DNA of 64,000 bases from Candidatus Avimonas narfae. GTDB taxonomy: Bacteria > Bacillota > Clostridia > Oscillospirales > Acutalibacteraceae. The stretch is taken from contig CAJFNR010000004.1 in the NCBI GenBank assembly GCA_904395335.1, forward strand, positions 62,001-126,000. The letters run 5' to 3'. Of the stretch, positions 1 through 64,000 are shown in pieces. Under the pieces are notes generated by a model. That model was not told where the DNA came from, made no database searches, and was given only the letters and a program-made list of their open reading frames with translations. How positions within the stretch are numbered: the stretch's first letter is position 1; the number at the start of each line of letters is the position of its first letter. The translations under genes and the position numbers were made by a program.

Positions 1-10
1 TATTTAGTGG

Positions 11-1093
11 CTAGCCTATTTTTTCCAACTCCTCTACCGCTTTCAAGGTATACATTTTCGCCCGCAGCATATGAGCGGCAAAGGTATAGCGCACTTCCGG
101 CAACCGGAATTTCCTGACGCCTTCTTCATCCGGGGTAACGTATTTCCACAGTTCCCCAGAGTAATCACAGGCTTTTTGGTAATACCCGGCGGCTGAAAGA
201 ACCCGCTCCCGCCATTCCGGAACAATATCGGCATATTTGTTGAGGAATCGTGACATATTTTCATAACCATTGAGCATACACAAAAAATCGCAGTATCCCG
301 CCCAAAACCTGTCTGCCAGGCTATGGGCGCCATCCTCCCGCCAATAACCTTCCGGACGATGATAGGGCCAGGGGATTTCACCTGTATATGACAGATCGTC
401 GTTGAATATCTGGAAGCTTTCATCCCACACCAGCATTTCCGCCAATGCATCAAACGCGGACAATCCCATGGCAGCGCCGGGGTGCTGCTGGCATTCTGAA
501 GTGCGGGCCATGGTGATTGCGCGCTTTATGGTTTGCGCCAGCAGCTGCCTATCGACGGGTTGCGGCAATAGGCGTTCTATCAGCACATATCTTTTGGTTT
601 GCTCACACCAGCTGTTCAGAGGGTTGTATTGATATGGCTGTGTCCGTTCCTCGGGAGGCGCAAATGTGGATACACCGTACAATACATTCTCTTTGTATCC
701 CAATACAGTGGAACATACGAATGGTTCATCCAGAAGTACCGGTTTGCCTTTGTCGATGGCGGCCTGTATTTCCTTTCGCGCCAGAACGGTATCTGTCAAG
801 GATTTCACAATATATTTGGCCCCAGCCCCGTCCAGTGCCCGCAGTGCGTAATCGAATCCTGTTCCATCCGGAAATACCGCCTGATTGGGCAGCACCTGAT
901 AAGCTGCCCATCCGGGCTGCCAAGCTAAGCGCACCGCCATCCCTGTGATGCTCATCAGAAAATCGTAGTCCATGTAATCGGGTGCGCCCAACGCCTGCAG
1001 TGCGCGCAGTGCCGCAGGAATTTCCGGCATAAGAAAAGAACCATCCTCCATGAATTGTTGTAAGCATTTGACATCCGCTATGTAGCTTTCCAC
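11..1093 (-). CDS. Conserved hypothetical protein, possibly BtrH-N/C39-like
   Basis: A complete 360-residue gene with a GTG start behind an AAAGGGG ribosome site. I do not recognise the family with certainty. There is no signal peptide or membrane segment, so it should be cytosolic. The N-terminal half, with a short segment near residue 120 reading DEPFVCSTVLGY, recalls peptide-handling or acyltransfer proteins of the BtrH-N/DUF4872 kind; this is a weak impression. The C-terminal half is helical with many Trp and Tyr. The next gene inward is an AraC regulator in the same orientation, about 150 bases upstream, which may control it. Confidence 0.75.
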   Translation of the reverse strand: MESYIADVKCLQQFMEDGSFLMPEIPAALRALQALGAPDYMDYDFLMSITGMAVRLAWQPGWAAYQVLPNQAVFPDGTGFDYALRALDGAGAKYIVKSLTDTVLARKEIQAAIDKGKPVLLDEPFVCSTVLGYKENVLYGVSTFAPPEERTQPYQYNPLNSWCEQTKRYVLIERLLPQPVDRQLLAQTIKRAITMARTSECQQHPGAAMGLSAFDALAEMLVWDESFQIFNDDLSYTGEIPWPYHRPEGYWREDGAHSLADRFWAGYCDFLCMLNGYENMSRFLNKYADIVPEWRERVLSAAGYYQKACDYSGELWKYVTPDEEGVRKFRLPEVRYTFAAHMLRAKMYTLKAVEELEKIG

Positions 1094-1243
1094 TGCTTAT
1101 TTCCCCTTTCCGCTAAGGTTTTATCCTTAAATAGTATTGACGATGAAAGGTGCAGGGGGGAGTTTAAAGAAAAATGGATCGTTTTTGTCAAAAAGACATG
1201 GAGAGTGCTTACGGCCTTTTTGCTTAAAATGGAAAAACGGCCA

Positions 1244-2128
1244 CTATTTCAGCTGCAGGGACAGGGTATATTCCGTGGGAGTCATCCCGGTGGCTTGTTT
1301 GAAGTACCGGGAAAAGTAGTGAACCGAAGCATAGCCCAGACGGTCCGCCACCTGGGTGATGTTTCCCTCTCCCTCCCGCAGCATACGCTTGGCCCGCTCG
1401 ATTTTTAGCAGACGATAGTATTCCATGACCCCCAAACCCGTCACCGATTTGAACAGGGTTTTCAGGTTGGTGGCGCTTTGCGCTGAATAGCGGCAGATAT
1501 CCGCAAAGGTTAGGCTACCGCATACGTTATCCTCCATATAGGACACCACGCGGTTGACCACCTCATTGCTTGACCGCCGCTTGACCGGGGATGTCAGGCG
1601 GGCGGGGCGTCCTCCGCTGCGTTCCCGCCGGATCAGGCCGATGAGCAGTTCCTCCAGCAGCAGTCCGATCATCTGCTCACCGCCAAAAGGCGCCGTTTCC
1701 GAACGGGTGAGGCAAGCGGTGCGGGGATCGTCCAGCGGAGTGGAAAAAGCGCCCCGCGCCTCCCTCAGAATGCGGGACAGCAACTCCCGCTCCACTTCGC
1801 CGACGCGCAGCACCTTGTTTTCAAAAAAGGACATGGAAGGGGAGGCACAGACAAAGGATATCACCGCCAGATTGGGGGCGCAGACGCCGTCCGCTGCCAC
1901 CGTATGGAATTCATCCGGCTGATGAAAAATCAGATCTCCCCGGCGCAAACGGCGGGTTTCCTTTCCTGCCGTGACCAGAACCTCTCCCTTGTCCACATAA
2001 AGAAATTCCCAGAAGGGGTGGCGCTCTCCCTCAAAGACATACCGGGAGGAGTATTCAAAATAATGGACGGAAACCACCTCCGTGATTTCCAGCTCCCGCC
2101 GCAGGCGGGTAGGGCGGTAAGGCTCCAA
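1244..2128 (-). CDS. AraC-family transcriptional regulator
   Basis: A 294-residue regulator. The N-terminal half looks like a cupin ligand-binding domain (HPFWEFLYVDKGEVLV, RRGDLIFHQPDEFHTV). The C-terminal ~100 residues carry the two helix-turn-helix motifs of AraC proteins, ending in QVADRLGYASVHYFSRYFK and TGMTPTEY. The frame is open much further upstream, but I chose TTG at 2126-2128 because AAGGAGG lies 8 bases before it and the cupin domain starts right after. It is divergent from purL. The ligand is unknown; proteins of this layout usually sense sugars or related metabolites. Confidence 0.88.
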   Translation of the reverse strand: MEPYRPTRLRRELEITEVVSVHYFEYSSRYVFEGERHPFWEFLYVDKGEVLVTAGKETRRLRRGDLIFHQPDEFHTVAADGVCAPNLAVISFVCASPSMSFFENKVLRVGEVERELLSRILREARGAFSTPLDDPRTACLTRSETAPFGGEQMIGLLLEELLIGLIRRERSGGRPARLTSPVKRRSSNEVVNRVVSYMEDNVCGSLTFADICRYSAQSATNLKTLFKSVTGLGVMEYYRLLKIERAKRMLREGEGNITQVADRLGYASVHYFSRYFKQATGMTPTEYTLSLQLK

Positions 2129-2280
2129 AAAAAGCGCCTCCTTTCGGATTTTGCCGAAATATCCATACCCATTATACGAAATTCCTGCTGTATACGCAAC
2201 GGAATCCGCTGTTCCTATCGCGGAGTGAATGGACACTTTCCACGAAACCGGCGAAACACCCGGGGGGAATCCGGCGTTTT

Positions 2281-2310
2281 TTGCTCTTTTTATTCCCCAA
2301 AAAGTATGAT
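2281..2310 (+). promoter_or_regulatory. Candidate purL promoter
   Basis: TTGCTC and TATGAT are separated by 18 bases in the AraC/purL divergent gap. Transcription would start near 2317 and leave a leader of roughly 190 bases before the purL start. I could not match that leader to a purine or other known riboswitch. Confidence 0.4.
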
Positions 2311-2510
2311 AGAATATCTCCATGCTTTTATGTGTCGCGCTGACGGTGGGAGATATCCCAGGGGCCGGAGGATTCGACGGGATGGGAGCGGTTTCCGCTG
2401 CTTTGTCAGACCGCAAATTTTCCTTCGTGGATAAGGCGCATAAAATGCCGGCTGAGGCTCCTTCCGGAAGGGGCTGCCGCAAAAAGGGGAAAGAAAGGCA
2501 TGGGGGAGAA

Positions 2511-5500
2511 ATGATGTCAAGTGTAATCCGGGTATATGTGGAAAAGCGGGAAGGCTTTGATGTCGAGGCCCGCCACATGCTGGCTGATTTGAAGGATAAC
2601 CTGGGTATCCGGGAACTGGAGGCGCTTCGCCTGCTCAACCGCTACGATATTCAGGGCCTGACGGAGGATGAGTTCCGGCAGGCGCGGGGGACCGTGTTTT
2701 CCGAGCCCAACGCGGATAAGGTATACGATGAGGAGTTCCCGTTGGGGGACGGCTGGAAGGTGTTTGCTATGGAATACCTGCCCGGCCAGTACGACCAGCG
2801 GGCGGATTCCGCCGCCCAGTGTGTCCAGCTGCTCACTCAGGGGGAGCGGCCCCAGGTGCTGACCGCCCGGGTCGTGTGTCTGAAGGGGCGCCTTTCCGAT
2901 GAGCAGTTCCATCGGATCCAGGGCTATCTGGTGAACCCGGTGGAATCGCGCGTCGCCTCCCTGAGCAAGCCGGAAACACTGGATATGACGGCGGAGCGGC
3001 CGGCAGATGTGGCACGGGTTTCCGGCTTCACCGCTATGGATGAGGAAACGCTGAACGGCTACTGGAAGCAGATGGGCTTCGCCATGACGCCGGCGGATCT
3101 GGCCTTCTGCCGCGATTATTTCCGCGATGAGGAGAAGCGCGATCCCACCGTGACGGAGCTGCGCGTCATCGACACCTATTGGTCGGATCATTGCCGCCAC
3201 ACCACCTTCCTGACCCGCCTGACCGATATCGAGGTGGAAAAGTCCGCCCTGACCCGGGCCATCGAGGAGGCACTTTCCGCCTATCTGGAGGCCCGCAGAG
3301 AGGTCTACGGCGAGCGGGAGTCCCAGAAGGATGTCTGCCTGATGGACATGGCGGTTCTGGGCGCCAAGCTGCTGAAAAAGCAGGGCAAGGTGCCGGATCT
3401 GGACGAATCGGACGAGATCAACGCCTGTTCCATCCAGGTACCGGTGACGATTGACGGCCGCACTGAGCAGTGGCTGGTGCAATTCAAAAACGAGACGCAC
3501 AATCATCCCACCGAAATCGAGCCCTTCGGTGGCGCGGCCACCTGTCTGGGCGGCGCCATCCGTGATCCGCTGTCCGGGCGCGCCTATGTCTATCAGGCCA
3601 TGCGGGTCACCGGTAGCGGAGATCCCCGCCTGTCTCTTGAAAAGACCATCCCCGGCAAGCTGCCTACCCGGAAAATTACCACCGGCGCGGCGTCGGGATA
3701 TTCCTCCTATGGCAACCAGATCGGGTTGGCCACCGGCCAGGTGGCGGAACTGTACGATCCCGGCTATGCGGCTAAGCGGCTGGAGATCGGCGCCGTCATC
3801 GGCGCGTCGCCCAAGGCGAACGTGGTGCGGGGAGTGCCCGCACCTGGGGATGTCATTGTCCTGCTGGGCGGACGCACCGGACGGGACGGCTGCGGCGGCG
3901 CCACCGGCTCCTCCAAGGCCCACACCTCCGAATCCATCGACACCTGCGGCGCCGAGGTGCAGAAGGGCAATCCGCCCACCGAGCGGAAGATCCAGCGCCT
4001 GTTCCGCAACGGGGATGTGTCCCGCCTGATTAAGCGTTGCAACGATTTCGGCGCGGGCGGCGTGTGCGTGGCCATCGGTGAGCTGGCCGACGGCCTGGAC
4101 ATCGACCTGGACAGCGTGCCCAAGAAATACGATGGTCTGGACGGCACCGAACTGGCAATCTCCGAGTCCCAGGAGCGTATGGCCGTGGTGCTGGATCCCA
4201 AGGACGTGGAAAAATTCATTGCCGCTTCCGCGGAGGAAAACCTGGAAGCCACGCCGGTGGCAGTGGTCAAGGCGGATCCCCGCTTGACCATGAACTGGAG
4301 GGGTGACCGGGTGGTGGATATCAGCCGTGCCTTCCTCAATACCAACGGTGTTACCCAGACAGCGCAGGCCAGAATCACGGCCCCCGACCCGGACGGCGAG
4401 TACCGCACGGCGATTCCCTCCGGCCTGGCGGTGATCCCGCTGCCTCAGGCGTTTGAGGAGAATCTGGAGCGCCTGGAAGTGGCCAGCCAGAAGGGACTGG
4501 TGGAGCGCTTTGACGCCAGCATCGGCGCGGCTACGGTCAACATGCCCTACGCGGGCAAGTACCAGCTGACGCCGGAGGAGGGCATGGCGGCCAAGCTCCC
4601 GGTGGGAGCGGGTGAGACCGACGATGTCACCGCCATGACCTATGGTTTTATTCCTGGCATTTCCCGGTGGAGCCCCTTCCACGGGGCGGCTTTCGCCGTG
4701 ACCACCTCGTTGTCCAAGCTGGCGGCTATGGGTGTGGATCCGTTCCGGGCGAGGCTGACCTTCCAGGAATATTTCGAGCGCCTACGGGATGTACCGGAGC
4801 GCTGGGGTAAGCCTGCAGCAGCGTTGCTGGGCGCCTTCCTGGCCCAAAAAGAGCTGGGTGTTCCCTCCATCGGCGGCAAAGATTCCATGTCCGGTAGCTT
4901 TGAGCAGCTGGATGTGCCGCCCACGCTGGTGAGCTTTGCTGTGGGCATGGGCAAGGCTTCTCAAATCGGCACCGCTGCCTTCCGCAAGGAGGGCTCCCTG
5001 GTAGCATATCTGCCTCTGCCGGTGAATGCCGACACGCGCCTGCCCGATTGGCCCCGTGTGCGGGAGCTGCTGGATGAGGTGGCCAAGCTGGTGCAGTTCG
5101 GCGTCATCAGTTCCGCCTCTGTGGTACGGGAGGGCGGCGTGGCCGCCGCTGTGGCCCGGATGTGCTTCGGCAACAAGATTGGCTTTGCTTTCAACCGCGG
5201 CATCGACCGCGTGACCCTGTTCGCCCCTCTGGCCGGTTCGCTGGTGGTGGAGCTGAAGGAGGGGGATATGTGCCTGGAGGGGCTGGATTACACCCTGCTG
5301 GGTACCACGGTGGAGGAACCCGCCGTCATCATCGACGGGGAAACGCTTCCGCTGGACGATCTTATCGAGCGCTGGCTATCCCCGCTGGATCCCGTTTTCC
5401 CTGTGGATCCGCCGGAGGAGCCGGACATGACAGTGGAGGTGCCGCTGTACATCCAGCGGTATGCGGAGGCGCCAGCGATTCGCGCGGCCAAGCCCCGTGT

Positions 5501-6287
5501 CTTTATCCCGGTGTTCCCCGGCACCAACTGCGAATACGATACCGCCCGCTGTTTTGAGCGGGCCGGTGCTGAGCCGGAGGTGTTGGTGGTTAAGAACTTG
5601 ACCGCCGCCGGCATCGAGGAAACTATCCGCCGCATGGAGGAAGCCATCCGCCGTTCCCAGATGGTTATGCTTCCCGGAGGCTTCTCCGGCGGCGACGAGC
5701 CGGACGGTTCCGGTAAATTTATCGCCACCGTGTTCCGCAGCCCCCGGATTGCGGACGCTGTGACTGACCTGCTGAACAACCGCGATGGCCTGATGTTGGG
5801 CATCTGCAACGGTTTCCAGGCACTGATCAAGCTGGGACTGGTGCCCTACGGCCGCATTGTGGATATCAGCGAGGACGATCCCACCCTGACCTTCAATACT
5901 TTGGGCCGTCACATCAGCCGCATGGTGTATACCCGTGTCACATCGGTTAAGTCGCCGTGGCTGGCGGGCTGTGAGCCGGGCGAGATCCACTGTGTCCCGA
6001 TCTCCCACGGCGAGGGGCGTTTCGTGGCGCCGGAAGCCGTGTTGCGCACCCTGGCCTCCAACGGGCAGATCGCCACCCAATACGTGGACCCGGACGGACA
6101 GCCTTCCACGGAGGGCACATGGAACCCCAACGGCTCCTTCTGTGCCATCGAGGGCATCACCTCCCCCGACGGGCGGGTGCTGGGCAAGATGGGTCACAGC
6201 GAACGCCACGGGGAGAACCTGTATAAAAATGTCCCCGGCAGCAAGGATCAGAAGTTGTTTGAAAGCGGCGTCAAGTATTTCGCGTAA
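2511..6287 (+). CDS. purL: Phosphoribosylformylglycinamidine synthase, single-chain
   Basis: This enzyme converts FGAR, glutamine and ATP to FGAM, step four of purine synthesis. The chain is 1,258 residues: an N-terminal PurS-like part, two AIR-synthase-type halves (THNHPTEIEPFGGAATCLGG marks the first active site) and a C-terminal class I glutaminase. The glutaminase shows PGGFSGGDE, the nucleophile Cys1099 in GICNGFQAL, and SHGEGRF near the end. Length and domain order match the clostridial/streptococcal fused type rather than separate PurS/PurL/PurQ. The frame is open back to 2322; I chose the ATG at 2511 because GGGGGAG lies just before it and homologous proteins begin with the same RVYVEK segment. 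It stands alone, closed by a terminator. Confidence 0.96.
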   Translation: MMSSVIRVYVEKREGFDVEARHMLADLKDNLGIRELEALRLLNRYDIQGLTEDEFRQARGTVFSEPNADKVYDEEFPLGDGWKVFAMEYLPGQYDQRADSAAQCVQLLTQGERPQVLTARVVCLKGRLSDEQFHRIQGYLVNPVESRVASLSKPETLDMTAERPADVARVSGFTAMDEETLNGYWKQMGFAMTPADLAFCRDYFRDEEKRDPTVTELRVIDTYWSDHCRHTTFLTRLTDIEVEKSALTRAIEEALSAYLEARREVYGERESQKDVCLMDMAVLGAKLLKKQGKVPDLDESDEINACSIQVPVTIDGRTEQWLVQFKNETHNHPTEIEPFGGAATCLGGAIRDPLSGRAYVYQAMRVTGSGDPRLSLEKTIPGKLPTRKITTGAASGYSSYGNQIGLATGQVAELYDPGYAAKRLEIGAVIGASPKANVVRGVPAPGDVIVLLGGRTGRDGCGGATGSSKAHTSESIDTCGAEVQKGNPPTERKIQRLFRNGDVSRLIKRCNDFGAGGVCVAIGELADGLDIDLDSVPKKYDGLDGTELAISESQERMAVVLDPKDVEKFIAASAEENLEATPVAVVKADPRLTMNWRGDRVVDISRAFLNTNGVTQTAQARITAPDPDGEYRTAIPSGLAVIPLPQAFEENLERLEVASQKGLVERFDASIGAATVNMPYAGKYQLTPEEGMAAKLPVGAGETDDVTAMTYGFIPGISRWSPFHGAAFAVTTSLSKLAAMGVDPFRARLTFQEYFERLRDVPERWGKPAAALLGAFLAQKELGVPSIGGKDSMSGSFEQLDVPPTLVSFAVGMGKASQIGTAAFRKEGSLVAYLPLPVNADTRLPDWPRVRELLDEVAKLVQFGVISSASVVREGGVAAAVARMCFGNKIGFAFNRGIDRVTLFAPLAGSLVVELKEGDMCLEGLDYTLLGTTVEEPAVIIDGETLPLDDLIERWLSPLDPVFPVDPPEEPDMTVEVPLYIQRYAEAPAIRAAKPRVFIPVFPGTNCEYDTARCFERAGAEPEVLVVKNLTAAGIEETIRRMEEAIRRSQMVMLPGGFSGGDEPDGSGKFIATVFRSPRIADAVTDLLNNRDGLMLGICNGFQALIKLGLVPYGRIVDISEDDPTLTFNTLGRHISRMVYTRVTSVKSPWLAGCEPGEIHCVPISHGEGRFVAPEAVLRTLASNGQIATQYVDPDGQPSTEGTWNPNGSFCAIEGITSPDGRVLGKMGHSERHGENLYKNVPGSKDQKLFESGVKYFA

Positions 6288-6297
6288 AAATTAAGTG

Positions 6298-6342
6298 AAA
6301 ACGGTCCAGAGCCTTTTACAAGAAGTTCTGGACCGTTTTTAT
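6298..6342 (+). terminator. Rho-independent terminator after purL
   Basis: The arms AAACGGTCCAGA and TCTGGACCGTTT form a perfect stem, followed by a run of T, ten bases after the purL stop codon. Confidence 0.92.
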
Positions 6343-6833
6343 TTATTTTAGGATGAACATGCGATATCCCTGACCTTATGGTATAATAAAGGTTGGGAGA
6401 AATGCGGCAGCATTTCTCGGGAACGCCCCCGATAGACGTTAGATCAGAACCGCATGGGGCGGCGTTCATGGTATACTGTGCCCAGGGGCTTTATGTTTGA
6501 GGACAAACTATGTGAGAAGTCCCTGGGCCTGGAGCCGTCCCTCCACCATTGTGGTTTAATGAAAGGCATGGAAAAAAGCGCCCCCAAAGCTTTCCCTTGA
6601 GGTGTTCCTCCCTTTACAGGGAAGGGGGAAACGCTGTTAGGCTGTGGATGAGGTGGAGAGATTCGTTCCCATGTCTTTCGGTACGAGGAAGCCGCCTTTT
6701 CCACCTCGTCAGTCTCGCTGCGCGTTGGTACGCGCACCTCGCCGGCTTCCCCTCAGGGGGGGCTGGCCCGCGATCTCTTGGGTATAATGTAGATAAGATA
6801 AAGGTTACATTGATAAGAAGAAGGTGAATGTGA
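6343..6833 (+). other. Non-coding stretch with several inverted repeats
   Basis: I see no convincing gene here. It holds separate hairpins: GAGAAATGC/GCATTTCTC (6397-6418), GCCCAGGGGCTT/AAGTCCCTGGGC (6480-6528) and TGGATGAGGTGGA/TCCACCTCGTCAG (6645-6712). The last part, rich in CCTC/GAGG and ending in CTTCCCCTCAGG, resembles short dispersed intergenic repeats common in gut Clostridia; that comparison is from memory. TATAAT at 6783-6788 may serve the gene that follows. Confidence 0.5.
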
Positions 6834-7631
6834 TTGTATTATCTCATCTGTATATTGTTTTATGTTGCTTTTCTTTTTGCTGCTTTCATGCTGTTAAAAT
6901 ATATTCTGAAAAAGCCTGAGAAAAATGATAAGAAAAAGTTTGCATCCGTTTTTTGGGAGAAGTCAACGAATGCACGCAACCGTTCATATATCCGATCAAG
7001 AAAGAAAAGGGTTAAGAGTCTTCCTTTGTATCAGCGGTTTGTATATTGGCTGTGGTTTTGCAGTATTGTAATTCTGATCTTCATACAGCCCGTCCTATTT
7101 TCCGTTATTCGCTATTATTTTATAAAGAGTTTTTATCTTCCTGAAAATTGCATTTATTTTGAGACGGGCCCGCTTTCAGATCTTGCTTTTATGTTCGCCG
7201 GTTTTTTATGCGGAATACCTCTTATGGTAGCGTTCAGCTATCTAACAAATCGAGGTATCGTAAAGGAAGCGGATGCTTTGTATGAGCTTGGATCTTTTCA
7301 GGAATATCCGCGAATCATTAATCTCATTCTTTCCATCGCTTTATTGGTGGTTGGGCTGCCCATAGGGATTATGAGTTTTAACAACTATCGTTACTGTACA
7401 GATGATCAAATTGGAATAAAAAGTTCATTTTCATTTACGGTAAAAAAATACGACTATTTTGAAATACAGTGTGTGAACAGAAGAAAGTATACCGGGAATA
7501 CGTTTGACTATATGATCCGATTAAAAAATGGAAAAGAACTGCATTTAGCAGATGGCGTACACCATCAGACCAACGAATCTCTGAATGATTTGTTTCGGCT
7601 AAAGGGCATTGAGATCGTTGATATAAAATAA
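6834..7631 (+). CDS. Membrane protein of unknown function
   Basis: A 265-residue protein not recognised. It has about four hydrophobic segments (residues ~2-22, ~62-92, ~112-135, ~160-182) and a charged cytoplasmic or external tail of roughly 75 residues. The first stretch after TM1 is very basic (KKPEKNDKKK). The TTG start follows GAAGAAGGTG; an ATG six bases earlier is immediately followed by TGA and cannot be used. The gene is clearly more AT-rich than purL and the genes after 8,400, which suggests recent acquisition. Confidence 0.7.
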   Translation: MYYLICILFYVAFLFAAFMLLKYILKKPEKNDKKKFASVFWEKSTNARNRSYIRSRKKRVKSLPLYQRFVYWLWFCSIVILIFIQPVLFSVIRYYFIKSFYLPENCIYFETGPLSDLAFMFAGFLCGIPLMVAFSYLTNRGIVKEADALYELGSFQEYPRIINLILSIALLVVGLPIGIMSFNNYRYCTDDQIGIKSSFSFTVKKYDYFEIQCVNRRKYTGNTFDYMIRLKNGKELHLADGVHHQTNESLNDLFRLKGIEIVDIK

Positions 7632-7704
7632 AGCCAGATTGCCAAAGTCCTTCCTTTGCTGTTTTTGAATAGACTTTGATTCATTATGATAGCCGATATT
7701 TCTG

Positions 7705-8151
7705 TTATGTTTCCGCTTCCAACTGGGCCCCATACTGTGTTATGAGCGTCATCATGTATTCGGTCTCTTCACTGCCGACGGAGAAGAAAACGCCGTTTTC
7801 ATCGTATCCACCGTTGCTCCCTACGGCAACGCTGCCGCAACCGTCCCCACCGGGGAAAAAGACCGCTTCCTGTCCGTCGCCAATAAAATAGATCGTGTAG
7901 GAACCGAAGCCGCAGCCCGACGGCGCTTGCTTTTTCATATTACCGGTAAAGCAGCTTTTCAACTTGTCCGTTTCTTCCGGGGTTAAAGTGACAGAAGCCC
8001 CGTCCTGTCCCCTATATTCTATTACGGCCGATGAAGCGAAGGACATATCCAGCTTAATGAATTGTGCCTGATAGAGAAAATAGAGGCCGATAACAAGAAC
8101 AACGGCGCAGACGGATAAAAGAACACATATAAGCAATCGTTTTCTTTCCAT
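7705..8151 (-). CDS. Membrane-anchored protein, paralogue A of a tandem pair
   Basis: 148 residues with an N-terminal hydrophobic anchor (residues ~6-27) and an extracytoplasmic domain. No known family recognised. The domain shares a pattern with the neighbouring gene at 8419-8826: an ETDKLK/ETETLK helix, then PSGCGF, then a VFFPGGDGCG/VFYPGLDECG strand, then a G(S/D)E(E)T.Y segment and a final YG. The paired cysteines in PSGCGF and DGCG could form a disulphide outside the cell. It may be the last gene of a leftward operon starting with the lipoprotein at 9670. Confidence 0.7.
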   Translation of the reverse strand: MERKRLLICVLLSVCAVVLVIGLYFLYQAQFIKLDMSFASSAVIEYRGQDGASVTLTPEETDKLKSCFTGNMKKQAPSGCGFGSYTIYFIGDGQEAVFFPGGDGCGSVAVGSNGGYDENGVFFSVGSEETEYMMTLITQYGAQLEAET

Positions 8152-8418
8152 AAATGTCTTCCTTTTTATAATAGTATTCTGTTCGTAGATTATCCTATAT
8201 GTGTTTATAACACAGCACCTCGTGGAAGAACACCAGGGGAAAATAGCCGTTGAACTGAGTGAGAAAGCACGGCACAGCCATCAGGGCTATGACCGTGCTT
8301 CCTTCCGTTTTTCCCGGAGCTCATACGGAGTGATCAAAGACCAGGGATCCTCCGCTGGCTCTTTTCCCAGATAAAAGAAGGGATTTCCGAAAAGGCGTCT
8401 TTTCTGTTTCCAACCTCT

Positions 8419-8826
8419 TTATTGGTAGATCCCGTATTTTTTGCACAGTTCTCGGATGTAATACCTAGTTTCATCTCCCGCGCCGAAATAGGGTCCTTTG
8501 GAAAGGGAATTCATCACCATGACTCCGCATTCGTCGAGGCCGGGATAGAAGACAACCTCCTTTTTGCCGTCGGTGAACCGAACCCAATGGGAGGTGAGGA
8601 AACCACAGCCGGAGGGCTGTTCCTTTTTCCACACGCCCGAAAGGTAGTCCTTCAGCGTTTCCGTTTCCTCAACGGTGAGGACCGCCTCGGCACCGTTCCA
8701 ACAAAGGGTGGCGGAGGTGGCAAAGGACAGGTTCACCTCGGCGTAAAGAGCATGAAATATCAAAAGAGCCGATATGCCCACTATAGCGAGAAATATGGAT
8801 AGTTTTATCCATCGTTTAGCAGTCAT
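8419..8826 (-). CDS. Membrane-anchored protein, paralogue B of a tandem pair
   Basis: 135 residues, with an N-terminal transmembrane anchor (residues ~8-28) and a small extracytoplasmic domain. GGAGG precedes the ATG by seven bases. It is a paralogue of the 7705-8151 product, sharing PSGCGF, a V.FYPG.DECG strand and the order of the other conserved blocks. It lies 25 bases downstream of the lipoprotein gene, so the two are probably cotranscribed. The 267-base gap to the paralogue contains a hairpin with arms AAGCACGG/CCGTGCTT (8265-8300) and no gene. Confidence 0.72.
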   Translation of the reverse strand: MTAKRWIKLSIFLAIVGISALLIFHALYAEVNLSFATSATLCWNGAEAVLTVEETETLKDYLSGVWKKEQPSGCGFLTSHWVRFTDGKKEVVFYPGLDECGVMVMNSLSKGPYFGAGDETRYYIRELCKKYGIYQ

Positions 8827-8851
8827 GTGCGTTTCCTCCGTTCACGGGTTT

Positions 8852-9670
8852 CTACATCAAGCTTTCGCCGGTGGTCAGATCCGCACAATACGCATTGCCA
8901 AGGCTCGTATCCTCGCTGTAAACCTTGGCCTGGAAATACCGGCCGTCCTGTTCCACATAGGCGTAGGACACATAGCAGGTGACGGTTTCGCCCTCCCCCA
9001 GGATCTGGCTCACATAGCGGATGTAGTCGTCGTCGATCCCGTCTGTCACAAAGGAGGTGGGGTTGTCGCCGGTTTCCTCCACATCCGCCCAGGCATACGT
9101 CAGGCGCACCAGGCCCTGGTGGTCACAGCTCAGGGACGCGCCGCAGCCGGCGGTTTCCCCCATGAGCTCTCGGTTTTTGTAGGTTTGGTATATCTCGATG
9201 CTTTTTTCCACCAGATCCTTCTCGTCGCTGGTTTCGGTCATTCCCTTCCGTTCGCGGATGAGCATACTGTAGTTTTCCTCGTCCACGGGAAGGCCCAGAG
9301 CCGACAGCTGTCCCATGGCCTTATCAAACAGCTCCTCATCCGACAGGGACATGTGCCCGGCGGGGAAGGAAGGGACGTTTTCCCGTTCAATCACCAGACA
9401 GCCGCTTTCGGTGCTGGCGGTATACGTGCCCTGCCCCTCGATTTTGCTCAAATCCGGCGTCACCGGCTCCCGGAGGGTCACACGAATGGACGGAAATTCC
9501 CTGGGATCATCGGTGGCGTTGCGCTCCATGAGACGCACGCCGTCCTGGGAAACGGCCTCGCAGTAGTTGGACGGATCCCGGATATCGCGGCTGGCGGCGG
9601 TATTTTTGTTGCAGCCGCTGAAGAGGAATAGGAGGCATAGAAGAGATAAAAAATAACTGATTTTCGACAT
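8852..9670 (-). CDS. Putative lipoprotein of unknown function
   Basis: 272 residues. A basic start, a leucine-rich core and the lipobox LFSGC place the lipidated Cys near residue 19. The mature part has two further cysteine-containing segments (GCGAS, near the middle; NAYCADL, near the end) and no domain I can name. The start ATG has GAGGAGG five to six bases upstream. It heads the leftward cluster with the two anchored paralogues and is divergent from the two-component system, which could plausibly control it through the shared 240-base gap. Confidence 0.75.
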   Translation of the reverse strand: MSKISYFLSLLCLLFLFSGCNKNTAASRDIRDPSNYCEAVSQDGVRLMERNATDDPREFPSIRVTLREPVTPDLSKIEGQGTYTASTESGCLVIERENVPSFPAGHMSLSDEELFDKAMGQLSALGLPVDEENYSMLIRERKGMTETSDEKDLVEKSIEIYQTYKNRELMGETAGCGASLSCDHQGLVRLTYAWADVEETGDNPTSFVTDGIDDDYIRYVSQILGEGETVTCYVSYAYVEQDGRYFQAKVYSEDTSLGNAYCADLTTGESLM

Positions 9671-9811
9671 GCTTTTACCTCCTCGGATTGAAAATGAATT
9701 GTGAAGCTTTATCCATTCACTAATATAACAAAAATAATACTTATTGTAAATATAAATAGATTAAAACAAGGAAAAATGTGTCGTATATTTGAGTGAGGTC
9801 ATCAATCATCA

Positions 9812-9867
9812 CCTTAACCATTCCTTAATTTTTCATTCTGTCTATTTTTCTTATGGTGTGTTAGAAT
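9812..9867 (+). promoter_or_regulatory. Candidate response-regulator box and -10 for the two-component operon
   Basis: CCTTAA occurs at 9812 and again at 9823, an 11-base spacing typical of OmpR-family regulator sites. TAGAAT at 9862-9867 is a reasonable -10 element before the regulator gene. Autoregulation is an inference. Confidence 0.4.
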
Positions 9868-9914
9868 ACAGTCAGTATCCGGGGCAAAGGCCCTGCTGAG
9901 GAGGACGGAAACCC

Positions 9915-10616
9915 ATGAGCCAAACCATTCTGGTGTGCGACGATGATAAAGAGATTGCGGCGGCGGTGGATATTTACCTAACGGCGGAGGGATACCGGGT
10001 GCTGCAGGCCTACGACGGGCTGCAGGCGCTGGAGCTGCTGCGGGACAATGAGGATGTTCAGCTGATCCTGATGGATGTTATGATGCCGCGCATGGACGGG
10101 GTGCACGCCACCATGAAAATACGGGAGAGCCGCAATATCCCCATCATCATGCTGTCGGCCAAGAGTGAGGACAACGACAAGATCCTGGGGCTGAACATCG
10201 GAGCGGACGACTACATCACCAAGCCCTTCAATCCTATGGAACTGATCGCCAGGGTGAAATCCCAGCTGCGCCGGTACACGCGTCTGGGCAGCGTGCCGGA
10301 GGCGGCGGGGGCCTCCGTTGTCGTCAACGGCGGTCTGGAGCTGGACGACGGAGCCAAAAGGGTGACGGTGGACGGAAACGAGGTGTCCCTGACGCCGGTG
10401 GAATACAAGATCGTGAAATTCCTGCTGGAAAACCGGGGAATGGTGTTTTCCAGCGCCCAGATTTATGAAAATGTGTGGAACGAGCCGTCCTACGGCGCGG
10501 ACAATATCGTGGCGGTGCACATCCGGCATATCCGGGAGAAGATCGAGATCAATCCCAAGGAGCCCCGGTATCTCAAGGTGATTTGGGGCCACGGCTATAA
10601 GATGGAAAAGCTGTAA
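9915..10616 (+). CDS. OmpR-family response regulator
   Basis: 233 residues: receiver domain (acidic pocket CDDDKE, phosphoacceptor Asp54 in ILMDVMMPRMDG, MLSAK, and the KPF lysine near residue 106) followed by a winged-helix DNA-binding domain (SLTPVEYKIVKFLLENRG, ending GHGYKMEK). It is phosphorylated by the kinase encoded 24 bases downstream and would then bind DNA. The layout is like VanR/PhoP-type regulators of cell-envelope functions. The start ATG follows GAGGAGGACGG. Confidence 0.94.
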   Translation: MSQTILVCDDDKEIAAAVDIYLTAEGYRVLQAYDGLQALELLRDNEDVQLILMDVMMPRMDGVHATMKIRESRNIPIIMLSAKSEDNDKILGLNIGADDYITKPFNPMELIARVKSQLRRYTRLGSVPEAAGASVVVNGGLELDDGAKRVTVDGNEVSLTPVEYKIVKFLLENRGMVFSSAQIYENVWNEPSYGADNIVAVHIRHIREKIEINPKEPRYLKVIWGHGYKMEKL

Positions 10617-10640
10617 GACAACGGGGAAGGAGGCGCTCGG

Positions 10641-12617
10641 ATGAAAATGCGGGAGAGTAAGGGGCTCAAGGCAACGGCCTCCGTCCTGCTGGCCGTCTTT
10701 CTGTCGGCGTTGGCAGTGGGGCTGTCTGGCCTATACACGCTGCTGGTCTATTACCGGGTGATGGACGCAGACGGCTTCCGGAATTCCTACGTTATTGCCA
10801 GCCGGATGAGCTACGATATCGATGAAGTGGTGCGTTGCTATCAATACGAGGTGATGGAGGAGCAGGGGATTCCTCTGAGCTCCTATCAGCAGAGGAGGTT
10901 GGCGGAAGCGCCTTCCCATTATCAAAGCGCCGCAGGCAGCAATTTCCTGTGGGTGATTCAGGACGAAAACGGCCGGGTGCTGAGGAGCAACCTGACCACG
11001 GAGACTCCCCTTGAGGAATTCGAGAGGGGGACCAACAGCCAGTATTCGGAGACGACGGTTTGGTGGAGCCCCCGGGAAATGGCAGATATTGTCGATGAAT
11101 TCCGCTGGGATACGGAGGAGGACAGGCAGGCGGAGATCAGCGAGACCTCCGTGCTGTGGCAGGTGCGTTACGGGCTGCGCGATCCCCTGACAGCGGACGA
11201 TTACTATGCGTATGAGGAGGAGCAGTTCAGCCGGGCGGACGGTTGGCTTCAGGAGACGCTGATTGTGCTGGCGGTGGCATTTGTCGCCTGCGTTGTGCTG
11301 TTCAGCTATTTGGCGGCGGCGGCCGGCCACAGCCGTGGGGTGGAAGGAATCCGCCTCAATTTCCTGGACTATATCTGGGTAGAGGTCTGGATTCTCCTGG
11401 TCATCATCCTACTGTCCATTGTGCTGGGGCTTCTCGACCCCTATTCCTATTCCTCCCCCTTTATCCGGGAGGCCGTGGCGGGTACCTTCTTTTTCTGGGG
11501 ACTGGCAGCGTGCCTGCTGACCCTCATCCGCCGGGGCAAGGCGAAGAAAATGTATGCCACCTCCTTGGTGCGCCTGCTGCTCAAGCCGGTCAGGTCCTTT
11601 GGCCGCTTTGTCCGCCGGGCGGTCCGGCATTCCCGGGCGGTGACCAAGGTTCTGGTCGCGGCATTGCTCATTGTGTTGTTTGAGCTGATCTGTTTGGAGG
11701 GGCGGTATTCCGGCGGCATCATGTTCCTCTGGGTAATGGGCAATGTGGCGCTGGTGTTGCTGGCGGTGTGGATCGCGGTGCAGTACGATACGCTGCGCAA
11801 GGCGACGGAACGCATGGCTGCGGGCGAACTGGGCCAGGTGGTGAAGGAGGGGGATGTCCCCCTGTTCAAGCCTCTGGCTGCCAATCTTAACCACTGCGGG
11901 GAGGCGCTGACCGCTGCGGTGCAGGATGCCACCCGGAGCGAACGGTTGAAAACCGAGCTGATTACCAATGTATCCCACGACATCAAAACGCCGTTGACCT
12001 CCATCATCAGCTATGTGGACCTGCTCAAGACTACCGATATTCAGGACCCGAAGGCGTTGGAGTATATCGCTGTGCTGGAGAAAAAATCCAAGCGGCTAGC
12101 GCAGCTGATGGTGGATCTGGTGGAGGCCTCCAAGGTCACCTCCGGCAACGTGTCGGTGGAGATGGAGCCGCTCAATCTGGGCGAACTGATCAAGCAGGCT
12201 TCCGGGGAATTTGAGGCCCGGCTGGAGGAAAAGAACATCGCGCTGCTGTGCCGCTTGCCGGAAGAGCCGGTGATGGTGATGGCTGACGGCCGCCACATGT
12301 GGCGGGTGCTGGACAATCTGTTCGGCAACACGGTGAAATACGCCCTGGAGGGAACGCGGGTGTATGTGGATCTAACCGTCGAGAACGGAGCGGCGGCGCT
12401 GGTCATCAAGAATATCTCTCGCGATCCCTTGAACATCCGCCCGGAGGAGCTGATGGAACGCTTTGTCCGCGGTGACCAGGCGCGGCATACCGAGGGCAGT
12501 GGGCTGGGCCTCTCCATCGCCCGCAGCCTGATGGAGCTGCAGGGAGGGAGCATGGAGCTGGCCATCGACGGCGACCTCTTTAAGGTGCAGCTGCGCATGC
12601 GGGCGATAGGCGGCTGA
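10641..12617 (+). CDS. Membrane sensor histidine kinase
   Basis: 658 residues. A TM helix near residues 15-37 is followed by an extracellular region of ~165 residues rich in Tyr and acidic residues, then about five more hydrophobic segments (residues ~200-390). That multi-helix block before the kinase core is unusual beside a simple HAMP linker. The core has the H-box NVSHDIKTPLTSI with phospho-accepting His446, then the ATPase N-box DNLFGNTVKYA and G-box GSGLGLSIA. It should sense an envelope or membrane signal and phosphorylate the adjacent regulator. Long linker helices suggest a dimeric signalling stalk. Confidence 0.93.
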   Translation: MKMRESKGLKATASVLLAVFLSALAVGLSGLYTLLVYYRVMDADGFRNSYVIASRMSYDIDEVVRCYQYEVMEEQGIPLSSYQQRRLAEAPSHYQSAAGSNFLWVIQDENGRVLRSNLTTETPLEEFERGTNSQYSETTVWWSPREMADIVDEFRWDTEEDRQAEISETSVLWQVRYGLRDPLTADDYYAYEEEQFSRADGWLQETLIVLAVAFVACVVLFSYLAAAAGHSRGVEGIRLNFLDYIWVEVWILLVIILLSIVLGLLDPYSYSSPFIREAVAGTFFFWGLAACLLTLIRRGKAKKMYATSLVRLLLKPVRSFGRFVRRAVRHSRAVTKVLVAALLIVLFELICLEGRYSGGIMFLWVMGNVALVLLAVWIAVQYDTLRKATERMAAGELGQVVKEGDVPLFKPLAANLNHCGEALTAAVQDATRSERLKTELITNVSHDIKTPLTSIISYVDLLKTTDIQDPKALEYIAVLEKKSKRLAQLMVDLVEASKVTSGNVSVEMEPLNLGELIKQASGEFEARLEEKNIALLCRLPEEPVMVMADGRHMWRVLDNLFGNTVKYALEGTRVYVDLTVENGAAALVIKNISRDPLNIRPEELMERFVRGDQARHTEGSGLGLSIARSLMELQGGSMELAIDGDLFKVQLRMRAIGG

Positions 12618-12639
12618 TGCGATTTCCCTCTTGTCAAAC

Positions 12640-12674
12640 ACCGCCCTTTCGGGTAAACTGGAGGAAAGGGCGGT
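12640..12674 (+). promoter_or_regulatory. Hairpin enclosing the ribosome site of the cyclase gene
   Basis: ACCGCCCTTTC (12640-12650) and GAAAGGGCGGT (12664-12674) are perfectly complementary. The loop holds the GGAGG ribosome site and the 3' arm covers the first bases of the GTG start. Such folding could repress translation or be relieved by ribosomes finishing the kinase gene 22 bases upstream of it. Confidence 0.5.
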
Positions 12675-13263
12675 GACAACGGTGAAAGTGATCGATATCA
12701 GCCGGGAGATGATAAGCGCGCCGGTATATCCGGGGGACCCTGCGCCCCGGCTGCAGGAGCTGAGCCGGTTGTCCCTGGGGGACGGATGCAATCTGTCCGC
12801 CCTCAGCTGTTGCCTGCACAACGGGACTCATCTGGATGCCCCGCTTCATTTTCTTCCCGACGGGGAGGATGCTGCGGAAGTGCCGCTGGAGAGCTGCGTA
12901 GGCGAGTGCCTGGTGGTGGCGTGCAGCGGGGTGTTGCTGGGCGCGCAGGTAGATGCTCTGCTTGAAAAGCAGAGGCCGGAACGGCTGCTTTTCAAGGGGG
13001 ATGTGACCATCAGCCCAAGCGCGGCCTTTGTGCTGGCGGATGCCGGTATCCGGCTGCTGGGCGTGGAGGCGCCTTCCGTCGCCCTGCCGGAGGAGGCGGG
13101 CGAGGTGCATCGTCAGCTGCTGTCCAGCGGGATGGTTCTGCTGGAGGGGCTGGACTTGTCCCAAGCGGGAACCGGCTATTACTATCTGTTCGCTGCACCG
13201 CTGAAGATCGCGGGGGCGGACGGGACACCGGTGCGCGCTGTCCTTTTGGAACGCTCGCTGTAA
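12673..13263 (+). CDS. Cyclase-family (kynurenine formamidase-like) metal hydrolase
   Basis: 196 residues. The sequence DISREMISAPVYPGDP and HNGTHLDAPLHF are the hallmarks of the cyclase/kynurenine formamidase family, in which the HxGTHxDxPxH segment binds the metal. These enzymes hydrolyse N-formylkynurenine, isatin or cyclic amides; the substrate here cannot be deduced. I chose the GTG at 12673 because GGAGG lies 8 bases before it; the frame is open back to a TTG at 12631. The gene follows the two-component genes closely but is functionally unrelated. Confidence 0.88.
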   Translation: MTTVKVIDISREMISAPVYPGDPAPRLQELSRLSLGDGCNLSALSCCLHNGTHLDAPLHFLPDGEDAAEVPLESCVGECLVVACSGVLLGAQVDALLEKQRPERLLFKGDVTISPSAAFVLADAGIRLLGVEAPSVALPEEAGEVHRQLLSSGMVLLEGLDLSQAGTGYYYLFAAPLKIAGADGTPVRAVLLERSL

Positions 13264-13285
13264 TGGGATCGGAGGAAACGATATT

Positions 13286-13771
13286 ATGACGGAACGAGAG
13301 ATTACCGAATTCACCCTGCAGCTTATCGGTCAGTTTTTTGGGGTGTATTTGCTGTACTTTTTGCTAATAATCGCGGCGGGGGTTATGCTGGCCCTGGCGG
13401 TATACAACGACGCCCGGTACCGTGGGAACCGCAACGCCGTGCTGTGGGCGGTGCTCTCCGGTTTTTTCGGCATTGCCGGCCTTATCTACCTTATTGTTCA
13501 GCTGGCCAGCAAGCGGTACGTGGTGTGTGCGACTTGCTACCGGCCCATTCCCAGCGCGGAACCGCTGTGCCCGGTCTGCGGCGCGGTATCCCCGGAGGTA
13601 TACCGTTTTTCCCCGCCGGAGTTAAGGGAGAAGCAGCGCAAACGCCGGTTTCTCTTTTTGTACCTCTACATCGGCTTCATGGTGCTGGCAGTGCTGTTGG
13701 TTGTGGGCCTGATATGGTATATGTTTGATCAGGTTCTTCCTCAGATTTACGCTTATTCCTATTCGTATTGA
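13286..13771 (+). CDS. Small membrane protein with zinc ribbon
   Basis: 161 residues: two N-terminal TM helices (residues ~18-40 and ~50-70), a Cys4 zinc-ribbon (CATCYRP...CPVCG, residues ~78-97), a basic stretch (REKQRKRR) and a final TM helix (~125-150). The arrangement places the ribbon on the cytoplasmic side. No family-level function can be given. It starts 22 bases after the hydrolase gene and ends at a terminator. Confidence 0.8.
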   Translation: MTEREITEFTLQLIGQFFGVYLLYFLLIIAAGVMLALAVYNDARYRGNRNAVLWAVLSGFFGIAGLIYLIVQLASKRYVVCATCYRPIPSAEPLCPVCGAVSPEVYRFSPPELREKQRKRRFLFLYLYIGFMVLAVLLVVGLIWYMFDQVLPQIYAYSYSY

Positions 13772-13784
13772 GTATGATTTTTCT

Positions 13785-13815
13785 GCCCCCGTGCTGTCCG
13801 GCGCGGGGGCTTTTG
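13785..13815 (+). terminator. Rho-independent terminator
   Basis: GCCCCCGTGC pairs with GCGCGGGGGC (one G-U pair), followed by TTTTG, 14 bases after the zinc-ribbon gene. Confidence 0.85.
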
Positions 13816-13824
13816 TATGGGTGC

Positions 13825-13853
13825 TTGCCCTTTTTGTCAAAACGCGGTACAAT
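13825..13853 (+). promoter_or_regulatory. Candidate asnA promoter
   Basis: TTGCCC and TACAAT are spaced by exactly 17 bases, immediately after the preceding terminator and about 70 bases before the asnA transcription unit reaches its start codon. Confidence 0.6.
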
Positions 13854-13930
13854 ACCAGTTAAGACCGCCGGAGAGAGGAAAGAAAACCGCTCCGGCAGAG
13901 TTCCCGCGAGGGGGAAAGGCTGGAACGAAC

Positions 13931-14956
13931 ATGACGCAACAGGAAATTTATCGCCTTCAGATACCGGAGGGGTACCGTCCCGTGCTGGATTTGCTGGAAA
14001 CGGAAAAGGCCATCAAGGAGCTGAAGGATTTCTTTCAGAAGGAGCTGGCGGCGGCGCTGCGGCTCACCCGGGTGTCGGCGCCTCTCTTTGTTCGCCCGGA
14101 AACCGGACTGAACGACAATCTCAACGGGGTGGAGCGCCCTGTGGCCTTTGATGTGCCCTCTCTGGGAGGGAGCCGGGCGGAGATCGTCCATTCCCTGGCG
14201 AAGTGGAAGCGCTACGCCCTGGGCCGATACCATATGCCGGCGGAAACCGGCTTGTACACCGATATGAACGCCATCCGCCGGGATGAAACGCCGGACAACC
14301 TTCATTCCCTGTATGTGGACCAGTGGGATTGGGAACGGGTCATCAGCCGGGAGGAGCGTTGTGAAGAGTACTTGCGCCAGACGGTGCGCGCCATTTACGG
14401 CGTGTTTTTGCGCGCACAGGGGCATATGACGGCATACTGTCCCCGGCTGAAGGCGTTTCTGCCGCCGGAGATCACCTTTGTCACCACCCAGGAGCTGGAG
14501 GACCGCTATCCTGGCCTGACGCCCTCCGAAAGGGAGACGGAGGCCGCCCGGGAGCATGGGGCGGTGTTCCTGATGCAGATCGGGGGGAAGCTGCGCTCAG
14601 GGGAGCCTCACGATGGGCGGGCGCCCGATTACGACGACTGGTCACTCAACGGCGATATTTTCTTCTATTATCCGGTGCTGGAGCGGGCTTTTGAGGTGTC
14701 CTCCATGGGCATCCGGGTGGACGCGGATTCTCTGGCCGCCCAGTTGAAGGAGGCCGGCTGCGAGGAGCGGGCGGCGCTCCCCTTCCAGAAAGCGCTTCTG
14801 CACGACGAGCTGCCGCTGACCATCGGTGGTGGCATCGGCCAGTCCCGGCTGTGCATGTTTTTCCTCAACAAGGCCCACATCGGCGAGGTGCAGGCCTCCG
14901 TGTGGCCGGACGAGATGATGAACCGCTGCGCTGCGGCAGGGATTCCGCTGCTGTGA
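13931..14956 (+). CDS. asnA: Aspartate-ammonia ligase
   Basis: A 341-residue class II-tRNA-synthetase-like enzyme that makes asparagine from aspartate, ammonia and ATP. Recognisable segments are RVSAPLFV, TGLNDNLNGVERPV, HSLAKWKR, GLYTDMNAIRRDE and, near the end, GGGIGQSR. Length matches the AsnA family. The ATG at 13931 fits where the family begins, although the ribosome site before it is poor; the frame is open back to 13817. The gene is followed 38 bases later by mutY and probably cotranscribed with it. Confidence 0.95.
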   Translation: MTQQEIYRLQIPEGYRPVLDLLETEKAIKELKDFFQKELAAALRLTRVSAPLFVRPETGLNDNLNGVERPVAFDVPSLGGSRAEIVHSLAKWKRYALGRYHMPAETGLYTDMNAIRRDETPDNLHSLYVDQWDWERVISREERCEEYLRQTVRAIYGVFLRAQGHMTAYCPRLKAFLPPEITFVTTQELEDRYPGLTPSERETEAAREHGAVFLMQIGGKLRSGEPHDGRAPDYDDWSLNGDIFFYYPVLERAFEVSSMGIRVDADSLAAQLKEAGCEERAALPFQKALLHDELPLTIGGGIGQSRLCMFFLNKAHIGEVQASVWPDEMMNRCAAAGIPLL

Positions 14957-14994
14957 GCGGGGCGCGGGGAACCAAGGGAAAAAGGGAGACGACG

Positions 14995-16113
14995 GTGCCG
15001 GCCTGTCCGTGGCTGGCGCCGCTTTCGTCTCTACTGCTTCCTTGGTATGACCGTCAGGTGCGGGCGCTCCCCTGGCGCGACACCCCTACGCCCTACGGCG
15101 TATGGGTGTCGGAGATCATGTTGCAGCAGACACGCATTGAGGCGGTGCTCTCCTATTACGATCGGTTCATGAAAGCCTTCCCCACCATCCGGGATCTGGC
15201 TGATGCGCCGGAGGATGTGCTGATGAAGCAGTGGGAGGGACTGGGCTACTATAGCCGGGCGCGGAACCTGCAGAAGACGGCACGGATGGTTCGGGATACC
15301 GGCCTGCCCGCCGACTATGAGGCTCTGCTGCGCTTGCCAGGGATCGGGGAATACACGGCGGGGGCTATTGCCTCCATCGCGTTTGGGATCCCGGTACCGG
15401 CGGTGGACGGCAATGTGTTGCGGGTACTGGCCCGGTTGATGGACTGTGACGCGGATGTGATGAAGCCTCCGGTGCGCCGGATGATGACACAGGTCATAGC
15501 GGAGCTGGTGCCACCCCAGCGTCCGGGGGATTTCAATCAGGCGGTGATGGAGCTGGGGGAGACAATCTGCCTTCCCAACACCGATCCGGACTGTAAAGCG
15601 TGTCCCCTTGCGGGGATATGCCGGGGAGCGGCGGCAGGCCGGGCGCGGGAGCTGCCGGTCCGATCCGCCGCCAAGGAAAAGCGGAAGGAGACCCGGACGG
15701 TGCTGGTGTTGTTGGCGGCGGATCGTCGGGGGACTCGCCGAGTGCTGCTGCACCGCCGGCCGTCCAAAGGACTGCTGGCCGGTCTCTGGGAGTTGCCCAA
15801 TGTAGAGGGGGAGCTGACGGCACGGCAGGCAATGGACTGGGCTCGAGAGAAGGGGTGCCCATCTGTAAAGGTAACTGTGCTTACAGATGCGAAGCATCTA
15901 TTCAGCCATGTGGAATGGCGAATGCGGGGATACTGTGTGGAGTCGGCATCTCCTCCGGAAGAAAAGGAGCCGAATCCGGACAATGTGTGGGCCAGTGCAG
16001 AGGAACTGCGGGAGAAATATGCCCTGCCCGGTGCTTTCCGCGCCTATTCCCGTATGCTTCCCCAATGGCTGGAGGAAGGCATTCCTCTTTCCCTTTTCAC
16101 AGAATCAGTGTAA
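14995..16113 (+). CDS. mutY: A/G-specific adenine DNA glycosylase
   Basis: 372 residues. This repair enzyme removes adenine mispaired with 8-oxoguanine. The N-terminal domain shows the HhH motif LPGIGEYTAGAIASIAFG, the catalytic Asp in VDGNV, and a 4Fe-4S cluster site C-X7-C-X2-C-X5-C. The first spacing is one residue longer than in E. coli. The C-terminal domain is a NUDIX-like 8-oxoG recognition module (LFSHVEWRM). GTG at 14995 was chosen because AGGGAG lies six bases before it; the frame is open far upstream inside asnA. Confidence 0.95.
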   Translation: MPACPWLAPLSSLLLPWYDRQVRALPWRDTPTPYGVWVSEIMLQQTRIEAVLSYYDRFMKAFPTIRDLADAPEDVLMKQWEGLGYYSRARNLQKTARMVRDTGLPADYEALLRLPGIGEYTAGAIASIAFGIPVPAVDGNVLRVLARLMDCDADVMKPPVRRMMTQVIAELVPPQRPGDFNQAVMELGETICLPNTDPDCKACPLAGICRGAAAGRARELPVRSAAKEKRKETRTVLVLLAADRRGTRRVLLHRRPSKGLLAGLWELPNVEGELTARQAMDWAREKGCPSVKVTVLTDAKHLFSHVEWRMRGYCVESASPPEEKEPNPDNVWASAEELREKYALPGAFRAYSRMLPQWLEEGIPLSLFTESV

Positions 16114-16146
16114 AGCTAATTGGCGTTACAGAGAAGGAGGGTGAAG

Positions 16147-16881
16147 ATGAACCGAACAGCCTTGATTACCGGCGCTTCCCGCGGAATCGGACGGGCAGCG
16201 GCGGAGCTGCTGGCGGAGCGCGGATACCGGCTGATGCTCAACTACTTTCGGTCGGAGGGCAGCGTGCAGGAGCTGAAGCAAAAGCTGACGGCTGCCGGAG
16301 CGGATGCGGAGATTTTTCAGGCGGACGTGGGCGACCCTCGTCAGGCGGAGGCTATGGCGGAGGCCTGCTGCAAGCGGTTTGGTCGGGTGGATGTCCTGAT
16401 CAACAACGCGGGGATCGCGGATGTGGGGTTGCTCACCGAGGTGACCGATGAGCGCTGGGACCAGCTGTGGCGCGTCAACGTGGGCGGCGTATTTTATACC
16501 TGCCGGGCAGTACTCCCCGGTATGATCCGGGAAAAGCGCGGCAAAATCATCAACCTGTCCTCCATCTGGGGGATCGCGGGCGCCTCCTGTGAGGCGGCCT
16601 ATTCCGCTACAAAGGCGGCGGTCATCGGCTTGACCAAGGCATTGGCCAAGGAGGTAGGCCCTTCCGGTATCCAGGTCAACTGCATCGCCCCCGGGGCGGT
16701 GGAAACCGACATGAACGCCGCCCTGGACGAAGCCGCTCTCCGGTCTTTGCGGGAGGAAACGCCCCTGGGACGTCTGGGAACCCCGCGGGAGATCGCAGCT
16801 GCCATCGCCTTTCTGGCGTCGGAGGAATCGGATTTCATCACCGGACAGGTGCTGAGCCCCAACGGCGGTCTGGTCATTTAG
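16147..16881 (+). CDS. Short-chain dehydrogenase/reductase, FabG-like
   Basis: 244 residues. It has the Rossmann TGASRGIG cofactor motif, NNAG, the catalytic Ser near residue 137 in NLSSIWG, YSATK (Tyr ~152, Lys ~156), and a C-terminal FLASEESDFITGQVLSPNGG typical of 3-oxoacyl-ACP reductases. GGAGG precedes the ATG by six bases. It is isolated from other fatty-acid genes, sitting between mutY and a NUDIX gene, so it may act on another substrate. Confidence 0.9.
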   Translation: MNRTALITGASRGIGRAAAELLAERGYRLMLNYFRSEGSVQELKQKLTAAGADAEIFQADVGDPRQAEAMAEACCKRFGRVDVLINNAGIADVGLLTEVTDERWDQLWRVNVGGVFYTCRAVLPGMIREKRGKIINLSSIWGIAGASCEAAYSATKAAVIGLTKALAKEVGPSGIQVNCIAPGAVETDMNAALDEAALRSLREETPLGRLGTPREIAAAIAFLASEESDFITGQVLSPNGGLVI

Positions 16882-16894
16882 GGGAGGGAGAGCT

Positions 16895-17332
16895 GTGGAG
16901 GTAACCTTTTATTCTCAGTGGGAGGATAGCCGCCTGCGCTTTGCCGTCATTGCGGCCTGGTGCGGGGACGGTTGGCTGTTTTGCCGGCATCGGGAGCGGG
17001 AGACTTTTGAACTCCCGGGTGGTCATCGGGAACAGGGGGAGAGCGTTGAGGAAGCCGCGCGGCGGGAACTCTTGGAAGAAACCGGCGCAAAGGCCCTTGT
17101 CCTGGAACCGGTGTGTGCCTATTCCGTCACGGGGAAGAATCGCGTTAGCCCGCAAGGTGAGGAAAACTTTGGTATGCTCTTTTATGCGGAAGTGAATAAC
17201 CTCGGAGCCCCACCCGTCGATTTTGAGATGGCGGAGGTGCGTGTGATGCCGAAGCTTCCCGATGCGCTGACCTATCCGGAAATCCAGCCGGCTCTGCTTA
17301 AAAAGGCGGAGGAATGGCGCAAAAAGCGGTGA
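16895..17332 (+). CDS. NUDIX hydrolase
   Basis: 145 residues with a complete NUDIX box (GHREQGESVEEAARREL followed by LEETGA). These enzymes cleave nucleoside diphosphates linked to another group; close relatives include 8-oxo-dGTP pyrophosphatases. The GTG start follows GGGGAGGGAG and lies 13 bases after the reductase stop. Proximity to mutY, an 8-oxoG repair gene, makes a nucleotide-sanitising role plausible but unproven. Confidence 0.9.
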   Translation: MEVTFYSQWEDSRLRFAVIAAWCGDGWLFCRHRERETFELPGGHREQGESVEEAARRELLEETGAKALVLEPVCAYSVTGKNRVSPQGEENFGMLFYAEVNNLGAPPVDFEMAEVRVMPKLPDALTYPEIQPALLKKAEEWRKKR

Positions 17333-17388
17333 AATTCCGCTGATTTCTTGCAAAAAGAGAAAAAGAAACAGGATACAAAAAATTCTTG

Positions 17389-17417
17389 TTGCAATTTTTT
17401 CCCGGCTATGCTATCAT
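17389..17417 (+). promoter_or_regulatory. Candidate rpmE promoter
   Basis: TTGCAA-N17-TATCAT in an AT-rich stretch, about 40 bases before the rpmE start codon. Confidence 0.6.
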
Positions 17418-17457
17418 TCTACTGTTAATGCTTGGGCTGCCGAAAGAGGTGACATAC

Positions 17458-17667
17458 ATGAAGGAAGCTATCCATCCGAAATATGAGGAGACCACCATCA
17501 CCTGCGCGTGTGGCGAGGTGATTCACACCCGGTCTACCAAAAAGGATATCCACGTGGAAATCTGCTCAAAGTGCCATCCTTTCTTTACCGGTAAGCAGAA
17601 ACTGGTGGACACCGGCGGGCGCGTCGATCGTTTCAAGCGCCGCTTCGGCATGGCCGACGAAAAATAA
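17458..17667 (+). CDS. rpmE: 50S ribosomal protein L31
   Basis: 69 residues of the large ribosomal subunit. It is the zinc-binding form: Cys16, Cys18, Cys36 and Cys39 ([15 protein letters not shown]) are all present, followed by the usual HPFFTGKQK and a basic C-terminus (RFKRRFG). AGAGGTGA lies upstream of the ATG at 17458. It has its own promoter and terminator. Confidence 0.97.
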
Positions 17668-17684
17668 GGATCGTAATCCGGTTG

Positions 17685-17716
17685 AGGACAGCACCGACAG
17701 GCGCTGTCCTTTTTTC
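17685..17716 (+). terminator. Rho-independent terminator after rpmE
   Basis: AGGACAGC pairs with GCTGTCCT, followed by six T. Confidence 0.9.
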
Positions 17717-17743
17717 GCTGTCCGTTTGGAAGGAGGATTGTAC

Positions 17744-18400
17744 ATGGAACCGGCCGTATTGGGTGAATACTATACCGTCGCAGGGACAGGCACGGCGGAG
17801 ATCGTGGACCGCCGCTCCCGTTTTCTCGGAGCTGTGGCTCCCGCCGCCGATGAGCAGGAGGCACAGGCCTTTCTGGCGGAGATCCGCCGGGAGCATTGGG
17901 AGGCTAGGCACCACGTATACGCCTATGTGGTGGAAGGCGGACGCATCCGCCGTTGTTCCGACGACGGCGAACCCCAGGGAACAGGGGGCAAGCCGGTGCT
18001 GGACGTGGTGCAGGGGGCGGAGCTGATGCAGTGCGTGGCGGTGGTGACCCGCTATTTCGGCGGCATCCTGCTGGGGACGGGTGGATTGGTACGGGCCTAC
18101 TCCCATGCCGCCGCCCGGGCGGTAGAGGCGGCGGGCCGCGTCTGTATGAAGCCCTGCGTGCTGATGGAAACCGTTTGCGATTACGCGCAGTACGGCCGGC
18201 TGCTGCCCTATATCGCCGCATCGGGAGGCACGGTGGAGGACACGGTGTTTGCCGAAGGGGTGTCGTTGCGCTTCCGGCTGCCGGAGGATGAGTCGGCCCG
18301 GTTTGAAAAGGGGTTGGCGGACCTGACGGCGGGGACGGTTTCCGCCCGGGTGACGGGATACCGTCACGTGGCCTATCCCGCCGATCCGGCGGGGAAATAG
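17744..18400 (+). CDS. YigZ/IMPACT (UPF0029) family protein
   Basis: 218 residues. The N-terminal UPF0029 domain contains RSRFLG, HHVYAYV, DDGEPQGTGGKPVLDV and VVTRYFGGILLGTGGLVRAYS, which are diagnostic. The C-terminal part is the smaller ferredoxin-like DUF1949 domain. Relatives of eukaryotic IMPACT are linked to translation control, but the bacterial role is not settled. AAGGAGG lies before the ATG at 17744. Confidence 0.92.
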   Translation: MEPAVLGEYYTVAGTGTAEIVDRRSRFLGAVAPAADEQEAQAFLAEIRREHWEARHHVYAYVVEGGRIRRCSDDGEPQGTGGKPVLDVVQGAELMQCVAVVTRYFGGILLGTGGLVRAYSHAAARAVEAAGRVCMKPCVLMETVCDYAQYGRLLPYIAASGGTVEDTVFAEGVSLRFRLPEDESARFEKGLADLTAGTVSARVTGYRHVAYPADPAGK

Positions 18401-18563
18401 CGCAAAAGTGCCGCCTTTGTCCAAAACGGGGAAAGGAACTCTACCGTTTTTGTTTTAATCGCTGATTTTGAGAAGGATCGCTGTTTTCCGCCGAGGAAAA
18501 GAAGGAAAACGGGGTAAAAGCGGCGTATATACTAATAGTTCGCAGGGAAAGGGGGAACCGTCC

Positions 18564-19574
18564 ATGCTGGTGCGCGAACGCAGCGAACAGCTGGAGCATC
18601 GGATACTGTGCGGCGGGGCAGCCTTTGCCGACGAGGCGGTCCGGGACCGGGAGGAACCGCGGTGCGATTACCGCACCGAGTATCAGCGCGACCGGGACAG
18701 GGCGCTGCACTGCAAGGCCTTTCGCCGCCTGAAGCACAAGACCCAGGTGTTCCTCTCCCCGGAGGGGGACCATTACCGCACACGGCTGACCCATACCCTG
18801 GAGGTGTCCCAGATCGCCCGCACTATTGCCCGGGCCCTTCGCTACAACGAGGATCTGACCGAGGCCATCTCCCTGGCCCACGACCTGGGGCATACCCCCT
18901 TCGGCCACGCCGGTGAACGCGCCCTCAACGATTTGATGGAGGGGGGGTTCCGCCACTATGAACAGAGCGTGCGGGTGGTGGAGCGCCTGGAAAAGGACGG
19001 CCGGGGCCTCAACCTGACGGCGGCGGTACGGGACGGCATCCTGCACCACACCCGCGGCGAGCAGGCGGCCACCATGGAGGGGCGCATTGTGCGTCTGGCG
19101 GACCGGGTGGCCTATATCAATCACGACTTTGACGACGCGGTGCGGGCGGGGGTGTTCGATGAGCGCCTGGTGCCCGACAGCATCCGGAGGGTGCTGGGCG
19201 GCCGCCGGTCGGAGCGCATTGACCGGCTGGTGACCTCCATTGTGGAGAATAGCGGCGAGGACATCGCCATGGACCCGGATGCGGCCCGCGCCTTTGACGA
19301 GCTGCATGAATTCATGTTCGAGCACCTTTACCGCAACCCGGTGGCCAAAAGCGAGGAAACCAAGGTGGACGGCTTGATCAAGCGGTTGTTCGAATATTTT
19401 TTTCACCATCCCGACCGCCTGCCGGCGGAATATCACCGCATCTGGACGGAGGAGGGCGCCTCTCGGGCGGCGGGAGATTACATCGCCGGTATGACGGACA
19501 ATTACGCCCTGGAAATTTATGAAACGCTGTTTATTCCCCGCGGCTGGGCGCTCAGCGGCGTGGACCACCGCTGA
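18564..19574 (+). CDS. dgt: Deoxyguanosinetriphosphate triphosphohydrolase-like protein
   Basis: 336 residues of the HD superfamily. Metal ligands are visible in TRLTHTLEVSQIAR and AHDLGHTPFGHAGE, with GILHHTRG further on. The family hydrolyses dNTPs to deoxynucleoside and triphosphate. It is the short Gram-positive form. AAAGGGGGAA precedes the ATG at 18564. Immediate linkage to dnaG and rpoD is typical of clostridial genomes. Confidence 0.92.
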   Translation: MLVRERSEQLEHRILCGGAAFADEAVRDREEPRCDYRTEYQRDRDRALHCKAFRRLKHKTQVFLSPEGDHYRTRLTHTLEVSQIARTIARALRYNEDLTEAISLAHDLGHTPFGHAGERALNDLMEGGFRHYEQSVRVVERLEKDGRGLNLTAAVRDGILHHTRGEQAATMEGRIVRLADRVAYINHDFDDAVRAGVFDERLVPDSIRRVLGGRRSERIDRLVTSIVENSGEDIAMDPDAARAFDELHEFMFEHLYRNPVAKSEETKVDGLIKRLFEYFFHHPDRLPAEYHRIWTEEGASRAAGDYIAGMTDNYALEIYETLFIPRGWALSGVDHR

Positions 19575-19604
19575 AACGTCCGGTCCGGAAGGAGGTGAGG
19601 GACG

Positions 19605-21362
19605 GTGGCGCTGCCCGACAGCTTTATACAGGAGCTTATCAGCCGCAACGACATTGAAAGCGTCGTCTCCTCTTATGTCCGGATGAAGCGGCGTGGCCGC
19701 AACCTGGTGGGGCTGTGCCCCTTCCATGGGGAAAAGACCCCGTCCTTCACCCTGTACCCCGACACCGAGTCGTTTTACTGCTTTGGCTGCGGAGCGGGAG
19801 GCGACGTGATCACCTTTATCAAGCGCATCGAGAATCTGGATTACATCGATGCGGTGCGCTTCCTTGCTGACCGGGCGGGCATGAAAATGCCGGAGGATAC
19901 CCGGGATGATGCGGTATCCCGGCTGCGTCTGCGGATATTGGAAGCTAACCGGGAGGCGGCCCGCTTTTTCCATTCCTGCCTCTACTCCCCGACGGGAAAG
20001 GAAGGTCTGGAGTACTATTACAAGCGGGGCTATACCGATCACACCATCCGCCATTTCGGCTTGGGATACGCCCCGGATGATTTCCATATCCTGCGGGATT
20101 ATCTGCGCAAAAAGGGATACCGGGACGAAGAGCTCACCGCCGCTTTTCTGTGCAAGAAGAGCGCCAGCGGGCATCTGTACGACATTTTTCGCCATCGGGT
20201 GATCATCCCCATTATCGATATCCGGGGCAACGTCATCGCCTTTGGCGGCCGGGTGCTAGACGATTCCAAGCCAAAGTATTTGAACAGCGGCGATACCCTG
20301 GCGTTTAAAAAGACCAACAACCTGTTCGCCCTTAACTTTGCCAAGAGTCGGGCTGGGGACGGACTGATCCTGTGCGAAGGCTATATGGATGTTATCGCCC
20401 TGCATCAGGCGGGGTTCACCAATGCTGTGGCGGCGCTGGGCACTTCCTTTACCGCGGAGCACGCCCGTCTTATCGCCCGGTACGCCTCCACGGTGACGCT
20501 GGTGTTTGACGCCGATGCCGCCGGACAGAAGGGAACCAAGCGGGCCATTGACCTGCTGCGGGACACGGGGGTGGACATCCGCGTCATTACCATTCCCGAT
20601 GGAAAGGACCCAGATGAGTTTATCCGTCTGCATGGCCCGGAACGGTTCAAGCTCTTGATGGAGCGGGCCGCCAACGATGTGGAGTATCGTCTGATCGAGC
20701 TGGGACGTCGGTATTCCCTGGATACCGCGGATGGCCGGGTGCTATACCTGAAGGAGGCAGCGGGGCTACTGGCAGGTTTGTCCAGCCCTATCGAGCGGGA
20801 TGTTTACGCGGGAAAGCTGGCACAGGAGCTGTCGGTTTCCAAGGAGGCGCTGTTGTCTCAGGTGGAGAGCCGTCGCCGGCAGCAGGCGAAAAAGCAACAG
20901 GAACGTCAGCTGTCCCAAATTGTCCGGCAGTCGGACGATGTGCAGCGGCGCATCAATCCGGAGGCGCAGAAGCATCCCCGGGCGGTGAGTGCGGAGGAGG
21001 CCCTGCTGGGCATGCTAATCCTGCATCCGGACTATATTGAGGCGGCATCCCAGGTGTTACCGCCGGAGGAGTTTGTCACCTCCTTCAACCGGCGCCTGTA
21101 TGAGCGCCTGCTGGAGCGTCACCGGAACGGGCTGCTCATTGAGCTGGCGTTTCTGGCGTCGGACTTTTCCGAGGAAGAAATGGGAAGCATTACCCGTATG
21201 GTGCGGGAGGCACGGGAGCGTGTCAGTTCCCGGGAGGAAGTGGTCCGCTGTGCGGACGTGATTCGCAAGGAGCATCAGCTGCTGGCCCTGGAACAGCCGG
21301 AAAGGCTTTCCGAGGAGGATATCCGGAAATTGCTGGAGGCTATGCGTGATAAGAAGTCCTGA
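19605..21362 (+). CDS. dnaG: DNA primase
   Basis: 585 residues. It makes RNA primers for replication. Domains in order: CHC2 zinc finger (LCPFHGEKTPSFT...FYCFGCGAGGDV), RNA-polymerase core with TOPRIM (LILCEGYMDVIALH and FDADAAGQKGTKRA), and a C-terminal DnaB-interaction domain. The GTG start follows GGAGGTGAGGGACG. It is followed 27 bases later by rpoD in the classic macromolecular-synthesis arrangement. Confidence 0.97.
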   Translation: MALPDSFIQELISRNDIESVVSSYVRMKRRGRNLVGLCPFHGEKTPSFTLYPDTESFYCFGCGAGGDVITFIKRIENLDYIDAVRFLADRAGMKMPEDTRDDAVSRLRLRILEANREAARFFHSCLYSPTGKEGLEYYYKRGYTDHTIRHFGLGYAPDDFHILRDYLRKKGYRDEELTAAFLCKKSASGHLYDIFRHRVIIPIIDIRGNVIAFGGRVLDDSKPKYLNSGDTLAFKKTNNLFALNFAKSRAGDGLILCEGYMDVIALHQAGFTNAVAALGTSFTAEHARLIARYASTVTLVFDADAAGQKGTKRAIDLLRDTGVDIRVITIPDGKDPDEFIRLHGPERFKLLMERAANDVEYRLIELGRRYSLDTADGRVLYLKEAAGLLAGLSSPIERDVYAGKLAQELSVSKEALLSQVESRRRQQAKKQQERQLSQIVRQSDDVQRRINPEAQKHPRAVSAEEALLGMLILHPDYIEAASQVLPPEEFVTSFNRRLYERLLERHRNGLLIELAFLASDFSEEEMGSITRMVREARERVSSREEVVRCADVIRKEHQLLALEQPERLSEEDIRKLLEAMRDKKS

Positions 21363-21389
21363 TATTCCACAGGCAGAAAGGAACGAGGA

Positions 21390-22553
21390 ATGATGAGCGA
21401 GGAACTCAAGAACAAGGACGAGGCGGCAATCGAGCCGGCAGCAGCGGCCGCGGAGACCCCGGCCAAAAAGGACAAAAAGACCCAGATCAACGAGCTGATC
21501 GAGCTGGGGAAAAACAAGGGAAAGCTGACGACGCAGGAAATCCTGGATGCGCTGGAGGATCTGGATTTTGACCCGGAGCAGATGGACAAGTTGTACGATT
21601 CCCTGGAGAGCCAGAATATCGAGATAATCGATGACTTTGGGGATGCTGCCTTTGATGATCTCGATCTGGTGCTGGAGGCGCCGGAGTCGGAGGATGCCCA
21701 GTCTGCGGTGAATGCCGAAGGCGTGGCCATCGACGACCCGGTGAAGGTCTATCTCAAGGAAATCGGCCGAGTGCCTCTGCTGAGTCCGGAGGAGGAAATC
21801 GAGCTGGCCATCCGTATCAACAGCGGCGACGAAGCGGCCAAAAAGAGGCTTTCCGAGTCCAATCTGCGTTTGGTGGTCAGCATTGCCAAGCGCTATGTGG
21901 GCCGGGGAATGCAGTTCCTCGACCTGATTCAGGAAGGGAATCTTGGCTTGATCAAGGCGGTGGAGAAGTTCGATTATACCAAGGGCTTTAAGTTCTCCAC
22001 TTACGCCACCTGGTGGATTCGTCAGGCCATCACCCGAGCCATCGCAGATCAGGCCCGGACGATCCGAATTCCCGTACACATGGTGGAAACCATCAATAAG
22101 GTGAAAAAGGTATCTAGCCAGCTTCTCCACAAGAACGGACATGAGCCGGTGGCGGAGGAAATTGCCGCCGAGCTGGATATGCCGGTGGACAAGGTACGGG
22201 AGATTATGCGGGTGGCGCAGGAACCCGTTTCGCTGGAAACCCCTATCGGCGAAGAAGAGGATAGCCACTTGGGGGATTTTATCCAGGATGAGGATGCGCC
22301 CGCTCCCGCCGATGCCGCCTCTCATACCCTGCTGAAGGAGCAGTTAGGGGATGTGCTGTCCACCCTGACCGCCCGGGAAGAGAAGGTGCTTCGGCTACGG
22401 TTCGGTCTGGAGGATGGACGTCCCCGCACACTGGAAGAGGTGGGGAAGGAATTCGACGTGACCCGGGAACGGATCCGGCAGATCGAAGCCAAAGCCCTGC
22501 GCAAGCTGCGGCATCCCAGCCGCAGCAAAAAGCTGAAGGATTTCCTGGATTGA
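21390..22553 (+). CDS. rpoD: Primary sigma factor RpoD/SigA
   Basis: 387 residues. Region 1.1 lies at residues ~25-80, preceded by an Ala/Glu-rich tail. Region 1.2 has [16 protein letters not shown]. Regions 2.1-2.4 include [15 protein letters not shown], the melting/-10 segment [18 protein letters not shown] and RTIRIPVHM. Region 4.2 is the [19 protein letters not shown]. The two ATGs at 21390 and 21393 are both possible starts after AGGAACGAGGA. It directs housekeeping transcription. Confidence 0.97.
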
Positions 22554-22585
22554 CGGCAAGGGACAAGGAGGAAGAAAATAAGGCC

Positions 22586-22981
22586 ATGCATATTACTCTG
22601 GAATCCGATTATGCGGTGCGGATTGTGTACAGCCTGGCCCGGGCAGGAGAGCGCACCGACGCCCAGACGTTGGCGGACCGCACTGGGGTTTCTCTGCGAT
22701 TTACGCTGAAAATCATGCGGAAGCTGGTGTCCGCCGGTATTGTGTGCTCCTTCAAGGGGGCTCACGGCGGGTATATTTTGGCCCGCCCTGCCGGGGAAAT
22801 CACCCTGCGTCAGGTTATCGAGGCAGTGGAAGGGCCCTATCGTTTCAGCCGTTGTCTGGACAGCGAATACGACTGTAACTGTCCTCTGACGGAGCCCTGT
22901 CCGTTTCATTCCGTGTTCGGAGAGGTTTCCCGTCTGGTGAAGGACAAACTGGATCAGGTGACTTTTGCCCCGAATGCTTGA
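22586..22981 (+). CDS. Rrf2-family transcriptional regulator
   Basis: 131 residues. An N-terminal winged helix (ESDYAVRIVYSLA, KIMRKLVSAGIV, GAHGGYILARP) is followed by four cysteines in the C-terminal half (CLDSEYDCNCPLTEPCPF), as in Fe-S-sensing IscR/NsrR-type regulators. The ATG at 22586 matches the family start, but its AAGGAGG is 14 bases away, longer than usual. It begins just after rpoD. Targets are unknown. Confidence 0.88.
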   Translation: MHITLESDYAVRIVYSLARAGERTDAQTLADRTGVSLRFTLKIMRKLVSAGIVCSFKGAHGGYILARPAGEITLRQVIEAVEGPYRFSRCLDSEYDCNCPLTEPCPFHSVFGEVSRLVKDKLDQVTFAPNA

Positions 22982-23064
22982 TACAAAGGGAGCAGGAACG
23001 CTTTTTTGCGTCATACATAGAATGAAATGACAGGAGATTGGCACCGGGTTGGACGCAAAAGGTG

Positions 23065-23093
23065 TTGACACTGAGCGGACGCGATGCTATAAT
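23065..23093 (+). promoter_or_regulatory. tRNA-Leu promoter
   Basis: Perfect TTGACA-N17-TATAAT, 32 bases before the mature tRNA 5' end. Confidence 0.92.
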
Positions 23094-23125
23094 AATCCAC
23101 GCGCTGTTTGATGGCGCGTGAATAT

Positions 23126-23210
23126 GCGAGAGTGCTGGAACCGGCAGACAGGCACGTTTGAGGTGCGTGTGTCATATGGCGTACGGGTTCAAGTCCCGTC
23201 TCTCGCACCA
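23126..23210 (+). tRNA. tRNA-Leu(GAG)
   Basis: An 85-base tRNA with acceptor stem GCGAGAG/CTCTCGC, discriminator A and encoded CCA. The anticodon stem is CACGT/GCGTG with loop TTGAGGT, giving anticodon GAG (leucine, CTC/CTT codons). A class II variable arm precedes the T-arm GGGTTCAAGTCCC. Foreign-looking DNA begins a few hundred bases downstream, and tRNA-Leu genes are common attachment sites, but no duplicated 3' end was found in the window. Confidence 0.95.
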
Positions 23211-23233
23211 AATCAAAGCACAAACTTTGATAC

Positions 23234-23266
23234 AAAAATAGCTCTCCAAAACGGAGGGCTATTTTT
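23234..23266 (+). terminator. Rho-independent terminator after tRNA-Leu
   Basis: AAAATAGCTCTCC pairs with GGAGGGCTATTTT, followed by further T. Confidence 0.9.
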
Positions 23267-23273
23267 GCGTCTA

Positions 23274-23313
23274 TGCCCGGAAACCGTGTATTCATGCGGG
23301 TTCCGGGCATTTT
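23274..23313 (+). terminator. Second hairpin terminator
   Basis: TGCCCGGAAACC pairs with GGGTTCCGGGCA (one mismatch), followed by TTTTCT. It directly follows the previous terminator, giving a strong transcriptional block at the chromosome/element junction. Confidence 0.75.
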
Positions 23314-23429
23314 CTATTTCTACCATTGACGGCGCGGTAGCCCCGTATTCCCTTCTGCGGCATAGCTATCCACCAAGCGCCCCCAAAAACCGCCGAGTTT
23401 GAACCCCCCTCTATATAAATAAGGTAAGA

Positions 23430-23463
23430 AGCCGGGGGTTATCGGTAAAAACCGTCCCCGGCT
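23430..23463 (-). terminator. Possible terminator of the SprT-like gene
   Basis: AGCCGGGG/CCCCGGCT stem with an inner GGT/ACC pair lies just beyond the stop codon of the leftward SprT-like gene. The T-tract on that strand is weak (CTTCTTA). Confidence 0.4.
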
Positions 23464-23485
23464 CTTATACTTTTTAACGGATATT

Positions 23486-24136
23486 TTACGCCTGTTCAAA
23501 TGGCTCTCCGCAGTCGCCGCATACCACATTGACCTCCTTCGTGGCCCGGATGATGGTGCCGCAGCAGGGGCAGACATATTTAATGCTGCGATTTTTGCTG
23601 GTCTGGCGGCCTCCCTTAATGGTTGTGGTTTTTTCATCTCCGTCGTCGGAGGTCGTCGTGACTTCCAGCACAGTCTGGCGGCTGGCGGTGATGTCCTCCA
23701 TGCCGGGCTGTCCGGCCAGCCATGCGGCGGTATCGTCGGTCAGGGTCGTGACCGTCCAGCCATAGCGCTTGTCCTTTTCTATATGAAGGCCGTGGGCTTC
23801 GGCAGTCGTTTTGAATTTAGTATTGTGATAATAGCCATTGTTGCTTACATCTTGGATATCGTGGGTGAGATTGTAGAGGTGCGCCATCTCGTGGAGCATG
23901 GTCGCCGCCACCTCCGCGATAGGCCGGTCAAGGTATTCGGTGCAGATGTTGATTTCCCGGAAAGCCTCGTCCCGATCCTTCCAGATTTCATATACACTGC
24001 ACCAGCTATAAGCGCCGCGCCCTCCGTCCGGCGATACGGTGATGGCCGGGCGGGTAAGCTCTCCGTTATAAAAATGCTGATTGAACAGGTCGAACATTTC
24101 CTCGGCTTTCTTTACGATTTCAGATACTTGCAGCAT
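23486..24136 (-). CDS. SprT-like zinc metallopeptidase domain protein
   Basis: 216 residues. The motif MLHEMAHLYN carries the HExxH zinc-protease signature, and NYYHN-like spacing (YYHNTKFKTTAEAHGL) follows as in SprT/SprTN1-type proteins. The C-terminus is a Cys4 zinc ribbon (CPCCG...CGDCGEPF). Relatives degrade proteins crosslinked to DNA; phage and ICE copies are common. The start ATG at 24134-24136 follows AAGGAGG. It is transcribed from the element-type promoter at 24176-24203. Confidence 0.88.
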   Translation of the reverse strand: MLQVSEIVKKAEEMFDLFNQHFYNGELTRPAITVSPDGGRGAYSWCSVYEIWKDRDEAFREINICTEYLDRPIAEVAATMLHEMAHLYNLTHDIQDVSNNGYYHNTKFKTTAEAHGLHIEKDKRYGWTVTTLTDDTAAWLAGQPGMEDITASRQTVLEVTTTSDDGDEKTTTIKGGRQTSKNRSIKYVCPCCGTIIRATKEVNVVCGDCGEPFEQA

Positions 24137-24175
24137 GATTGCGTCCTCCTTAAAGATATGTTTGATGTGAGTCAC

Positions 24176-24203
24176 AGCTTACCCACCACCGGTGAAAAAG
24201 CAA
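24176..24203 (-). promoter_or_regulatory. Element-type promoter, copy 1
   Basis: On the minus strand: TTGCTT-N16-TAAGCT, preceded by GGTG in the spacer and followed by GTGACTCACATCAAA. It reads toward the SprT-like gene. It matches seven other sites in the window (see findings). Confidence 0.72.
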
Positions 24204-24249
24204 GCTGGCAAAGCGTCCAAACATATCTTTTATTTCTCTCGGAGGACAG

Positions 24250-24275
24250 AAAAAGCCCCCGCTCCGGCGGGGGCC
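24250..24275 (-). terminator. Terminator of the 78-residue protein gene
   Basis: On the minus strand GCCCCCGCC-GGAG-CGGGGGC is followed by TTTTT. Confidence 0.88.
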
Positions 24276-24299
24276 AGTGGAAGTATACGAGCATACTTT

Positions 24300-24536
24300 T
24301 TAATGGCTATGAGGCAGAAATACTCCGAAGGTGTTTTGAAAAATCATCTCGACGGGGTGTAGGATTTCTAACGGATACACATTATCTACTCCCGCTGTAT
24401 CAGGGCCTTCCCACCCGATACATACGCAGGTCTGTTTGGGGTATTCCGTTATTCCAACAATCGTCCCCAAAAGAATACCATCCCTGTCCTTGAAATGCCC
24501 GAGTACAGTTTGCCCGATTTCGATATTTGTCACCAT
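24300..24536 (-). CDS. Small accessory protein, family unknown
   Basis: 78 residues, soluble, not recognised. It starts with a beta-rich pattern (IGQTVLGHFKDRDGILLGTIVGI) resembling small barrel proteins such as KOW/Tudor-like folds, though the similarity is only a visual one. GAGAGGG precedes the ATG. It has its own element-type promoter (24593-24620) and its own terminator, so it is a monocistronic unit. Confidence 0.65.
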   Translation of the reverse strand: MVTNIEIGQTVLGHFKDRDGILLGTIVGITEYPKQTCVCIGWEGPDTAGVDNVYPLEILHPVEMIFQNTFGVFLPHSH

Positions 24537-24592
24537 AAACCCTCTCTTCCGGCCTGTGGCCGCTGTATTTGCCGGTTGTCCCGGCTGGTGTC

Positions 24593-24620
24593 AGATTATC
24601 CGATCCGTTGTGAAAAGCAA
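24593..24620 (-). promoter_or_regulatory. Element-type promoter, copy 2
   Basis: On the minus strand: TTGCTT-N16-TAATCT followed by GACAC. The least conserved copy downstream of the -10. It lies 57 bases before the 78-residue protein start. Confidence 0.65.
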
Positions 24621-24630
24621 GCCTTTTCGC

Positions 24631-24658
24631 AAAAAAGCCCCCGCCGGAGCGGGGGCCG
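24631..24658 (-). terminator. Terminator of the 169-residue protein gene
   Basis: On the minus strand GCCCCCGCTC-CGGCGGGGGC is followed by six T; it is nearly the same sequence as the terminator at 24250-24275, as if the gene/terminator cassette had been duplicated. Confidence 0.88.
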
Positions 24659-24668
24659 TATCGCGTGG

Positions 24669-25178
24669 CTATTGTGGGGTAACAAAGCCTTTTTCAACCA
24701 GCATGGCTAGCAACGCCATGCTGCGCGGCCCGGTTACAGTGCCGTTCTTATCTACCGTATACGCGCCGATTTCATAGGCAAAGCTGGGAGCGGCCTTGTA
24801 TTCCGGCTTTGTGCCGGTATGGTCGCTGATTGCTGCCACCAGTTCCTTGCGGCGTGGGCCGGTTGCATTACACTCAAACCCCATGGTCGCGGGGATTGCG
24901 TCTTCATCCGTTTGGTTGTTCTGCGGAGCGGCCTTGGCTGCCCGGCGGTGGATTGCGCGGGCCTCGGGAAAGGTCTCCGGAAGCGCCCCTTCTTCATAAT
25001 GGATTTCAAAGGTGACCTTGCCGTCCATGTGTACGTTGAAATGGAAGTCGAGCATTTCCACCTCTTTGATTTCGTCCGGCAGCTCGATATTTCTGTACCG
25101 CATGACCTCCTCGCCCTCTACCATAAGGCAGACCGGAACCGCGTCCCGGAGCTTCGCTGTGATCTTTCCTGTTTTCAT
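24669..25178 (-). CDS. Mobile-element protein, 'virulence-related' type
   Basis: 169 residues. The C-terminal 80 residues (FECNATGPRRKELVAA, KPEYKAAPSFAYEIGAYTVD, KNGTV) match a domain I remember from clostridial mobile elements, annotated only as virulence-related protein; its activity is unknown. The N-terminal part is a separate small beta domain (MKTGKITAKLRDAVPVCLM). ATG at 25176-25178 follows GAAAGGTGG; a longer frame upstream lacks a ribosome site. Promoter at 25227-25254. Confidence 0.7.
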   Translation of the reverse strand: MKTGKITAKLRDAVPVCLMVEGEEVMRYRNIELPDEIKEVEMLDFHFNVHMDGKVTFEIHYEEGALPETFPEARAIHRRAAKAAPQNNQTDEDAIPATMGFECNATGPRRKELVAAISDHTGTKPEYKAAPSFAYEIGAYTVDKNGTVTGPRSMALLAMLVEKGFVTPQ

Positions 25179-25226
25179 TTTTGTTTTCCACCTTTCGTTT
25201 TTCTGGCTTTGTGCCTTGTGAGTCAC

Positions 25227-25254
25227 AGCTTACACACCACCGGTCAAAAAGCAA
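25227..25254 (-). promoter_or_regulatory. Element-type promoter, copy 3
   Basis: On the minus strand: TTGCTT-N16-TAAGCT followed by GTGACTCACA. The spacer (ACCGGTGGTG) is nearly the same as in copy 1. Confidence 0.72.
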
Positions 25255-25362
25255 GCTCTAAAGGTGAACATAAGGAAAATTTGCAACAAACTTTTCATTT
25301 GCTTTTATAGGTTTTCTTTTTCATTCGGACAATATTTTACCAAAAATAAGATGATTGTTATA

Positions 25363-25390
25363 TTGACATCAACGGAATCAGCGGTATAAT
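25363..25390 (+). promoter_or_regulatory. Promoter of the corrinoid operon
   Basis: TTGACA-N16-TATAAT, both hexamers perfect. Transcription would begin near 25397, about 20 bases before the cobalamin riboswitch. Confidence 0.9.
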
Positions 25391-25415
25391 AAAGACAATA
25401 AAACTGAATATTCGC

Positions 25416-25594
25416 AATATGGTGCCTGTAGAAGTACAGGAGAATTGGGAAGCATCGGTGAAAATCCGGCGCAACAGCCATTACTGTGATTGACGAAGAA
25501 AAGAACTTATGTCATTGGAGCAAACGCTCTGAGAAGGTGTTCTTTTTCCGGCCAGACCGGTAAGTCATAAGCCAGGAAACCAGCCATATCTGTC
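25416..25594 (+). promoter_or_regulatory. Cobalamin riboswitch
   Basis: The conserved core is visible: GGTGCC near the 5' end, GGTGAAAATCCGG, the GCAACAGCC...ACTGTGA segment, and the 3' box GCCAGGAAACCAGCC. The closing stem P1 can form from ATATGG (25417-25422) and CCATAT (25584-25589). It lies between a consensus promoter and the operon encoding corrinoid-binding and transport proteins, which fits its ligand (adenosylcobalamin or another cobamide). Confidence 0.92.
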
Positions 25595-25640
25595 AGGATA
25601 AATGCGTACCTTTGGGCAATAGAAAGGTATGGCTGTTTTT
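25581..25640 (+). terminator. Riboswitch expression-platform terminator
   Basis: CAGCCATATCT (25581-25591) pairs with AGGTATGGCTG (25625-25635) with one G-U pair, followed by TTTTT. The 5' arm overlaps the 3' strand of the riboswitch P1 stem, so P1 and the terminator cannot both form. A shorter nested hairpin TACCTTT/AAAGGTA is also possible. Confidence 0.8.
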
Positions 25641-25671
25641 ATGGGCATTTTTGCTTATAATTCCGACTATT

Positions 25672-25706
25672 AAACCGTTTACTCCTGCAGGAGTAGGCGG
25701 TTTTTT
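25672..25706 (+). terminator. Second leader hairpin with T-tract
   Basis: AAACCGTTTACTCCT pairs with AGGAGTAGGCGGTTT and is followed by T residues. It lies between the riboswitch terminator and the first gene, so the leader holds two successive terminators. Confidence 0.8.
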
Positions 25707-25720
25707 GTTTGAAAATTTTT

Positions 25721-25762
25721 AATAGGGGTACCCCTATTTGTTGTATGCTATGCATACAACAA
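25721..25762 (+). promoter_or_regulatory. Two adjacent palindromes upstream of the Cys-rich gene
   Basis: AATAGGGGTACCCCTATT (25721-25738) is a perfect 18-base palindrome. TTGTTGTATGC/GCATACAACAA (25738-25762) is an 11-base inverted repeat with a 3-base loop. Neither has a T-tract. They could be operators for a dimeric regulator or RNA structures. Confidence 0.45.
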
Positions 25763-25789
25763 AACAATCTTATCCGGGGGGTTGCTGCA

Positions 25790-26074
25790 GTGGTAAAGGA
25801 ACAAGCCACGCCATACATCGAGTGGAGAAACAAGGGCTTTTCGTATTTCTGTAATACGCAATGCGAATATTTTCCCTGCCACAACACGGACGAAATGGAC
25901 TTCAACTGCCTGTTCTGCTATTGTCCGCTATACGATTATCCAGACTGCGGCGGCACGTTTGTATATCTGAAAAATGGTACAAAGGATTGTTCCGCCTGCA
26001 CCTTCCCCCACCGTAAAGAGAATTATGGCTTGATGATGGAGCGCTTACAGAAAAAAGGTGAGTATAACCGATGA
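25790..26074 (+). CDS. Cysteine-rich small domain protein
   Basis: 94 residues with about ten cysteines (YFCNTQCEYFPCH, NCLFCYCPLYDYPDCGG, DCSACTFPH), matching the Cys-rich small domain family (Pfam PF04071), a probable metal-binding domain often seen near cobamide genes. The GTG at 25790 follows GGGGGG by 8 bases. It is the first gene after the riboswitch, overlaps the next gene by ATGA, and may act in cobalt or cobamide handling; that is inference. Confidence 0.82.
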   Translation: MVKEQATPYIEWRNKGFSYFCNTQCEYFPCHNTDEMDFNCLFCYCPLYDYPDCGGTFVYLKNGTKDCSACTFPHRKENYGLMMERLQKKGEYNR

Positions 26075-26319
26075 TCCAAAAAGGTGATTATTATATTTTG
26101 GAAAATGATGTTGAAGCGATCCGTCTGCTTACAGAGAAAGCCAACGAACTTAAAAGACTTCCGAAAAAACAGGATTTTGAAGTCGGTCTGGTCGGAGCGA
26201 TTAAGGCACGGCTTGGCCCATGGCCGAGAGCCTTGGAAAAGGCTGGCCTGAAAAAAGTCGGACGAACCTATTCGGCCCGAAAAATGCGACGGCAGGAAAA
26301 GAAAAAGCAATCCAAATAG
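26071..26319 (+). CDS. Small protein with homing-endonuclease-associated repeat
   Basis: 82 residues. The middle (LPKKQDFEVG...LGPWPRALEKAGL) fits the repeat found beside HNH homing endonucleases, where it binds DNA. No nuclease domain is present. The C-terminus is strongly basic. It overlaps the Cys-rich gene by four bases and so is translationally coupled to it. Why a DNA-binding repeat sits in this operon is unclear; it could be a regulator. Confidence 0.7.
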   Translation: MIQKGDYYILENDVEAIRLLTEKANELKRLPKKQDFEVGLVGAIKARLGPWPRALEKAGLKKVGRTYSARKMRRQEKKKQSK

Positions 26320-26384
26320 ATATGACACTATTACGCGAAAGCGTTTGATATAAATAAGTTCTCACAAAAGAAGGAGATTTGAAC

Positions 26385-28286
26385 ATGCAAAAAGCAAAAA
26401 AATTCTCAGCAAAATTGCTGGCAATGCTGCTGAGCATCACCCTGTTGTTTACATTGCTGATTCCGTCAGTATCGGCAGCAAGTGAAAACGACATCACCAT
26501 TCAGACTACCCTGACCGACGGAATGACGCTCAAGGGCAGCAAAAAAACATTTGATGTGATTGCAAGACTGAACGGTGAAAAAATCAGCAGTAGCGTCACC
26601 CTCAATGGTGAAGCTGTAAAAGTGAATTGGGATGATACAACGAAGACCAGCTATACCCTTCAGCTTACCAAAGAAGGCGAAAACATCGTAGAGGTGACTG
26701 CCACTTCCGGTTCCCTGAGCAAAACAATAGCCTATCGGATCCAGTATGAAAAGGCAGAGGCAGGCGATCTCATTGGATATGCCACCTTTACTCTGGAAAC
26801 TCTGACTCTTGGAACTGGCTTTCTGGTGGAACCCATACAGGTGCCGATTTACGAGGGCGAAAACAGCGCACAGTTGTTAGATCGTGTTTTGACCGAGCAG
26901 GGATTTGCGTATGACCATACCGGTAAGCTGGAATCCGGTTTTTATCTGTCTATGATTGCCAATGGCGGCCATCCGGAGTTCAAAAAAGCCGGTTGTCAGA
27001 CCGAAGGCGCAAGATTGGACAAAATTCCGGAAGATCCCAGCGAAAGTATTCCGGCGGCATTGCGGGAAGTTCTGGAAAATGAAGGATACTGGCCAGTGGA
27101 CACTTCTTATTATGTAGAAGACGGAAAAGTATATGCTTTGGGCGAATTTGAATTTACCTATATGTCTGGCTGGATGTACGCTGTTAACGGTGTCTTTCCT
27201 AATGTAGGATTTTCCGATACGTACCCTACTGATGGTGATGTGATTCGCGCACAATTTACCCTTTATGGATATGGAGCGGATATCGGCGGCGGATATGCGA
27301 TGGGCGGCGAAACAACTGATTTTTACCCCATTGCACAGAAAGATCGCCTTCTTACTTTACTTGCCTCTGTAAATTCTTCCCAAGAAAAAGATATCCTTTT
27401 AGCGGATGATTCCGTTAAAAACGCTTTTGATCAAGCAATGTCTGTTGCTGCACAGTTGGATGCTTTTCAAGAGGCTGTAGATTCCTCGGCTGCTGCTCTG
27501 GATGCGGCGGTACAAACCTTCCGTGATAATCAACAAGCAGCGGCCGCAGTGGATGCATTGATCAACGCTATCGGTATTGTAACACTGGACAGCGAAACAG
27601 CAATTACCGAAGCTCGTGCCGCCTATGATTCCCTGACCGCAACCCAGCAGGCGCTCGTTACGAAACTGGAAATGCTGAAAACAGCAGAAAAGGCACTGGC
27701 GGAACTAAAAGCCACAGAAGCCGATAAAGCCAAGGCGGCTGCAGTAGATGCACTGATCAACGCTATCGGTACTGTCACGCTGGACAGCGAAAAAGCGATC
27801 ACCGAAGCGCGCACCGCCTATGATGCCCTGACCGCAACCCAGCAGGCGCTCGTTACGAAGCTGGAAATGCTGACAGCCGCAGAGACAACTTTGGAACAGT
27901 TGAAGACCGATGCCGCAGCGCTTGCACAAGCCAAAGCAGACGCTAAAGCGGAGCTGGAAGATTACAAGGATGCGGCGGATTATCGAGAGGCAGAGGAAGC
28001 CGAACTCGCCAAAGCGATTACAGCCGGAAAAGCGGCAATAGATGCTGCTGCGGATAAAACAGCCGTAGATGCGGCTCTGAAAGCCGCCAAAACAGTGATG
28101 GATGCAATCAAAACAGATGCGCAACTGACCGCTGAAGAAACACAGGGAAATGTAACGCAGCCTGATGATTCCTCCGAAACGACTGACATCCCTCAAACCG
28201 GGGATACAGCTCCGGTCGGCGCTGTCGTCCTGATGCTGCTGACAGCCTCTGCACTGGCGTTGACGCTTCGGCGCAAAAAGGCATAA
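26385..28286 (+). CDS. Wall-anchored transcobalamin-like (DUF4430) protein
   Basis: 633 residues. Signal peptide (~1-27); a beta-rich N-domain; a DUF4430/transcobalamin-like C-type domain at ~155-300 with its hallmark GWMYAVNG near residue 261; two 65-residue alpha-helical repeats (from residue 388) continuing into an Ala/Lys-rich coiled stalk; then a sorting signal IPQTG (602-606), a hydrophobic helix and RRKKA. It should be exported and attached to peptidoglycan by sortase. The DUF4430 fold forms the small corrinoid-contacting domain in human intrinsic factor, so this is likely a surface cobamide-capture protein. ATG 26385 follows AAGGAG by 8 bases. Noticeably more AT-rich than the chromosome on the left. 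Confidence 0.88.
   Translation: MQKAKKFSAKLLAMLLSITLLFTLLIPSVSAASENDITIQTTLTDGMTLKGSKKTFDVIARLNGEKISSSVTLNGEAVKVNWDDTTKTSYTLQLTKEGENIVEVTATSGSLSKTIAYRIQYEKAEAGDLIGYATFTLETLTLGTGFLVEPIQVPIYEGENSAQLLDRVLTEQGFAYDHTGKLESGFYLSMIANGGHPEFKKAGCQTEGARLDKIPEDPSESIPAALREVLENEGYWPVDTSYYVEDGKVYALGEFEFTYMSGWMYAVNGVFPNVGFSDTYPTDGDVIRAQFTLYGYGADIGGGYAMGGETTDFYPIAQKDRLLTLLASVNSSQEKDILLADDSVKNAFDQAMSVAAQLDAFQEAVDSSAAALDAAVQTFRDNQQAAAAVDALINAIGIVTLDSETAITEARAAYDSLTATQQALVTKLEMLKTAEKALAELKATEADKAKAAAVDALINAIGTVTLDSEKAITEARTAYDALTATQQALVTKLEMLTAAETTLEQLKTDAAALAQAKADAKAELEDYKDAADYREAEEAELAKAITAGKAAIDAAADKTAVDAALKAAKTVMDAIKTDAQLTAEETQGNVTQPDDSSETTDIPQTGDTAPVGAVVLMLLTASALALTLRRKKA
27546..27905 (+). repeat. Tandem 195-base repeat within the anchored protein
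   Basis: Two in-frame copies begin at 27546 and 27741. Blocks such as GATCAACGCTATCGGTA and CAACCCAGCAGGCGCTCG are identical in both. Each encodes a 65-residue helical unit (VDALINAIG...TATQQALVTKLEML). Copy number could vary between strains and set the stalk length. Confidence 0.9.
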
Positions 28287-28306
28287 CCAAATATGAGTGG
28301 AGTGGA

Positions 28307-28332
28307 GGGAATGCGGCAAAAGCCGTATTCCC
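28307..28332 (+). terminator. Intercistronic hairpin
   Basis: GGGAATGCGGC-AAAA-GCCGTATTCCC, an 11-bp stem with one G-U pair between the two surface-protein genes. The following sequence has only TTTT after ten bases, so it may be a weak terminator or an mRNA processing/stability element. Confidence 0.6.
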
Positions 28333-28352
28333 TGCTTCCGGTTTTCAGAGAG

Positions 28353-30380
28353 GTGAGAACAATAAAAAAATGGATTAGTATCGGTATGGCTCTGCTGATG
28401 TTCACTGCTGTCTTTTTTCCGGGCTTTACCGTTCAGGCAAAAACGACTGAAATGACCGAAGCTGAAATCATCTCGGTCATTCAGGGGATCATTGATTGGA
28501 AAAAAGCGGATACCGGCGCAACACCAGATGACTTTCTGCTTAACGATATCTTTTTACAGCAGGCGGGTGAAACCGCCGGAGACTGGTTCCCTATCGGCTT
28601 GGGCCGCTATGGCGCCAAAGACGACTACGAGGCGTATTTAGCAGTCATTACCGATAACATTGAAAAGCGCTATCAGACAAAAGCCAAGCTTCACGCTGTT
28701 AAGGCTACAGAATGGCATCGGATTTCCTTAGCGGTATTGGCCGCAGGCGGTGATCCGACCCGGATCGGTAAAGACCCGAATGGACAGCCGATCAACCTCA
28801 TTGCCGATGGCACCTATGATCGCGGAAAGACCGTTTCTCTGGGCAGACAGGGGATCAATGGCTGGATTTGGGGCCTCATCGCGTTAGACAGTAAACGCTA
28901 CGCAATCCCCCAAGACGGTTATTATACTCGGGAGGATATTATTGTGGAAATCCTCCGGCAACAGCTCGAAGACGGAGGTTTTGCTCTTTCCGGAAACACC
29001 TCAGACCCTGATATTACCGCTATGGCAATGCAGGCGCTGGCTCCCTATTACAATGACAGCAAGACATATACTTATGAATTGAAAAAGAGCAAGAAAAGTG
29101 TTACCCGAACGGTTCGTGAAGTCATAGATGACTGCCTGCAGTGGCTCTCCAAGGCGCAGCTTGCAGACGGTGATTTTTCCAGTTGGGGAACACAAAATGT
29201 GGAAAGCACCTGTCAGGTTGTAGTGGCGCTGTGCAGCTTGGGAATTGATCCAGAAAGCGATTCCCGTTTTATCAAAAACGGGAATACTCTGCTGGATGGG
29301 ATACTGAAATATCGGATGAAAGACGGCGGCTTTGTCCATTCCTTTACCTACGATTCCGATAATCCCACTGCTCTGCCCGATCAATCTAATACAATGGCTT
29401 CTGAGCAGGCGCTGTATACCTGGGTAGCAGTTTATCGGCAAAAACGGCATATGCGCAATTTGTATGATTTTCGTGCAGAATGGAGTCAAGCAGAACGGAA
29501 ACAGATCGATAATGTAATCGAGCAGATTCGCCGGCTGCCAGCCAAGCCCTCTAAAGCGCAGGTACAGACTGCCTATGATGCGTATTGCTCCATTCCGGCG
29601 TTGGATCGCTGTTATGTGCCCAATTATTGGACGCTTCATGATGCAATGGTCAATGCTTCGGTTGAGCCGGAGCCCTCCCAACCGGGAACTACAACTCCTA
29701 CGAACCCCTCTGCTCCAACAGGAAAAGGAGGTACCAGCTCCAATCCTACTCACCCCACAGAAAAGCCAAATGAAAACCCCACTACCGCCCCCTCTGATAA
29801 CGATAAAAATCCGGATGTTAATTCGCAACCCGGAACTGACCCGGACGAGGATACTCCTCTGCTTTACTTTTCCAACAGCGACCGAAAAGAAGCAGATTCT
29901 CTTCCGGAAAAGCTCACCACCGAACACTATGTTGTTGTTACCAAGCTGTTGTATAAGCTGGAAAATTCAGAGGATTTTGAGGGGAAGGATACATACCTTC
30001 AAAGGTTGACAGCAGCCAAAAGTCAGATTGAAGCATTACAGGAAGAGATCGATGCCATCAATGCCGAAGTACTGGAAAAGCTGTATCCTTTTGATTCGAT
30101 TTCCCTGGGAGATAAGGCGGTGGTGGACAGTATTGTAGACCGCTATAACGCCCTGAGTGAATATGACCGTGCAAAAATCAACCGCTGGGAGGATGTCATC
30201 AAGACCAAAACCAAGATTGACAATCTGCTGAGGGGTATTATTATCGCCGTTGTGTTGGTCATTGTTGCTGCCGGTGTAACTGTTTTTGTGGTACTGCATA
30301 TCCGCAAACGCCGCCGCAGTAAAAGGCTTGCTATGGAAGAACTGGCGGAGCAATATGCAGACGAGGACGATGAATCCTAA
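28353..30380 (+). CDS. Membrane-anchored alpha/alpha-barrel protein, intrinsic factor N-domain-like
   Basis: About 675 residues. Signal peptide (RTIKKW... to VQA), then an alpha/alpha-barrel of the prenyltransferase/squalene-oxidase type with three QxxDGxF-like repeats (LEDGGFALSG ~206, LADGDFSSWG ~270, MKDGGFVHSF ~322). A Pro/Thr/Ser linker (~437-500) and a helical segment lead to a C-terminal TM helix (~627-650) and RKRRRSKR tail. In transcobalamin and intrinsic factor this barrel and a DUF4430-like domain are fused and clamp B12; here they are separate genes. Start is uncertain: GTG 28353 gives the best signal peptide, ATA 28362 has a better-spaced AGAGAGGTG, and ATGs at 28293/28311 lie in the hairpin region. 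Confidence 0.85.
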   Translation: MRTIKKWISIGMALLMFTAVFFPGFTVQAKTTEMTEAEIISVIQGIIDWKKADTGATPDDFLLNDIFLQQAGETAGDWFPIGLGRYGAKDDYEAYLAVITDNIEKRYQTKAKLHAVKATEWHRISLAVLAAGGDPTRIGKDPNGQPINLIADGTYDRGKTVSLGRQGINGWIWGLIALDSKRYAIPQDGYYTREDIIVEILRQQLEDGGFALSGNTSDPDITAMAMQALAPYYNDSKTYTYELKKSKKSVTRTVREVIDDCLQWLSKAQLADGDFSSWGTQNVESTCQVVVALCSLGIDPESDSRFIKNGNTLLDGILKYRMKDGGFVHSFTYDSDNPTALPDQSNTMASEQALYTWVAVYRQKRHMRNLYDFRAEWSQAERKQIDNVIEQIRRLPAKPSKAQVQTAYDAYCSIPALDRCYVPNYWTLHDAMVNASVEPEPSQPGTTTPTNPSAPTGKGGTSSNPTHPTEKPNENPTTAPSDNDKNPDVNSQPGTDPDEDTPLLYFSNSDRKEADSLPEKLTTEHYVVVTKLLYKLENSEDFEGKDTYLQRLTAAKSQIEALQEEIDAINAEVLEKLYPFDSISLGDKAVVDSIVDRYNALSEYDRAKINRWEDVIKTKTKIDNLLRGIIIAVVLVIVAAGVTVFVVLHIRKRRRSKRLAMEELAEQYADEDDES

Positions 30381-30404
30381 AACCAGGCAAGCGAGGAACC
30401 AAAA

Positions 30405-30971
30405 ATGAAAAAAGATTTATTAGCGATCCTGTTTGTCATTCTGGTGATCGCAGCGGTCATTAACGGAACCCATATCCAGTCGGTGGACGAATATTACCTC
30501 ACCCATATTGACGATATCACACCGGAAAGCGAAACCGTCACGATCAGCGTCCGCTGCGACACCATTCTGGACAACTGGGAAGATCTATGGCCGGAATTGC
30601 AGTCCGATGAGTTCGTCCCGCCGGACGGAGTGATCCTTCCCGAAACGGAATATGTCCTTCGGGAAGGGGACACTGTATTTGACATTCTGGATCGGGCGGT
30701 ACGGTATAACCGTATCCAGATGGAATATCAGGGCGCAGATAAAAACAGCTTCGGCAGCGTGTATATACAGGGCATTCACTATCTGTACGAGTTTTCCTGT
30801 GGCCCGTTGTCCGGCTGGATGTACCGGGTTAACGGGGAGTTTCCCAACTATGGCTGTTCAAAATACGAACTGGAGGACGGAGATGTGATCGAGTGGGTAT
30901 ATACCTGTGATTTAGGGAAGGACGTCGGCTGCGCCTGGATGGGCAATCAGGGAGAGGAGGCGGCACAATGA
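30405..30971 (+). CDS. Membrane-anchored DUF4430 (transcobalamin-like) protein
   Basis: 188 residues. A single N-terminal TM helix (residues ~5-22) tethers a DUF4430 domain (~60-165) with GDTVFDILDRAV and the GWMYRVNG motif near residue 137. Unlike the 26385 gene it has no wall signal and would sit close to the membrane. It overlaps ecfT by four bases, so it is made together with the transporter and is a good candidate for delivering cobamide to it. GCGAGGAA lies before the ATG. Confidence 0.86.
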   Translation: MKKDLLAILFVILVIAAVINGTHIQSVDEYYLTHIDDITPESETVTISVRCDTILDNWEDLWPELQSDEFVPPDGVILPETEYVLREGDTVFDILDRAVRYNRIQMEYQGADKNSFGSVYIQGIHYLYEFSCGPLSGWMYRVNGEFPNYGCSKYELEDGDVIEWVYTCDLGKDVGCAWMGNQGEEAAQ

Positions 30972-31906
30972 ATACCTTTGCTTCCTATCACCCCGCTGTA
31001 TTGATGCTGTATTTTATTGCAGTGCTGCTGATCGCCATGTTTACCCAAAATCCTGTGCTGCTCGCTCTGGCTCTGCTGGGCGGCGTGAGCTTCTGTACTC
31101 TACTGGAACGCCCAAAGGACTTTTTACATAATATGGCCTTTTATATCCCGCTGTTTTTGATGATTGCGATTACTAACCCATTGTTTTCTCACAATGGCGT
31201 GACACCGCTGTTTTTTCTCAATGGAAATCCGGTGACCTTGGAGGCGGTGCTCTACGGTCTGGACATTGCCGCCATGCTGGTGGCTGTCATGTACTGGTTT
31301 AAGTGTTACAACCACATTATGACAAGCGAAAAAATCCTGTTTCTGTTTGGCAAAGTGATTCCCAAGCTTTCACTGCTGTTGTCCACGGCGCTGCGGTTTG
31401 TCCCGCTGTTCAAGGCGCAGATAAAAAAGATTCATCAGGCACAAAAGGCAATGGGGCTGTATGCCTCAAACAGCTATGTGGATAAGCTGCGCAGCGCCGT
31501 GCGGGTTTTCTCCGCCATGCTGACTTGGTCGCTGGAAAATGCAATTGATACGGGAAGCTCCATGAAAGCACGAGGCTATGGACTGAAAGGCCGCAGCCAT
31601 TTTGCTTTGTTCCGTTTCACGGCACGGGACGGTTTGCTGTCCGGAGCAGCAGTTTTTCTGCTGGCTTTGGTTCTGCTGGGAACAGCGTTGAAAGAAACTG
31701 CTTTTTCTTTCTATCCAAGGATTACGGCGCTCTCGGCCTCTCCGATTGCTATTTTGGCTTATCTGGCGTTCGGTCTGCTGGTATTCCTCCCCTTTCTTTT
31801 GGAAATAGTGGAAAATATGCGCTGGAAAGCCCTGCTGTCCAGCGTTCCTAAACATGGAGCGTTGTCCCTTTCGGACGCGACGCCCGGAAAGGATGACAAA
31901 AAATGA
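30968..31906 (+). CDS. ecfT: ECF transporter transmembrane component EcfT
   Basis: 312 residues with several TM helices (residues ~10-45, ~55-75, ~95-118, ~215-240, ~265-285) and a long cytoplasmic coupling region containing SSMKARGYGLKGRSHF, equivalent to the Ala-Arg-Gly coupling motif of EcfT that contacts the ATPases. It links ATP hydrolysis to tilting of the S component. ATGA overlaps join it to genes on both sides. Confidence 0.92.
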   Translation: MNTFASYHPAVLMLYFIAVLLIAMFTQNPVLLALALLGGVSFCTLLERPKDFLHNMAFYIPLFLMIAITNPLFSHNGVTPLFFLNGNPVTLEAVLYGLDIAAMLVAVMYWFKCYNHIMTSEKILFLFGKVIPKLSLLLSTALRFVPLFKAQIKKIHQAQKAMGLYASNSYVDKLRSAVRVFSAMLTWSLENAIDTGSSMKARGYGLKGRSHFALFRFTARDGLLSGAAVFLLALVLLGTALKETAFSFYPRITALSASPIAILAYLAFGLLVFLPFLLEIVENMRWKALLSSVPKHGALSLSDATPGKDDKK

Positions 31907-33606
31907 ACTTGTTAGAAATTGAAAATCTGAGCTTTCAATATCCCGATACCGAGAAAAAGGCGTTGGATAATATTTCTTTTACTGTTAAAATCGGAGAGTT
32001 TGTCGTTATCTGTGGCGAATCCGGCTGCGGGAAAACCACCCTGCTGAAAATGCTCAAACGGGAACTGGCGCCTCATGGAGAAAAAAGTGGCAGCATCCGC
32101 TATCATGATGTGGAGCAGGCTGAACTGGATGACCGAACAGCAGCCTGTGAGATCGGCTATGTGCTGCAAAATCCAGAGAACCAGGTGGTTACCGATAAGG
32201 TGTGGCACGAACTTGCCTTTGGGCTGGAAAGTCTGGGTTTTCCCACCGATGTTATCCGGCGCCGGGTATCGGAAATGGCCAGCTATTTTGGTATCCAGAC
32301 CTGGTTCCGCAAAAATACAAACGAGTTGTCCGGCGGGCAGAAGCAGATGCTGAACCTTGCTTCGATCATGGTCATGCAGCCGAAAATCCTGATTTTGGAC
32401 GAACCGACCTCGCAATTAGACCCTATTGCAGCGGCGGATTTCATCGCCACTTTACAAAAGCTGAACCGGGAACTGGGATTGACAATCCTTCTGGTTGAAC
32501 ACCGTTTAGAAGAAGTTTTCCCCATCGCTGACCGGGTAATGATGATGGAACAGGGAAAAATTCTGCTTTTTGACCGGCCGGAGAAGGTGGGAACCCAACT
32601 GCGGGACATTCGGGCGGATCACCATATGCTGGCGGGCCTGCCCAGCGCCGTGCGGATATTCAACGCGCTGGAAGTAAAGGCACCATGTCCGCTGACCGTT
32701 AAAGAGGGCAGGGATTTCCTGTCCGAGCATTTTGGAAATGTTGTGGATCATCTGGACATCCCGCCTTATACCCACCGGGACGAGGTCGCACTGGAAATGA
32801 AAAACGTCTGGTTCCGGTATGAGCGGGATCTGCCCGATGTGCTGCGGGGGGTAACCTTTTCGGTATATGAGGGAGAAACTTTCTGTATCCTTGGCGGCAA
32901 TGGCACGGGAAAAACCACGACGTTAAGTGTTCTTGCGGGGTTGAACAAGGCTTACCGAGGCAAGACGCTGATCGGCGGCAAAAAAATAGGCGAATACAAG
33001 GGCAGCGCCCTGTACCGTCACAATGTTGCCTTGCTGCCTCAAAATCCCCAAACCGTCTTTCTCAAAAAGACCGTGCGGGAGGATTTTCAGGAAATCTGTA
33101 AGGTGATGGAATATGGAAAGGAAGAACGGCAGACTCTTATAGAAGAAACTGCTGGGAAGCTGGGCATCAGCCATTTGCTGGATAAGCATCCCTATGATTT
33201 AAGCGGCGGTGAACAGCAGAAGGCGGCGCTGGCGAAGATGCTGCTGCTGAAACCGAAAATTCTGTTGCTGGACGAGCTGACCAAGGGAATTGATGCTCAT
33301 TCCAAAGAAAACCTGTCCGGCATCCTCTGTGATTTGAAAGCGGACGGAATTACCATTGTGATCGTTACGCATGATGTGGAATTTGCGGCGGTCAACGCCG
33401 ACCGCTGCGCACTTTTCTTTGATGGGGAGATCACGTCTATCGACACACCAGCCGCCTTTTTCTCAGATAATAACTTCTATACTACAGCGGCCAACCGGAT
33501 CGCCCGGCATCTGTACACCAACGCAGTTACTTGTGAGGATGTGGCGGAACTCTGCCGCTTGAATTCCATAGCGCAGAAGCCGGAAAGCGAGGCCGTTTAT
33601 GGATAA
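31903..33606 (+). CDS. Fused ECF ATPase, two ABC domains (EcfA-EcfA')
   Basis: 567 residues with two complete ABC cassettes. First: Walker A GESGCGKTT (39-47), Q-loop LQNPENQ, signature LSGGQ (~141), Walker B ILILDEPT. Second: Walker A GGNGTGKTT (331-339), LPQNPQ, LSGGE, and Walker B LLLDELT, where the usual Pro is Leu. It powers import by the ECF complex. Many ECF systems have two separate ATPase genes; here they are one chain. It overlaps the S-component gene by eight bases. Confidence 0.94.
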   Translation: MNLLEIENLSFQYPDTEKKALDNISFTVKIGEFVVICGESGCGKTTLLKMLKRELAPHGEKSGSIRYHDVEQAELDDRTAACEIGYVLQNPENQVVTDKVWHELAFGLESLGFPTDVIRRRVSEMASYFGIQTWFRKNTNELSGGQKQMLNLASIMVMQPKILILDEPTSQLDPIAAADFIATLQKLNRELGLTILLVEHRLEEVFPIADRVMMMEQGKILLFDRPEKVGTQLRDIRADHHMLAGLPSAVRIFNALEVKAPCPLTVKEGRDFLSEHFGNVVDHLDIPPYTHRDEVALEMKNVWFRYERDLPDVLRGVTFSVYEGETFCILGGNGTGKTTTLSVLAGLNKAYRGKTLIGGKKIGEYKGSALYRHNVALLPQNPQTVFLKKTVREDFQEICKVMEYGKEERQTLIEETAGKLGISHLLDKHPYDLSGGEQQKAALAKMLLLKPKILLLDELTKGIDAHSKENLSGILCDLKADGITIVIVTHDVEFAAVNADRCALFFDGEITSIDTPAAFFSDNNFYTTAANRIARHLYTNAVTCEDVAELCRLNSIAQKPESEAVYG

Positions 33607-34300
33607 GGCGATACGTTCTCCCCAAAAAATGATAACCGCCTGCCTTTTGTTAATCGGTGTCCCGCTGATCGTAGTCGGCGGTGCAATGCTTTTTCAGGAA
33701 AAGCATTATGCCTGGATTTCCCTGTGTGTGGCAATATTGTCCTGTCTGCCGTTGTTCATCTGTTTTGAACGCAAAGATTCCACAGCCAAGGAACTGATTA
33801 CGCTGGCAGTGTTGGTAGCTGTATCTGCAGCCGGTCGGTTTGCGTTCGCATGGGTACCCGGCTTTAAGCCGGTGACAGCAATTACCGTGATTGCTGCTAT
33901 GTATCTCGGACGAGAGGCTGGCTTTGTTGTGGGCGCTCTGTCGGCAGTGGTTTCCAACTTTTATTTTGGGCAGGGCCCCTGGACGCCTTTCCAGATGTTT
34001 GCCTGGGGCTTTTTGGGCTTTCTGGCCGGTGTGCTGGCGCAGCCGTTGAAACGTCAAAAGATCTGGATGTGTCTGTACGGCGTGCTGGCAGGGGTGTTGT
34101 TTTCTCTGATTATGGATGTGTGGTCCACGCTGTGGGCCGACGGCGGATTTAATCTGTCAAGGTATCTGGCGGCCTGTATTTCCGCCCTTCCCTTTACGAT
34201 TGAGTATGCGGTATCCAATGTTATTTTCCTGTTGCTGCTGACGAAACCTATCGGAGAAAAATTAGAGAGAATCAAACGGAAGTATGGATTATTTGGCTGA
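33599..34300 (+). CDS. ECF transporter S component, probable cobamide-specific
   Basis: 233 residues with about six TM helices. The segments KPVTAITVIAAMYLGREAG and FGQGPWTPFQMFAWG are typical of S components of the cobalamin/queuosine/unknown-vitamin group. It would bind the vitamin and confer specificity on the EcfA-EcfA'-EcfT module. Specificity for cobamides is inferred from the riboswitch and the DUF4430 proteins in the same operon. It ends the operon. Confidence 0.88.
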   Translation: MDKAIRSPQKMITACLLLIGVPLIVVGGAMLFQEKHYAWISLCVAILSCLPLFICFERKDSTAKELITLAVLVAVSAAGRFAFAWVPGFKPVTAITVIAAMYLGREAGFVVGALSAVVSNFYFGQGPWTPFQMFAWGFLGFLAGVLAQPLKRQKIWMCLYGVLAGVLFSLIMDVWSTLWADGGFNLSRYLAACISALPFTIEYAVSNVIFLLLLTKPIGEKLERIKRKYGLFG

Positions 34301-34339
34301 AGTTCATTTTTAGAATATGTTGATATCAACGCGGGGATT

Positions 34340-34381
34340 TTCTAACAGATTTCTAACGGACTTCCGAAAAACGTGTATAAT
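34340..34381 (+). promoter_or_regulatory. Direct repeats and possible promoter
   Basis: TTCTAAC occurs at 34340 and 34351, spaced by 11 bases as in OmpR-type regulator sites, and is followed by TATAAT at 34376-34381. No gene directly follows before the terminator at 34485, so a short transcript is possible. Confidence 0.4.
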
Positions 34382-34484
34382 CCGACAAACCGTATCGTAA
34401 CTTATTTCTTGGGTAAAATAGTAAAGATGTGTATTTCAACGGCTCCAGAGGACTTTTGAGTGGCCTCGAAAGCCCTCATTTGCC

Positions 34485-34524
34485 AAGCGGGTCGGTCTGC
34501 CTTGTAGCGGATCGGCCCGCTTTT
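34485..34524 (+). terminator. Rho-independent terminator
   Basis: AAGCGGGTCGGTC pairs with GATCGGCCCGCTT through G-C and G-U pairs, followed by TTTTCTG. Confidence 0.75.
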
Positions 34525-34705
34525 CTGTGTTTAGGGGGGATAAATGAGCAGTTGGATATAGCAGTTTCTCTTTCTGTACTTGCCCGAAAAATAAAATAAA
34601 AAAATTTTTGCAAAGCTTTCCGGTTTGTGGGTATTTGATGTGTTCTGGTTGTGCGAGGAGGCAAAAACAGCCAGCACTCGAATCCGCAAAAAGGAGGGAC
34701 AGGTG

Positions 34706-35134
34706 ATGAATGCTCCCTCCGATGCATACAAACGGCGGATCGTCGAGATGTTCGATTCCTTTTGTAAGACGGTCTCGCGGAATTACAGCCGGAATCTGAA
34801 ACGGGCCAAGCGAAACCACGATAAGCATTTTACGCAGGAGCCTGTGGAACTTTTGTTGGAGCTATGGGGCGAGTGGGACGAGTACCCCTCCCATCCATAT
34901 AGCCTTTATGTGAACGAGTATCCCTGCGCCATAGAAAGCGAAACCCTATACAACGCGCTTCTTTTTCTTCCGGAGAAACAGCGCATGGTGATCCTGCTGG
35001 ATTTCTGGCAGGATTTGCCCGACAAGGAAATTGCAAAGAGGATGGAGGTTGCCACCCGCACCGTATACAACCTTCGAAAACGGGCGTTTGTGGCAATAAA
35101 GAAATATTATGAGCACCATGGGCGAGATCCCTGA
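34706..35134 (+). CDS. Sigma-70-like factor of mobile-element type
   Basis: 142 residues. The C-terminal HTH (LPEKQRMVILLDFWQDLPDK, then EIAKRMEVATRTVYNLRKRA) is sigma region 4. The N-terminal CKTVSRNYSRNLKRA segment is like small sigma factors of conjugative transposons. It could direct RNA polymerase to element promoters. AAGGAGGG lies 7 bases before ATG 34706. It overlaps the next gene by 26 bases. Confidence 0.82.
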   Translation: MNAPSDAYKRRIVEMFDSFCKTVSRNYSRNLKRAKRNHDKHFTQEPVELLLELWGEWDEYPSHPYSLYVNEYPCAIESETLYNALLFLPEKQRMVILLDFWQDLPDKEIAKRMEVATRTVYNLRKRAFVAIKKYYEHHGRDP

Positions 35135-35351
35135 ATTAACCTATGAATTGATACAAAAAGCCACCAACGGCGACCCCGCCGCGCTGGAAATGATCTTGAA
35201 GCATTATGAGCCATACCATAACGCACTTTCCGCCTATGAAACGGTGGACGCAAACGGGAGGGTTCGCTGCGAGATCGACGAGGATATCAAGGCTCAGATC
35301 CAGCAGCGGCTGGTGTACGCCATTCAACATAAATGGAGGAAGCTGATATAA
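35109..35351 (+). CDS. Conjugative-transposon-type helix-turn-helix protein
   Basis: 80 residues: LIQKATNGDPAALEMILKHY begins the HTH_16-type domain that normally accompanies the sigma factor above in Tn916-like integrative elements. Its presence beside phage genes hints at a hybrid element. It starts inside the sigma gene, with no strong ribosome site of its own, so it is probably coupled. Confidence 0.78.
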   Translation: MSTMGEIPELTYELIQKATNGDPAALEMILKHYEPYHNALSAYETVDANGRVRCEIDEDIKAQIQQRLVYAIQHKWRKLI

Positions 35352-36160
35352 TGACGATTCCCGACCTCTTTGATTTCGCCTTTATCCCCTCCTGGCATTT
35401 GCAGCTCGACGAGCTGGCCGAGCTGGCGCTGCCGGAAGCATGGCGATTCAAGCACCCGGAGCATTTCCCGAAAAATCCCGATACCCATATTTTAGAACGA
35501 TATATTCAAAGTGTTTTTAGAAAGCAAGCGATTGATTATGATGCCGAGACAGATTTTAAGAAAAAGCAAGCCATTTTTCATTTTGAGAACGAGTTTTGCT
35601 GTTTTCACACCGGCCTGTATACCCGGAACTATAAAGGAATATATGCCTGTTTTGACCGAAACAAAAAGACCGATTCTTTACTCAAGTGGTTTTTCAAAGG
35701 CTTTGCGGACGAGTACTCCCCACTTTTGCGGTATGTTTCCCCGCTGCCTGAGAAGCCCCTCTATCAAATGCCGTTACAAGGTATTCATTATTTTTCAGAC
35801 TGGCCGATACGGGTCAACGTGGAGCATATCCTCGGCGACCCGGCAAACATGGAGCGACTGCCCGCAGAGATCCGGAATAACCGGAATCTGCCTTTGCTGT
35901 TAGAAACAGCGGTGGAGCTGGCCCGGCGTCAGGCAACCATCACTCCCGGAATCGTGGTTCCCCAGGTATACCAGCAGCGCGTCCAGTTTTTGCTGCCGCT
36001 GTGCCTGCAGAATATGGAGCAGCCGGATCTGGCTATGACGCTCCGACCCATGGACGGGTACTATATGGGATATACCTGCCTGACGCTGCAAATGGCGTAT
36101 GCCAACGCACGGCTTCTGGCGCGGCCCACTGCGCCGTGGCTGCTGTCGCTTGTGGAGTAG
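35351..36160 (+). CDS. DUF3825-family protein
   Basis: 269 residues. AFIPSWHLQLDELAELALPEAW, split as usual by charged turns, and FNTGLYT-like FHTGLYTRNYKGIYACF fit DUF3825, a family found in mobile elements and sometimes beside RNA- or nucleotide-binding domains; its activity is not known. GGAGG precedes ATG 35351 by 11 bases and the start overlaps the previous stop (TAATG). Confidence 0.8.
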   Translation: MTIPDLFDFAFIPSWHLQLDELAELALPEAWRFKHPEHFPKNPDTHILERYIQSVFRKQAIDYDAETDFKKKQAIFHFENEFCCFHTGLYTRNYKGIYACFDRNKKTDSLLKWFFKGFADEYSPLLRYVSPLPEKPLYQMPLQGIHYFSDWPIRVNVEHILGDPANMERLPAEIRNNRNLPLLLETAVELARRQATITPGIVVPQVYQQRVQFLLPLCLQNMEQPDLAMTLRPMDGYYMGYTCLTLQMAYANARLLARPTAPWLLSLVE

Positions 36161-36231
36161 CATAATGGTCTGGAAATAGAGGGGTCAACCCGCTGCGCCC
36201 TCCGGCGCGGTGTTTTGATAAGAATATGAAT

Positions 36232-36314
36232 GGAGCCCGATGGGCGGCACTTAGGTGCTGTCTGTCGGGCTTCTTTTTTTGCGTTTATGGCCTAAGTGCC
36301 GCTTGCCGGGCTCC
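36232..36314 (+). promoter_or_regulatory. Candidate attenuator with two exclusive hairpins
   Basis: A 24-base imperfect inverted repeat (36232-36255 with 36291-36314, four mismatches) could form a large hairpin ending one base before the ribosome site of the next gene. Inside it, AGCCCGA (36234-36240) can instead pair with TCGGGCT (36265-36271) to make a terminator followed by TTCTTTTTTT. The two folds share the same 5' arm and exclude each other. Confidence 0.65.
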
Positions 36315-36328
36315 GGAAGGAGCAAGGC

Positions 36329-36721
36329 ATGAAAATCCGGTATGAATTTACAAACGGTGAAATTTCTGAAATCGAGGTGGATGAGAGCCTTGGTGAACTG
36401 CTGGTGGAGTTAGACCGGCAGGCGTACAACAACGACCATAAGGAAACCCGCCGCCATACCTCCCTCGACGGGATGGAGTACGAGGGGGCGCTGTTCGCCG
36501 CCCCTGACGATCCGGCGGCAGAAGTGCTGCGGAGGGAGGACGCGGCCCGGCTGCTGCGGGCCATGGAGGCCCTGACCCCTGCCCAGCGGGAGCTGGTGCG
36601 CCGGGTGTACTTTGAAAATGAGAAAATCACGGATATTGCCCGTGCCGAAGGGATAACAAAGCAGTCGATTCATGAGCGCTTGAGACGAGCTTTGAAAAAA
36701 ATAAAAAAATTTTTAGAATAG
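36329..36721 (+). CDS. Phage sigma-70-like regulator
   Basis: 130 residues. The C-terminal half holds a region 4-like HTH (LTPAQRELVRRVYFENEKIT, then DIARAEGITKQSIHERLRRA). Proteins like this act as sigma or transcription activators early in clostridial phage gene clusters. AAGGAG lies 6 bases before ATG 36329, directly after the candidate attenuator. Confidence 0.82.
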   Translation: MKIRYEFTNGEISEIEVDESLGELLVELDRQAYNNDHKETRRHTSLDGMEYEGALFAAPDDPAAEVLRREDAARLLRAMEALTPAQRELVRRVYFENEKITDIARAEGITKQSIHERLRRALKKIKKFLE

Positions 36722-36797
36722 ACCCCTGACTTTTGCCTTTCTCGTGGCCTAACAGTGAGAGCAACAAAAACCGGCTCTCAGAAAGGAGAAAGGCAAC

Positions 36798-37001
36798 ATG
36801 AACCACAACCTGAAAATCAGCCTTGCGGCCCCACCGGACAGCGGGGGAATCGTCCGCTGTAAAACGGTGAATCTGCGGGAGAAGCTGCTGCGCCGCTTGC
36901 TCGGCGATACGCGTCGGGTGACGATCATTGTTCCCGGAGGCAGCGTCAAGGCGCTGTCGGTGCAGGAAGTGCCGGAGGTGGGCGGCCATGAATGCGCGTG
37001 A
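36798..37001 (+). CDS. Small phage protein of unknown function
   Basis: 67 residues, basic middle (LREKLLRRLLGDTRR) and beta-strand-rich C-terminus (VTIIVPGGSVKALSV). Not recognised. AAAGGAG precedes the ATG. It overlaps the helicase start by 14 bases, as is usual for small genes in this replication cluster. Confidence 0.72.
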   Translation: MNHNLKISLAAPPDSGGIVRCKTVNLREKLLRRLLGDTRRVTIIVPGGSVKALSVQEVPEVGGHECA

Positions 37002-37110
37002 GGAAATCCGCCCGGCGCTGCCCATGCCGATTAAGGCCACGCCCTATCGCCACCAGATCGAAGCGTTCAACTTTGTGTGCGGGCTGTTCGGCCTGCTGCC
37101 GGGAGGTGAA
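36988..37110 (+). pseudogene. SNF2-type helicase, detached N-terminal fragment
   Basis: ATG 36988 behind GGAGGTG opens a frame whose product (KATPYRHQIEAFNFVCGLFG) is the RHQ/Q-motif start of phage SNF2-like helicases. The frame runs into the HNH gene and stops at 37176. The matching ATPase core resumes at 37684 in the same frame. So the N-terminal ~41 residues are separated from the rest by an insertion of about 570 bases. Confidence 0.7.
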
Positions 37111-37114
37111 CGGG

Positions 37115-37672
37115 ATGGCCCAAGTGAAGTGTGCTTACTGCGGGAAAGTAATCAACAGGAAGCCAAGTCAGATTAAACGCAGCGCAGCCAGCTATTGTTC
37201 CCCGGAGTGTCATAGGCAAGCCATGAAAAAAGGGACAACCGTTCAATGCGACTGGTGCGGTAAGCCTTTTTACAAACCTCCTTCGGCTATGCGCTCAGAA
37301 GCCAACCTTTGCTCTGCGGCCTGCCGTGATCTCTGGCTGGGACGGAGAAATGTAGTGGTGATGAATAAGCCGGGGCATTCCAAAGGCCACAAGGCTCCCC
37401 ATTTAACCCGACTGAACTGTAAGCGCAATCCGGCTGCCCGCCTTGCGACAAATCCCTCCCGCGTTTCTTCGTACCGTTATCGCAAAATTGCGGAGAGAAA
37501 GATTGGCAGGAAGCTCCGCCCCGGAGAGGTAGTCCATCACATCAATGGAAATCGGAGCGACAACAGGCCGGAAAACTTGCAGGTAATGACACGTTCTGAA
37601 CATTCTCGGCTGCACATGATGATTGCAGTTGCGCGGGATAAAGGGGGTGATGCCTTATGTCAAAAGAAATAA
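37115..37672 (+). CDS. HNH homing endonuclease inserted in the helicase gene
   Basis: 185 residues: two N-terminal CxxC zinc-finger units (CAYCGK...CSPEC, CDWCGK...CSAAC) and a C-terminal HNH nuclease (EVVHHINGNRSDNRPENLQV, ending SEHSRLH). GGGAGGTGAACGG precedes ATG 37115. The ORF fills almost the whole insertion, leaving no room for a group I intron core. Its stop overlaps an ATG that reopens the helicase frame (TAATG at 37670). Confidence 0.88.
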   Translation: MAQVKCAYCGKVINRKPSQIKRSAASYCSPECHRQAMKKGTTVQCDWCGKPFYKPPSAMRSEANLCSAACRDLWLGRRNVVVMNKPGHSKGHKAPHLTRLNCKRNPAARLATNPSRVSSYRYRKIAERKIGRKLRPGEVVHHINGNRSDNRPENLQVMTRSEHSRLHMMIAVARDKGGDALCQKK

Positions 37673-37708
37673 TGCGTTCAAAAGGCGCTGCTCTTTTGAT
37701 GGAATGAA

Positions 37709-39013
37709 ATGGGAACCGGGAAAAGTCTAACGGCTATCGCCATCACCGGGGCGCTCTCGCAGGCTGGCCGGATTCGCCGGGGGCTCGTTGTGGCCCCCCT
37801 CTCCATCCTCGGCGTGTGGGAGGAGGAGTTTCAGAAATTCGCCGCTTTCCCGTATGCGCTGGCGGTGCTTTCCGGCTCCGGGGCCAAGAAGCTGGATATC
37901 CTGCGGCACATGACCGGAACCGCCTTACAGGTGGCGGTTGTGAACTATGAGAGCGCGTGGCGGATGGAAAAAGACCTCGCCGCATGGCACCCCGATCTGA
38001 TTATCGCGGACGAGGGTCACAAAATCAAAACCCACAATATCGCCGCCAGCAAGGCCATGCACCGGCTGGGGGCGCGGGCAAGCTACCGGCTTCTGCTCAC
38101 CGGCACGGTGATAACCAACAAGGCCATTGACGTGTTCAGCCAGTACAAATTCCTGAATCCCGCCATCTACGGCCAGAGCTTTTACGCTTTCCGCAACCGT
38201 TACTTCGACATGGTGGGCTATGGCAACCACACCCCGGTGCTCAAAAGATCCATGGAGGCGGAGCTGACCGAAAAGCTGCACAGCATTTCCTACCGAGCGA
38301 CCAAGGCGGAATGCCTCGACCTCCCGGAAACGGTGGACGTGATCCGGCAGGTGGAGTTGGAGCCTGCCGCCTTGCGGGTATACCGCCAGCTCGTCAAAGA
38401 GAGCTATGCGGAATTATCCGGCGGCAAGGAAATCACGGCCCCGAATATCCTCGCCCGGCTGCTGCGGCTGTCCCAGCTCACCGGCGGTTTTCTCGGTAAC
38501 GACGAAACCAGCGCCGTGGAGCAGGTAAGCGCCGCAAAGCTGGCCGCCTTGGAGGACATTCTGGACGGGGCCATGGCCGAGGGTAAAAAGCTGGTGATAA
38601 TCGCCCGCTTCCTGCCGGAAATCAAGGCCATCTGCGGACTGCTGGAAAAGCGGGGTCTTGGGTATTCCTGCATTACCGGCGAGGTCAAAGACCGAAACGA
38701 GCAGGTGGCGCGGTTTCAGAACGATCCGGCGGTCGTGGCCTTTGTGGGCCAGATCGCCACGGCTGGCTTGGGAATTACCCTGACCGCCGCTTCCACCATG
38801 GTGTTCTATTCCCTCGACTATTCCATGTCGAACTTCGAGCAGGCCAAGGCCCGGATTCACCGGGTGGGCCAGCGGAACCTCTGCACCTACCTGTATCTTG
38901 TGGCCCGTGGGACGGTGGATGAAAAGGTGCTGGCGGCCTTGAAGGATAAGGCCGACCTTGCAAAATCCCTTGTGGACGATTACCGCAGCGGCAAAAATCC
39001 GTTCGCGGTGTAG
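37709..39013 (+). CDS. SNF2/DEAD-box helicase, main part
   Basis: 434 residues: Walker A MGTGKS at the very N-terminus, Walker B ADEGH near residue 100, LLTGTVITN, and the helicase C domain with motif VI QAKARIHRVGQR. It is a phage replication/recombination ATPase. The true coding frame starts earlier: GAALLME is read from 37684, then a 4-base excess (TGAA, 37705-37708) causes a stop and shift just before ATG 37709. Translation could restart there because HNH stop, ATG 37672 and this ATG are close. Without the N-terminal RHQ motif activity may be reduced. Confidence 0.88.
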   Translation: MGTGKSLTAIAITGALSQAGRIRRGLVVAPLSILGVWEEEFQKFAAFPYALAVLSGSGAKKLDILRHMTGTALQVAVVNYESAWRMEKDLAAWHPDLIIADEGHKIKTHNIAASKAMHRLGARASYRLLLTGTVITNKAIDVFSQYKFLNPAIYGQSFYAFRNRYFDMVGYGNHTPVLKRSMEAELTEKLHSISYRATKAECLDLPETVDVIRQVELEPAALRVYRQLVKESYAELSGGKEITAPNILARLLRLSQLTGGFLGNDETSAVEQVSAAKLAALEDILDGAMAEGKKLVIIARFLPEIKAICGLLEKRGLGYSCITGEVKDRNEQVARFQNDPAVVAFVGQIATAGLGITLTAASTMVFYSLDYSMSNFEQAKARIHRVGQRNLCTYLYLVARGTVDEKVLAALKDKADLAKSLVDDYRSGKNPFAV

Positions 39014-39021
39014 GAGGAAAT

Positions 39022-39435
39022 ATGTCAGAAGAACTTTTTGTGTTAGCCGACCGGCTCCGAGCGCTTCGTGACGAGAAGGCCGAAGCCGATCAGCGGCTGA
39101 AAGACCTGAACGCCGCCATTGACGAGGCGGAATACCGCTTGTCGGAAAGGATGGCGGAGAGCGAAACCCAGAACTTCACCCGGCAGGGCATGATGTTCTG
39201 CTTAACCACCAAAACCCGCGCTTCCGCCACGGCGGGGCGCAAGGAGGAATTGTTCGCGGCCCTGCGCGGCGAGGGGTACGGCGACCTCGTGTATGAAACG
39301 GTCAACGCCAACAGCCTCTCCGCCTTTGTCAAGGAGCAGATGGCGGAGAACGGCGACGCGCTGCCCGGCTGGCTCGACGGGCTGGTGAATGTTTTTGAAA
39401 AAACCGGCGTGAGCCTGCGGAAAGCGTCAAAGTAA
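39022..39435 (+). CDS. Phage protein with N-terminal coiled coil
   Basis: 137 residues, not recognised. Residues ~5-45 (ADRLRALRDEKAEADQRLK) form a coiled coil; the rest is mixed alpha/beta. Proteins of this size often lie between the SNF2 helicase and the next replication gene in clostridial siphoviruses. The start follows GTAGGAGGAAAT closely behind the helicase. Confidence 0.78.
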   Translation: MSEELFVLADRLRALRDEKAEADQRLKDLNAAIDEAEYRLSERMAESETQNFTRQGMMFCLTTKTRASATAGRKEELFAALRGEGYGDLVYETVNANSLSAFVKEQMAENGDALPGWLDGLVNVFEKTGVSLRKASK

Positions 39436-39456
39436 ATTTTTAGGAGGAGTTATCCC

Positions 39457-40203
39457 ATGAGCAATAAGAACGAAGAACTGGCGATCCAGAACAGCGGTTT
39501 TCTGGCCCTTGCCGATTTCAATATGAACGAAAGCATGGCCGAGGAGCTGGAAGGCTTGGAGGGCGGCTTTGACCGGATCAGGATTCCGGCGGGCGGAGCC
39601 ACTATGTACGAGCTGCCCGGCGACGAGGCGGACGAACCGGAAGCGGTCAAGGAATTCTCCGCCGTGATTTTGCATCATCATCCCGTTTTGCAGTATTACA
39701 AGGAGAAATACACCGGGGGCAGCAATCCGCCCGACTGCGGTTCCTTTGACGGGATCACCGGTGAGGGCGACCCCGGCGGGGCCTGTGCGAAATGCCCCCT
39801 CAATCAGTTTGGAAGCGGTGAGAACAATGCGAAAGCCTGTAAGAGCCGCCGCCGGATTTTCCTGCTGCGGGAGGGCGAGCTGTTCCCGCTGATTCTCTCC
39901 CTGCCCACCGGTTCCATGCGGGAGTTTTCCCGCTACATCAAGCGGCTGCTCAGTAAGGGCAAAAAGAGCAACATGGTAGTGACCCGCTTTTCTCTGAAAA
40001 AGGCGACCAACAGCAGCGGGATCGCCTATTCGCAGGCGCAGTTTGCCGTTGACCGGTCTTTGACCGCCGAGGAGCAAATCCTGCTGAATAAGCTCAGTGA
40101 GCAGGTCAAGGCGTACAGCCGCCGGGTGGGCTTTGATACCGAGGAGGCCGAAACGGCTCCCTTGGTAGACCCGGACACCGGCGAGGTGATCGAAGCCCTG
40201 TAA
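39457..40203 (+). CDS. Conserved phage replication-cluster protein
   Basis: 248 residues. It has a beta-rich N-domain and a four-cysteine cluster in the middle (CGSFDG, CAKCPLNQF, ACKSRR), probably a zinc site, then a helical C-terminus. Position between helicase and polymerase suggests a DNA-binding or single-strand-binding function, but I cannot assign a family. AGGAGG lies 8 bases upstream of the ATG. Confidence 0.78.
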   Translation: MSNKNEELAIQNSGFLALADFNMNESMAEELEGLEGGFDRIRIPAGGATMYELPGDEADEPEAVKEFSAVILHHHPVLQYYKEKYTGGSNPPDCGSFDGITGEGDPGGACAKCPLNQFGSGENNAKACKSRRRIFLLREGELFPLILSLPTGSMREFSRYIKRLLSKGKKSNMVVTRFSLKKATNSSGIAYSQAQFAVDRSLTAEEQILLNKLSEQVKAYSRRVGFDTEEAETAPLVDPDTGEVIEAL

Positions 40204-40270
40204 AACCAAACCGCCCGTGCGGAGGGGGCCGGACGGCCCTCTCCGCCTTTCGGGCAGATCGGAGAGAAAA

Positions 40271-42202
40271 ATGGACTATACCTGCGTTTTGACGCTCAAC
40301 AAGATAAAAGCATATCTGGCCGGGGCCGCTGTGGTCGGCTTCGACTTTGAAACCTCGCCGCTGGACGAATACCGCGACGAGGATCGGGCTGCGCTGGACG
40401 CGCACAAGGCCGCCATCACCGGGGTAAGCCTTTCCGTATCCCAGGGCAGCGGTATCTATATCCCGCTGCGGCACCGGATCGGCAAAAATATCCCGAAGCC
40501 GGAGGCGGTCATGGCATATCTCAAAACCGCCCTGTTTGAAAACCCCGCCGTCGTTAAGGTGGCCCACAACCTCGCTTTTGAGGCCATGTTCCTCTATGCG
40601 CTGGATACGGTGGTACAGCCGCCCTGCTATGACACCATAGCGGCGGCACAGCTTACCCTCAAAAGCAATACCGTTTTCCGGGGCCTTTCGGACAGCGGCC
40701 TGAAAACCCTTGTGCCGCAGCTTTTCCATGTGGAGCTGCCGGATTTTATGACCGTAACCGGCGGGCGTTTTTTCGACGAGCTGAACCCGCAGGACGGGGA
40801 AACCGTCCGCTATGCCTGTGCCGACAGCGATTATGCCCTGCGGCTGTATCATCTGTTTAACGGGTGGTTTGACAAATACCTCCCGAAGCACCGGCTGCTC
40901 GTCGAACAGGTGGAAAGCCCCACAGCGGTATATTGCGGCCTTATGCGATACAACGGCCTGCTGGTGGATCGGGCGGCTATGGAAGTAAAGCGGGCCGAGG
41001 TCAAGGAACGCCTCGCCAAGCTCCGGGAAGAAATCGCCTTTATCACCGGCGACGTGGAGATCGGGGCCAACGCCTCCACCTCCGCGTTCAAAAGTTATCT
41101 TTACAACGACCTGAAATTGCCCGTGCTGAAAACCACCGCAAAATATCAGGAGGCTGCGGACGACGAAGCCATGATCCTGCTGGCGGATTGGTGCCGGGAG
41201 AATCGCCCGGAGCTTACGCGCCTTTTTGAACTGGTACAGGGATACCGGCGGTGGGGGAAAATACAGAGCACCTATCTGGACGGATATCTGCGGCATATCA
41301 ACGAAGCCACCGGGCGGATTCATCCTGATCTTTTGCCCTTGGGGACGGAGACGGGGCGCTTCGCCTCCCGGAACCCCAACCTTCAAAATATGCCGCGTAA
41401 GGGCAACGATCCGGTGGGGATTCGCTCCATGCTGGTGGCCCCGGAGGGCTGCGTCCTGCTCTCGCTGGACTTTTCACAGATCGAGCTGCGCGTCGGCGCG
41501 TTCTATTGCCGGGATGAAAAAATGCTCCAAACCTACCGGGAGGGCGGCGACATTCACGCGCAGACCACCTCGGTTATTTACCATATCCCGGTGGAGCAGG
41601 CGGCGGATAAGGACAACCCGGATTACAAGGAGCGCCGGACGATAGCGAAAAACTGCAATTTTGGGGTGTTCTTCGGCCTATTTCCCAAAGGTCTGCAGCG
41701 GACGCTGAAATTCAAGGCGGGGCTGGATACGCCTCTCGGTGAATGCGAGAAAATCATCTCCAACCTAAAGGCCGGATACCCGCAGCTCACCGTCTGGCAG
41801 GACGTGGTGAAGCGGCAGGCGGCTGTCCGCCGGTACAGCGAAACGTGGCTGGGCCGCAGGCGGTATCTCCCCAGCATGGCCTCCGAGGATTGGGGCAAAC
41901 GGAGCTTTGCGGAACGCTGTGCCATGAACACCCCCATACAGGGCACCGCCGCCGACATTTTGAAGCTGGCTCTTGCCCGCCTGATTGTCAAGCTGCCAGG
42001 GTATCCGTGGCTGCGGCCTCTGCTGCAAATCCACGACGAGCTGGTGTTCGAGCTGCCCGCCGACAAGGTAGAGGAAGCAGCGGCGCTGATCCGGGATTGT
42101 ATGGAGGCCCAGCCCTTCCCGGAATTCGACGTGCCGATTGTAGCCGAAGCGGCAGCGGGGCCGAGCTTCGGAGAACTGGCGGAAATGGAGGCGATACAAT
42201 GA
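40271..42202 (+). CDS. Phage DNA polymerase I (family A)
   Basis: 643 residues. The N-terminal 3'-5' exonuclease has DFETSP, HNLAFEAMF and the YACADSDYALRLY exo III segment. The polymerase domain has motif A LSLDFSQIELR (~399), motif B RRTIAKNCNFGVFFG and motif C HDELVFE (~587). There is no 5'-3' exonuclease, as usual in phage enzymes. It copies the phage genome. GGAGAG precedes ATG 40271; its stop overlaps the next start. Confidence 0.95.
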   Translation: MDYTCVLTLNKIKAYLAGAAVVGFDFETSPLDEYRDEDRAALDAHKAAITGVSLSVSQGSGIYIPLRHRIGKNIPKPEAVMAYLKTALFENPAVVKVAHNLAFEAMFLYALDTVVQPPCYDTIAAAQLTLKSNTVFRGLSDSGLKTLVPQLFHVELPDFMTVTGGRFFDELNPQDGETVRYACADSDYALRLYHLFNGWFDKYLPKHRLLVEQVESPTAVYCGLMRYNGLLVDRAAMEVKRAEVKERLAKLREEIAFITGDVEIGANASTSAFKSYLYNDLKLPVLKTTAKYQEAADDEAMILLADWCRENRPELTRLFELVQGYRRWGKIQSTYLDGYLRHINEATGRIHPDLLPLGTETGRFASRNPNLQNMPRKGNDPVGIRSMLVAPEGCVLLSLDFSQIELRVGAFYCRDEKMLQTYREGGDIHAQTTSVIYHIPVEQAADKDNPDYKERRTIAKNCNFGVFFGLFPKGLQRTLKFKAGLDTPLGECEKIISNLKAGYPQLTVWQDVVKRQAAVRRYSETWLGRRRYLPSMASEDWGKRSFAERCAMNTPIQGTAADILKLALARLIVKLPGYPWLRPLLQIHDELVFELPADKVEEAAALIRDCMEAQPFPEFDVPIVAEAAAGPSFGELAEMEAIQ

Positions 42203-42618
42203 GCGTGAATCTGTATAACGGAGAACGATACTTTGACCCGACGGCCTATGAGGCCCTGACGAATATCGAACGGGAGGCCAAGCGGACATACCGCCCGTTG
42301 GTCTTTATCTGCTCCCCCTATGCCGGGGATATCGAGTGCCATATCCGCCGGGCGCAGGGGTACTGCCGGTTTGCGGTATCAAAAAATTGTATTCCCATAG
42401 CGCCCCATCTGCTGTTCCCGCAGTTTATGGAGGAGGACGACCCGGAGCAGCGCCGCCTCGGCATCTTCTTCGGGCTTATTTTGCAGAAGAAATGCAAAGA
42501 GGTATGGGTGTTCGGACGGAATATATCTCGCGGCATGGCGGTGGAAATAGAAAAAGCCAAGGAACGCGGCCTGCCGATCCGCTTTTTTGATGACAGATGC
42601 CGGGAGGTGACGGGATGA
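42199..42618 (+). CDS. DUF4406/DUF7768-type nucleotide-binding-like protein
   Basis: 139 residues: FICSPYAGDIE, PIAPHLLFPQFM, EVWVFGRNISRGMAVEIEKA and IRFFDD follow the pattern of the small Rossmann-like DUF4406/DUF7768 family related to nucleoside deoxyribosyltransferases. It may act on nucleotides during phage replication. ATGA overlap with the polymerase gene. Confidence 0.8.
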   Translation: MSVNLYNGERYFDPTAYEALTNIEREAKRTYRPLVFICSPYAGDIECHIRRAQGYCRFAVSKNCIPIAPHLLFPQFMEEDDPEQRRLGIFFGLILQKKCKEVWVFGRNISRGMAVEIEKAKERGLPIRFFDDRCREVTG

Positions 42619-45110
42619 AAAAAGCGCTTAACGTCCCGGTGGAGGAATTCCTGCGGCCTATGTTCGGGCCGGGGGAGAAAATCTGCCTGCGGGTATTCGA
42701 CGATAAGAAAAGCGGCTCGTTCAAGGGGGCCAAGCTGGAAACGACCCTCTCCGGCCTGCCCGGCCTCATGGATACCCTGAAAAAGCACAACGAGCAAAAC
42801 CGGGGGATCTATTTTGTAGTGAACTTCGGCGGGCATGAGGACGCGGAAATTTCCCGCGTGAACGCGCAGTTTATGGAATGCGACGACCTGCCGTTGGAGG
42901 AGCAACTCAAACAGATTGAAGCGTTTCCGCTGGTACCTTCGTTTATTGTGAAAACCCGGAAATCTCTGCATACCTACTGGCTTATCAAGGACGGCGACGT
43001 GGCGGCTTTCCGCCGGGTACAAAAGCGCCTCGCGGCCCATTTCCACGGGGATAAATCCTGTGTCAATGAGAGCCGGGTGCTGCGCCTGCCGGGCTTTAAC
43101 CACTGCAAGGAGGAGCCGGTGGCGGTGGAGTGTATCCATTTTCACCCGGAGCTTCGGTATACGCAGGCCGAACTGGAACAATATCTGCCGCCGGTTCCCG
43201 AAGAACCCGCCGCTCCTGCCGGGCCAGCGGCCAAGGGGACGCGGCAGGGGCTTTCGCTGGTCTTGCGGCGCTGCGCTTTCATGCAGCATTGTCGGGACAG
43301 CGCGGCCTCTCTCTCGGAGCACGACTGGTATGCCATGATAACCAACCTTGCGGTGTTCGAGGGCGGCGACCATGCCATCCACGAGCTGTCGGCCCTATAT
43401 CCGGGCTATACGGCGGCAGAAACGCAGGAGAAGATCCAGCATTATCTCGCCAGCGGCACCAAGCCCATCACCTGTAAGGCGATAGCGGAGAAAGGCTTTG
43501 CCTGCCCGAAACTGGCGGACGGCTCCTGTTCCTGTAAAGCCCCGGCGGCCCTCTGCTATCAGCCCATGACCCTCGACGAACTGCGGGAGGCGCTGGCCGC
43601 TTCGGAGGTATATACCTCCCCGGTGGAGGATATGAGGGCGGCCAAGCGGTTTGTGAAAGAATCCCTCTACAACATAGAACCGCTGGACGCAGGGCCGTTT
43701 ATCGAGTATGAAATAAAGGAGCATTTCCGGCTCAAACCGGCGGATACCAAGGCGCTGGCCGCTTATCATAAGGAACTGCACAAGGCGTATACCGCTAAAA
43801 AGGACGCACGGCAGGCCGCAGAGGAAAATGGCCTGCCGGAATGGTACGAGATGACCGAACGCGGCGGCCTGCGCTTCCGGCCCGGTGTTCTGGCCGATTA
43901 TCTGGCAAAGGAAGCGGCAGCCTTTTATTCGACCGGGACGTTTTACGCCTATGAGAACGGGGTGTACCGCATACGCAACGACCTGTGGGCGGCAAACAAG
44001 GTGCGAGAGTATATGATGGTCGGATCGGCGACACAAAATGCCATCACCGACTGTGCATGGCAGTGGCGAATTCAGATCGTCAAGCCGTTGGAGGAAATCA
44101 ACGCCAACCCCTTTGTTATCAATCTGAGAAACGGCCTTTACAATGTGCTGGATCGCACCCTTGCCCCGCATACTCCCACTTTTTATTCTACGGTGCAGAT
44201 TCAGGCTGCCTATAACCCGGAGGCGGAATGTCCCGCCTTTTTGAAGTATCTCCACGGCGTACTGGATGAACCGGAAATTTGTCTCATGCAGGAAATCTTG
44301 GGCTATTTTCTCGTGCCGCTGAACAAGGCGCAGAAATCCTTTGTGCTGGTGGGCGCGCCCAACGCGGGAAAATCTACGATTCTCTCGGTGGTGCAGGATA
44401 TATTGCTGGGGCGGGAAAATGTGTCGAACATCCCGTGGCAGGGGCTAGGCGACCGGTTCAACAAGGCGGAGCTGTTCGGGAAACTGGCGAATATTTTTGC
44501 CGACCTGCCCACAAAGGCCATTGAGGACAACGGCTTTTTCAAAGCGGCCACCGGCGAGGACTACATCTCGGCAGAACGCAAAAACAAAGATCCGTTCTCT
44601 TTCCGGCCTTACGCACGATTCCTGTTTAGCTGCAACGAGATCCCCCGCAACTACGGGGATCGCTCGGACGGCTTTTATCGCAGGCTCATTATCATCCGGT
44701 TTTCACATTCCGTTCCCAAGACGAAGCGCGATCCCAACCTGCTGGAAAAGCTGGCGGCGGAACGGGACGGGATTCTCATGTGGGCGCTGACTGGCCTGCA
44801 CCGGCTTATGGAGCAAAACTATCAGTTTACCGAAACGGAGGCCACGCAGGAGGAACTGCGGCGGTACAAGGTGGAGAGCAACAGCGCTCTGCTGTTTGTG
44901 GAGGAATGCTGTGTGATTTCTCCCGACGCGGTATCGGCGCGGGAAGAAGTGTTTGACCGGTATCGGGAATATTGCGTCCGGAATGGTCTTCGTGCCATGT
45001 CACAAACGAGCTTTAATCGAGATGTCGAGGGCATAGCGTCCACGATACGTCGGGCAACGGACAATGTTGCTTCCAGGCGTATATGGCGCGGCCTTGGCCT
45101 GCAAAAATGA
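42615..45110 (+). CDS. Phage primase-helicase (D5/P4-type)
   Basis: 831 residues. The N-terminal third contains a primase-polymerase-like domain (VVNFGGHEDAEI, FMECDDLPL, RLPGFNHCK). A Cys/His region with CPKLADGSCSC follows. The C-terminal third is an SF3 helicase: Walker A GAPNAGKST (580-588), Walker B-like IFADLPTK, motif C LFSCNEIPRN and arginine-finger FYRRLIIIRF. It would open and prime the phage origin. GGGAGGTG precedes ATG 42615. Immediately downstream is an AT-rich candidate origin. Confidence 0.93.
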   Translation: MKKALNVPVEEFLRPMFGPGEKICLRVFDDKKSGSFKGAKLETTLSGLPGLMDTLKKHNEQNRGIYFVVNFGGHEDAEISRVNAQFMECDDLPLEEQLKQIEAFPLVPSFIVKTRKSLHTYWLIKDGDVAAFRRVQKRLAAHFHGDKSCVNESRVLRLPGFNHCKEEPVAVECIHFHPELRYTQAELEQYLPPVPEEPAAPAGPAAKGTRQGLSLVLRRCAFMQHCRDSAASLSEHDWYAMITNLAVFEGGDHAIHELSALYPGYTAAETQEKIQHYLASGTKPITCKAIAEKGFACPKLADGSCSCKAPAALCYQPMTLDELREALAASEVYTSPVEDMRAAKRFVKESLYNIEPLDAGPFIEYEIKEHFRLKPADTKALAAYHKELHKAYTAKKDARQAAEENGLPEWYEMTERGGLRFRPGVLADYLAKEAAAFYSTGTFYAYENGVYRIRNDLWAANKVREYMMVGSATQNAITDCAWQWRIQIVKPLEEINANPFVINLRNGLYNVLDRTLAPHTPTFYSTVQIQAAYNPEAECPAFLKYLHGVLDEPEICLMQEILGYFLVPLNKAQKSFVLVGAPNAGKSTILSVVQDILLGRENVSNIPWQGLGDRFNKAELFGKLANIFADLPTKAIEDNGFFKAATGEDYISAERKNKDPFSFRPYARFLFSCNEIPRNYGDRSDGFYRRLIIIRFSHSVPKTKRDPNLLEKLAAERDGILMWALTGLHRLMEQNYQFTETEATQEELRRYKVESNSALLFVEECCVISPDAVSAREEVFDRYREYCVRNGLRAMSQTSFNRDVEGIASTIRRATDNVASRRIWRGLGLQK

Positions 45111-45114
45111 AAAG

Positions 45115-45228
45115 TGACGGGTTTGACGGGTGTTGTTCATCTCTCTTATATAGGACAACCAAGGGTGAGTTAAAATAAAAATAAAGATAATATATATAGC
45201 AACTCACTTTTTCTCGTCAAACCCGTCA
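45115..45228 (+). other. Candidate origin of replication
   Basis: A perfect 14-base inverted repeat (TGACGGGTTTGACG at 45115, complement at 45215) frames an AT-rich core of roughly 30 bases. A smaller repeat GTGAGTT/AACTCAC (45175-45207) nests inside. GACGGGT occurs twice in a row and again inverted, like iterons. The location directly behind the primase-helicase fits an origin. A terminator role is less likely because the loop is long. Confidence 0.5.
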
Positions 45229-45250
45229 TGTTATGACGGAGGTACTCATG

Positions 45251-45538
45251 ATGGAAAAAGATATTGTGGCCGCGATCCTGCGGCTTCTCAAAAAACGTCC
45301 CCGGTGCTTTGCATGGAAAACCCACGGCGGGATGTACGGCACAGCGGGAATCCCGGATATAATCGCCTGCATGGGTGGGCGGTTCGTGGCGCTGGAAGTC
45401 AAGCAGCCCGGCGGGAAACCCACCCGCCTGCAGGAGATCACCCTCGGCAAAATACGGGAAGCTGGCGGTATCGCCGCTGTGGTTACGTCGGTGGAGGAGG
45501 CAAAACAGACCCTTGTTGAGAAAGGAGGTGCCGCATGA
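45251..45538 (+). CDS. VRR-NUC domain nuclease
   Basis: 95 residues: GMYGTAGIPDIIACMGGRF followed by ALEVKQPGGKPT gives the D...ExK catalytic pattern of VRR-NUC nucleases, which often cut branched DNA in phage replication modules. I chose ATG 45251 (GGAGGT spaced 7 bases); 45248 or 45233 are possible. It overlaps the next gene by four bases. Confidence 0.9.
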   Translation: MEKDIVAAILRLLKKRPRCFAWKTHGGMYGTAGIPDIIACMGGRFVALEVKQPGGKPTRLQEITLGKIREAGGIAAVVTSVEEAKQTLVEKGGAA

Positions 45539-45954
45539 CGGCGAAAGATTATCTCAGCCAAGCCTACCGGCTCGACCAGCGGATCAACAGCAAGCTGGAA
45601 CAGGTTTGCAGCCTGCGGACTTTAGCGACCAAGGCGACCTCTACGATCTCGGACACACCACCCAGCGGGAGCCGGAACGTAAAGACGATGGAAAGCATTG
45701 TGGTGAAAATCGTGGACTTGGAAAACGAGCTGAACGAGGATATTGATACCCTCGTCGATCTCAACCGGGAAATCGTGGGCATTATTAAGAAAATCGACAA
45801 CCCGGAATTTCAGACGCTTTTAGAGCTGCGGTATTTATGCTTCCATTCATGGGAGCGCGTGGCGGTCGAGATGGGCTACGACCTGCGGTACATACACAAG
45901 CTGCACCATAAGGCGCTGGCGAAATGCTCCGCCTTTATCCCGGCTCAGAAATAA
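45535..45954 (+). CDS. DUF1492 phage regulator
   Basis: 139 residues: a helical N-terminus (YLSQAYRLDQRINSKLEQV), then a sigma-4-like HTH (LLELRYLCFHSWERVAVEMG, then YDLRYIHKLHHKAL). DUF1492 proteins sit before the packaging genes in many Gram-positive phages and probably switch on late genes. ATGA overlap with the VRR-NUC gene; closed by a terminator. Confidence 0.86.
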   Translation: MTAKDYLSQAYRLDQRINSKLEQVCSLRTLATKATSTISDTPPSGSRNVKTMESIVVKIVDLENELNEDIDTLVDLNREIVGIIKKIDNPEFQTLLELRYLCFHSWERVAVEMGYDLRYIHKLHHKALAKCSAFIPAQK

Positions 45955-45960
45955 AGAAAA

Positions 45961-45999
45961 CCGGTGCGTACCTGAAAAAGGTGTGCACCGGAAATTTTC
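45961..45999 (+). terminator. Terminator after the replication block
   Basis: CCGGTGCGTACCT pairs with AGGTGTGCACCGG using two G-U pairs, then AAATTTTCT. The short gap that follows (46000-46136) is AT-rich with TATAAT at 46060, a possible late promoter. Confidence 0.75.
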
Positions 46000-46136
46000 T
46001 GTTTTTGCGAAAGAGGACACTAAAGGACATAGAAAGACACTGTTACAATCTGATAATATTATAATAGCCAAAAAATAGAGGATAGCCGCCGGGGGTTCCG
46101 GCGGTTTTCTTCTGCCCTGAAAGGAGGCGGCAGCCT

Positions 46137-46490
46137 GTGCCCTATAAACCCAAGCGCCCCTGTTCCTATCCCGGCTGCCCGCTTCTCACCAGCGGGCGAT
46201 ATTGCGAGGAGCACCAGCGGCTCGTCACGGCGCGATATAACAAATATGAGCGCGATCCAGCCAGTAAGCGGCGATATGGCCGGGCATGGAAGCGCATCCG
46301 CGACCGGTACATATCCGCCCATCCGTTGTGCGAGAGGTGCCAGCGGGCCGGAAAAACTGTCCCCGCCGAGGAAGTCCACCATATTCTGCCGCTTTCCAAG
46401 GGCGGCACCCATGTGGAGGATAATTTGATGTCCCTGTGCCACAGGTGCCATTCCGAGATTACCGCCCGCGAGGGTGGCCGGTGGGGCTGA
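46137..46490 (+). CDS. HNH endonuclease of the packaging module
   Basis: 117 residues: an N-terminal Cys-rich finger (CSYPGCPLLTSGRYCEEH) and an HNH domain (CERCQRAG, EVHHILPLSKGGTHVEDNLM, CHRCHSEIT). Phages of this type carry such an HNH nuclease next to the terminase, where it helps cut concatemers at cos ends. The GTG start follows AAAGGAGGCGGCAGCCT. Confidence 0.92.
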   Translation: MPYKPKRPCSYPGCPLLTSGRYCEEHQRLVTARYNKYERDPASKRRYGRAWKRIRDRYISAHPLCERCQRAGKTVPAEEVHHILPLSKGGTHVEDNLMSLCHRCHSEITAREGGRWG

Positions 46491-46519
46491 AAATTCTTTT
46501 CAGAATAAGCGAAAAAGGC

Positions 46520-46547
46520 TTGTAATCACCCACCCGTTTGGTAAGCT
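46520..46547 (+). promoter_or_regulatory. Element-type promoter, copy 4
   Basis: TTGTAA-N16-TAAGCT followed by GTCAGCACATCAAA. Reads into the 97-residue protein gene 30 bases downstream. Confidence 0.7.
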
Positions 46548-46576
46548 GTCAGCACATCAAACGAGGAGGCGCTATT

Positions 46577-46870
46577 ATGAAGATTACAAGTAAAAAGCTC
46601 GGCCAGTATCCTTGGTGGGAAGGAACGATTGAAGGCTATCATTTTCAGGCGGCGGTCTACGACGAGCCTTCGGAGTATGGTATCAACGAAGGCCGCACCA
46701 GCAAGCTCATGGTATGGGATGAGGCGGAACGGCGGCGGACGCGGAATATATTCAGCGCCGCCATAATGAACTATGACCGGGGCTGGGATATTAAACCCAA
46801 GGTACAACATAAAGCGTTGATAGACGAGCTGGTTTCTTTTCTGGAAAACCTTCCAGCATACGAAGAATAG
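46577..46870 (+). CDS. Small accessory protein of mobile elements
   Basis: 97 residues, soluble; family not certain. The pattern WWEGTIEGYHFQAAVYDEPS, then GRTSKLMVWDE, is one I have seen only in clostridial phages and integrative elements. CGAGGAGGC precedes ATG 46577. It has its own element-type promoter and terminator between the HNH and small terminase genes, so it is expressed separately from the packaging operon. Confidence 0.75.
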   Translation: MKITSKKLGQYPWWEGTIEGYHFQAAVYDEPSEYGINEGRTSKLMVWDEAERRRTRNIFSAAIMNYDRGWDIKPKVQHKALIDELVSFLENLPAYEE

Positions 46871-46879
46871 CAGACTGCG

Positions 46880-46911
46880 ACCGTCACCCGAAACCGGGCG
46901 GTGGTTTTTTG
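46880..46911 (+). terminator. Terminator after the 97-residue protein gene
   Basis: ACCGTCACCCG pairs with CGGGCGGTGGT (one mismatch) and leads into TTTTTT. Confidence 0.8.
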
Positions 46912-47039
46912 TTGTCCCGGAGGGGGTAAGCAAATCTCTACATTGTGTGAAATGTGTAGCGGGCGTGGGGTATCGCGCAAAAAAATCCCGGTTCAAAGGG
47001 GGGATTAAAGATTTTCGAGGAAGGAAGTGAACAAAAGGC

Positions 47040-47603
47040 ATGGCAAAAGATGGAACCAACCGAGGCGGCAGACGTGTCCGTGCCGGAGATAAGCCGGACG
47101 CTTTGGTGGATAAAATCGCCGCTGGGCGTAAGGCGCAGATTATAGAGCCGCCCATCACGGAGCTGGACGGCGACGGCCTGGAAGGGACTGCCCTTTCCGG
47201 GGCAGATATGCCGAACCCCAGCGAATATTTGAGTGCCAGACAGCGCGACGGGAAACCCCTCGGCGCTGATTTGATATACACCGAAACCTGGGACTGGCTG
47301 CAAGCCAGAGGCTGCGAAAAGCTCGTCAATCCCCGGCTGCTGGAAGCCTACGCGCAGGCGTTTGCCCGCTTCATCCAATGCGAGGAAGCGATCAGCACCT
47401 ATGGCCTGCTGGGGAAACACCCCACCACCGGCGGCGCGATCACCAGCCCCTTTGTGCAGATGTCGCAGTCGTTCCAGAAGCAGGCCAACCTTTTGTGGTA
47501 TGAGCTGTTCGATATCGTCAAGCAGAACTGTACCACCGCCTTTGTGGGCAACCCGCAGGACGATATGATGGAACGGCTGCTCTCGACCCGGCGCGGCAGT
47601 TAA
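47040..47603 (+). CDS. Phage terminase small subunit (P27-type)
   Basis: 187 residues. The middle and C-terminus (WLQARGCEKLVNPRLLEAYA, ARFIQCEEAI, SPFVQMSQSFQKQANLLWYE) match P27-family small terminases, which recognise the packaging site and recruit the large subunit. The large subunit lies 8 kb further on, separated by DNA-modification and accessory genes. GAGGAAGGAAG precedes the ATG. Confidence 0.86.
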   Translation: MAKDGTNRGGRRVRAGDKPDALVDKIAAGRKAQIIEPPITELDGDGLEGTALSGADMPNPSEYLSARQRDGKPLGADLIYTETWDWLQARGCEKLVNPRLLEAYAQAFARFIQCEEAISTYGLLGKHPTTGGAITSPFVQMSQSFQKQANLLWYELFDIVKQNCTTAFVGNPQDDMMERLLSTRRGS

Positions 47604-47630
47604 AAGATAATTTTAAGTTTGGAGGCCCCT

Positions 47631-48218
47631 ATGAATATTTTACAGCTTCCTTTATCGGAGGTTCATCCATACAAAAATAATCCCCGGAAAAACGATAAGG
47701 CTGTGGACGCGGTGGCGGAGAGTATCAAGCAATACGGCTTTCTCGTGCCGCTGGTGATTTCCAAGGAGCGCGAGATCATTACCGGTCACACGCGATACCG
47801 GGCCGCGAAAAAGCTGGGCCTTGCCTCTGTCCCCTGCATTCTGGCCGACGAGCTGACACCGGAGCAGGTCAAGGCGTTCCGGCTGGTGGATAACAAGGTG
47901 GGCGAGCTGGCCGAGTGGGACGTGGAGCTTCTTCCTTTGGAACTGGCGGACATAGCCGCCGATTTGTCGGCATTTGGATTTGAAACCGTTTCCGAGGACG
48001 ATTTCGGCGAGGCATTTACGCTGGATTCCGGTGAAAAAAAGCCGTTCCAGCAAATCAGCCTCACCCTCCACGACGAGCAGGCCAAGCTGATCCTCGCCTG
48101 CATTGATTACGTCCATAAAAACGGCGAGGTCAAAGAAACCTATGGCAACGAAAACACGAAAGGCAACGGCGTGTATGAGGTGGTGCGACAATGGGCCGCG
48201 CAAAGGAAATTACTCTAA
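47631..48218 (+). CDS. ParB-like nuclease/DNA-binding domain protein
   Basis: 195 residues. ParB N-domain: NNPRKNDKAVDAVAESIKQY, VPLVIS, ITGHTRYRAAKKLG, ADELTPEQVKAFRLVDNK. Stand-alone ParB-like proteins in phages are commonly paired with DNA methyltransferases or DNA modification enzymes. GGAGG lies 5 bases before ATG 47631. Its end overlaps the first Mom-like gene by 28 bases. Confidence 0.9.
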   Translation: MNILQLPLSEVHPYKNNPRKNDKAVDAVAESIKQYGFLVPLVISKEREIITGHTRYRAAKKLGLASVPCILADELTPEQVKAFRLVDNKVGELAEWDVELLPLELADIAADLSAFGFETVSEDDFGEAFTLDSGEKKPFQQISLTLHDEQAKLILACIDYVHKNGEVKETYGNENTKGNGVYEVVRQWAAQRKLL

Positions 48219-49033
48219 GGGTGATCCCCGGCAGTATCGCCAACCCTTTTGTGCGCCGCCACCATTACAGCGGTAAAGTCGTCAATAACAGCAGCCTGCA
48301 TTTTGGGGTGTTTCTCGACGGCCAGCTCCATGGGGTGATGAGCTACGGCCCCAGCCTCAACAAACGGGTGATCCTGCCGCTGGTAAAGGATACCGGCTGG
48401 AACGAATATCTGGAACTCAACCGCATGGCCTTTGACAGCTATCTTCCCCGGAACAGCGAAAGCCGGGCCATTTCTATGAGCATTCGGCTTTTGAAGAAAT
48501 ATGCGCCCCATGTAAAGTGGATTGTGAGCTTTGCGGACGCTTGTTCCTGCGGGGATGGAGCGATCTATCGAGCCAGCAATTTCATATTGACCGGCATGAA
48601 GGAAAACGAGGCGCTCTGCCTGCTGCCGGACGGCACCAAAATTCACAAGCTGACGCTGGAATCCCAGCCGACCATGCCCCGACCGGAGTTGGGCGGTCGC
48701 ACCTTCTTTGATGTAACCGGCGGGAAATTCAGCTTCAAGGCGTATCTGGAAGCCGCCAATGCTACGCTGCTGCCGGGCTACCAGCTCCGGTATATCTACT
48801 TCATAGATAAGCGTAAGCGCCGGGATCTGACGGTGCCGGAGATTCCATTCTCCCGGATCGACGAGTTGGGAGCCGGAATGTACCGGGGCGAAAAAATTAC
48901 CGTGGCAGAACGCCATGTGGGAAAGGAGGCCGAAGATGGGTCGGGCAAAAGAAATTGTGATGAAGGTCATCCCCGCCAAGGTGGCGATCCCCTTCATCAA
49001 GACCTACCATTACAGCGGGAAGGTTGTCAATAA
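48191..49033 (+). CDS. Mom-like DNA adenine modification protein, copy 1
   Basis: 280 residues. HHYSGKVVNNSSLHFGVFLD, ELNRMAFDSYLPRNSESRAI, SFADACSCGDGAIYRASNF and LRYIYFID are diagnostic of the Mom family, related to GNAT acyltransferases; phage Mu Mom converts adenine to a methylcarbamoyl derivative and blocks restriction enzymes. The last ~30 residues read through the start of copy 2 and are not part of the conserved domain. GAGGTGG precedes the ATG. Confidence 0.88.
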   Translation: MGRAKEITLRVIPGSIANPFVRRHHYSGKVVNNSSLHFGVFLDGQLHGVMSYGPSLNKRVILPLVKDTGWNEYLELNRMAFDSYLPRNSESRAISMSIRLLKKYAPHVKWIVSFADACSCGDGAIYRASNFILTGMKENEALCLLPDGTKIHKLTLESQPTMPRPELGGRTFFDVTGGKFSFKAYLEAANATLLPGYQLRYIYFIDKRKRRDLTVPEIPFSRIDELGAGMYRGEKITVAERHVGKEAEDGSGKRNCDEGHPRQGGDPLHQDLPLQREGCQ

Positions 49034-49682
49034 CAGCAGCCTGCATTTCGGGGTGTTTCTGGATAACCAGCTTCACGGGGTGATGTCCTACGGCCCCAGC
49101 CTCGACAAGTCAAAGATTATCGGTCTGGTGAAGGATACCGGCTGGAATGAATTTCTTGAACTTAACCGTATGGCCTTTGACAGCTACTTGCCCCGCAATT
49201 CTGAGAGCCGGGCTATCGCCATGAGCCTGCGGCTGATAAAAAAATACGCGCCGCAGATTAAATGGGTGATCTCCTTTGCGGACGCCTGTTCCTGCGGGGA
49301 CGGCACCATCTACCGGGCCAGCAACTTTGTGTTGACCGGCATCAAGGAAAACCTGAACCTTGCCGAGCTGCCGGACGGCACCCGCGTCCACAAAATGACG
49401 CTGGCAAGCAACCCCACCTCTCCCCGCAAGGAGCTGGGGGGACTTTCCTTTTTTGACGTGACCGGCGGCACCTATAATTTCAAGAAATATCTGGACTATG
49501 TGGGGGCCACGCCGATCCCCGGCTTCCAGCTCCGGTATATTTACTTTATCGACCGGAGCAAGCGGCAGGATTTGACCGTGCCGGAGATTCCATTTTCCAA
49601 AATCGACGAGCTGGGCGCGGGTATGTATAAGGGCGAGAAAATTTCGCAGGCCCAGCGCCACAGCAAGGGAACGCCGGAGTAG
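48936..49682 (+). CDS. Mom-like DNA adenine modification protein, copy 2
   Basis: 248 residues, a close paralogue of the preceding gene over the full length (same YHYSGKVVNNSSLHFGVF, NRMAFDSYLPRNSESRAI and SFADACSCGDG segments). GGAGG lies 6 bases before ATG 48936, inside the 3' end of copy 1. The pair probably arose by tandem duplication. The two may modify different sites or form a heterodimer. Confidence 0.88.
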   Translation: MGRAKEIVMKVIPAKVAIPFIKTYHYSGKVVNNSSLHFGVFLDNQLHGVMSYGPSLDKSKIIGLVKDTGWNEFLELNRMAFDSYLPRNSESRAIAMSLRLIKKYAPQIKWVISFADACSCGDGTIYRASNFVLTGIKENLNLAELPDGTRVHKMTLASNPTSPRKELGGLSFFDVTGGTYNFKKYLDYVGATPIPGFQLRYIYFIDRSKRQDLTVPEIPFSKIDELGAGMYKGEKISQAQRHSKGTPE

Positions 49683-49782
49683 CTTCCGGCATATATGCGC
49701 GGGTAGGCTAACAGCAGACCGCCCACCATCCGGTGGGAAGCGGCGGTGCAACCCCGTCCTCCGCGCTCCAAAAATAATGCCC

Positions 49783-49811
49783 TTGCTTTTCGGCGGTGTG
49801 CAGGGTAAGCT
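49783..49811 (+). promoter_or_regulatory. Element-type promoter, copy 5
   Basis: TTGCTT-N17-TAAGCT followed by GTCCTCACAT. The spacer contains GGCGGTGTGCAGGG, closely like copies 6 and 7. Confidence 0.75.
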
Positions 49812-49843
49812 GTCCTCACATTCTGAAAGCGAGGGGTTTTTAT

Positions 49844-50287
49844 ATGAGCAAAAGCTATTTGAAGATCGGCAGCTATACGCCGGAAACCAAAGACGCCGAG
49901 GCCGATATTGACCGGGAATATTACCGGCAGGGCTGGGTTGTAAAGGACGAGGAGGCGTTCCTCCTCCACCCGGATCGGGTGTGCTATGTGCCGGAGCTTT
50001 CCGACACAGCCTATACACGGGAAGATTTTATGGGCCTGTGCAACGAGCAGGAGAAATTTGCCGCCGAGTGCTTCTATGCGGTGGACTGGCAGCACCCGGA
50101 AACATGGATTGACGAGCAGTACAAGTATGACGAGTGGGGCCGGTGCGAACGCTGCCAGCAGATTTACGACGTGGGAGGCGAGCCTTGCCCCTGTCCTATA
50201 TGCGGAACGCCCCCGGAGGGTGATGAAGGAGAACAAGATGGAGATACGAAAGGTAGAGGCTGCTCGGCTGAATCCGGCGGCATATAA
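49844..50287 (+). CDS. Accessory protein with C-terminal zinc ribbon
   Basis: 147 residues, not recognised. The C-terminal Cys4 ribbon (CERCQQIY...CPCPICG) is clear; the N-terminus is rich in Tyr, Glu and Asp. GCGAGGGG precedes ATG 49844. Its end overlaps the methyltransferase gene by 50 bases, suggesting coupled expression from the element-type promoter. Confidence 0.75.
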   Translation: MSKSYLKIGSYTPETKDAEADIDREYYRQGWVVKDEEAFLLHPDRVCYVPELSDTAYTREDFMGLCNEQEKFAAECFYAVDWQHPETWIDEQYKYDEWGRCERCQQIYDVGGEPCPCPICGTPPEGDEGEQDGDTKGRGCSAESGGI

Positions 50288-51527
50288 CCCGCGCCGGAAG
50301 CTAAAGCCCGGCGACAAGGATTACGAAAAACTGAAACGCTCTATTGAGGAGTTTGGGTTTGTAGAGCCGGTGGTCTGGAATCAGGCCACCGGCCATGTTG
50401 TAGGCGGACACCAGCGGCTGCAAGTGCTGCTGGATATGGGCGAAACCGAGGTTGACTGCGTGGTGGTGGACTTAGACCCCCAGCGGGAGAAAGCCCTCAA
50501 CCTTGCCCTCAACCGGATACAGGGTGATTGGGACGAGGAAAAGCTGGCGGCGCTGATCGGTGATCTGGACGCTTCCGGCTTCGACGTGTCGTATACCGGT
50601 TTTGACGCTGGGGAAATCGACGCGCTCATGAACCGGTTTTATTCCGCCGAGGCGGTGGAGGACGGCTTTGACGAAACAAAGGCTGCGTCGGAGATCCAAG
50701 CGGCGGGTGGTGCTGTCACCCGGCCCGGCGACCTGTGGCAGCTCGGCAGCCACCGGCTTCTGTGCGGCGATCCGGCCTCAGGTGAGGATATGGCCCGCCT
50801 TATGGGGAGCGAGCGGGCGGCCTGCGCGGTTACGTCCCCGCCTGCCATTTCCCGCTCGGAGTATACCAAGCAGGGCTTGGAACCGTGGCTTGCCCGTATG
50901 AGCCAAACAGTGGAGCTTCTCTGCCGGAATGCGGAGATTGTCTGCTGGAATACAGAGGATCTGTTTGCTACCGGCTCCCAGTATATAGAACCCACCGGCC
51001 TTTACAGTATGCGGCTTTTTGCCGACTGGAATTACCGGCCCTTGTGGATTCGCGTCTGGAAGAAACAAGGGGCGCAGGCTCGCGCCGGTTCCACCCATCT
51101 CACCAGCCTAAAGCCCCAGCGGCAGTTTGAGTATCTGGCGGCCTTTGCCGGAGAGCAGGCCGAGGAGTACAATCTGCCGGAATATGCGTGGGTGTCCGCC
51201 TTTGCGGCCCACAATTATCATTTTGTCAAGCGCCTTACCAAAGAGGAGCGCCGCAAGTGGGGCTACGCTGCCGTGTGGGAGATTGGCTCCGAAAAAGAGA
51301 ACACCCCGCCGGTGCCGGTGGAACTGCCCTGGCGGTGTATGAAAATGCACAGCGACCCCGGCGGCCTGATCCTCGACCCCTTCTGCGGGGGCGGCTCCGC
51401 TTTGATTGCCGCCGAGCAAAGCGGGCGGCGCTGCTTCGCCATGGAGAGCGACCCTCTCGCCTGCGATCTGGCCGTTTTGCGCTGGGAACAGTTTACCGGC
51501 AAGAAGGCCCAGCGGATGGAAAAATAA
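50238..51527 (+). CDS. ParB-DNA methyltransferase fusion
   Basis: 429 residues. N-terminal ParB domain (NPRRKLKPGDKDYEKLKRSI, GHVVGGHQRLQ, LNLALNRIQGDWDE), C-terminal amino-methyltransferase with motif IV before motif I (beta order): TSPPA (200-203) and LDPFCGGGSALIAAEQSG (~380). The catalytic tetrapeptide is SPPA where D/S-PP-Y/F/W is expected, so base stacking may be impaired. AAGGAG precedes ATG 50238. It may protect phage DNA or act with the Mom-like proteins. Confidence 0.9.
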   Translation: MEIRKVEAARLNPAAYNPRRKLKPGDKDYEKLKRSIEEFGFVEPVVWNQATGHVVGGHQRLQVLLDMGETEVDCVVVDLDPQREKALNLALNRIQGDWDEEKLAALIGDLDASGFDVSYTGFDAGEIDALMNRFYSAEAVEDGFDETKAASEIQAAGGAVTRPGDLWQLGSHRLLCGDPASGEDMARLMGSERAACAVTSPPAISRSEYTKQGLEPWLARMSQTVELLCRNAEIVCWNTEDLFATGSQYIEPTGLYSMRLFADWNYRPLWIRVWKKQGAQARAGSTHLTSLKPQRQFEYLAAFAGEQAEEYNLPEYAWVSAFAAHNYHFVKRLTKEERRKWGYAAVWEIGSEKENTPPVPVELPWRCMKMHSDPGGLILDPFCGGGSALIAAEQSGRRCFAMESDPLACDLAVLRWEQFTGKKAQRMEK

Positions 51528-51552
51528 AGATTCAGAATTTTTGCTTTCCTCC

Positions 51553-51581
51553 TTGTATTTTGCGGTGTTTCAGGGTAATCT
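51553..51581 (+). promoter_or_regulatory. Element-type promoter, copy 6
   Basis: TTGTAT-N17-TAATCT followed by GTGTCACATCAAA. The best match to a housekeeping promoter among the eight. Confidence 0.78.
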
Positions 51582-51612
51582 GTGTCACATCAAAAATTAA
51601 GGAGGCTTGAAT

Positions 51613-51864
51613 ATGGCGCAGAACATAATTGATGAGAATTTTGGGCAGGAGGTTGAGCCGGGCTTTTGCGCTTCCATCAAGAACATCACACAGAATAGCT
51701 TTGTGGTGGAGGAAATAAATGGCTCCGTGTGGTATGGGCCGATGGAAGATCGGTTGTTGTTTTATGACGAAGCAGAAGCAGAAGCCGTGCTGGAACTCCT
51801 CAATGATGTTTACGCGGATTGTTTCAGCCTGATAGTGGAAGGAAAAACAATCGAAAACGCCTGA
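51613..51864 (+). CDS. Small acidic accessory protein
   Basis: 83 residues, not recognised. Acidic, with SVWYGPMEDRLLFYDEAEAE in the middle. AAGGAGG lies before ATG 51613; a TTG two codons earlier is also in frame. Monocistronic between its own element-type promoter and a terminator. Confidence 0.72.
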   Translation: MAQNIIDENFGQEVEPGFCASIKNITQNSFVVEEINGSVWYGPMEDRLLFYDEAEAEAVLELLNDVYADCFSLIVEGKTIENA

Positions 51865-51879
51865 ATTTTCGGGCTTTAT
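51858..51879 (+). terminator. Short terminator
   Basis: GCCTGA/TCGGGC hairpin then TTTATT, overlapping the end of the acidic protein gene. It resembles the terminator at 53538-53566. Confidence 0.6.
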
Positions 51880-51893
51880 TCGGTTGTGAAGCC

Positions 51894-51922
51894 TTGTATT
51901 TTGCGGTGTTCCAGGGTAATCT
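51894..51922 (+). promoter_or_regulatory. Element-type promoter, copy 7
   Basis: TTGTAT-N17-TAATCT followed by GTGTCACACAAAA; the spacer differs from copy 6 by a single base. Confidence 0.78.
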
Positions 51923-51955
51923 GTGTCACACAAAAATACAAGGAGGTTTGACACT

Positions 51956-52138
51956 ATGGCAAAGAAAATCTTTGAAACGGTTCTGAAATGGAACGGCGGC
52001 GGAGCGTTTTGGGCAAAGGTCGAGGTTGGCGCGGACGGCTGGGGTCGGGTATATGATGCCTCTGACGGTCTGTACTGCGGGTCGCTCAATCCCCTGCGTA
52101 CCCGGCAGCTTATGCGGGAGGCGGCCTATGAAGAATAA
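51956..52138 (+). CDS. Small accessory protein, 60 residues
   Basis: A short, beta-rich protein (FETVLKWNGGGAFWAKVEVG, then DGWGRVYDASDGLYCGSLN). Not recognised. AAGGAGG precedes ATG 51956. It overlaps the next gene by 11 bases and starts an operon of six small genes. Confidence 0.72.
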   Translation: MAKKIFETVLKWNGGGAFWAKVEVGADGWGRVYDASDGLYCGSLNPLRTRQLMREAAYEE

Positions 52139-52538
52139 TGAGGATTCGCGGGCTATCCTGTACAGCCTTCGCAAGGTACGCCGGATGACACGCAAGCTGC
52201 TGCGCGTGCCGGTTGACTGCCTGCGGGTAGACGGCGACGATATTGCCGACGCGGAATATGTGACCGAAGGACTTGGAATCGTCCTGCGCCGGGTATGCGG
52301 ACGGCCGGACGTATCTATGCCGCCTTTCGAGGCAGGCGCTGCCCATGCGGTACAATTTCGCTGGTTTATCCAAAAGGCAGCCCGGCAGGCCGGTGCGATC
52401 CGGCGGGACATCTTTTTCGGACAGGTATCCAAGGCCCGGCTTGCTGAGGAGGCATGGGCGGGCCTCGATAGTGCGGAAGCCTTTCTCCATTCTTTCCTGT
52501 CCGAGACTGTTCACCGGGAAAGGAGGCGGCTCAGATGA
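52128..52538 (+). CDS. Accessory protein of unknown function, 136 residues
   Basis: A soluble, mainly helical and basic protein (YSLRKVRRMTRKLLRVPVD at the start, HRERRRLR at the end). No family recognised. GGGAGG precedes ATG 52128. It overlaps both neighbours (11 and 4 bases), so expression is coupled. Confidence 0.72.
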   Translation: MKNNEDSRAILYSLRKVRRMTRKLLRVPVDCLRVDGDDIADAEYVTEGLGIVLRRVCGRPDVSMPPFEAGAAHAVQFRWFIQKAARQAGAIRRDIFFGQVSKARLAEEAWAGLDSAEAFLHSFLSETVHRERRRLR

Positions 52539-52774
52539 CGTTTCCGAGAAAAGAAATCGTGGAGGCTATCCGCGCCCAGTATCCCAAAGGGACGCGGGTG
52601 GCGCTGGTATCCATGGACGACCCCTACAGCAAACTCAAACCCGGCGACCGGGGAACGGTGGAATACGTGGACGATACAGCCACGGTTCATGTGCGCTGGG
52701 ATTGCGGCTCCGGCCTCGGCGTGGTCTATGGCGCGGATCATATCCGCATTTTGGAAGGCGGTGATTTTGAATGA
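52535..52774 (+). CDS. DUF4314 protein
   Basis: 79 residues. GTRVALVSMDDPYSKLKPGD and RGTVEYVDDTATVHVRWD followed by GSGLGVVYGADH match DUF4314, a small beta-barrel family frequent in clostridial integrative elements and phages; function unknown. GGAGGCGG precedes the ATG; ATGA overlaps on both sides. Confidence 0.85.
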   Translation: MTFPRKEIVEAIRAQYPKGTRVALVSMDDPYSKLKPGDRGTVEYVDDTATVHVRWDCGSGLGVVYGADHIRILEGGDFE

Positions 52775-53133
52775 GCGGAATTTTCCACGAGGGACGCTGG
52801 TATGAAAGCACCGACATGGTATGCCGCCGGTGCGGAGGCCCCGTCTACGCCTCCGACATTCCGGAATACAGTTATCAATGCTTTCATTGTGACGAAGATT
52901 TCTATTCCTTTGAGGTGGAGGAGCAGGACGCGCTTTACTTGCCGCCGGTCATGGTGGCCCGCCCGGTGCATGGGATCACAATCAATAGTGAGTTGGAATA
53001 TCTGTTGGACGAATGCGGCGAGCCCCGCATATTCCAGAACCAACCGGAGGCGGAAGCATTCCTGCTGAAACATGGCTTTAACGGCGAGGATTTGGAACAG
53101 GTCTATTTCGAGGAGGTGTCGGGAGATGAATAA
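52771..53133 (+). CDS. Zinc-ribbon accessory protein
   Basis: 120 residues with an N-terminal Cys4 zinc ribbon (CRRCGGPV...YQCFHCDEDF) and an acidic C-terminus. Unknown function. Start overlaps the DUF4314 gene by ATGA and its own end overlaps the next gene by 8 bases. Like its neighbours it is probably part of the phage lysogeny or host-takeover repertoire. Confidence 0.75.
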   Translation: MSGIFHEGRWYESTDMVCRRCGGPVYASDIPEYSYQCFHCDEDFYSFEVEEQDALYLPPVMVARPVHGITINSELEYLLDECGEPRIFQNQPEAEAFLLKHGFNGEDLEQVYFEEVSGDE

Positions 53134-53527
53134 TAAAGGCTGTGCCTTTGAAATGAAGGGCGGCGGGACTTCCCGCTATTTCGCCAGCCCGGCGGTGAAA
53201 GGGTTTGCGGATTTCGTCCGTTTCCTTTATGAGAATCGGGGCAGCGCGGATAAAGCGCCGCGCCCGCTCCCGCAGCGGATACCGCAGGTCGTGGAGCTGA
53301 CCGAGGCTGAGTGGGACGATATAGCGGACAGCAACGACAGCGGGTATTCCTGCATTCTTATCATAGATATTCGGGAAAATCAGGTGTGGATCAGCGAGGA
53401 TATTGGGGACGGTATGGCGATCTATTTCTTTCCATTCACGGCGGTGATGGAGGTAGTGATCTCCGGCGGTACGGACGTATGGGAACGGCTCCTGAAAGAG
53501 TACCCGTCAGCCAAAATGGGCGGCTGA
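53126..53527 (+). CDS. Accessory protein of unknown function, 133 residues
   Basis: Soluble and mixed alpha/beta (SCILIIDIRENQVWISEDIG in the middle). No family recognised. The ATG at 53126 follows GGGAG. It ends the six-gene operon begun at 51956 and is followed by a terminator. Confidence 0.72.
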   Translation: MNNKGCAFEMKGGGTSRYFASPAVKGFADFVRFLYENRGSADKAPRPLPQRIPQVVELTEAEWDDIADSNDSGYSCILIIDIRENQVWISEDIGDGMAIYFFPFTAVMEVVISGGTDVWERLLKEYPSAKMGG

Positions 53528-53537
53528 TTTTCCAGAG

Positions 53538-53566
53538 AAAAAAGCCTGAATTATCGGGCTTTTTTC
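53538..53566 (+). terminator. Terminator of the small-gene operon
   Basis: AGCCTGA-ATTA-TCGGGCT followed by six T. Confidence 0.85.
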
Positions 53567-53577
53567 GTCGTGAAGCC

Positions 53578-53606
53578 TTGTCTTTTGAGGTGTTACAGAG
53601 TAAGCT
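53578..53606 (+). promoter_or_regulatory. Element-type promoter, copy 8
   Basis: TTGTCT-N17-TAAGCT followed by CCACTCACATCAAA, 30 bases before the next start. Confidence 0.74.
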
Positions 53607-53635
53607 CCACTCACATCAAAAAAGGAGGTTTCACT

Positions 53636-53947
53636 ATGAACCAAGCAACCAAGACAAAGCAGGCGGCCTTTGAGGAACTTATGCGGGAAAACGGCTTCCA
53701 GTACCTCGGAGCGACTACCTACGACGGGAACTTTATGTATGAGCGCACATGGCGGCATACGTCCGACGTGGCCTTTTACGGCCCCATGGAAAGCACCTAC
53801 AAGGTGGTGGCATATATCGCCTACGGCACCCCGGTCATCCAGCTTTTCCAGAATGGCCGGGCGCTGGGCACCCGCGACTATTCCAGCCCGAGGCGGGCGC
53901 TGAATGCCATCCGCGAAATCCTCCGGTGCGCCGGACATGAACTGTAA
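53636..53947 (+). CDS. Accessory protein of unknown function, 103 residues
   Basis: Not recognised. YKVVAYIAYGTPVIQLFQNG forms beta strands and a helical C-terminus follows (SPRRALNAIREILRCAG). AAAGGAGG precedes ATG 53636. It opens a three-gene unit that ends at the terminator 55404. Confidence 0.72.
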   Translation: MNQATKTKQAAFEELMRENGFQYLGATTYDGNFMYERTWRHTSDVAFYGPMESTYKVVAYIAYGTPVIQLFQNGRALGTRDYSSPRRALNAIREILRCAGHEL

Positions 53948-53959
53948 GGGGGTGCTGTT

Positions 53960-54439
53960 GTGGGTGATTTTCGAGAAGCATACGCAGAAAAATACGGCCC
54001 CATGTTGGCGGCCCGCAGGCCGGTATCACCGGATCGGCATGAAACGCTGGTTCAGCTATGCCAGCGCAACTGCTGGCTGAAAAGGAATGGCCTTGCTTTT
54101 ATGGACGATCCCTGCCTGGAATCGGACAGCTCCTATACATTCTGCGAGTATGACGATATAGCCATGTTGCGGCTGTTTTTTGAACATGGAAATTGGAGCA
54201 TACGGCAGGGCGTGATATATCGGGATTTGTTCTTCTGCAATCAGGTCAACGGCGGGGACGAATGGTGGACGTGCCGGTACGACCATGAGGCCGGTGAATA
54301 TTTCCCCTTTGAGAGCATTACCATGAAAGCGATCATCAACAAGGGTGAATTTGAAGCCCTGCTTGCCGATATGCAGGCGGCCACCGTGGAACAATGCAAA
54401 CGGCTGGACTACGCGGGAAGGAGCGAGGGGCATGAATAG
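53960..54439 (+). CDS. Accessory protein of unknown function, 159 residues
   Basis: A soluble protein with several aromatic residues (GNWSIRQGVIYRDLFFCNQV, EWWTCRYDHEAGEYFPF). No family recognised. The GTG start follows AAGGGGGTG and it overlaps the next gene by 8 bases. Confidence 0.7.
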   Translation: MGDFREAYAEKYGPMLAARRPVSPDRHETLVQLCQRNCWLKRNGLAFMDDPCLESDSSYTFCEYDDIAMLRLFFEHGNWSIRQGVIYRDLFFCNQVNGGDEWWTCRYDHEAGEYFPFESITMKAIINKGEFEALLADMQAATVEQCKRLDYAGRSEGHE

Positions 54440-55373
54440 GGATTTTTTAAGCTGGCTCGGTCATGCCGATAGCAACACTTGCACGATTGAAGAAGCAGGC
54501 ATGACCTATCATTTTATCCGGGTGCAAAAAAGCGAGTTTTTCGACTACCTCTACTGCCAGCGGCAATACTCTGAAAAAGAGTTGACTCGCGGCAGCGCAT
54601 TTAAGTATGTCGGTATTTTCTGCCGGAAAGATGGCGAGCTGTACGACGCGCAGTACGATCTCAAATCGCTGGATCACGAGCTTGGGACTATGGCAGATAA
54701 GAGCGCCGGGGTTCTTTCCGAACAACTACAGGCGGCTGTTCGTCAGCGCGTGGAGGCGGCTATCGGCAATGACCGGCGCAACCTGAAAATTTCTGAACTT
54801 ACCGACAGCGCGCTTCTAAAGCGTCTGGATTATGCCCGGCAGTATGGGGCAAAGGAGAATGCCCGCAAGCGCTACATGGATATGGAGGAGTTTCAACCGC
54901 CGGTATATCGCTGCGTCTACGATCCAGATCATTGGACGGAGGATTCCCTGCTGGACTATATTTTAGACTCACAGGGCTATGCCTCTAAAGAGGCCGCAGC
55001 CTACATAGAAAACAATCAGGAAGAAATGCTCTTTGATTTCCTTTGCAGTGACATGGAGCTGGCGGAATACCAGGCGCTGGTGGCCGATACGAACAACCCG
55101 GTGCATATCGTCAAGAAGATTATGGCCGCCATGAATACCACCCCTGCTAAGACGGTGAATGTCACTATTTTAAAGAATGGCGAGGAATTTACTTTCAAAA
55201 CGGAGGCGCAAGAACTGCGCCGGGACTGTAAGAACTATTACAGCAGTTGGAACATGGTGGCGGCGGATCGCCGGAAATTTGAAGAACTGTTCGGACGAAG
55301 CGCCGACTATACCCCGCAGGAAATCCTCCGCATTACCTATGCCAGAGCGGTACTGTATGAAGCAGGGCAATAG
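54432..55373 (+). CDS. DUF-type phage/ICE protein, 313 residues
   Basis: The protein has two parts: a ~100-residue N-domain (TYHFIRVQKSEFFDYLYCQR) and a helical region ending with GRSADYTPQEILRITYARA. I remember similar proteins only as hypothetical in clostridial mobile DNA. AGGAGCGAGGGG precedes ATG 54432. It ends the block of accessory genes before the packaging operon. Confidence 0.72.
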   Translation: MNRDFLSWLGHADSNTCTIEEAGMTYHFIRVQKSEFFDYLYCQRQYSEKELTRGSAFKYVGIFCRKDGELYDAQYDLKSLDHELGTMADKSAGVLSEQLQAAVRQRVEAAIGNDRRNLKISELTDSALLKRLDYARQYGAKENARKRYMDMEEFQPPVYRCVYDPDHWTEDSLLDYILDSQGYASKEAAAYIENNQEEMLFDFLCSDMELAEYQALVADTNNPVHIVKKIMAAMNTTPAKTVNVTILKNGEEFTFKTEAQELRRDCKNYYSSWNMVAADRRKFEELFGRSADYTPQEILRITYARAVLYEAGQ

Positions 55374-55403
55374 CCCGAATCCTTAAAGCTTAAAAATTAT
55401 CTT

Positions 55404-55441
55404 CAAGGGACTTTCCCCACGCGGGGGAGGTTCCTTTTTTG
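55404..55441 (+). terminator. Terminator before the packaging operon
   Basis: AAGGGACTTTCCCC-ACGC-GGGGGAGGTTCCTT with imperfect centre, followed by T run. Confidence 0.78.
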
Positions 55442-55475
55442 CTGCCATTTTTGAAGAAAGGAGGCGCGGTTCGCC

Positions 55476-57077
55476 TTGCGAAAGCTGAAAACCTACAAAC
55501 CCACTATTTTCAAGGCGGACGGCTCCACCTACGACCGGAACCGGGCCGATCTGGCGGTGAACTTTATCGGCTGCCTCAAGCACACCAAGGGCGAGTGGTA
55601 CGGCCAGAACTTTGCACTCATTGACTGGCAGGAACAGATTGTGCGGGATTTGTTCGGCATTGTGAAACCCAACGGATACCGCCAGTTTAACACCGCCTAT
55701 GTAGAAATCCCGAAGAAGCAGGGAAAATCCGAGCTGGCGGCGGCTATTGCGTTGCTGCTCACCTGCGGGGACATGGAATATGGCGGCGAGGTGTACGGCT
55801 GCGCCTCCGACCGGCAGCAGGCTTCGATTGTATTTGACGTGGCCTGCGGCATGGTGGAGCAATGCCCGGCGCTGAAAGCCCGCATTAAACCAGTGCTCTC
55901 TCAAAAGCGGCTGATCTACAAACCGCTGGGGAGCTTCTATCAGGTGCTTTCCGCCGAGGCCTACACCAAGCACGGCCTGAATGTTCACGCGGTGGTCTTC
56001 GACGAGCTCCACGCCCAGCCCAACCGTCAGCTCTATGACGTGATGACCCACGGCTCCGGCGACGCGAGGCGGCAGCCCCTGTATTTCCTGATTACCACGG
56101 CTGGCAATGACGTGAACAGTATTTGCTATGAGGTACATCAAAAGGCGCGGGATATTCTGGACAGGCGAAAAAGCGACCCCACCTTCTATCCGGTGATCTA
56201 CGGCGCGGAGGAGGGCGACGATTGGACGGCTCCGGCCACATGGAGAAAGGCTAACCCCTCGCTGGGTGTGACGGTGGATATAGAGAAGCTGGAAGCGGCC
56301 TGCCAGAGCGCCAAGCAAAACCCGGCGGAAGAAAACCTGTTCCGGCAGCTCCGCCTTTGCCAGTGGGTAAAGCAGGCGGTGCGGTGGATGCCCATGGAAG
56401 CATGGGACAAATGCACCTTTGCGGTAGACCCGGAGGCCCTTCGGGGCCGGGTGTGCTACGGCGGTCTTGACCTATCCTCCACCACCGATATTACGGCCTT
56501 TGTGCTGGTCTTTCCCCCGGAGGACGCGGACGATAAATACATCATCCTGCCCTTTTTCTGGATACCGGAGGACAATCTGGATCTGCGGGTACGGCGGGAT
56601 CACGTCCCCTATGACGTGTGGGAAAAGCAGGGCTACTTAAAAACCACCGAGGGCAACGTCGTCCACTATGGATATATTGAGTCCTTTATCGAGGAACTCG
56701 GCACGAAGTACAACATCCGGGAAATCGCCTTTGACCGCTGGGGTGCGGCGCAGATGGTGCAGAACTTGGAGGGGCTGGGGTTTACGGTGGTTCCCTTCGG
56801 ACAGGGCTTTAAGGATATGAGCCCACCTTCCAAGGAACTCATGCGGCTGACGCTGGACGAGAAAATCGCCCACGGCGGCCACCCGGTGCTGCGCTGGATG
56901 ATGGATAACATACACGTCCGAACCGATCCGGCGGGCAATATCAAGCCGGACAAGGAGAAATCCACCGAGAAGATAGACGGCGCGGTGGCGACCGTTATGG
57001 CGCTGGATCGGGCCGTGCGAGGCGGCGGGAGTACCGGCGTTTCTATCTACGACGAAAGGGGCCTTTTGTTGATTTGA
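55476..57077 (+). CDS. Phage terminase large subunit
   Basis: 533 residues. ATPase: Walker A-type PKKQGKSELAAAI (~78), Walker B VVFDELHAQ (~173), coupling TTAGND. C-terminal RNase H-like nuclease: GGLDLSSTTD and AFDRWGAAQM supply the acidic residues. It pumps DNA into the prohead and cuts it. The TTG start has AAGGAGG 11 bases upstream; no nearer ATG fits. It overlaps the next gene (TGATG). Confidence 0.95.
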   Translation: MRKLKTYKPTIFKADGSTYDRNRADLAVNFIGCLKHTKGEWYGQNFALIDWQEQIVRDLFGIVKPNGYRQFNTAYVEIPKKQGKSELAAAIALLLTCGDMEYGGEVYGCASDRQQASIVFDVACGMVEQCPALKARIKPVLSQKRLIYKPLGSFYQVLSAEAYTKHGLNVHAVVFDELHAQPNRQLYDVMTHGSGDARRQPLYFLITTAGNDVNSICYEVHQKARDILDRRKSDPTFYPVIYGAEEGDDWTAPATWRKANPSLGVTVDIEKLEAACQSAKQNPAEENLFRQLRLCQWVKQAVRWMPMEAWDKCTFAVDPEALRGRVCYGGLDLSSTTDITAFVLVFPPEDADDKYIILPFFWIPEDNLDLRVRRDHVPYDVWEKQGYLKTTEGNVVHYGYIESFIEELGTKYNIREIAFDRWGAAQMVQNLEGLGFTVVPFGQGFKDMSPPSKELMRLTLDEKIAHGGHPVLRWMMDNIHVRTDPAGNIKPDKEKSTEKIDGAVATVMALDRAVRGGGSTGVSIYDERGLLLI

Positions 57078-57871
57078 TGAACAATACCCAACCGCAGCTT
57101 CCCAAGCGGCACGTTGTTAATTTATCTGGCGGCAAGGATTCCACCGCCATGCTGCTGCGGATGATCGAGGAAAACTATCCCATTGACGAAATCCTGTTTT
57201 GCGATACCGGGATGGAATTTCCGGAGCTGTACGCCCATCTGGAACGGATCGAAAAAGAAACCGGGCGTACCATTACCCGGCTGAAAGCACCGCAGAGCTT
57301 TGAATTCTATTTTTCGGAATATACCCCAAAGCGAAAGAATCCTCGTCTTGCCGCCTATCATGGATTTAGCTGGCCCGGCCCCCGCGCCCGTTGGTGTACA
57401 GGGCAATTAAAAACCCGGATTATTGATAAATACTTGAAACAGTATGACGGAAAATATGATGTCGTGCAATATATCGGAATCGCGGCGGATGAACCCACGC
57501 GGGCGAAGGAGCACCACTATCCTCTGATGGATTGGGGCATGACCGAGGCGGATTGCCTGCGGTACTGCTATGACCGGGGCTACGATTGGGGCGGGTTGTA
57601 TGAAATCTTTGACCGGGTTTCCTGCTGGTGCTGCCCGCTGCAATCCCTCCCGGAGCTGCGGAAGCTCCGGGAGTATTTTCCCGCGCTATGGAAAAAGCTG
57701 CGGGAAATGGATGACAGTACATGGCGCACCTTCAAGGAGGGCTATTCCGTCCGTCGTTTGGAGGTGCGTTTTGATTTGGAAAATATCTTTTTGTCGCAGG
57801 GCAAAAGTATCCGGTGCCGGGAATTTTACCGCACCCTGCATTTTTTGACCGATACAAAGGAGGCGAGCTGA
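57077..57871 (+). CDS. PP-loop ATP pyrophosphatase, PAPS-reductase family
   Basis: 264 residues. SGGKDSTAML (~17) is the PP-loop; CDTGMEFPE, RWCTGQLKTRI, IGIAADEPTRA and CWCCPLQSLPEL follow the PAPS-reductase/DndC-like pattern with a cysteine cluster. Phage members are widespread but have no proven role; they might supply sulphur for DNA or RNA modification. It is inserted between terminase and portal, an unusual place for a metabolic enzyme, and starts at the terminase stop without its own ribosome site. Confidence 0.9.
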   Translation: MNNTQPQLPKRHVVNLSGGKDSTAMLLRMIEENYPIDEILFCDTGMEFPELYAHLERIEKETGRTITRLKAPQSFEFYFSEYTPKRKNPRLAAYHGFSWPGPRARWCTGQLKTRIIDKYLKQYDGKYDVVQYIGIAADEPTRAKEHHYPLMDWGMTEADCLRYCYDRGYDWGGLYEIFDRVSCWCCPLQSLPELRKLREYFPALWKKLREMDDSTWRTFKEGYSVRRLEVRFDLENIFLSQGKSIRCREFYRTLHFLTDTKEAS

Positions 57872-57872
57872 C

Positions 57873-59156
57873 ATGGGTGTGTTCAGCCGTTTTTTTCATT
57901 CCAGAGATAAGCCGGATGATCCACGCCGGGCGCAGGATACGCTGGGCGGGAGCCGGTTTTCGTTTTTCTTCGGCAGCTCGACCAGCGGCAAGCCGGTAAA
58001 CGAGCGCACCGCCATGCAGATGACGGCGGTGTATTCCTGCGTCCGCATTCTCTCCGAAGCGGTGGCGGGGCTGCCCCTTCACCTGTACCGATACGGCGAG
58101 AACGGCAGCAAGGAAAAGGCGCTGGATCATCCGTTATACCGGCTGCTCCACGACGAGCCCAACCCGGAAATGACCTCGTTCACCTTTCGGGAAACCCTCA
58201 TGAGCCACCTGCTGCTGTATGGCAACGCCTACGCGCAGATTATCCGCAACGGCAAGGGCGAAGTGGTGGGCCTCTATCCTTTGATGCCGACCAAAATGAC
58301 GGTGGATCGGGACGGCAAAGGTCAGCTTTATTACCTCTATACACGCGGTTCGGACGATTCGCCAACCGACCTATCCAGCGGACAGGTGTATCTGCCGTCG
58401 GAGCAGGTGCTCCATATTCCCGGCCTTGGGTATGACGGGATAGTGGGATACAGCCCCCTTGCCATGGCGAAAAACGCGGTGGGAATGGCGATTGCCTGCG
58501 AGGAATACGGGGCGCGCTTTTTCGCCAACGACGCGGCCCCCGGCGGCGTGTTGGAACACCCCGGCGTACTCAAAAACCCGGAGAAGGTGCGGGAGAGCTG
58601 GAACAAGCTGTTTCGCGGGAGCGCGAATGCCCATCAGGTGGCGGTGTTAGAGGAGGGCCTCAAATATCAGCCTATCGGTATCTCCCCGGAGCAGGCGCAA
58701 TTTCTGGAAACGCGGAAGTTTCAAATCAACGAGATTGCCCGCATTTTCCGGGTGCCGCCCCACATGGTGGGCGATTTGGAGAAATCCAGCTTTTCAAATA
58801 TTGAACAGCAGAGTCTGGAATTTGTGAAATACACCTTAGAACCGTGGTTGATCCGCTGGGAGCAGAGCATGGCCCGCCGTTTGTTCACCGAGGGCGAAAA
58901 GCAGGAGTATTTTATCCGCTTTAACGTGGAGGGGCTGCTGCGGGGCGATTATGCCAGCCGGATGAACGGTTACGCGGTGGCGAGGCAGAACGGCTGGATG
59001 AGCGCCAACGATATCCGGGAGCTTGAAAACCTCGACCGGATTCCGCCGGAGCTGGGCGGGGATTTGTACCTTGTCAACGGCTCCATGACGAAGCTGGCGG
59101 ACGCGGGAGCCTTTGCGTCAACCACTACTACAGAAACGGAGGACAACGTGATATGA
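57873..59156 (+). CDS. Phage portal protein (HK97 type)
   Basis: 427 residues. TAVYSCVRILSEAVAGLPLH, HPLYRLLHDEPNPEMTSFTF, LLYGNAYAQI and FRVPPHMVGDLEKSSFSN are characteristic. It forms the dodecameric ring at the capsid vertex through which DNA passes. AAAGGAGGCGAG precedes the ATG. Its stop overlaps the protease gene (ATGA). Confidence 0.96.
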   Translation: MGVFSRFFHSRDKPDDPRRAQDTLGGSRFSFFFGSSTSGKPVNERTAMQMTAVYSCVRILSEAVAGLPLHLYRYGENGSKEKALDHPLYRLLHDEPNPEMTSFTFRETLMSHLLLYGNAYAQIIRNGKGEVVGLYPLMPTKMTVDRDGKGQLYYLYTRGSDDSPTDLSSGQVYLPSEQVLHIPGLGYDGIVGYSPLAMAKNAVGMAIACEEYGARFFANDAAPGGVLEHPGVLKNPEKVRESWNKLFRGSANAHQVAVLEEGLKYQPIGISPEQAQFLETRKFQINEIARIFRVPPHMVGDLEKSSFSNIEQQSLEFVKYTLEPWLIRWEQSMARRLFTEGEKQEYFIRFNVEGLLRGDYASRMNGYAVARQNGWMSANDIRELENLDRIPPELGGDLYLVNGSMTKLADAGAFASTTTTETEDNVI

Positions 59157-59887
59157 ATACTTCGACGCGGGCGAATAACCCGCAAAATACAACCCGCCGG
59201 TTTTGGAATTGGGTGCGGAACTCGGACGAGAGCCGCACCCTTTACCTGAACGGCACGATTGCCGAGGAAAGCTGGTTTGATGATGACGTGACCCCGGCCA
59301 TGTTCAAGGCGGAGCTGCTGGCCGGAGAGGGCGACATCACGGTTTGGATCAACAGCCCCGGCGGCGACTGTGTGGCGGCCTCTCAAATCTACAGTATGCT
59401 CATGGATTACACAGGGGCTGTTACCGTAAAAATCGACGGGATCGCGGCCAGCGCCGCCAGCGTGATCGCCATGGCGGGCACCCGCGTCCTTATGGCTCCC
59501 ACAGCGTTAATGATGGTACATAACCCGCTGACGGTGGCAATCGGCGACAGCGACGAGATGAAGAAAGCGCTTGCCATGCTGGACGAAGTAAAGGAGTCGA
59601 TTATCAATGCCTACGAAATCAAAACGGGGCTGTCACGGGCGAAGCTCTCGCACCTCATGGACGCGGAAACGTGGCTCTCCGCCCATAAGGCCGTGGAGCT
59701 TGGCTTCGCAGACGACCTCCTATTCCGCAGCGACGAGCAGACGGATACCCCGCCGGAACCGGAGAGCTTCGCGTTCTCGCGGCGGGCGGTAACGAACCAC
59801 CTTTTGAGTAAGCTGCCCCATGCAAAAACCGAACAGAAACAACCTGCCGAGCCGCTGTATCAGCGGCTTAATCTTTTGAAATTTTAA
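59153..59887 (+). CDS. ClpP-like head maturation protease
   Basis: 244 residues. INSPGGDCVAASQIYSMLMD, the nucleophile serine in IAASAASVIAMAG, and MMVHNP with the catalytic His mark the Clp-type prohead protease. It cleaves the N-terminal scaffold (delta) domain of the capsid protein made by the next gene. A short Gln-rich C-terminal tail follows the domain. Confidence 0.95.
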   Translation: MNTSTRANNPQNTTRRFWNWVRNSDESRTLYLNGTIAEESWFDDDVTPAMFKAELLAGEGDITVWINSPGGDCVAASQIYSMLMDYTGAVTVKIDGIAASAASVIAMAGTRVLMAPTALMMVHNPLTVAIGDSDEMKKALAMLDEVKESIINAYEIKTGLSRAKLSHLMDAETWLSAHKAVELGFADDLLFRSDEQTDTPPEPESFAFSRRAVTNHLLSKLPHAKTEQKQPAEPLYQRLNLLKF

Positions 59888-59900
59888 GGAGGATTTGACT

Positions 59901-61103
59901 ATGAATAAAATTCTGGAACTGCGCGAGAAACGCGCCAAGGTGTGGGAAACTGCCAAGGCGTTCCTCGATTCCAAGCGCGGGGCGGACGGCCTGCTGGCTG
60001 CGGAGGACGTGAACACCTATGAAAAGATGGAAACCGAGGTTGTCGATCTCGGTAAGGAGATCGACCGCTTGGAGCGTCAGGCCGCTTTGGACGCGGAGCT
60101 GAACCGCCCGGTCAACACCCCGCTGACCGGTAAACCCGCTGCGGGTTCCGGCGAGGAAAAGACTGGCCGGGCTTCCGCTGCATACCGGCACTCCTTTTGG
60201 AACGCCATGCGGGCCAAGGTTCCCAGCCACGAGGTTTTGAACGCCCTGCAGATCGGCACCGATTCCGAGGGCGGATATCTGGTGCCGGATGAATTTGAAC
60301 ATACGCTGGTGGAGGCGTTGGAGGAGCAGAACATTTTTCGCTCTCTCGCTCATGTGATCCAGACCAGCTCCGGCGACCGGAAGATCCCGGTGGTGGCTTC
60401 CAAGGGCACCGCTTCGTGGGTGGATGAGGAAGGGACGATCCCCGAAAGCGACGACGCTTTCTCGCAGGTGTCGATTGGGGCCTACAAGCTCGGCACCATG
60501 ATTAAGGTATCCGAGGAGCTGCTGAACGACAGCGTGTTTGATTTGGAGGCATACATCTCCCGCGAGTTTGCCCGCCGGATCGGCAACAAGGAGGAGGAAG
60601 CCTTCTTCGGCGGCGACGGCAAGGGCAAGCCGCTGGGGGTTCTGGCGGCGACCGGCGGCGCAGAGGTAGGCGTGACCGCCGCTTCCGCCACGGCGCTGAC
60701 GGTGGATGAGGTGTTCGACCTGTTTTACTCCCTCAAAGCCCCGTATCGCAAGAGCGCGGTGTTCATCATGAACGATGCTTCGGTCAAGGCGCTGCGCAAG
60801 CTCAAGGACAATAACGGCCAGTATCTGTGGCAGCCGAGCCTGACCGCAGGCACCCCGGATACGCTGCTGGGCCGCCCGGTGTATACCTCGGCATATATGC
60901 CGACCATGGCAGCGGGTGCGAAATCTGTCCTGTTCGGCGATCTGTCGTATTATTGGGTAGCTGATAGACAAGGGCGCTCCTTCCGACGCTTGGGCGAACT
61001 GTTCGCACCTACCGGACAGGTGGGCTTCCTCGCTACTCAGCGAGTGGATGGCAAGCTCATTCTGCCGGAGGCTGTGCAGGTATTGCAGCAAAAGGCTTCT
61101 TAA
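59901..61103 (+). CDS. Major capsid protein (HK97 fold)
   Basis: 400 residues. N-terminal coiled-coil delta domain (~1-85), removed on maturation, then the HK97 fold: GGYLVPDEFEHTLVEALEEQ, SWVDEEGTIPESDDAF, GTMIKVSEELLNDS, FFGGDGKGKPLGVL and the C-terminal FGDLSYYWVADRQG. AAGGAGG lies 8 bases before ATG 59901. Confidence 0.96.
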   Translation: MNKILELREKRAKVWETAKAFLDSKRGADGLLAAEDVNTYEKMETEVVDLGKEIDRLERQAALDAELNRPVNTPLTGKPAAGSGEEKTGRASAAYRHSFWNAMRAKVPSHEVLNALQIGTDSEGGYLVPDEFEHTLVEALEEQNIFRSLAHVIQTSSGDRKIPVVASKGTASWVDEEGTIPESDDAFSQVSIGAYKLGTMIKVSEELLNDSVFDLEAYISREFARRIGNKEEEAFFGGDGKGKPLGVLAATGGAEVGVTAASATALTVDEVFDLFYSLKAPYRKSAVFIMNDASVKALRKLKDNNGQYLWQPSLTAGTPDTLLGRPVYTSAYMPTMAAGAKSVLFGDLSYYWVADRQGRSFRRLGELFAPTGQVGFLATQRVDGKLILPEAVQVLQQKAS

Positions 61104-61116
61104 TGGAGGTAACGGT

Positions 61117-61428
61117 ATGGAGGGCTTGCTCCAAAAGGTCAAAGACAATTTGATTTTGTCCCATGACGAGGATGACGGGCTGCTGCGGGGATATATCGCG
61201 GCGGCCCTTGCTTATGCGGAGGGATATCAGCACCACCCATCCGGCTTCTATACAGACAACCCCATGCCGCCCACCACCGAGCAGGCTGTTATGATGCTGG
61301 CCTCTCATTTTTACGAAAGCCGGGACGGCAGCACCGGCGGCTTTTTTGCGGATAACGTGCAGGCCGGGCAGCAGGTATGGCAGACGGTCAACCTGCTGCT
61401 CCGGCTCGACCGGGAATGGCAGGTGTGA
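61117..61428 (+). CDS. Head-tail connector protein (gp6-like)
   Basis: 103 residues: LLQKVKDNLILSHDEDDGLL, YIAAALAYAEGYQH and a helical C-terminus fit small connectors that dock under the portal. TGGAGGT precedes ATG 61117, 13 bases after the capsid gene. Confidence 0.9.
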   Translation: MEGLLQKVKDNLILSHDEDDGLLRGYIAAALAYAEGYQHHPSGFYTDNPMPPTTEQAVMMLASHFYESRDGSTGGFFADNVQAGQQVWQTVNLLLRLDREWQV

Positions 61429-61434
61429 CGATAA

Positions 61435-61770
61435 GTGAGTTTTGGAAAAATGCGGACGCCGGTATCCATTCTCCGCACCGAAACGGTCAAGGACAGCGAG
61501 GGCTTTTCCAGCCAGCGGGACGTGGTGCTGGCGGAGGTGCGGGCCTACCACGAGGCGCGGCATGGAAGCGAGCGCTGGGCCAACCGGGCGGCGTTCTCGG
61601 AAGCCACCGATCTGTTTCGGTTCCGGGCGATCCCCAGCGTGGAAATCTCCACAGCGCTGTTTTTACGGTGCGACGGCTGCCGGTACGATATTACCAGCGT
61701 GGAAGATGTCAAGGGGCGCGGGCTGTATGTAGAGGTGCTGGCAAAGAAGGTGATCCCCTCAAATGGCTAA
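61435..61770 (+). CDS. Phage head closure protein
   Basis: 111 residues. Its beta-rich sequence (PVSILRTETVKDSEGFSS, VRAYHEARHGSERWANRA, YDITSVEDVKGRGLYVEVLA) matches the SPP1 gp16-like head-tail adaptor family. GTG start after AGGTGTGACGATAA. It overlaps the next gene by 8 bases. Confidence 0.9.
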   Translation: MSFGKMRTPVSILRTETVKDSEGFSSQRDVVLAEVRAYHEARHGSERWANRAAFSEATDLFRFRAIPSVEISTALFLRCDGCRYDITSVEDVKGRGLYVEVLAKKVIPSNG

Positions 61771-62194
61771 AGCGGAATTTAAGCTCCCGGAGGAGTTCCT
61801 GCTGAAAATTTCCCGGCTGGGCGATAAGACGGACGAAATCCTCCCGCGTGTACTGGAAGCGGGCGGCGAGGTGGTGCTCGATAAGGTGCGGGAAAATTTG
61901 CAGGCGGTGGTGGGCCGGGATACCAAGGAGGCCTCCCGATCCACCGGCGAGCTGGTGTCCGCCCTGGGCATTTCCCCGGCGAAAATCGACCGGGACGGCA
62001 ACTATAACGTCAAGGTGGGCTTTGCGGAGCCGCGCCCGGATGGGAAAAGCAACGCCATGATCGCCAACGTCCTCGAATACGGCAAAAGCGGACAGCCGCC
62101 CAAGCCGTTTCTCAAACCGGCGAAATCCGCCTCCCGCGCTCCCTGTATCGAAGCTATGAAGCAGGCGTTGGAACAGGAGGTGGAAAAGCTGTGA
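61763..62194 (+). CDS. HK97-gp10 family neck/tail-completion protein
   Basis: 143 residues. Helical N-terminus (LPRVLEAGGEVVLDKVREN) and VLEYGKSGQPPKPFLKPA are typical of HK97 gp10-like proteins that join head and tail. ATG overlaps the previous gene and its stop overlaps the next (GTGA). Confidence 0.9.
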   Translation: MAKAEFKLPEEFLLKISRLGDKTDEILPRVLEAGGEVVLDKVRENLQAVVGRDTKEASRSTGELVSALGISPAKIDRDGNYNVKVGFAEPRPDGKSNAMIANVLEYGKSGQPPKPFLKPAKSASRAPCIEAMKQALEQEVEKL

Positions 62195-62535
62195 GCCTGT
62201 TGGAAGATTTGAACCGCTGCCTTGCGCCGCTGGGGATTCCCATAGAAACCGGGGTTTTCAGCGAAGCCCCGCCGGACGAATATCTGGTGATAACCCCGCT
62301 GGCGGACAGCTTCGGGCTTCATGCAGACAATGCCCCGTTGTACGACGTGCAGGAAGCCCGGCTCTCCCTGTTCGCAAAGGGCAGCTACACCAAACAGAAA
62401 AACGCAATCCTCCGCGCCCTGCTGGGTGCGGATTTTTATATAACCGACCGCCGGTATATCGGACGCGAGGACGAAACCGGCTTTTTTCATTACGCCATAG
62501 ACGTGGCGAACCACTACGAACCAGAGGAGGAATAA
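62191..62535 (+). CDS. Tail terminator-like protein
   Basis: 114 residues: LLEDLNRCLAPLGIPIETGV, DEYLVITPLADSF, EARLSLFAKGSYTKQKNAIL. The position between gp10 and the tail tube protein and the mixed alpha/beta pattern match tail-terminator/minor tail proteins. GTG start. Confidence 0.82.
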   Translation: MSLLEDLNRCLAPLGIPIETGVFSEAPPDEYLVITPLADSFGLHADNAPLYDVQEARLSLFAKGSYTKQKNAILRALLGADFYITDRRYIGREDETGFFHYAIDVANHYEPEEE

Positions 62536-62538
62536 GAG

Positions 62539-63132
62539 ATGGCGACTATCGGCCTCGACAAGCTGTTTTATGCTCCGATCACCGAGGACGAAAACGGCGA
62601 CGAAACCTATGGCTCCCCGGTCATGCTGGCAAAGGCCATGACCGCCGATCTGAGCGTGGAGCTGAACGAAGCGACCCTTTTTGCCGACGACGGCGCGGCG
62701 GAAATCGTCAAGGAATTCAAATCCGGCACCCTGTCCCTTGGTGTGAACGATATCGGGGTGGCCTCTGCCGAAGCCCTCACCGGTGCCAGGGTGGACGCAA
62801 ACGGGGTGCTCATTTCCGCCGGGGAAAACGACGCGGCCCCGGTGGCAGTGGGCTTCCGGGCGAGAAAATCAAACGGCACCTACCGGTATTTTTGGATTTA
62901 TCGCGTAAAATTCGGGATTCCGGGAACCAACCTCGCCACCAAGGGCGACAGCATTACATTCAGCACCCCCACCATTGAGGGCACCATCCTGCGCCGGAAC
63001 AAGGTGGACGGCAAGGGCGAGCACCCGTGGAAAGCGGAGGTTAACGAAGATGACGCGGCGGTAGATTCTACCGTCATCACCGGCTGGTACACTGAGGTTT
63101 ACGAGCCGGACTATGAAACGGAGGCGGCATGA
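62539..63132 (+). CDS. Major tail protein (phi13 type)
   Basis: 197 residues. TIGLDKLFYAPITEDENGDE, LSVELNEATLFADDGAAEIV and FRARKSNGTYRYFWIYRVKF are typical of phi13-family tail tube proteins of Gram-positive siphoviruses. GAGGAGGAA precedes the ATG. The presence of a tube protein without sheath genes indicates a non-contractile tail. Confidence 0.93.
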   Translation: MATIGLDKLFYAPITEDENGDETYGSPVMLAKAMTADLSVELNEATLFADDGAAEIVKEFKSGTLSLGVNDIGVASAEALTGARVDANGVLISAGENDAAPVAVGFRARKSNGTYRYFWIYRVKFGIPGTNLATKGDSITFSTPTIEGTILRRNKVDGKGEHPWKAEVNEDDAAVDSTVITGWYTEVYEPDYETEAA

Positions 63133-63521
63133 TGACGGAGTATAACGATAGGGCGGCCACGATCCAGATCGGCGGCGAGAGCTACGAGCTGCTGCTCACG
63201 ACTAAGGCGACCAAGGAGATCGCCGGACGTTACGGCGGACTGGAAAACCTCGGCAGCAAGCTCATGAAAGCGGAAAATTTCGAGATGGCGCTGGACGAAA
63301 TTATCTGGCTGATCGCCCTTCTGGCAAATCAGAGCGTTTTACTTCACAACCTGCGCCATCCGGAGGAAAAGCGTCCGCTGCTGACAATGGAGGAAGTGGA
63401 GCTTTTGACCTCCCCGCTGGATCTGGCGGCGTATAAGGACGCGATTATGGCGGCCATGGTGCGCGGCACCAAGCGTCATGTGGAAAGCGAGACTGACCCA
63501 AAAAACGCGGCGGTCGGGTAG
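63132..63521 (+). CDS. Tail assembly chaperone, short form (gpG-like)
   Basis: 129 residues (ATG 63129 would add one Met). IQIGGESYELLLTTKATKEI, GGLENLGSKLMKAENFEMAL and LLTMEEVELLTSPLDLAA fit the G part of phage tail chaperones that hold the tape measure protein during tail assembly. CGGAGG lies 7 bases before the start. Just before its stop the gene contains a slippery heptamer, giving a minor longer product. Confidence 0.9.
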   Translation: MTEYNDRAATIQIGGESYELLLTTKATKEIAGRYGGLENLGSKLMKAENFEMALDEIIWLIALLANQSVLLHNLRHPEEKRPLLTMEEVELLTSPLDLAAYKDAIMAAMVRGTKRHVESETDPKNAAVG

Positions 63522-63727
63522 AAACTGCCTCCAAGGTAAGCGACGAGGAGTTGTTTACCCGACTGCTGTATTACGGGCTCGCCCAGCTTCACCTTTCCAT
63601 GGACGAAACGTGGCTCATGCCCTTCGGCCTGCTGCTGGATCTATGGGAATGCCACCGGCAGTACACCGGGCAGGCCCACCCCAAGCGGGAGTATTTCATT
63701 GACGATATCATCCCGTCCGGGATATAG
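63132..63727 (+). CDS. Tail assembly chaperone, frameshifted long form (gpGT-like)
   Basis: Slipping back one base on A-AAA-AAC (63500-63506) avoids the stop at 63519-63521 and adds about 73 residues, including SDEELFTRLLYYGLAQLHLS and KREYFIDDIIPSG, which is the usual T part in clostridial phages. The T part has no ribosome site or early start of its own. The G:GT ratio is set by frameshifting in lambda; the same is inferred here. Confidence 0.82.
63500..63506 (+). promoter_or_regulatory. Programmed -1 ribosomal frameshift site
   Basis: Canonical A-AAA-AAC in the correct frame, with a possible stimulating hairpin GGCGGT/ACTGCC a few bases downstream. Confidence 0.82.
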
Positions 63728-63751
63728 GGCCACGAAGGGAGGCGGTAAGCT

Positions 63752-64000
63752 GTGGCGGATAACTTCGGTTTGAAAATCGGGGTCGAGGGCGAAAAAGAAT
63801 TCAAAAAGGCTTTATCCGAAATCAACCAAACCTTTAAGGTTTTGGGCTCGGAAATGAAGCTGGTGGCCTCGCAGTTTGATAAGCAGGATAATTCTGTGGA
63901 AGCCCTCACGGCCCGCAACCGCGTCCTGAACAAAGAGATTGACACCCAAAAAGAGAAAATCACCACCTTGGAAAAAGCCCTCGCCAATGCCGCCTCCTCT
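63752..64000 (+). CDS. Tail tape measure protein, N-terminus (cut by window end)
   Basis: The first 83 residues are visible from a GTG start behind AAGGGAGG. FGLKIGVEGEKEFKKALSEI and FKVLGSEMKLVASQFDKQD are the usual start of siphovirus tape measures, and a coiled coil follows. It determines tail length. The gene runs past the right edge. Confidence 0.9.
   Translation, partial: MADNFGLKIGVEGEKEFKKALSEINQTFKVLGSEMKLVASQFDKQDNSVEALTARNRVLNKEIDTQKEKITTLEKALANAASS

Follow-up and report, generated by a model that had tools for sequence, protein, structure and literature searches.

The locus at positions 25363-34300 of the window (the whole 64,000-nucleotide stretch of DNA analyzed here, from a gut-type Gram-positive bacterium) opens with a promoter and a cobalamin riboswitch and runs through genes for anchored DUF4430 and alpha/alpha-barrel proteins into a complete ECF transporter (Table 1). 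Promoter and riboswitch had both been read from the sequence in the first-pass annotation, and both were borne out; the covariance-model match to RF00174 is full length (model positions 1-189), far exceeds the gathering score of 31.5, and is the only Rfam match within the 64 kb window. The leader folds far better than shuffled sequences (z -6.3). Genes for a zf-like and an HNH_repeat protein, absent from the first-pass annotation, sit between the riboswitch and the LPXTG gene; for the former, the GTG at 25790 is favored as the start codon because of a G-rich Shine-Dalgarno-like stretch. The LPXTG gene product carries hydrophobic segments at its N- and C-terminal ends, and its matches to the LPXTG anchor model TIGR01167 (18.0 bits; cut-off 15.9) and to PF14478 both pass their cut-offs, in agreement with the wall-anchored DUF4430 protein that had been claimed. 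The close spacing of the downstream genes was likewise confirmed: the LPXTG gene is followed after 66 nt by the barrel gene and this after 24 nt by the gene of the membrane-anchored DUF4430 protein, and the remaining genes overlap by 4 nt (DUF4430/T), 4 nt (T/A), and 8 nt (A/S).

Table 1. Features of the locus, with positions in the window and supporting matches.
Feature	Positions	Strand	Evidence
Sigma-70-type promoter, TTGACA-16-TATAAT	25363-25390	+	12/12 consensus match
Cobalamin riboswitch aptamer	25403-25602	+	RF00174, 86.8 bits, E=5e-20
Intrinsic terminator hairpin of leader, probable expression platform	25672-25703	+	14-bp stem + T run
Small Cys-rich protein, zf-like family	25790-26074	+	PF04071 E=4e-22; GTG start 25790 probable
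82-aa protein, homing-endonuclease-associated repeat (HNH_repeat)	26071-26319	+	PF18780 E=2e-10
Secreted sortase-anchored (IPQTG) protein, DUF4430 / transcobalamin-like beta-grasp domain	26385-28286	+	PF14478 E=1e-6; TIGR01167
Secreted alpha/alpha-barrel (toroid) protein, one C-terminal TM helix	28353-30380	+	AF2 model, Foldseek, identity to fused barrels
DUF4430 protein, one N-terminal TM helix	30405-30971	+	PF14478 E=4e-19, over cut-off
ECF T component, CbiQ-type	30968-31906	+	PF02361 E=3e-11
ECF ATPase, two ABC domains in single chain	31903-33606	+	PF00005, two stretches; TIGR04520 E=6e-107, over cut-off
ECF S component, CbrT type (cobalamin)	33599-34300	+	PF07155, PF12822; family profile to 6FNP
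Terminator-like hairpin 3' of S gene, operon end	34485-34522	+	16-bp stem, 10 GC pairs

The two proteins described in the first-pass annotation as a membrane-anchored alpha/alpha barrel and a membrane-anchored DUF4430 protein proved to be just that, each with a single transmembrane (TM) helix; the barrel was modeled with AF2 at pLDDT 84.9 and pTM 0.86. By sequence the barrel resembles only Prenyltrans/SQHop families, all Pfam and NCBIfam matches remaining below cut-off, and sequence searches of the single window proteins against PDB sequences gave nothing significant. A collection scan based on an 8-row alignment of fused proteins found barrel-TM-TM-DUF4430 proteins, in a single chain, at 78 of 80 named loci (78 named genomes), nearly all of them adjoining T, A, and S genes. 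In every one of these 78 fusions exactly two TM segments separate the barrel from DUF4430, the linker comprising the two TM helices together with a short loop of basic residues. Ruminococcus flavefaciens FD-1 carries a natural fusion of this kind. The window barrel is 29-35% identical to 49 fused barrels, and the DUF4430 protein 41-55% identical to the fused DUF4430 domains; the two correspond as orthologs to the N- and C-terminal halves of the fusions, respectively, and the window carries the membrane hairpin of the fusions, cut into two proteins encoded by separate genes. The earlier description of the parts as "split" is upheld by these homologues, in which a single chain contains that membrane hairpin.

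The T component, the double ATPase, and the S component are all complete open reading frames, so that the transporter is complete, as had been claimed. The family profile of the S component matched ECF-CbrT (6FNP) with E=2e-13, the next structure being 4HZU at 1.3e-3; 6FNP is the characterized B12 transporter of Lactobacillus delbrueckii (PMC5997447). The window S component is also 45-71% identical to the S components of riboswitch/barrel operons; cobalamin is the likely substrate. The host genome encodes a cobalamin-dependent MetH and CobS, and CbiC, the ring-synthesis gene tested, was not found in this 95.85% complete genome; judged on the absence of CbiC, the host appears to lack a key enzyme of B12 synthesis.

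Human transcobalamin, intrinsic factor, and haptocorrin (PF01122 followed by a C-terminal PF14478) consist of an alpha/alpha barrel and then a beta-grasp domain, the same order as in the bacterial fusions, and human transcobalamin itself scores over the PF14478 cut-off. When a fused protein was modeled with AF2 (pLDDT 90, pTM 0.69) and the model searched with Foldseek, ranks 1-15 all went to transcobalamin, intrinsic factor, and haptocorrin, with E values between 6e-10 and 1.8e-7. Superposition on transcobalamin gave an rmsd of 8-9 Å and a TM score of about 0.5; these values, together with the pTM, suggest that the model does not recover the two domains in their closed placement. The two-domain fold of the animal carriers is seen in the predicted structure of the fused homologue, and for the window proteins it follows through the orthology of each half. 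On its own, the window barrel is a generic toroid; in its Foldseek ranking the first transcobalamin comes at position 26, behind terpene cyclases and GH88/GH105 enzymes. Alignment with three mammalian transcobalamins by hhalign placed DUF4430 in register but weakly (E=0.003) and gave no match for the barrel, so that the link to transcobalamin rests on Pfam and fold; the DUF4430 family profile gave only chance matches against PDB sequences. There are also differences: the window has two proteins, each with its own TM anchor, whereas the human carriers and the bacterial fusions are single chains; the bacterial barrels lack a PF01122 (Cobalamin_bind) match, both in the window (E<=0.01) and in seven fused homologues (E<=1); human transcobalamin has a His173 loop, whereas in the window barrel the residues leading up to the conserved D-x-D helix start include no His; and the human carriers feed endocytosis, whereas the window proteins would feed an ECF importer.

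The association of DUF4430 genes with cobalamin riboswitches extends well beyond the window. Among 98 relatives, the genomes with riboswitches hold 72 DUF4430 matches, of which 52 follow a same-strand cobalamin riboswitch at a distance of no more than 8 kb; of 74 riboswitches, 49 are the nearest one ahead of a DUF4430 gene; with approximately one riboswitch per 2.2 Mb, such proximity would be expected by chance at well under 1%. At the named loci, a riboswitch-like match was present within 3 kb upstream in 65 of 80 cases, with two matches elsewhere, and six of the eight loci tested were confirmed with Rfam. Homologues are mostly found in B12-riboswitch operons, and the opposite outcome had been named beforehand as one that would speak against a corrinoid system; at some homologous operons, in the 98 relatives as well as among the 80 named loci, no riboswitch was found. 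The host genome contains a second cobalamin riboswitch, located ahead of genes for a DUF4430 lipoprotein and an S-like protein.

Cobalamin riboswitches commonly act through a terminator that is read through when adenosylcobalamin is low, and the genes downstream are then made. Gene content, riboswitch, relationship to CbrT, natural fusions in the same operon, and fold are results of the searches and models, and upon them we infer corrinoid binding, a clamp, and hand-over to the S component. Taken together, the locus is very probably a corrinoid capture-and-import operon under B12-riboswitch control, in which the barrel and DUF4430 pair would act as a clamp and uptake would proceed through a CbrT-type ECF transporter. 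At low adenosylcobalamin, transcription would pass the terminator of the leader (25672-25703), and the surface proteins and the importer would be made. The wall-anchored DUF4430 protein and the membrane-anchored pair would then capture extracellular cobamide; the two members of the pair would enclose the corrinoid between them, each from its own side, as the two domains of transcobalamin and intrinsic factor do within one chain. Finally, the pair would pass the cobamide to the CbrT-type S component, and the dedicated T component and double ATPase would power its import.

Alternative readings differ in how much of this scheme they retain. A CbiQO-like importer for cobalt or another metal under B12-riboswitch control would account for the CbiQ-type T component and the cbiO-like ATPases, and cobalt importers are among the known targets of B12 riboswitches (PMC3766115); yet there is no match to CbiM or CbiN, the S component matches CbrT, the surface domains are of the B12-carrier type, and the genome lacks CbiC and thus has no demand for cobalt in ring synthesis, so that this reading is highly improbable and was rejected. 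Equally far-fetched is a barrel that serves as a surface enzyme, a terpene cyclase or glycoside-hydrolase-like toroid placed in the operon by coincidence. Terpene cyclases are its best sequence-profile matches in the PDB (E about 1e-10), but the barrel is secreted and anchored, its homologues are fused to DUF4430 next to CbrT-type T-A-S genes at nearly all named loci, and the cyclase motif DxDD, located in 77 of the 78 fused homologues, reads D-x-D-[VIATS] in them, never with D at the fourth position (DPDI in the window). Identity as a terpene cyclase was rejected on these grounds and on the family matches below cut-off.

Another, unlikely reading is a corrinoid operon that works without a clamp: the wall and/or the membrane DUF4430 protein would bind cobamide alone, and the barrel would be a scaffold or would bind something else, such as peptidoglycan or carbohydrate. 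The barrel fold by itself is as close to cyclases and GH88/GH105 toroids as to transcobalamin, many DUF4430 lipoproteins occur without any barrel, and in nine related operons the place of the barrel is held by a beta-propeller, barrel and propeller being mutually exclusive. Against this reading stand the single chains that join barrel and DUF4430 in transcobalamin domain order across many lineages, and the numerous near-invariant polar residues of the barrel. The propeller, which among solved propellers matches the BamB/PQQ types, also enters a wider scheme, a modular cobamide relay on the Gram-positive surface, that we put forward with considerable doubt: a constant core of a TM-anchored transcobalamin-like beta-grasp protein and a CbrT-type ECF transporter, under B12 riboswitches, might be combined with one of two mutually exclusive capture modules, either a toroid (split or hairpin-fused) or a PQQ-type propeller. 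The clamp would then be assembled from separately anchored proteins, and capture would thereby be coupled to delivery to the S component. Somewhat unlikely, and a refinement of the capture-and-import reading instead of a contradiction, is a substrate other than cobalamin itself, such as cobinamide, alpha-ribazole, or other cobamides; the CobS of the host could complete incomplete corrinoids, and both known families of B12 transporters also accept cobinamide (PMC6593275).

The corrinoid capture-and-import reading agrees in part with the first-pass annotation, which had proposed a riboswitch-controlled system of intrinsic-factor-like parts for taking up corrinoids; the further steps of that annotation, assembly of the two halves and passage of cobamide from wall to membrane to S component, are predictions. 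The general idea is older. Burroughs et al. (2007) predicted, from gene context, B12-scavenging operons with transcobalamin-like domains, toroids, CbiO, and CbiQ in low-GC Gram-positives (PMC1796856). As far as the available portion of that paper extends, its operons and the window share domains, gene neighbors, wall anchors, and a second paralogous DUF4430/SLBB protein, as well as hosts without full B12 synthesis and the prediction of B12 scavenging and of surface complexes; its defining features, DUF4430 in secreted or anchored proteins, a fused or neighboring toroid, a CbiO-like ATPase with a CbiQ-like protein, and a host without key B12 synthesis enzymes, are all present here, the last as judged by CbiC. 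The same portion contains no riboswitch link, CbrT-type S component, membrane-hairpin fusion, or split form, whereas the window has the riboswitch, the CbrT-type S component, and the split form; relative to it, the riboswitch statistics, the CbrT identity, the split and fused membrane-hairpin forms, and the propeller that replaces the barrel in related operons are new. ECF-CbrT of Lactobacillus delbrueckii (PMC5997447; 6FNP) shares the S family, T and ATPase units, and cobalamin as the likely substrate, to which the window operon adds a dedicated T component, a fused double ATPase, surface capture proteins, and a riboswitch. In Bacteroides, the surface B12 binders BtuG, BtuH, and BtuJ serve the outer-membrane transporter BtuB (PMC8941943, PMC10404256, PMC13398666); there, too, surface capture proteins are added to a gut-bacterial B12 transporter, but these families are unrelated to the window proteins, and the propeller of the related operons is of the PQQ/BamB type. 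The split and fused versions of the proposed clamp would permit a direct biochemical test. If the proposed system is real, it would explain how a large group of Clostridia from rumen and gut, among them the cultured Ruminococcus flavefaciens, captures B12, and would provide living forms that bear on the proposal that the intrinsic factor and transcobalamin of animals derive from Gram-positive proteins (PMC1796856).

All elements that the first-pass annotation had named in the window (promoter, cobalamin riboswitch, surface-protein genes and genes of the ECF transporter components T, A and S) were found in place. A perfect TTGACA-16-TATAAT promoter precedes the riboswitch; the T, double-ATPase (A) and S genes come after the DUF4430 gene and overlap by 4-8 nt, and on the + strand no terminator-like site was found in the window gaps 26319-26385 or 28286-28353. 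Two genes directly 3' of the riboswitch, Cys-rich zf-like (PF04071) and HNH_repeat, had gone unmentioned; no second zf-like gene was found among 40 fetched related loci. A promoter-like TTGACA-16-TATTAT (11/12) within the barrel gene, about 160 bp 5' of the DUF4430 gene, may drive DUF4430-T-A-S from within the operon.

Table. Features of the window operon and of related loci (L-numbers: related loci; L006 is from the window's own genome)
Feature	Source	Position	Strand
Full-length cobalamin riboswitch	window	25403-25602	
Strong terminator hairpin, 3' of riboswitch	window	25672-25703	
zf-like and HNH_repeat genes	window	25790-26319	
LPXTG-type DUF4430 protein gene	window	26385-28286	
Barrel protein gene	window	28353-30380	
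Promoter-like site	window	30217-30244	
DUF4430 protein gene	window	30405-30971	
Terminator-like site after S gene	window	34485-34522	+
Second riboswitch (38.4 bits) with its genes	L006 (contig C53)	316-1583	
AdoCbl-II (RF01689)	L168	6754-6829	
AdoCbl-II (RF01689)	L063	4067-4141	
AdoCbl-II (RF01689), sub-threshold	L052	2708-2784	
DUF4430-barrel surface protein	L045	8741-11389	

A profile of the window S component and 24 orthologs had as its best match the S component of the vitamin B12 transporter ECF-CbrT (6FNP, PMC5997447; E=2e-13), with 4HZU second and far behind (1.3e-3); identity of the window S to S components of barrel/DUF4430 operons is 45-71%. Since the window genome (95.85% complete) encodes MetH with both B12-binding domains and CobS, and CbiC, the single ring-synthesis gene searched for, was not found in it, the organism uses corrinoids, with corrin ring synthesis probably beyond its means.

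Homologs lie mostly in operons with a cobalamin riboswitch, a point on which the corrinoid reading had been staked beforehand. A search of an 84,980-species genome collection yielded 427 stretches encoding relatives; for 65 of the best 80, a custom nucleotide profile placed a riboswitch no more than 3 kb upstream, just 2 of its matches lying at other positions, and in 5 of the 15 loci lacking a match the available sequence ends near the operon start. Rfam confirmed six of eight loci checked (five as RF00174, 34.8 to 94.4 bits, and that of Ruminococcus flavefaciens SAb67 as AdoCbl-II), two R. flavefaciens loci falling under the gathering score. Across 98 relatives, 52/72 DUF4430 matches in riboswitch-bearing genomes lie at most 8 kb downstream of a same-strand cobalamin riboswitch, and 49/74 riboswitches have a DUF4430 gene for which they are the closest upstream riboswitch. 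Two loci with operons of this type carry AdoCbl-II in front of them instead of the long RF00174 form, and a third has a sub-threshold AdoCbl-II match there (Table); in the congener G002, AdoCbl-II matches below threshold immediately 5' of the operon (E=0.001). No riboswitch was seen for several T-A-S operons in other families.

Many relatives encode one protein, barrel N-terminal and then DUF4430, at the same operon position. The complete fused gene is present in 78 of the best 80 loci, cultured R. flavefaciens strains among them, and T-A-S adjoins nearly all. Exactly two hydrophobic TM segments separate the domains in all 78 fused proteins, with a short loop that is Lys/Arg-rich among the loops listed, an arrangement in which both domains should be extracellular, linked by a hairpin through the membrane. 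Because the window barrel protein ends in one TM helix with a basic tail, and the DUF4430 protein starts with one TM helix, the window pair is, as read from sequence, this hairpin cut at the cytoplasmic loop; the "split" parts of the first-pass annotation thus have natural one-chain relatives. Each half is clearly orthologous to its fused counterpart (identity 41-55% for DUF4430, 29-35% for the barrel). Fusion or fission occurred more than once, since well-supported branches of the S-component tree force at least three changes of the fused state and the locus whose S is nearest to that of the window (74% identity) is of the fused type.

In an AF2 model of the natural fusion L169 (pLDDT 90, pTM 0.69), Foldseek ranks 1-15 were transcobalamin, intrinsic factor and haptocorrin (E 6e-10 to 1.8e-7), ahead of the first cyclase (E 3e-5); the isolated transcobalamin beta domain was matched further down (TMt 0.79). 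The modeled window barrel alone was a generic alpha/alpha toroid, with transcobalamin only at rank 26; in these models it is barrel and DUF4430 together, rather than the barrel alone, that single out B12 carriers. Human transcobalamin itself scores above the DUF4430 (PF14478) cut-off. Superposed on transcobalamin, the L169 model gave an rmsd of 8-9 A and a TM of about 0.5, and so did not reproduce the clamp geometry. Barrel and membrane DUF4430 are, on balance, likely to close on the ligand in the transcobalamin manner.

The second cobalamin riboswitch of the window genome leads two genes, one for a DUF4430 lipoprotein and one for an S-like membrane protein that is short, divergent and without Pfam match; L069 and L070 likewise carry a DUF4430 protein and a short S-like protein. 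In nearly all fused-type operons of the 80 loci (L106-L185), the riboswitch and the fused gene flank a gene, some 1 kb 5' of the fused one, for a secreted protein of ~265-330 aa ("VYVTISDxxGxLxLAQEKITVxDxDxDGxLTI..."); this protein has no convincing Pfam family and is possibly a divergent capture domain. The L045 surface protein has weak, below-cut-off cohesin and dockerin matches, hinting at cellulosome-like attachment.

Of the fetched loci, 27 encode S, A and DUF4430; a barrel without propeller is present in 15 of these, a PQQ-type beta-propeller without barrel in 9 (L038, L042, L050, L051, L061, L065, L066, L067 and L068, all CbrT-type T-A-S operons), neither in 3 and both in 0 (hypergeometric p about 5e-5, calculated by hand and ignoring relatedness among loci). 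Some propeller proteins end in sortase-type signals. Surface B12 capture in Bacteroides uses a beta-propeller, BtuG (PMC6977713). These observations suggest a constant core on which capture modules can be swapped.

Systems of this kind are already known as a prediction, because Burroughs et al. (2007; PMC1796856) delineated a transcobalamin-like domain of Gram-positive bacteria, showed it fused to a beta-propeller and, in either order, to alpha/alpha toroids, described operons with CbiO, CbiQ and a second paralog and incomplete B12 synthesis in the hosts, and proposed B12 scavenging through surface complexes and transfer to animals. No experimental test was found in the open-access literature, outside which most subscription journals lie. 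The riboswitch, the CbrT-type S component and the B12-carrier-like fold of the fusion give good support to the proposal of a corrinoid capture-and-import operon; the window operon is very probably such a system, and a cobamide relay from wall to membrane is plausible.

Follow-up and report, generated by a model that had tools for sequence, protein, structure and literature searches.

The SNF2 helicase gene of a prophage in Candidatus Avimonas narfae is interrupted at its P-loop by four bases that carry an in-frame stop, next to an HNH homing endonuclease gene, and comparison with related phage helicases makes it likely that ribosomes bypass this insert in the manner of a miniature T4 gene 60. 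Bypassing is favoured because this one explanation covers all the features of such sites, from the stop and the matched codon to the mixed insert lengths, the stem and the conservation. More broadly, these sequences probably represent a mobile class of miniature bypass cassettes, in which the P-loop of phage SNF2-type helicases would be the entry site of HNH genes, whose stop-hop inserts would persist after loss of the endonuclease. The inserts of the proposed cassettes are mostly 4–10 nt long, reach 44 nt and in one case occur as two in tandem. The initial annotation of the window (the whole 64,000-nt stretch of contig CAJFNR010000004.1 analysed here) had suggested coupled restarts or a dead gene; given the related phage helicases, both readings are too local.

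The helicase of the window reads as three overlapping pieces, namely an RHQ fragment, the HNH_3 gene and the C-part (Table 1), and both the helicase and the HNH_3 gene are present in one copy each in the genome. In intact relatives the RHQ part runs on into Walker A without a change of frame. The initial annotation was right about the split by the HNH gene and about its coordinates, and the arrangement that would have spoken against it, the same HNH gene as normal neighbour of a helicase starting at Walker A, is not what the intact relatives have. The restart ATG overlapping the HNH stop was likewise confirmed, and the same restart layout was also found in loci L064 and L078. The four extra bases that had been noted as giving a stop are indeed extra when compared with the contiguous LLMEMGTGK of intact relatives. 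Beyond the TGA, which falls just 5' of the Walker A lysine, the C-part continues one base later and in another frame, and a domain search found both the SNF2 and Helicase_C domains in the helicase.

Table 1. Features of the interrupted helicase and its surroundings (positions in the window).
Feature	Position	Strand	Remarks
N-terminal helicase fragment, RHQ motif PYRHQIEAFNFVCGLFGLL	36988..37176	+	Separate short ORF from ATG 36988 (ATPYRHQIEAF...LLPGGE) to TAA 37174–37176, running into the HNH insertion
HNH homing endonuclease gene (HNH_3)	37115..37672	+	ATG 37115 to TAA 37670–37672; Pfam HNH_3, 53.2 bits against a cut-off of 24.8
Shine-Dalgarno-like AAAGGGGGTGAT	37640..37651	+	Precedes the restart ATG; putative role, from sequence
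Helicase C-part: restart ATG with its 16-codon leader, MSKEIMRSKGAALLME	37657..37704	+	ATG 37657–37659 within the HNH end reopens the helicase frame; 16 codons up to GAA 37702–37704
5' stem-loop, 9-bp outer stem GTCAAAAGA/TCTTTTGAT	37659..37700	+	Predicted fold; its end lies just 5' of the take-off codon
Proposed take-off codon GAA (Glu)	37702..37704	+	Window sequence and pattern of interrupted relatives
4-base insert TGAA	37705..37708	+	Against intact relatives with contiguous LLMEMGTGK; in-frame stop TGA 37705–37707, gap base T 37705, landing codon GAA 37706–37708
SNF2 ATPase/helicase, Walker A (MGTGKS) to stop	37709..39013	+	SNF2-rel_dom, Helicase_C; frame from ATG 37709
Prophage replication module			Sigma-70 region 4 protein, SNF2 helicase, DUF7307, family A DNA polymerase, D5/RepB-type primase

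A sequencing error was rejected as the source of the four bases, since comparable inserts lie at the same place in independent contigs and in isolate genomes. A group I or II self-splicing intron was also rejected. No catalytic RNA was recognisable with Rfam in 36700–38000, where the sole match was a chance-level sRNA (13.6 bits; gathering threshold 37.8), and the earlier statement that there is no room for an intron holds. The insert might still be taken out of the DNA or RNA before translation as a tiny intron, by editing or by programmed excision, and a normal protein would presumably result. Such removal leaves the choice of a stop and the codon-framed match described below unexplained, in addition to the missing Rfam intron, and is exceedingly improbable. 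No machinery is known in bacteria for introns of 4–10 nt.

Interruptions of this kind recur among phage helicases. Viral contigs were searched with the part of the helicase that follows the P-loop (family 1), and most of the 80 loci obtained had an uninterrupted PYxHQ...LLMEMGTGK, with a minority having a stop exactly at the P-loop, often without an HNH gene. A pattern search that allowed any insertion of 1–18 nt between ME and TGK, with no stop required, added loci from viral contigs, from species genomes (among the matches listed) and from 394 and 391 genomes of the order and class; five pattern matches (L108, L122, L153, L247 and L252) were dropped as not being interrupted helicases. Relatives of the HNH protein led on to another, distant helicase family (MKFIPHDYQ...LDMGLGKT; family 2) that has this type of interruption, and an 80-locus sample obtained with a query lacking the P-loop confirmed it. 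After exclusion of loci whose contig did not include the P-loop (66 and 79 left) and removal of redundancy, 13 of 64 genes in family 1 and 15 of 68 in family 2 were interrupted at the P-loop, both P-loop-blind samples being the nearest relatives of the queries and not the families at large. The interruptions lie within about 15 nt of the P-loop. The downstream gene otherwise has only two early stops (L071 and L068), both in P-loop-intact alleles, so that the interruptions cluster in some 15 nt of a gene about 1,300 nt long. On the family-1 tree (84 rows) the state changes between intact and interrupted 16 times and the form of the insert 28 times; the row nearest to the window, L183, has a different insert.

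The inserts share a common anatomy. Letter-by-letter inspection of 84 loci (85 rows) gave 62 distinct forms, and the statistics on these forms exclude three shift-like alleles (L278, L279 and L344) and any repeat of one form in the same family, as well as L354 and L377, whose forms are identical to L359 and L393. A stop stands directly 3' of the take-off codon in 57 of the 62 forms (all except L158, L482, L310, L266 and L346), against a local stop frequency of 4.5%. Where the +4 base lies outside the landing codon, it is C, a weak and leaky stop context, in 22 of 28 forms. The take-off codon encodes Gly in 48 forms; Glu, Met, Thr, Val and Leu also occur, and the gaps range from 1 to 41 nt. Examples are GAA T GAA (window), GGT TGACCC GGT (L183), GGA TAGCCC GGA (L127), GGC TGACAA GGC (L007), GGT TGA GGC (L414), GTC TAG GTC (L275) and ACT TG ACC (L106). 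Skipping the insert would restore a normal helicase protein, as judged against intact relatives. The landing codon specifies the same amino acid as the take-off codon in 40 of 62 forms (20,000 null draws had a mean of 4.7 and at most 16) and is not synonymous in the other 22. When third-base wobble is accepted, two or all three positions of the landing codon match the take-off codon in all 62 (null mean 14.8, maximum 29).

The same-amino-acid match is confined to its register. It is absent at offsets −2 to −4 and +1 to +5 and is found in 6 of 62 forms at −1; the 27 matches at offset +6 are to be expected from the second Gly of GxGK. Among the 40 same-amino-acid landings, the third base differs in 23 and the codon is identical in 17, and the flanking bases match in just 9 and 3 of the 40. 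A target-site duplication as the origin of the codon match is disfavoured by these flanking bases and third-base differences. A codon-sized, in-register match is what re-pairing of a peptidyl-tRNA needs, whereas a DNA duplication would behave differently.

The insert lengths fall into the three phases modulo 3 in a ratio of 22:20:20, and therefore neither plain readthrough nor one frameshift could serve all forms. Readthrough or simple frameshifting at the stop would fit the leaky +4 C contexts, some in-frame inserts of 6 and 9 nt and the +1- or +2-like alleles L278, L279 and L344. It would however need a different shift each time across the three phases, readthrough would place at least two residues in the P-loop, and neither process predicts a matched landing codon, all of which makes this explanation very improbable. 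The three shift-like alleles lie beside HNH genes and read CTT C GGC (+1, L344), GGG TAA (+1, L278) and CTC TA GGT (+2, L279), the first without a stop. Two further alleles have unusual forms. In L272 (IMGVR_UViG_3300035365_000039) two putative hops lie 12 nt apart in one P-loop (GAA TAGCCCC GAA ATG GGG TGC GGT TA GGT AAA), and L258 has, around 3220–3270, a 44-nt insert (GGT-TGA ... GGT) that is the nearest in form to T4 gene 60. A pattern search for longer inserts (gap 11–41 nt) gave no stretches in family 1 and two in family 2; the latter were rejected because they are not helicase-like and their translations past the match break at stops.

Coupled restarts, as proposed by the initial annotation, would mean that the leader ends at TGA 37705 and that the ribosome reinitiates at ATG 37709, making a separate chain from Walker A. 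This is possible in the window, where an ATG lies one base past the stop, as it does also in L078, L031 and L064. Most other forms have no start codon at the point where reading resumes (GGC TGACAA GGC ACA, GGT TGA GGC AAG, GGT T GAC AAA and ATG TAG CTG, for instance), and therefore reinitiation cannot be the general mechanism. It also leaves unexplained the codon match and the way the stem follows the position of the take-off codon, and its product, starting with MGTGK, would be without the strand that precedes the P-loop. Overall, reinitiation is an unlikely reading of these sites.

The stem preceding the take-off codon is a further feature of interrupted alleles in both families and is missing from intact ones. 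The predicted stem of the window has a z-score of −2.0, or −2.6 when the final 50 nt are folded. In family 1, the 50 nt that end with the take-off codon folded much better than shuffled sequences in interrupted alleles, with a mean z of −2.83 and 81% under −2 (n = 42), compared with −0.10 and 2% in intact alleles (n = 56; p 1e-13). Between the 3' arm and the last base of the take-off codon there are 0–5 nt, mostly 3 nt, and the stem shifts with this codon, whether it is the Glu, Met, first Gly, Thr or second Gly. In family 2 the 50-nt folding test showed no clear effect (z −0.26 vs. 0.08, p 0.07); there the arm pairs with sequence 50–110 nt upstream. The allele's own upstream sequence pairs better with its arm than that of other alleles in 35 of 42 cases in family 1 (p 1.5e-6) and, in a segment picked after inspection of the duplexes, in 32 of 42 in family 2 (p 1.2e-6). 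This swap test gave no own-upstream effect in intact alleles or in the segment of the other family. Column-wise pairing was 80.5% and 85.2%, as against 35–53% when slid by 1–3 columns. Covariation was modest: both partners had changed in five and two pairs, counts that 156 and 354 of 500 shuffles also attained. Interrupted and intact alleles did not differ in mean folding energy over the whole 60 nt, the effect being in the z-score and position, nor did they differ in downstream RNA structure. A take-off stem-loop enclosing the take-off codon and stop was not found in the window, where the 1-nt gap is too short for one; L258 has a 13-bp hairpin that encloses both.

Beyond the interruption, the gene has been conserved. 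For closely related alleles sharing an interruption, dN/dS past this point was 0.058 (L105/L090), 0.060 (L254/L251), 0.072 (L046/L110), 0.053 (L418/L420), 0.042 (L423/L424), 0.058 (L454/L473) and 0.081 (L414/L415); more distant pairs were higher (L032/L126, 0.186; L414/L445, 0.225) or saturated. By this measure, the sequence past the stop is under strong purifying selection. The downstream frames are about 420–470 aa long in most of 36 family-1 alleles, and four run off their contigs (L176, L253, L160 and, at 420 aa, L167). Three bacterial contigs, L182, L184 and L199, have further stops 58, 189 and 76 codons past the P-loop, and some interrupted copies may therefore be dead. The inactive helicase considered in the initial annotation would be such a copy, its stops being, like the scars of cutting, the traces of attack by a homing endonuclease; that the stops occupy a conserved site close to endonuclease genes also agrees with it. 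As an account of the interrupted helicases it is nevertheless quite improbable, and for the window it is disfavoured, given the full-length gene past the stop and the dN/dS of about 0.04–0.08 in the closest allele pairs. Scarring is also at odds with stops that are in frame, in leaky context and flanked by matched codons, and with the presence of an interrupted single copy in a plaque-forming virulent phage. The Glutamicibacter phage Montesquieu, which is reported as plaque-purified with clear plaques in the available part of its description (PMC9331655), has ATG TAGCTA ATC in the P-loop of its sole match to the helicase. The Paenibacillus phage Pd_22F (L494) also has a single helicase match, with GGT TA GGT. 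At 2565–2715 of Pd_22F, the annotated helicase CDS begins about 50 codons past the P-loop, a late start attributable to the interruption.

The inserts are associated with HNH genes, whose relatives occupy the same place in other helicase alleles. An HNH gene adjoins interrupted P-loops more often than intact ones both in family 1 (5 of 6 vs. 8 of 58, p 9e-4) and in family 2 (7 of 7 vs. 8 of 61, p 7e-6). After correction for the family-1 tree, the differing pairs are few and all in one direction, and the association is borderline (median p 0.06). Besides L006 and L343, some ten further helicases are exceptions that have an HNH neighbour and yet an intact P-loop. L414 has the HNH gene and the 95%-identical L415 lacks it but retains the insert; L064 has the gene, and both gene and insert are missing from L019, its neighbour on the tree. 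In family 1, the linker of interrupted alleles that lack HNH is longer and contains the Shine-Dalgarno-like GGAGGTGAT, and apparent HNH or restart remnants are kept in L250, L073 and L029. On the basis of L415, these linkers and these remnants, the HNH gene seems to have been lost with the insert retained.

Taken as a mechanism, bypassing would proceed as follows. An HNH homing endonuclease would have invaded the helicase beside the P-loop, presumably cleaving intact P-loop DNA, and by analogy with T4 the short insert would spoil the endonuclease target. The insert would be tolerated because ribosomes hop over the extra bases; we infer both the hop and its efficiency from the anatomy of the site. 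In the window, a ribosome starting at ATG 37657 would make 16 residues and reach GAA 37702–37704 with UGA in the A site. The 5' hairpin would then form behind the ribosome, the peptidyl-tRNA(Glu) would detach and re-pair with GAA 37706–37708, and decoding would resume at ATG 37709 to give a normal LLME-MGTGKS P-loop. The RHQ fragment (36988–37176) may work in trans, as T4 gp39 does with gp60.

The arrangement resembles that of T4 gene 60 in several respects. In T4, used as a control, the gene order is 39, mobA, 60.1, 60, with GGA, TAG, 50 nt and GGA. As in the gene 60/mobA region, the HNH gene splits a gene for an ATP-using DNA enzyme and the C-part restarts as its own cistron; the immediate stop after the take-off codon, the matched landing codon and the 5' stem-loop are also shared. 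In gene 60 a hairpin encloses the take-off codon and stop, and a stimulatory nascent peptide lies about 25–30 residues back. The T4 insert is 50 nt long, whereas those of the helicases are mostly 4–10 nt. The helicase elements are set apart from the gene 60 element by having no take-off hairpin in the gap, with the exception of L258 (44 nt), and no long leader peptide, the restart alleles being without one and the window having a gap of 1 nt and, if translation restarts at 37657, a leader of 16 codons. T4 is moreover one case in a topoisomerase, while here many independent cases affect a helicase P-loop. The available parts of the literature describe for gene 60 the stop beside the take-off codon, the matched codons, the 5' stem-loop and the homing endonuclease, and propose that the insert may have protected against the endonuclease; they give yeast mitochondria as the other natural case of bypassing and a Streptomyces phage as a possible one (PMC5009743, PMC3014915, PMC11194080).

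Weiss et al. (1987) have reported synthetic stop-hops in E. coli in which matched codons flank a stop and 9 nt are read as one residue (as summarised in part of PMC5009743). The same arrangement occurs naturally here as GGT TGA GGC, GGT TAG GGC and GTC TAG GTC, and the excerpts available from the 2016 review give natural in-frame stop hopping as not known (PMC5009743). The same excerpts describe many short inserts in Magnusiomyces mitochondria that are hopped, avoiding gene loss, with two-of-three landing pairing tolerated (PMC5009743). Those are read by mitochondrial ribosomes in a loose context, in contrast to the helicase elements, where the ribosomes are bacterial and a stop codon is present together with a 5' stem. 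An out-of-frame HNH insertion in phage methylases has been reported for ShiLan (PMC11855218, in part). It shares with the helicases an intron-less and intein-less HNH gene inside a phage enzyme gene, with related HNH matches, but it is read through in the frame of the host gene, and the abstract mentions no stop or hop (PMC11855218). No description of the helicase elements was found in the open-access literature searched.

According to the parts available of two sources, programmed bypassing has been studied essentially on one bacterial mRNA, that of T4 gene 60 (PMC5009743, PMC11194080). If the present reading is true, there would be dozens of natural stop-hops on bacterial ribosomes as opposed to the single T4 case, and this natural library of variants would separate the roles of the stop codon, the landing match and the 5' stem. 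Annotation pipelines lose the ATPase site of interrupted helicases, as in Pd_22F. The variants would also put to the test the idea that homing endonucleases leave bypass elements behind as immunity scars.
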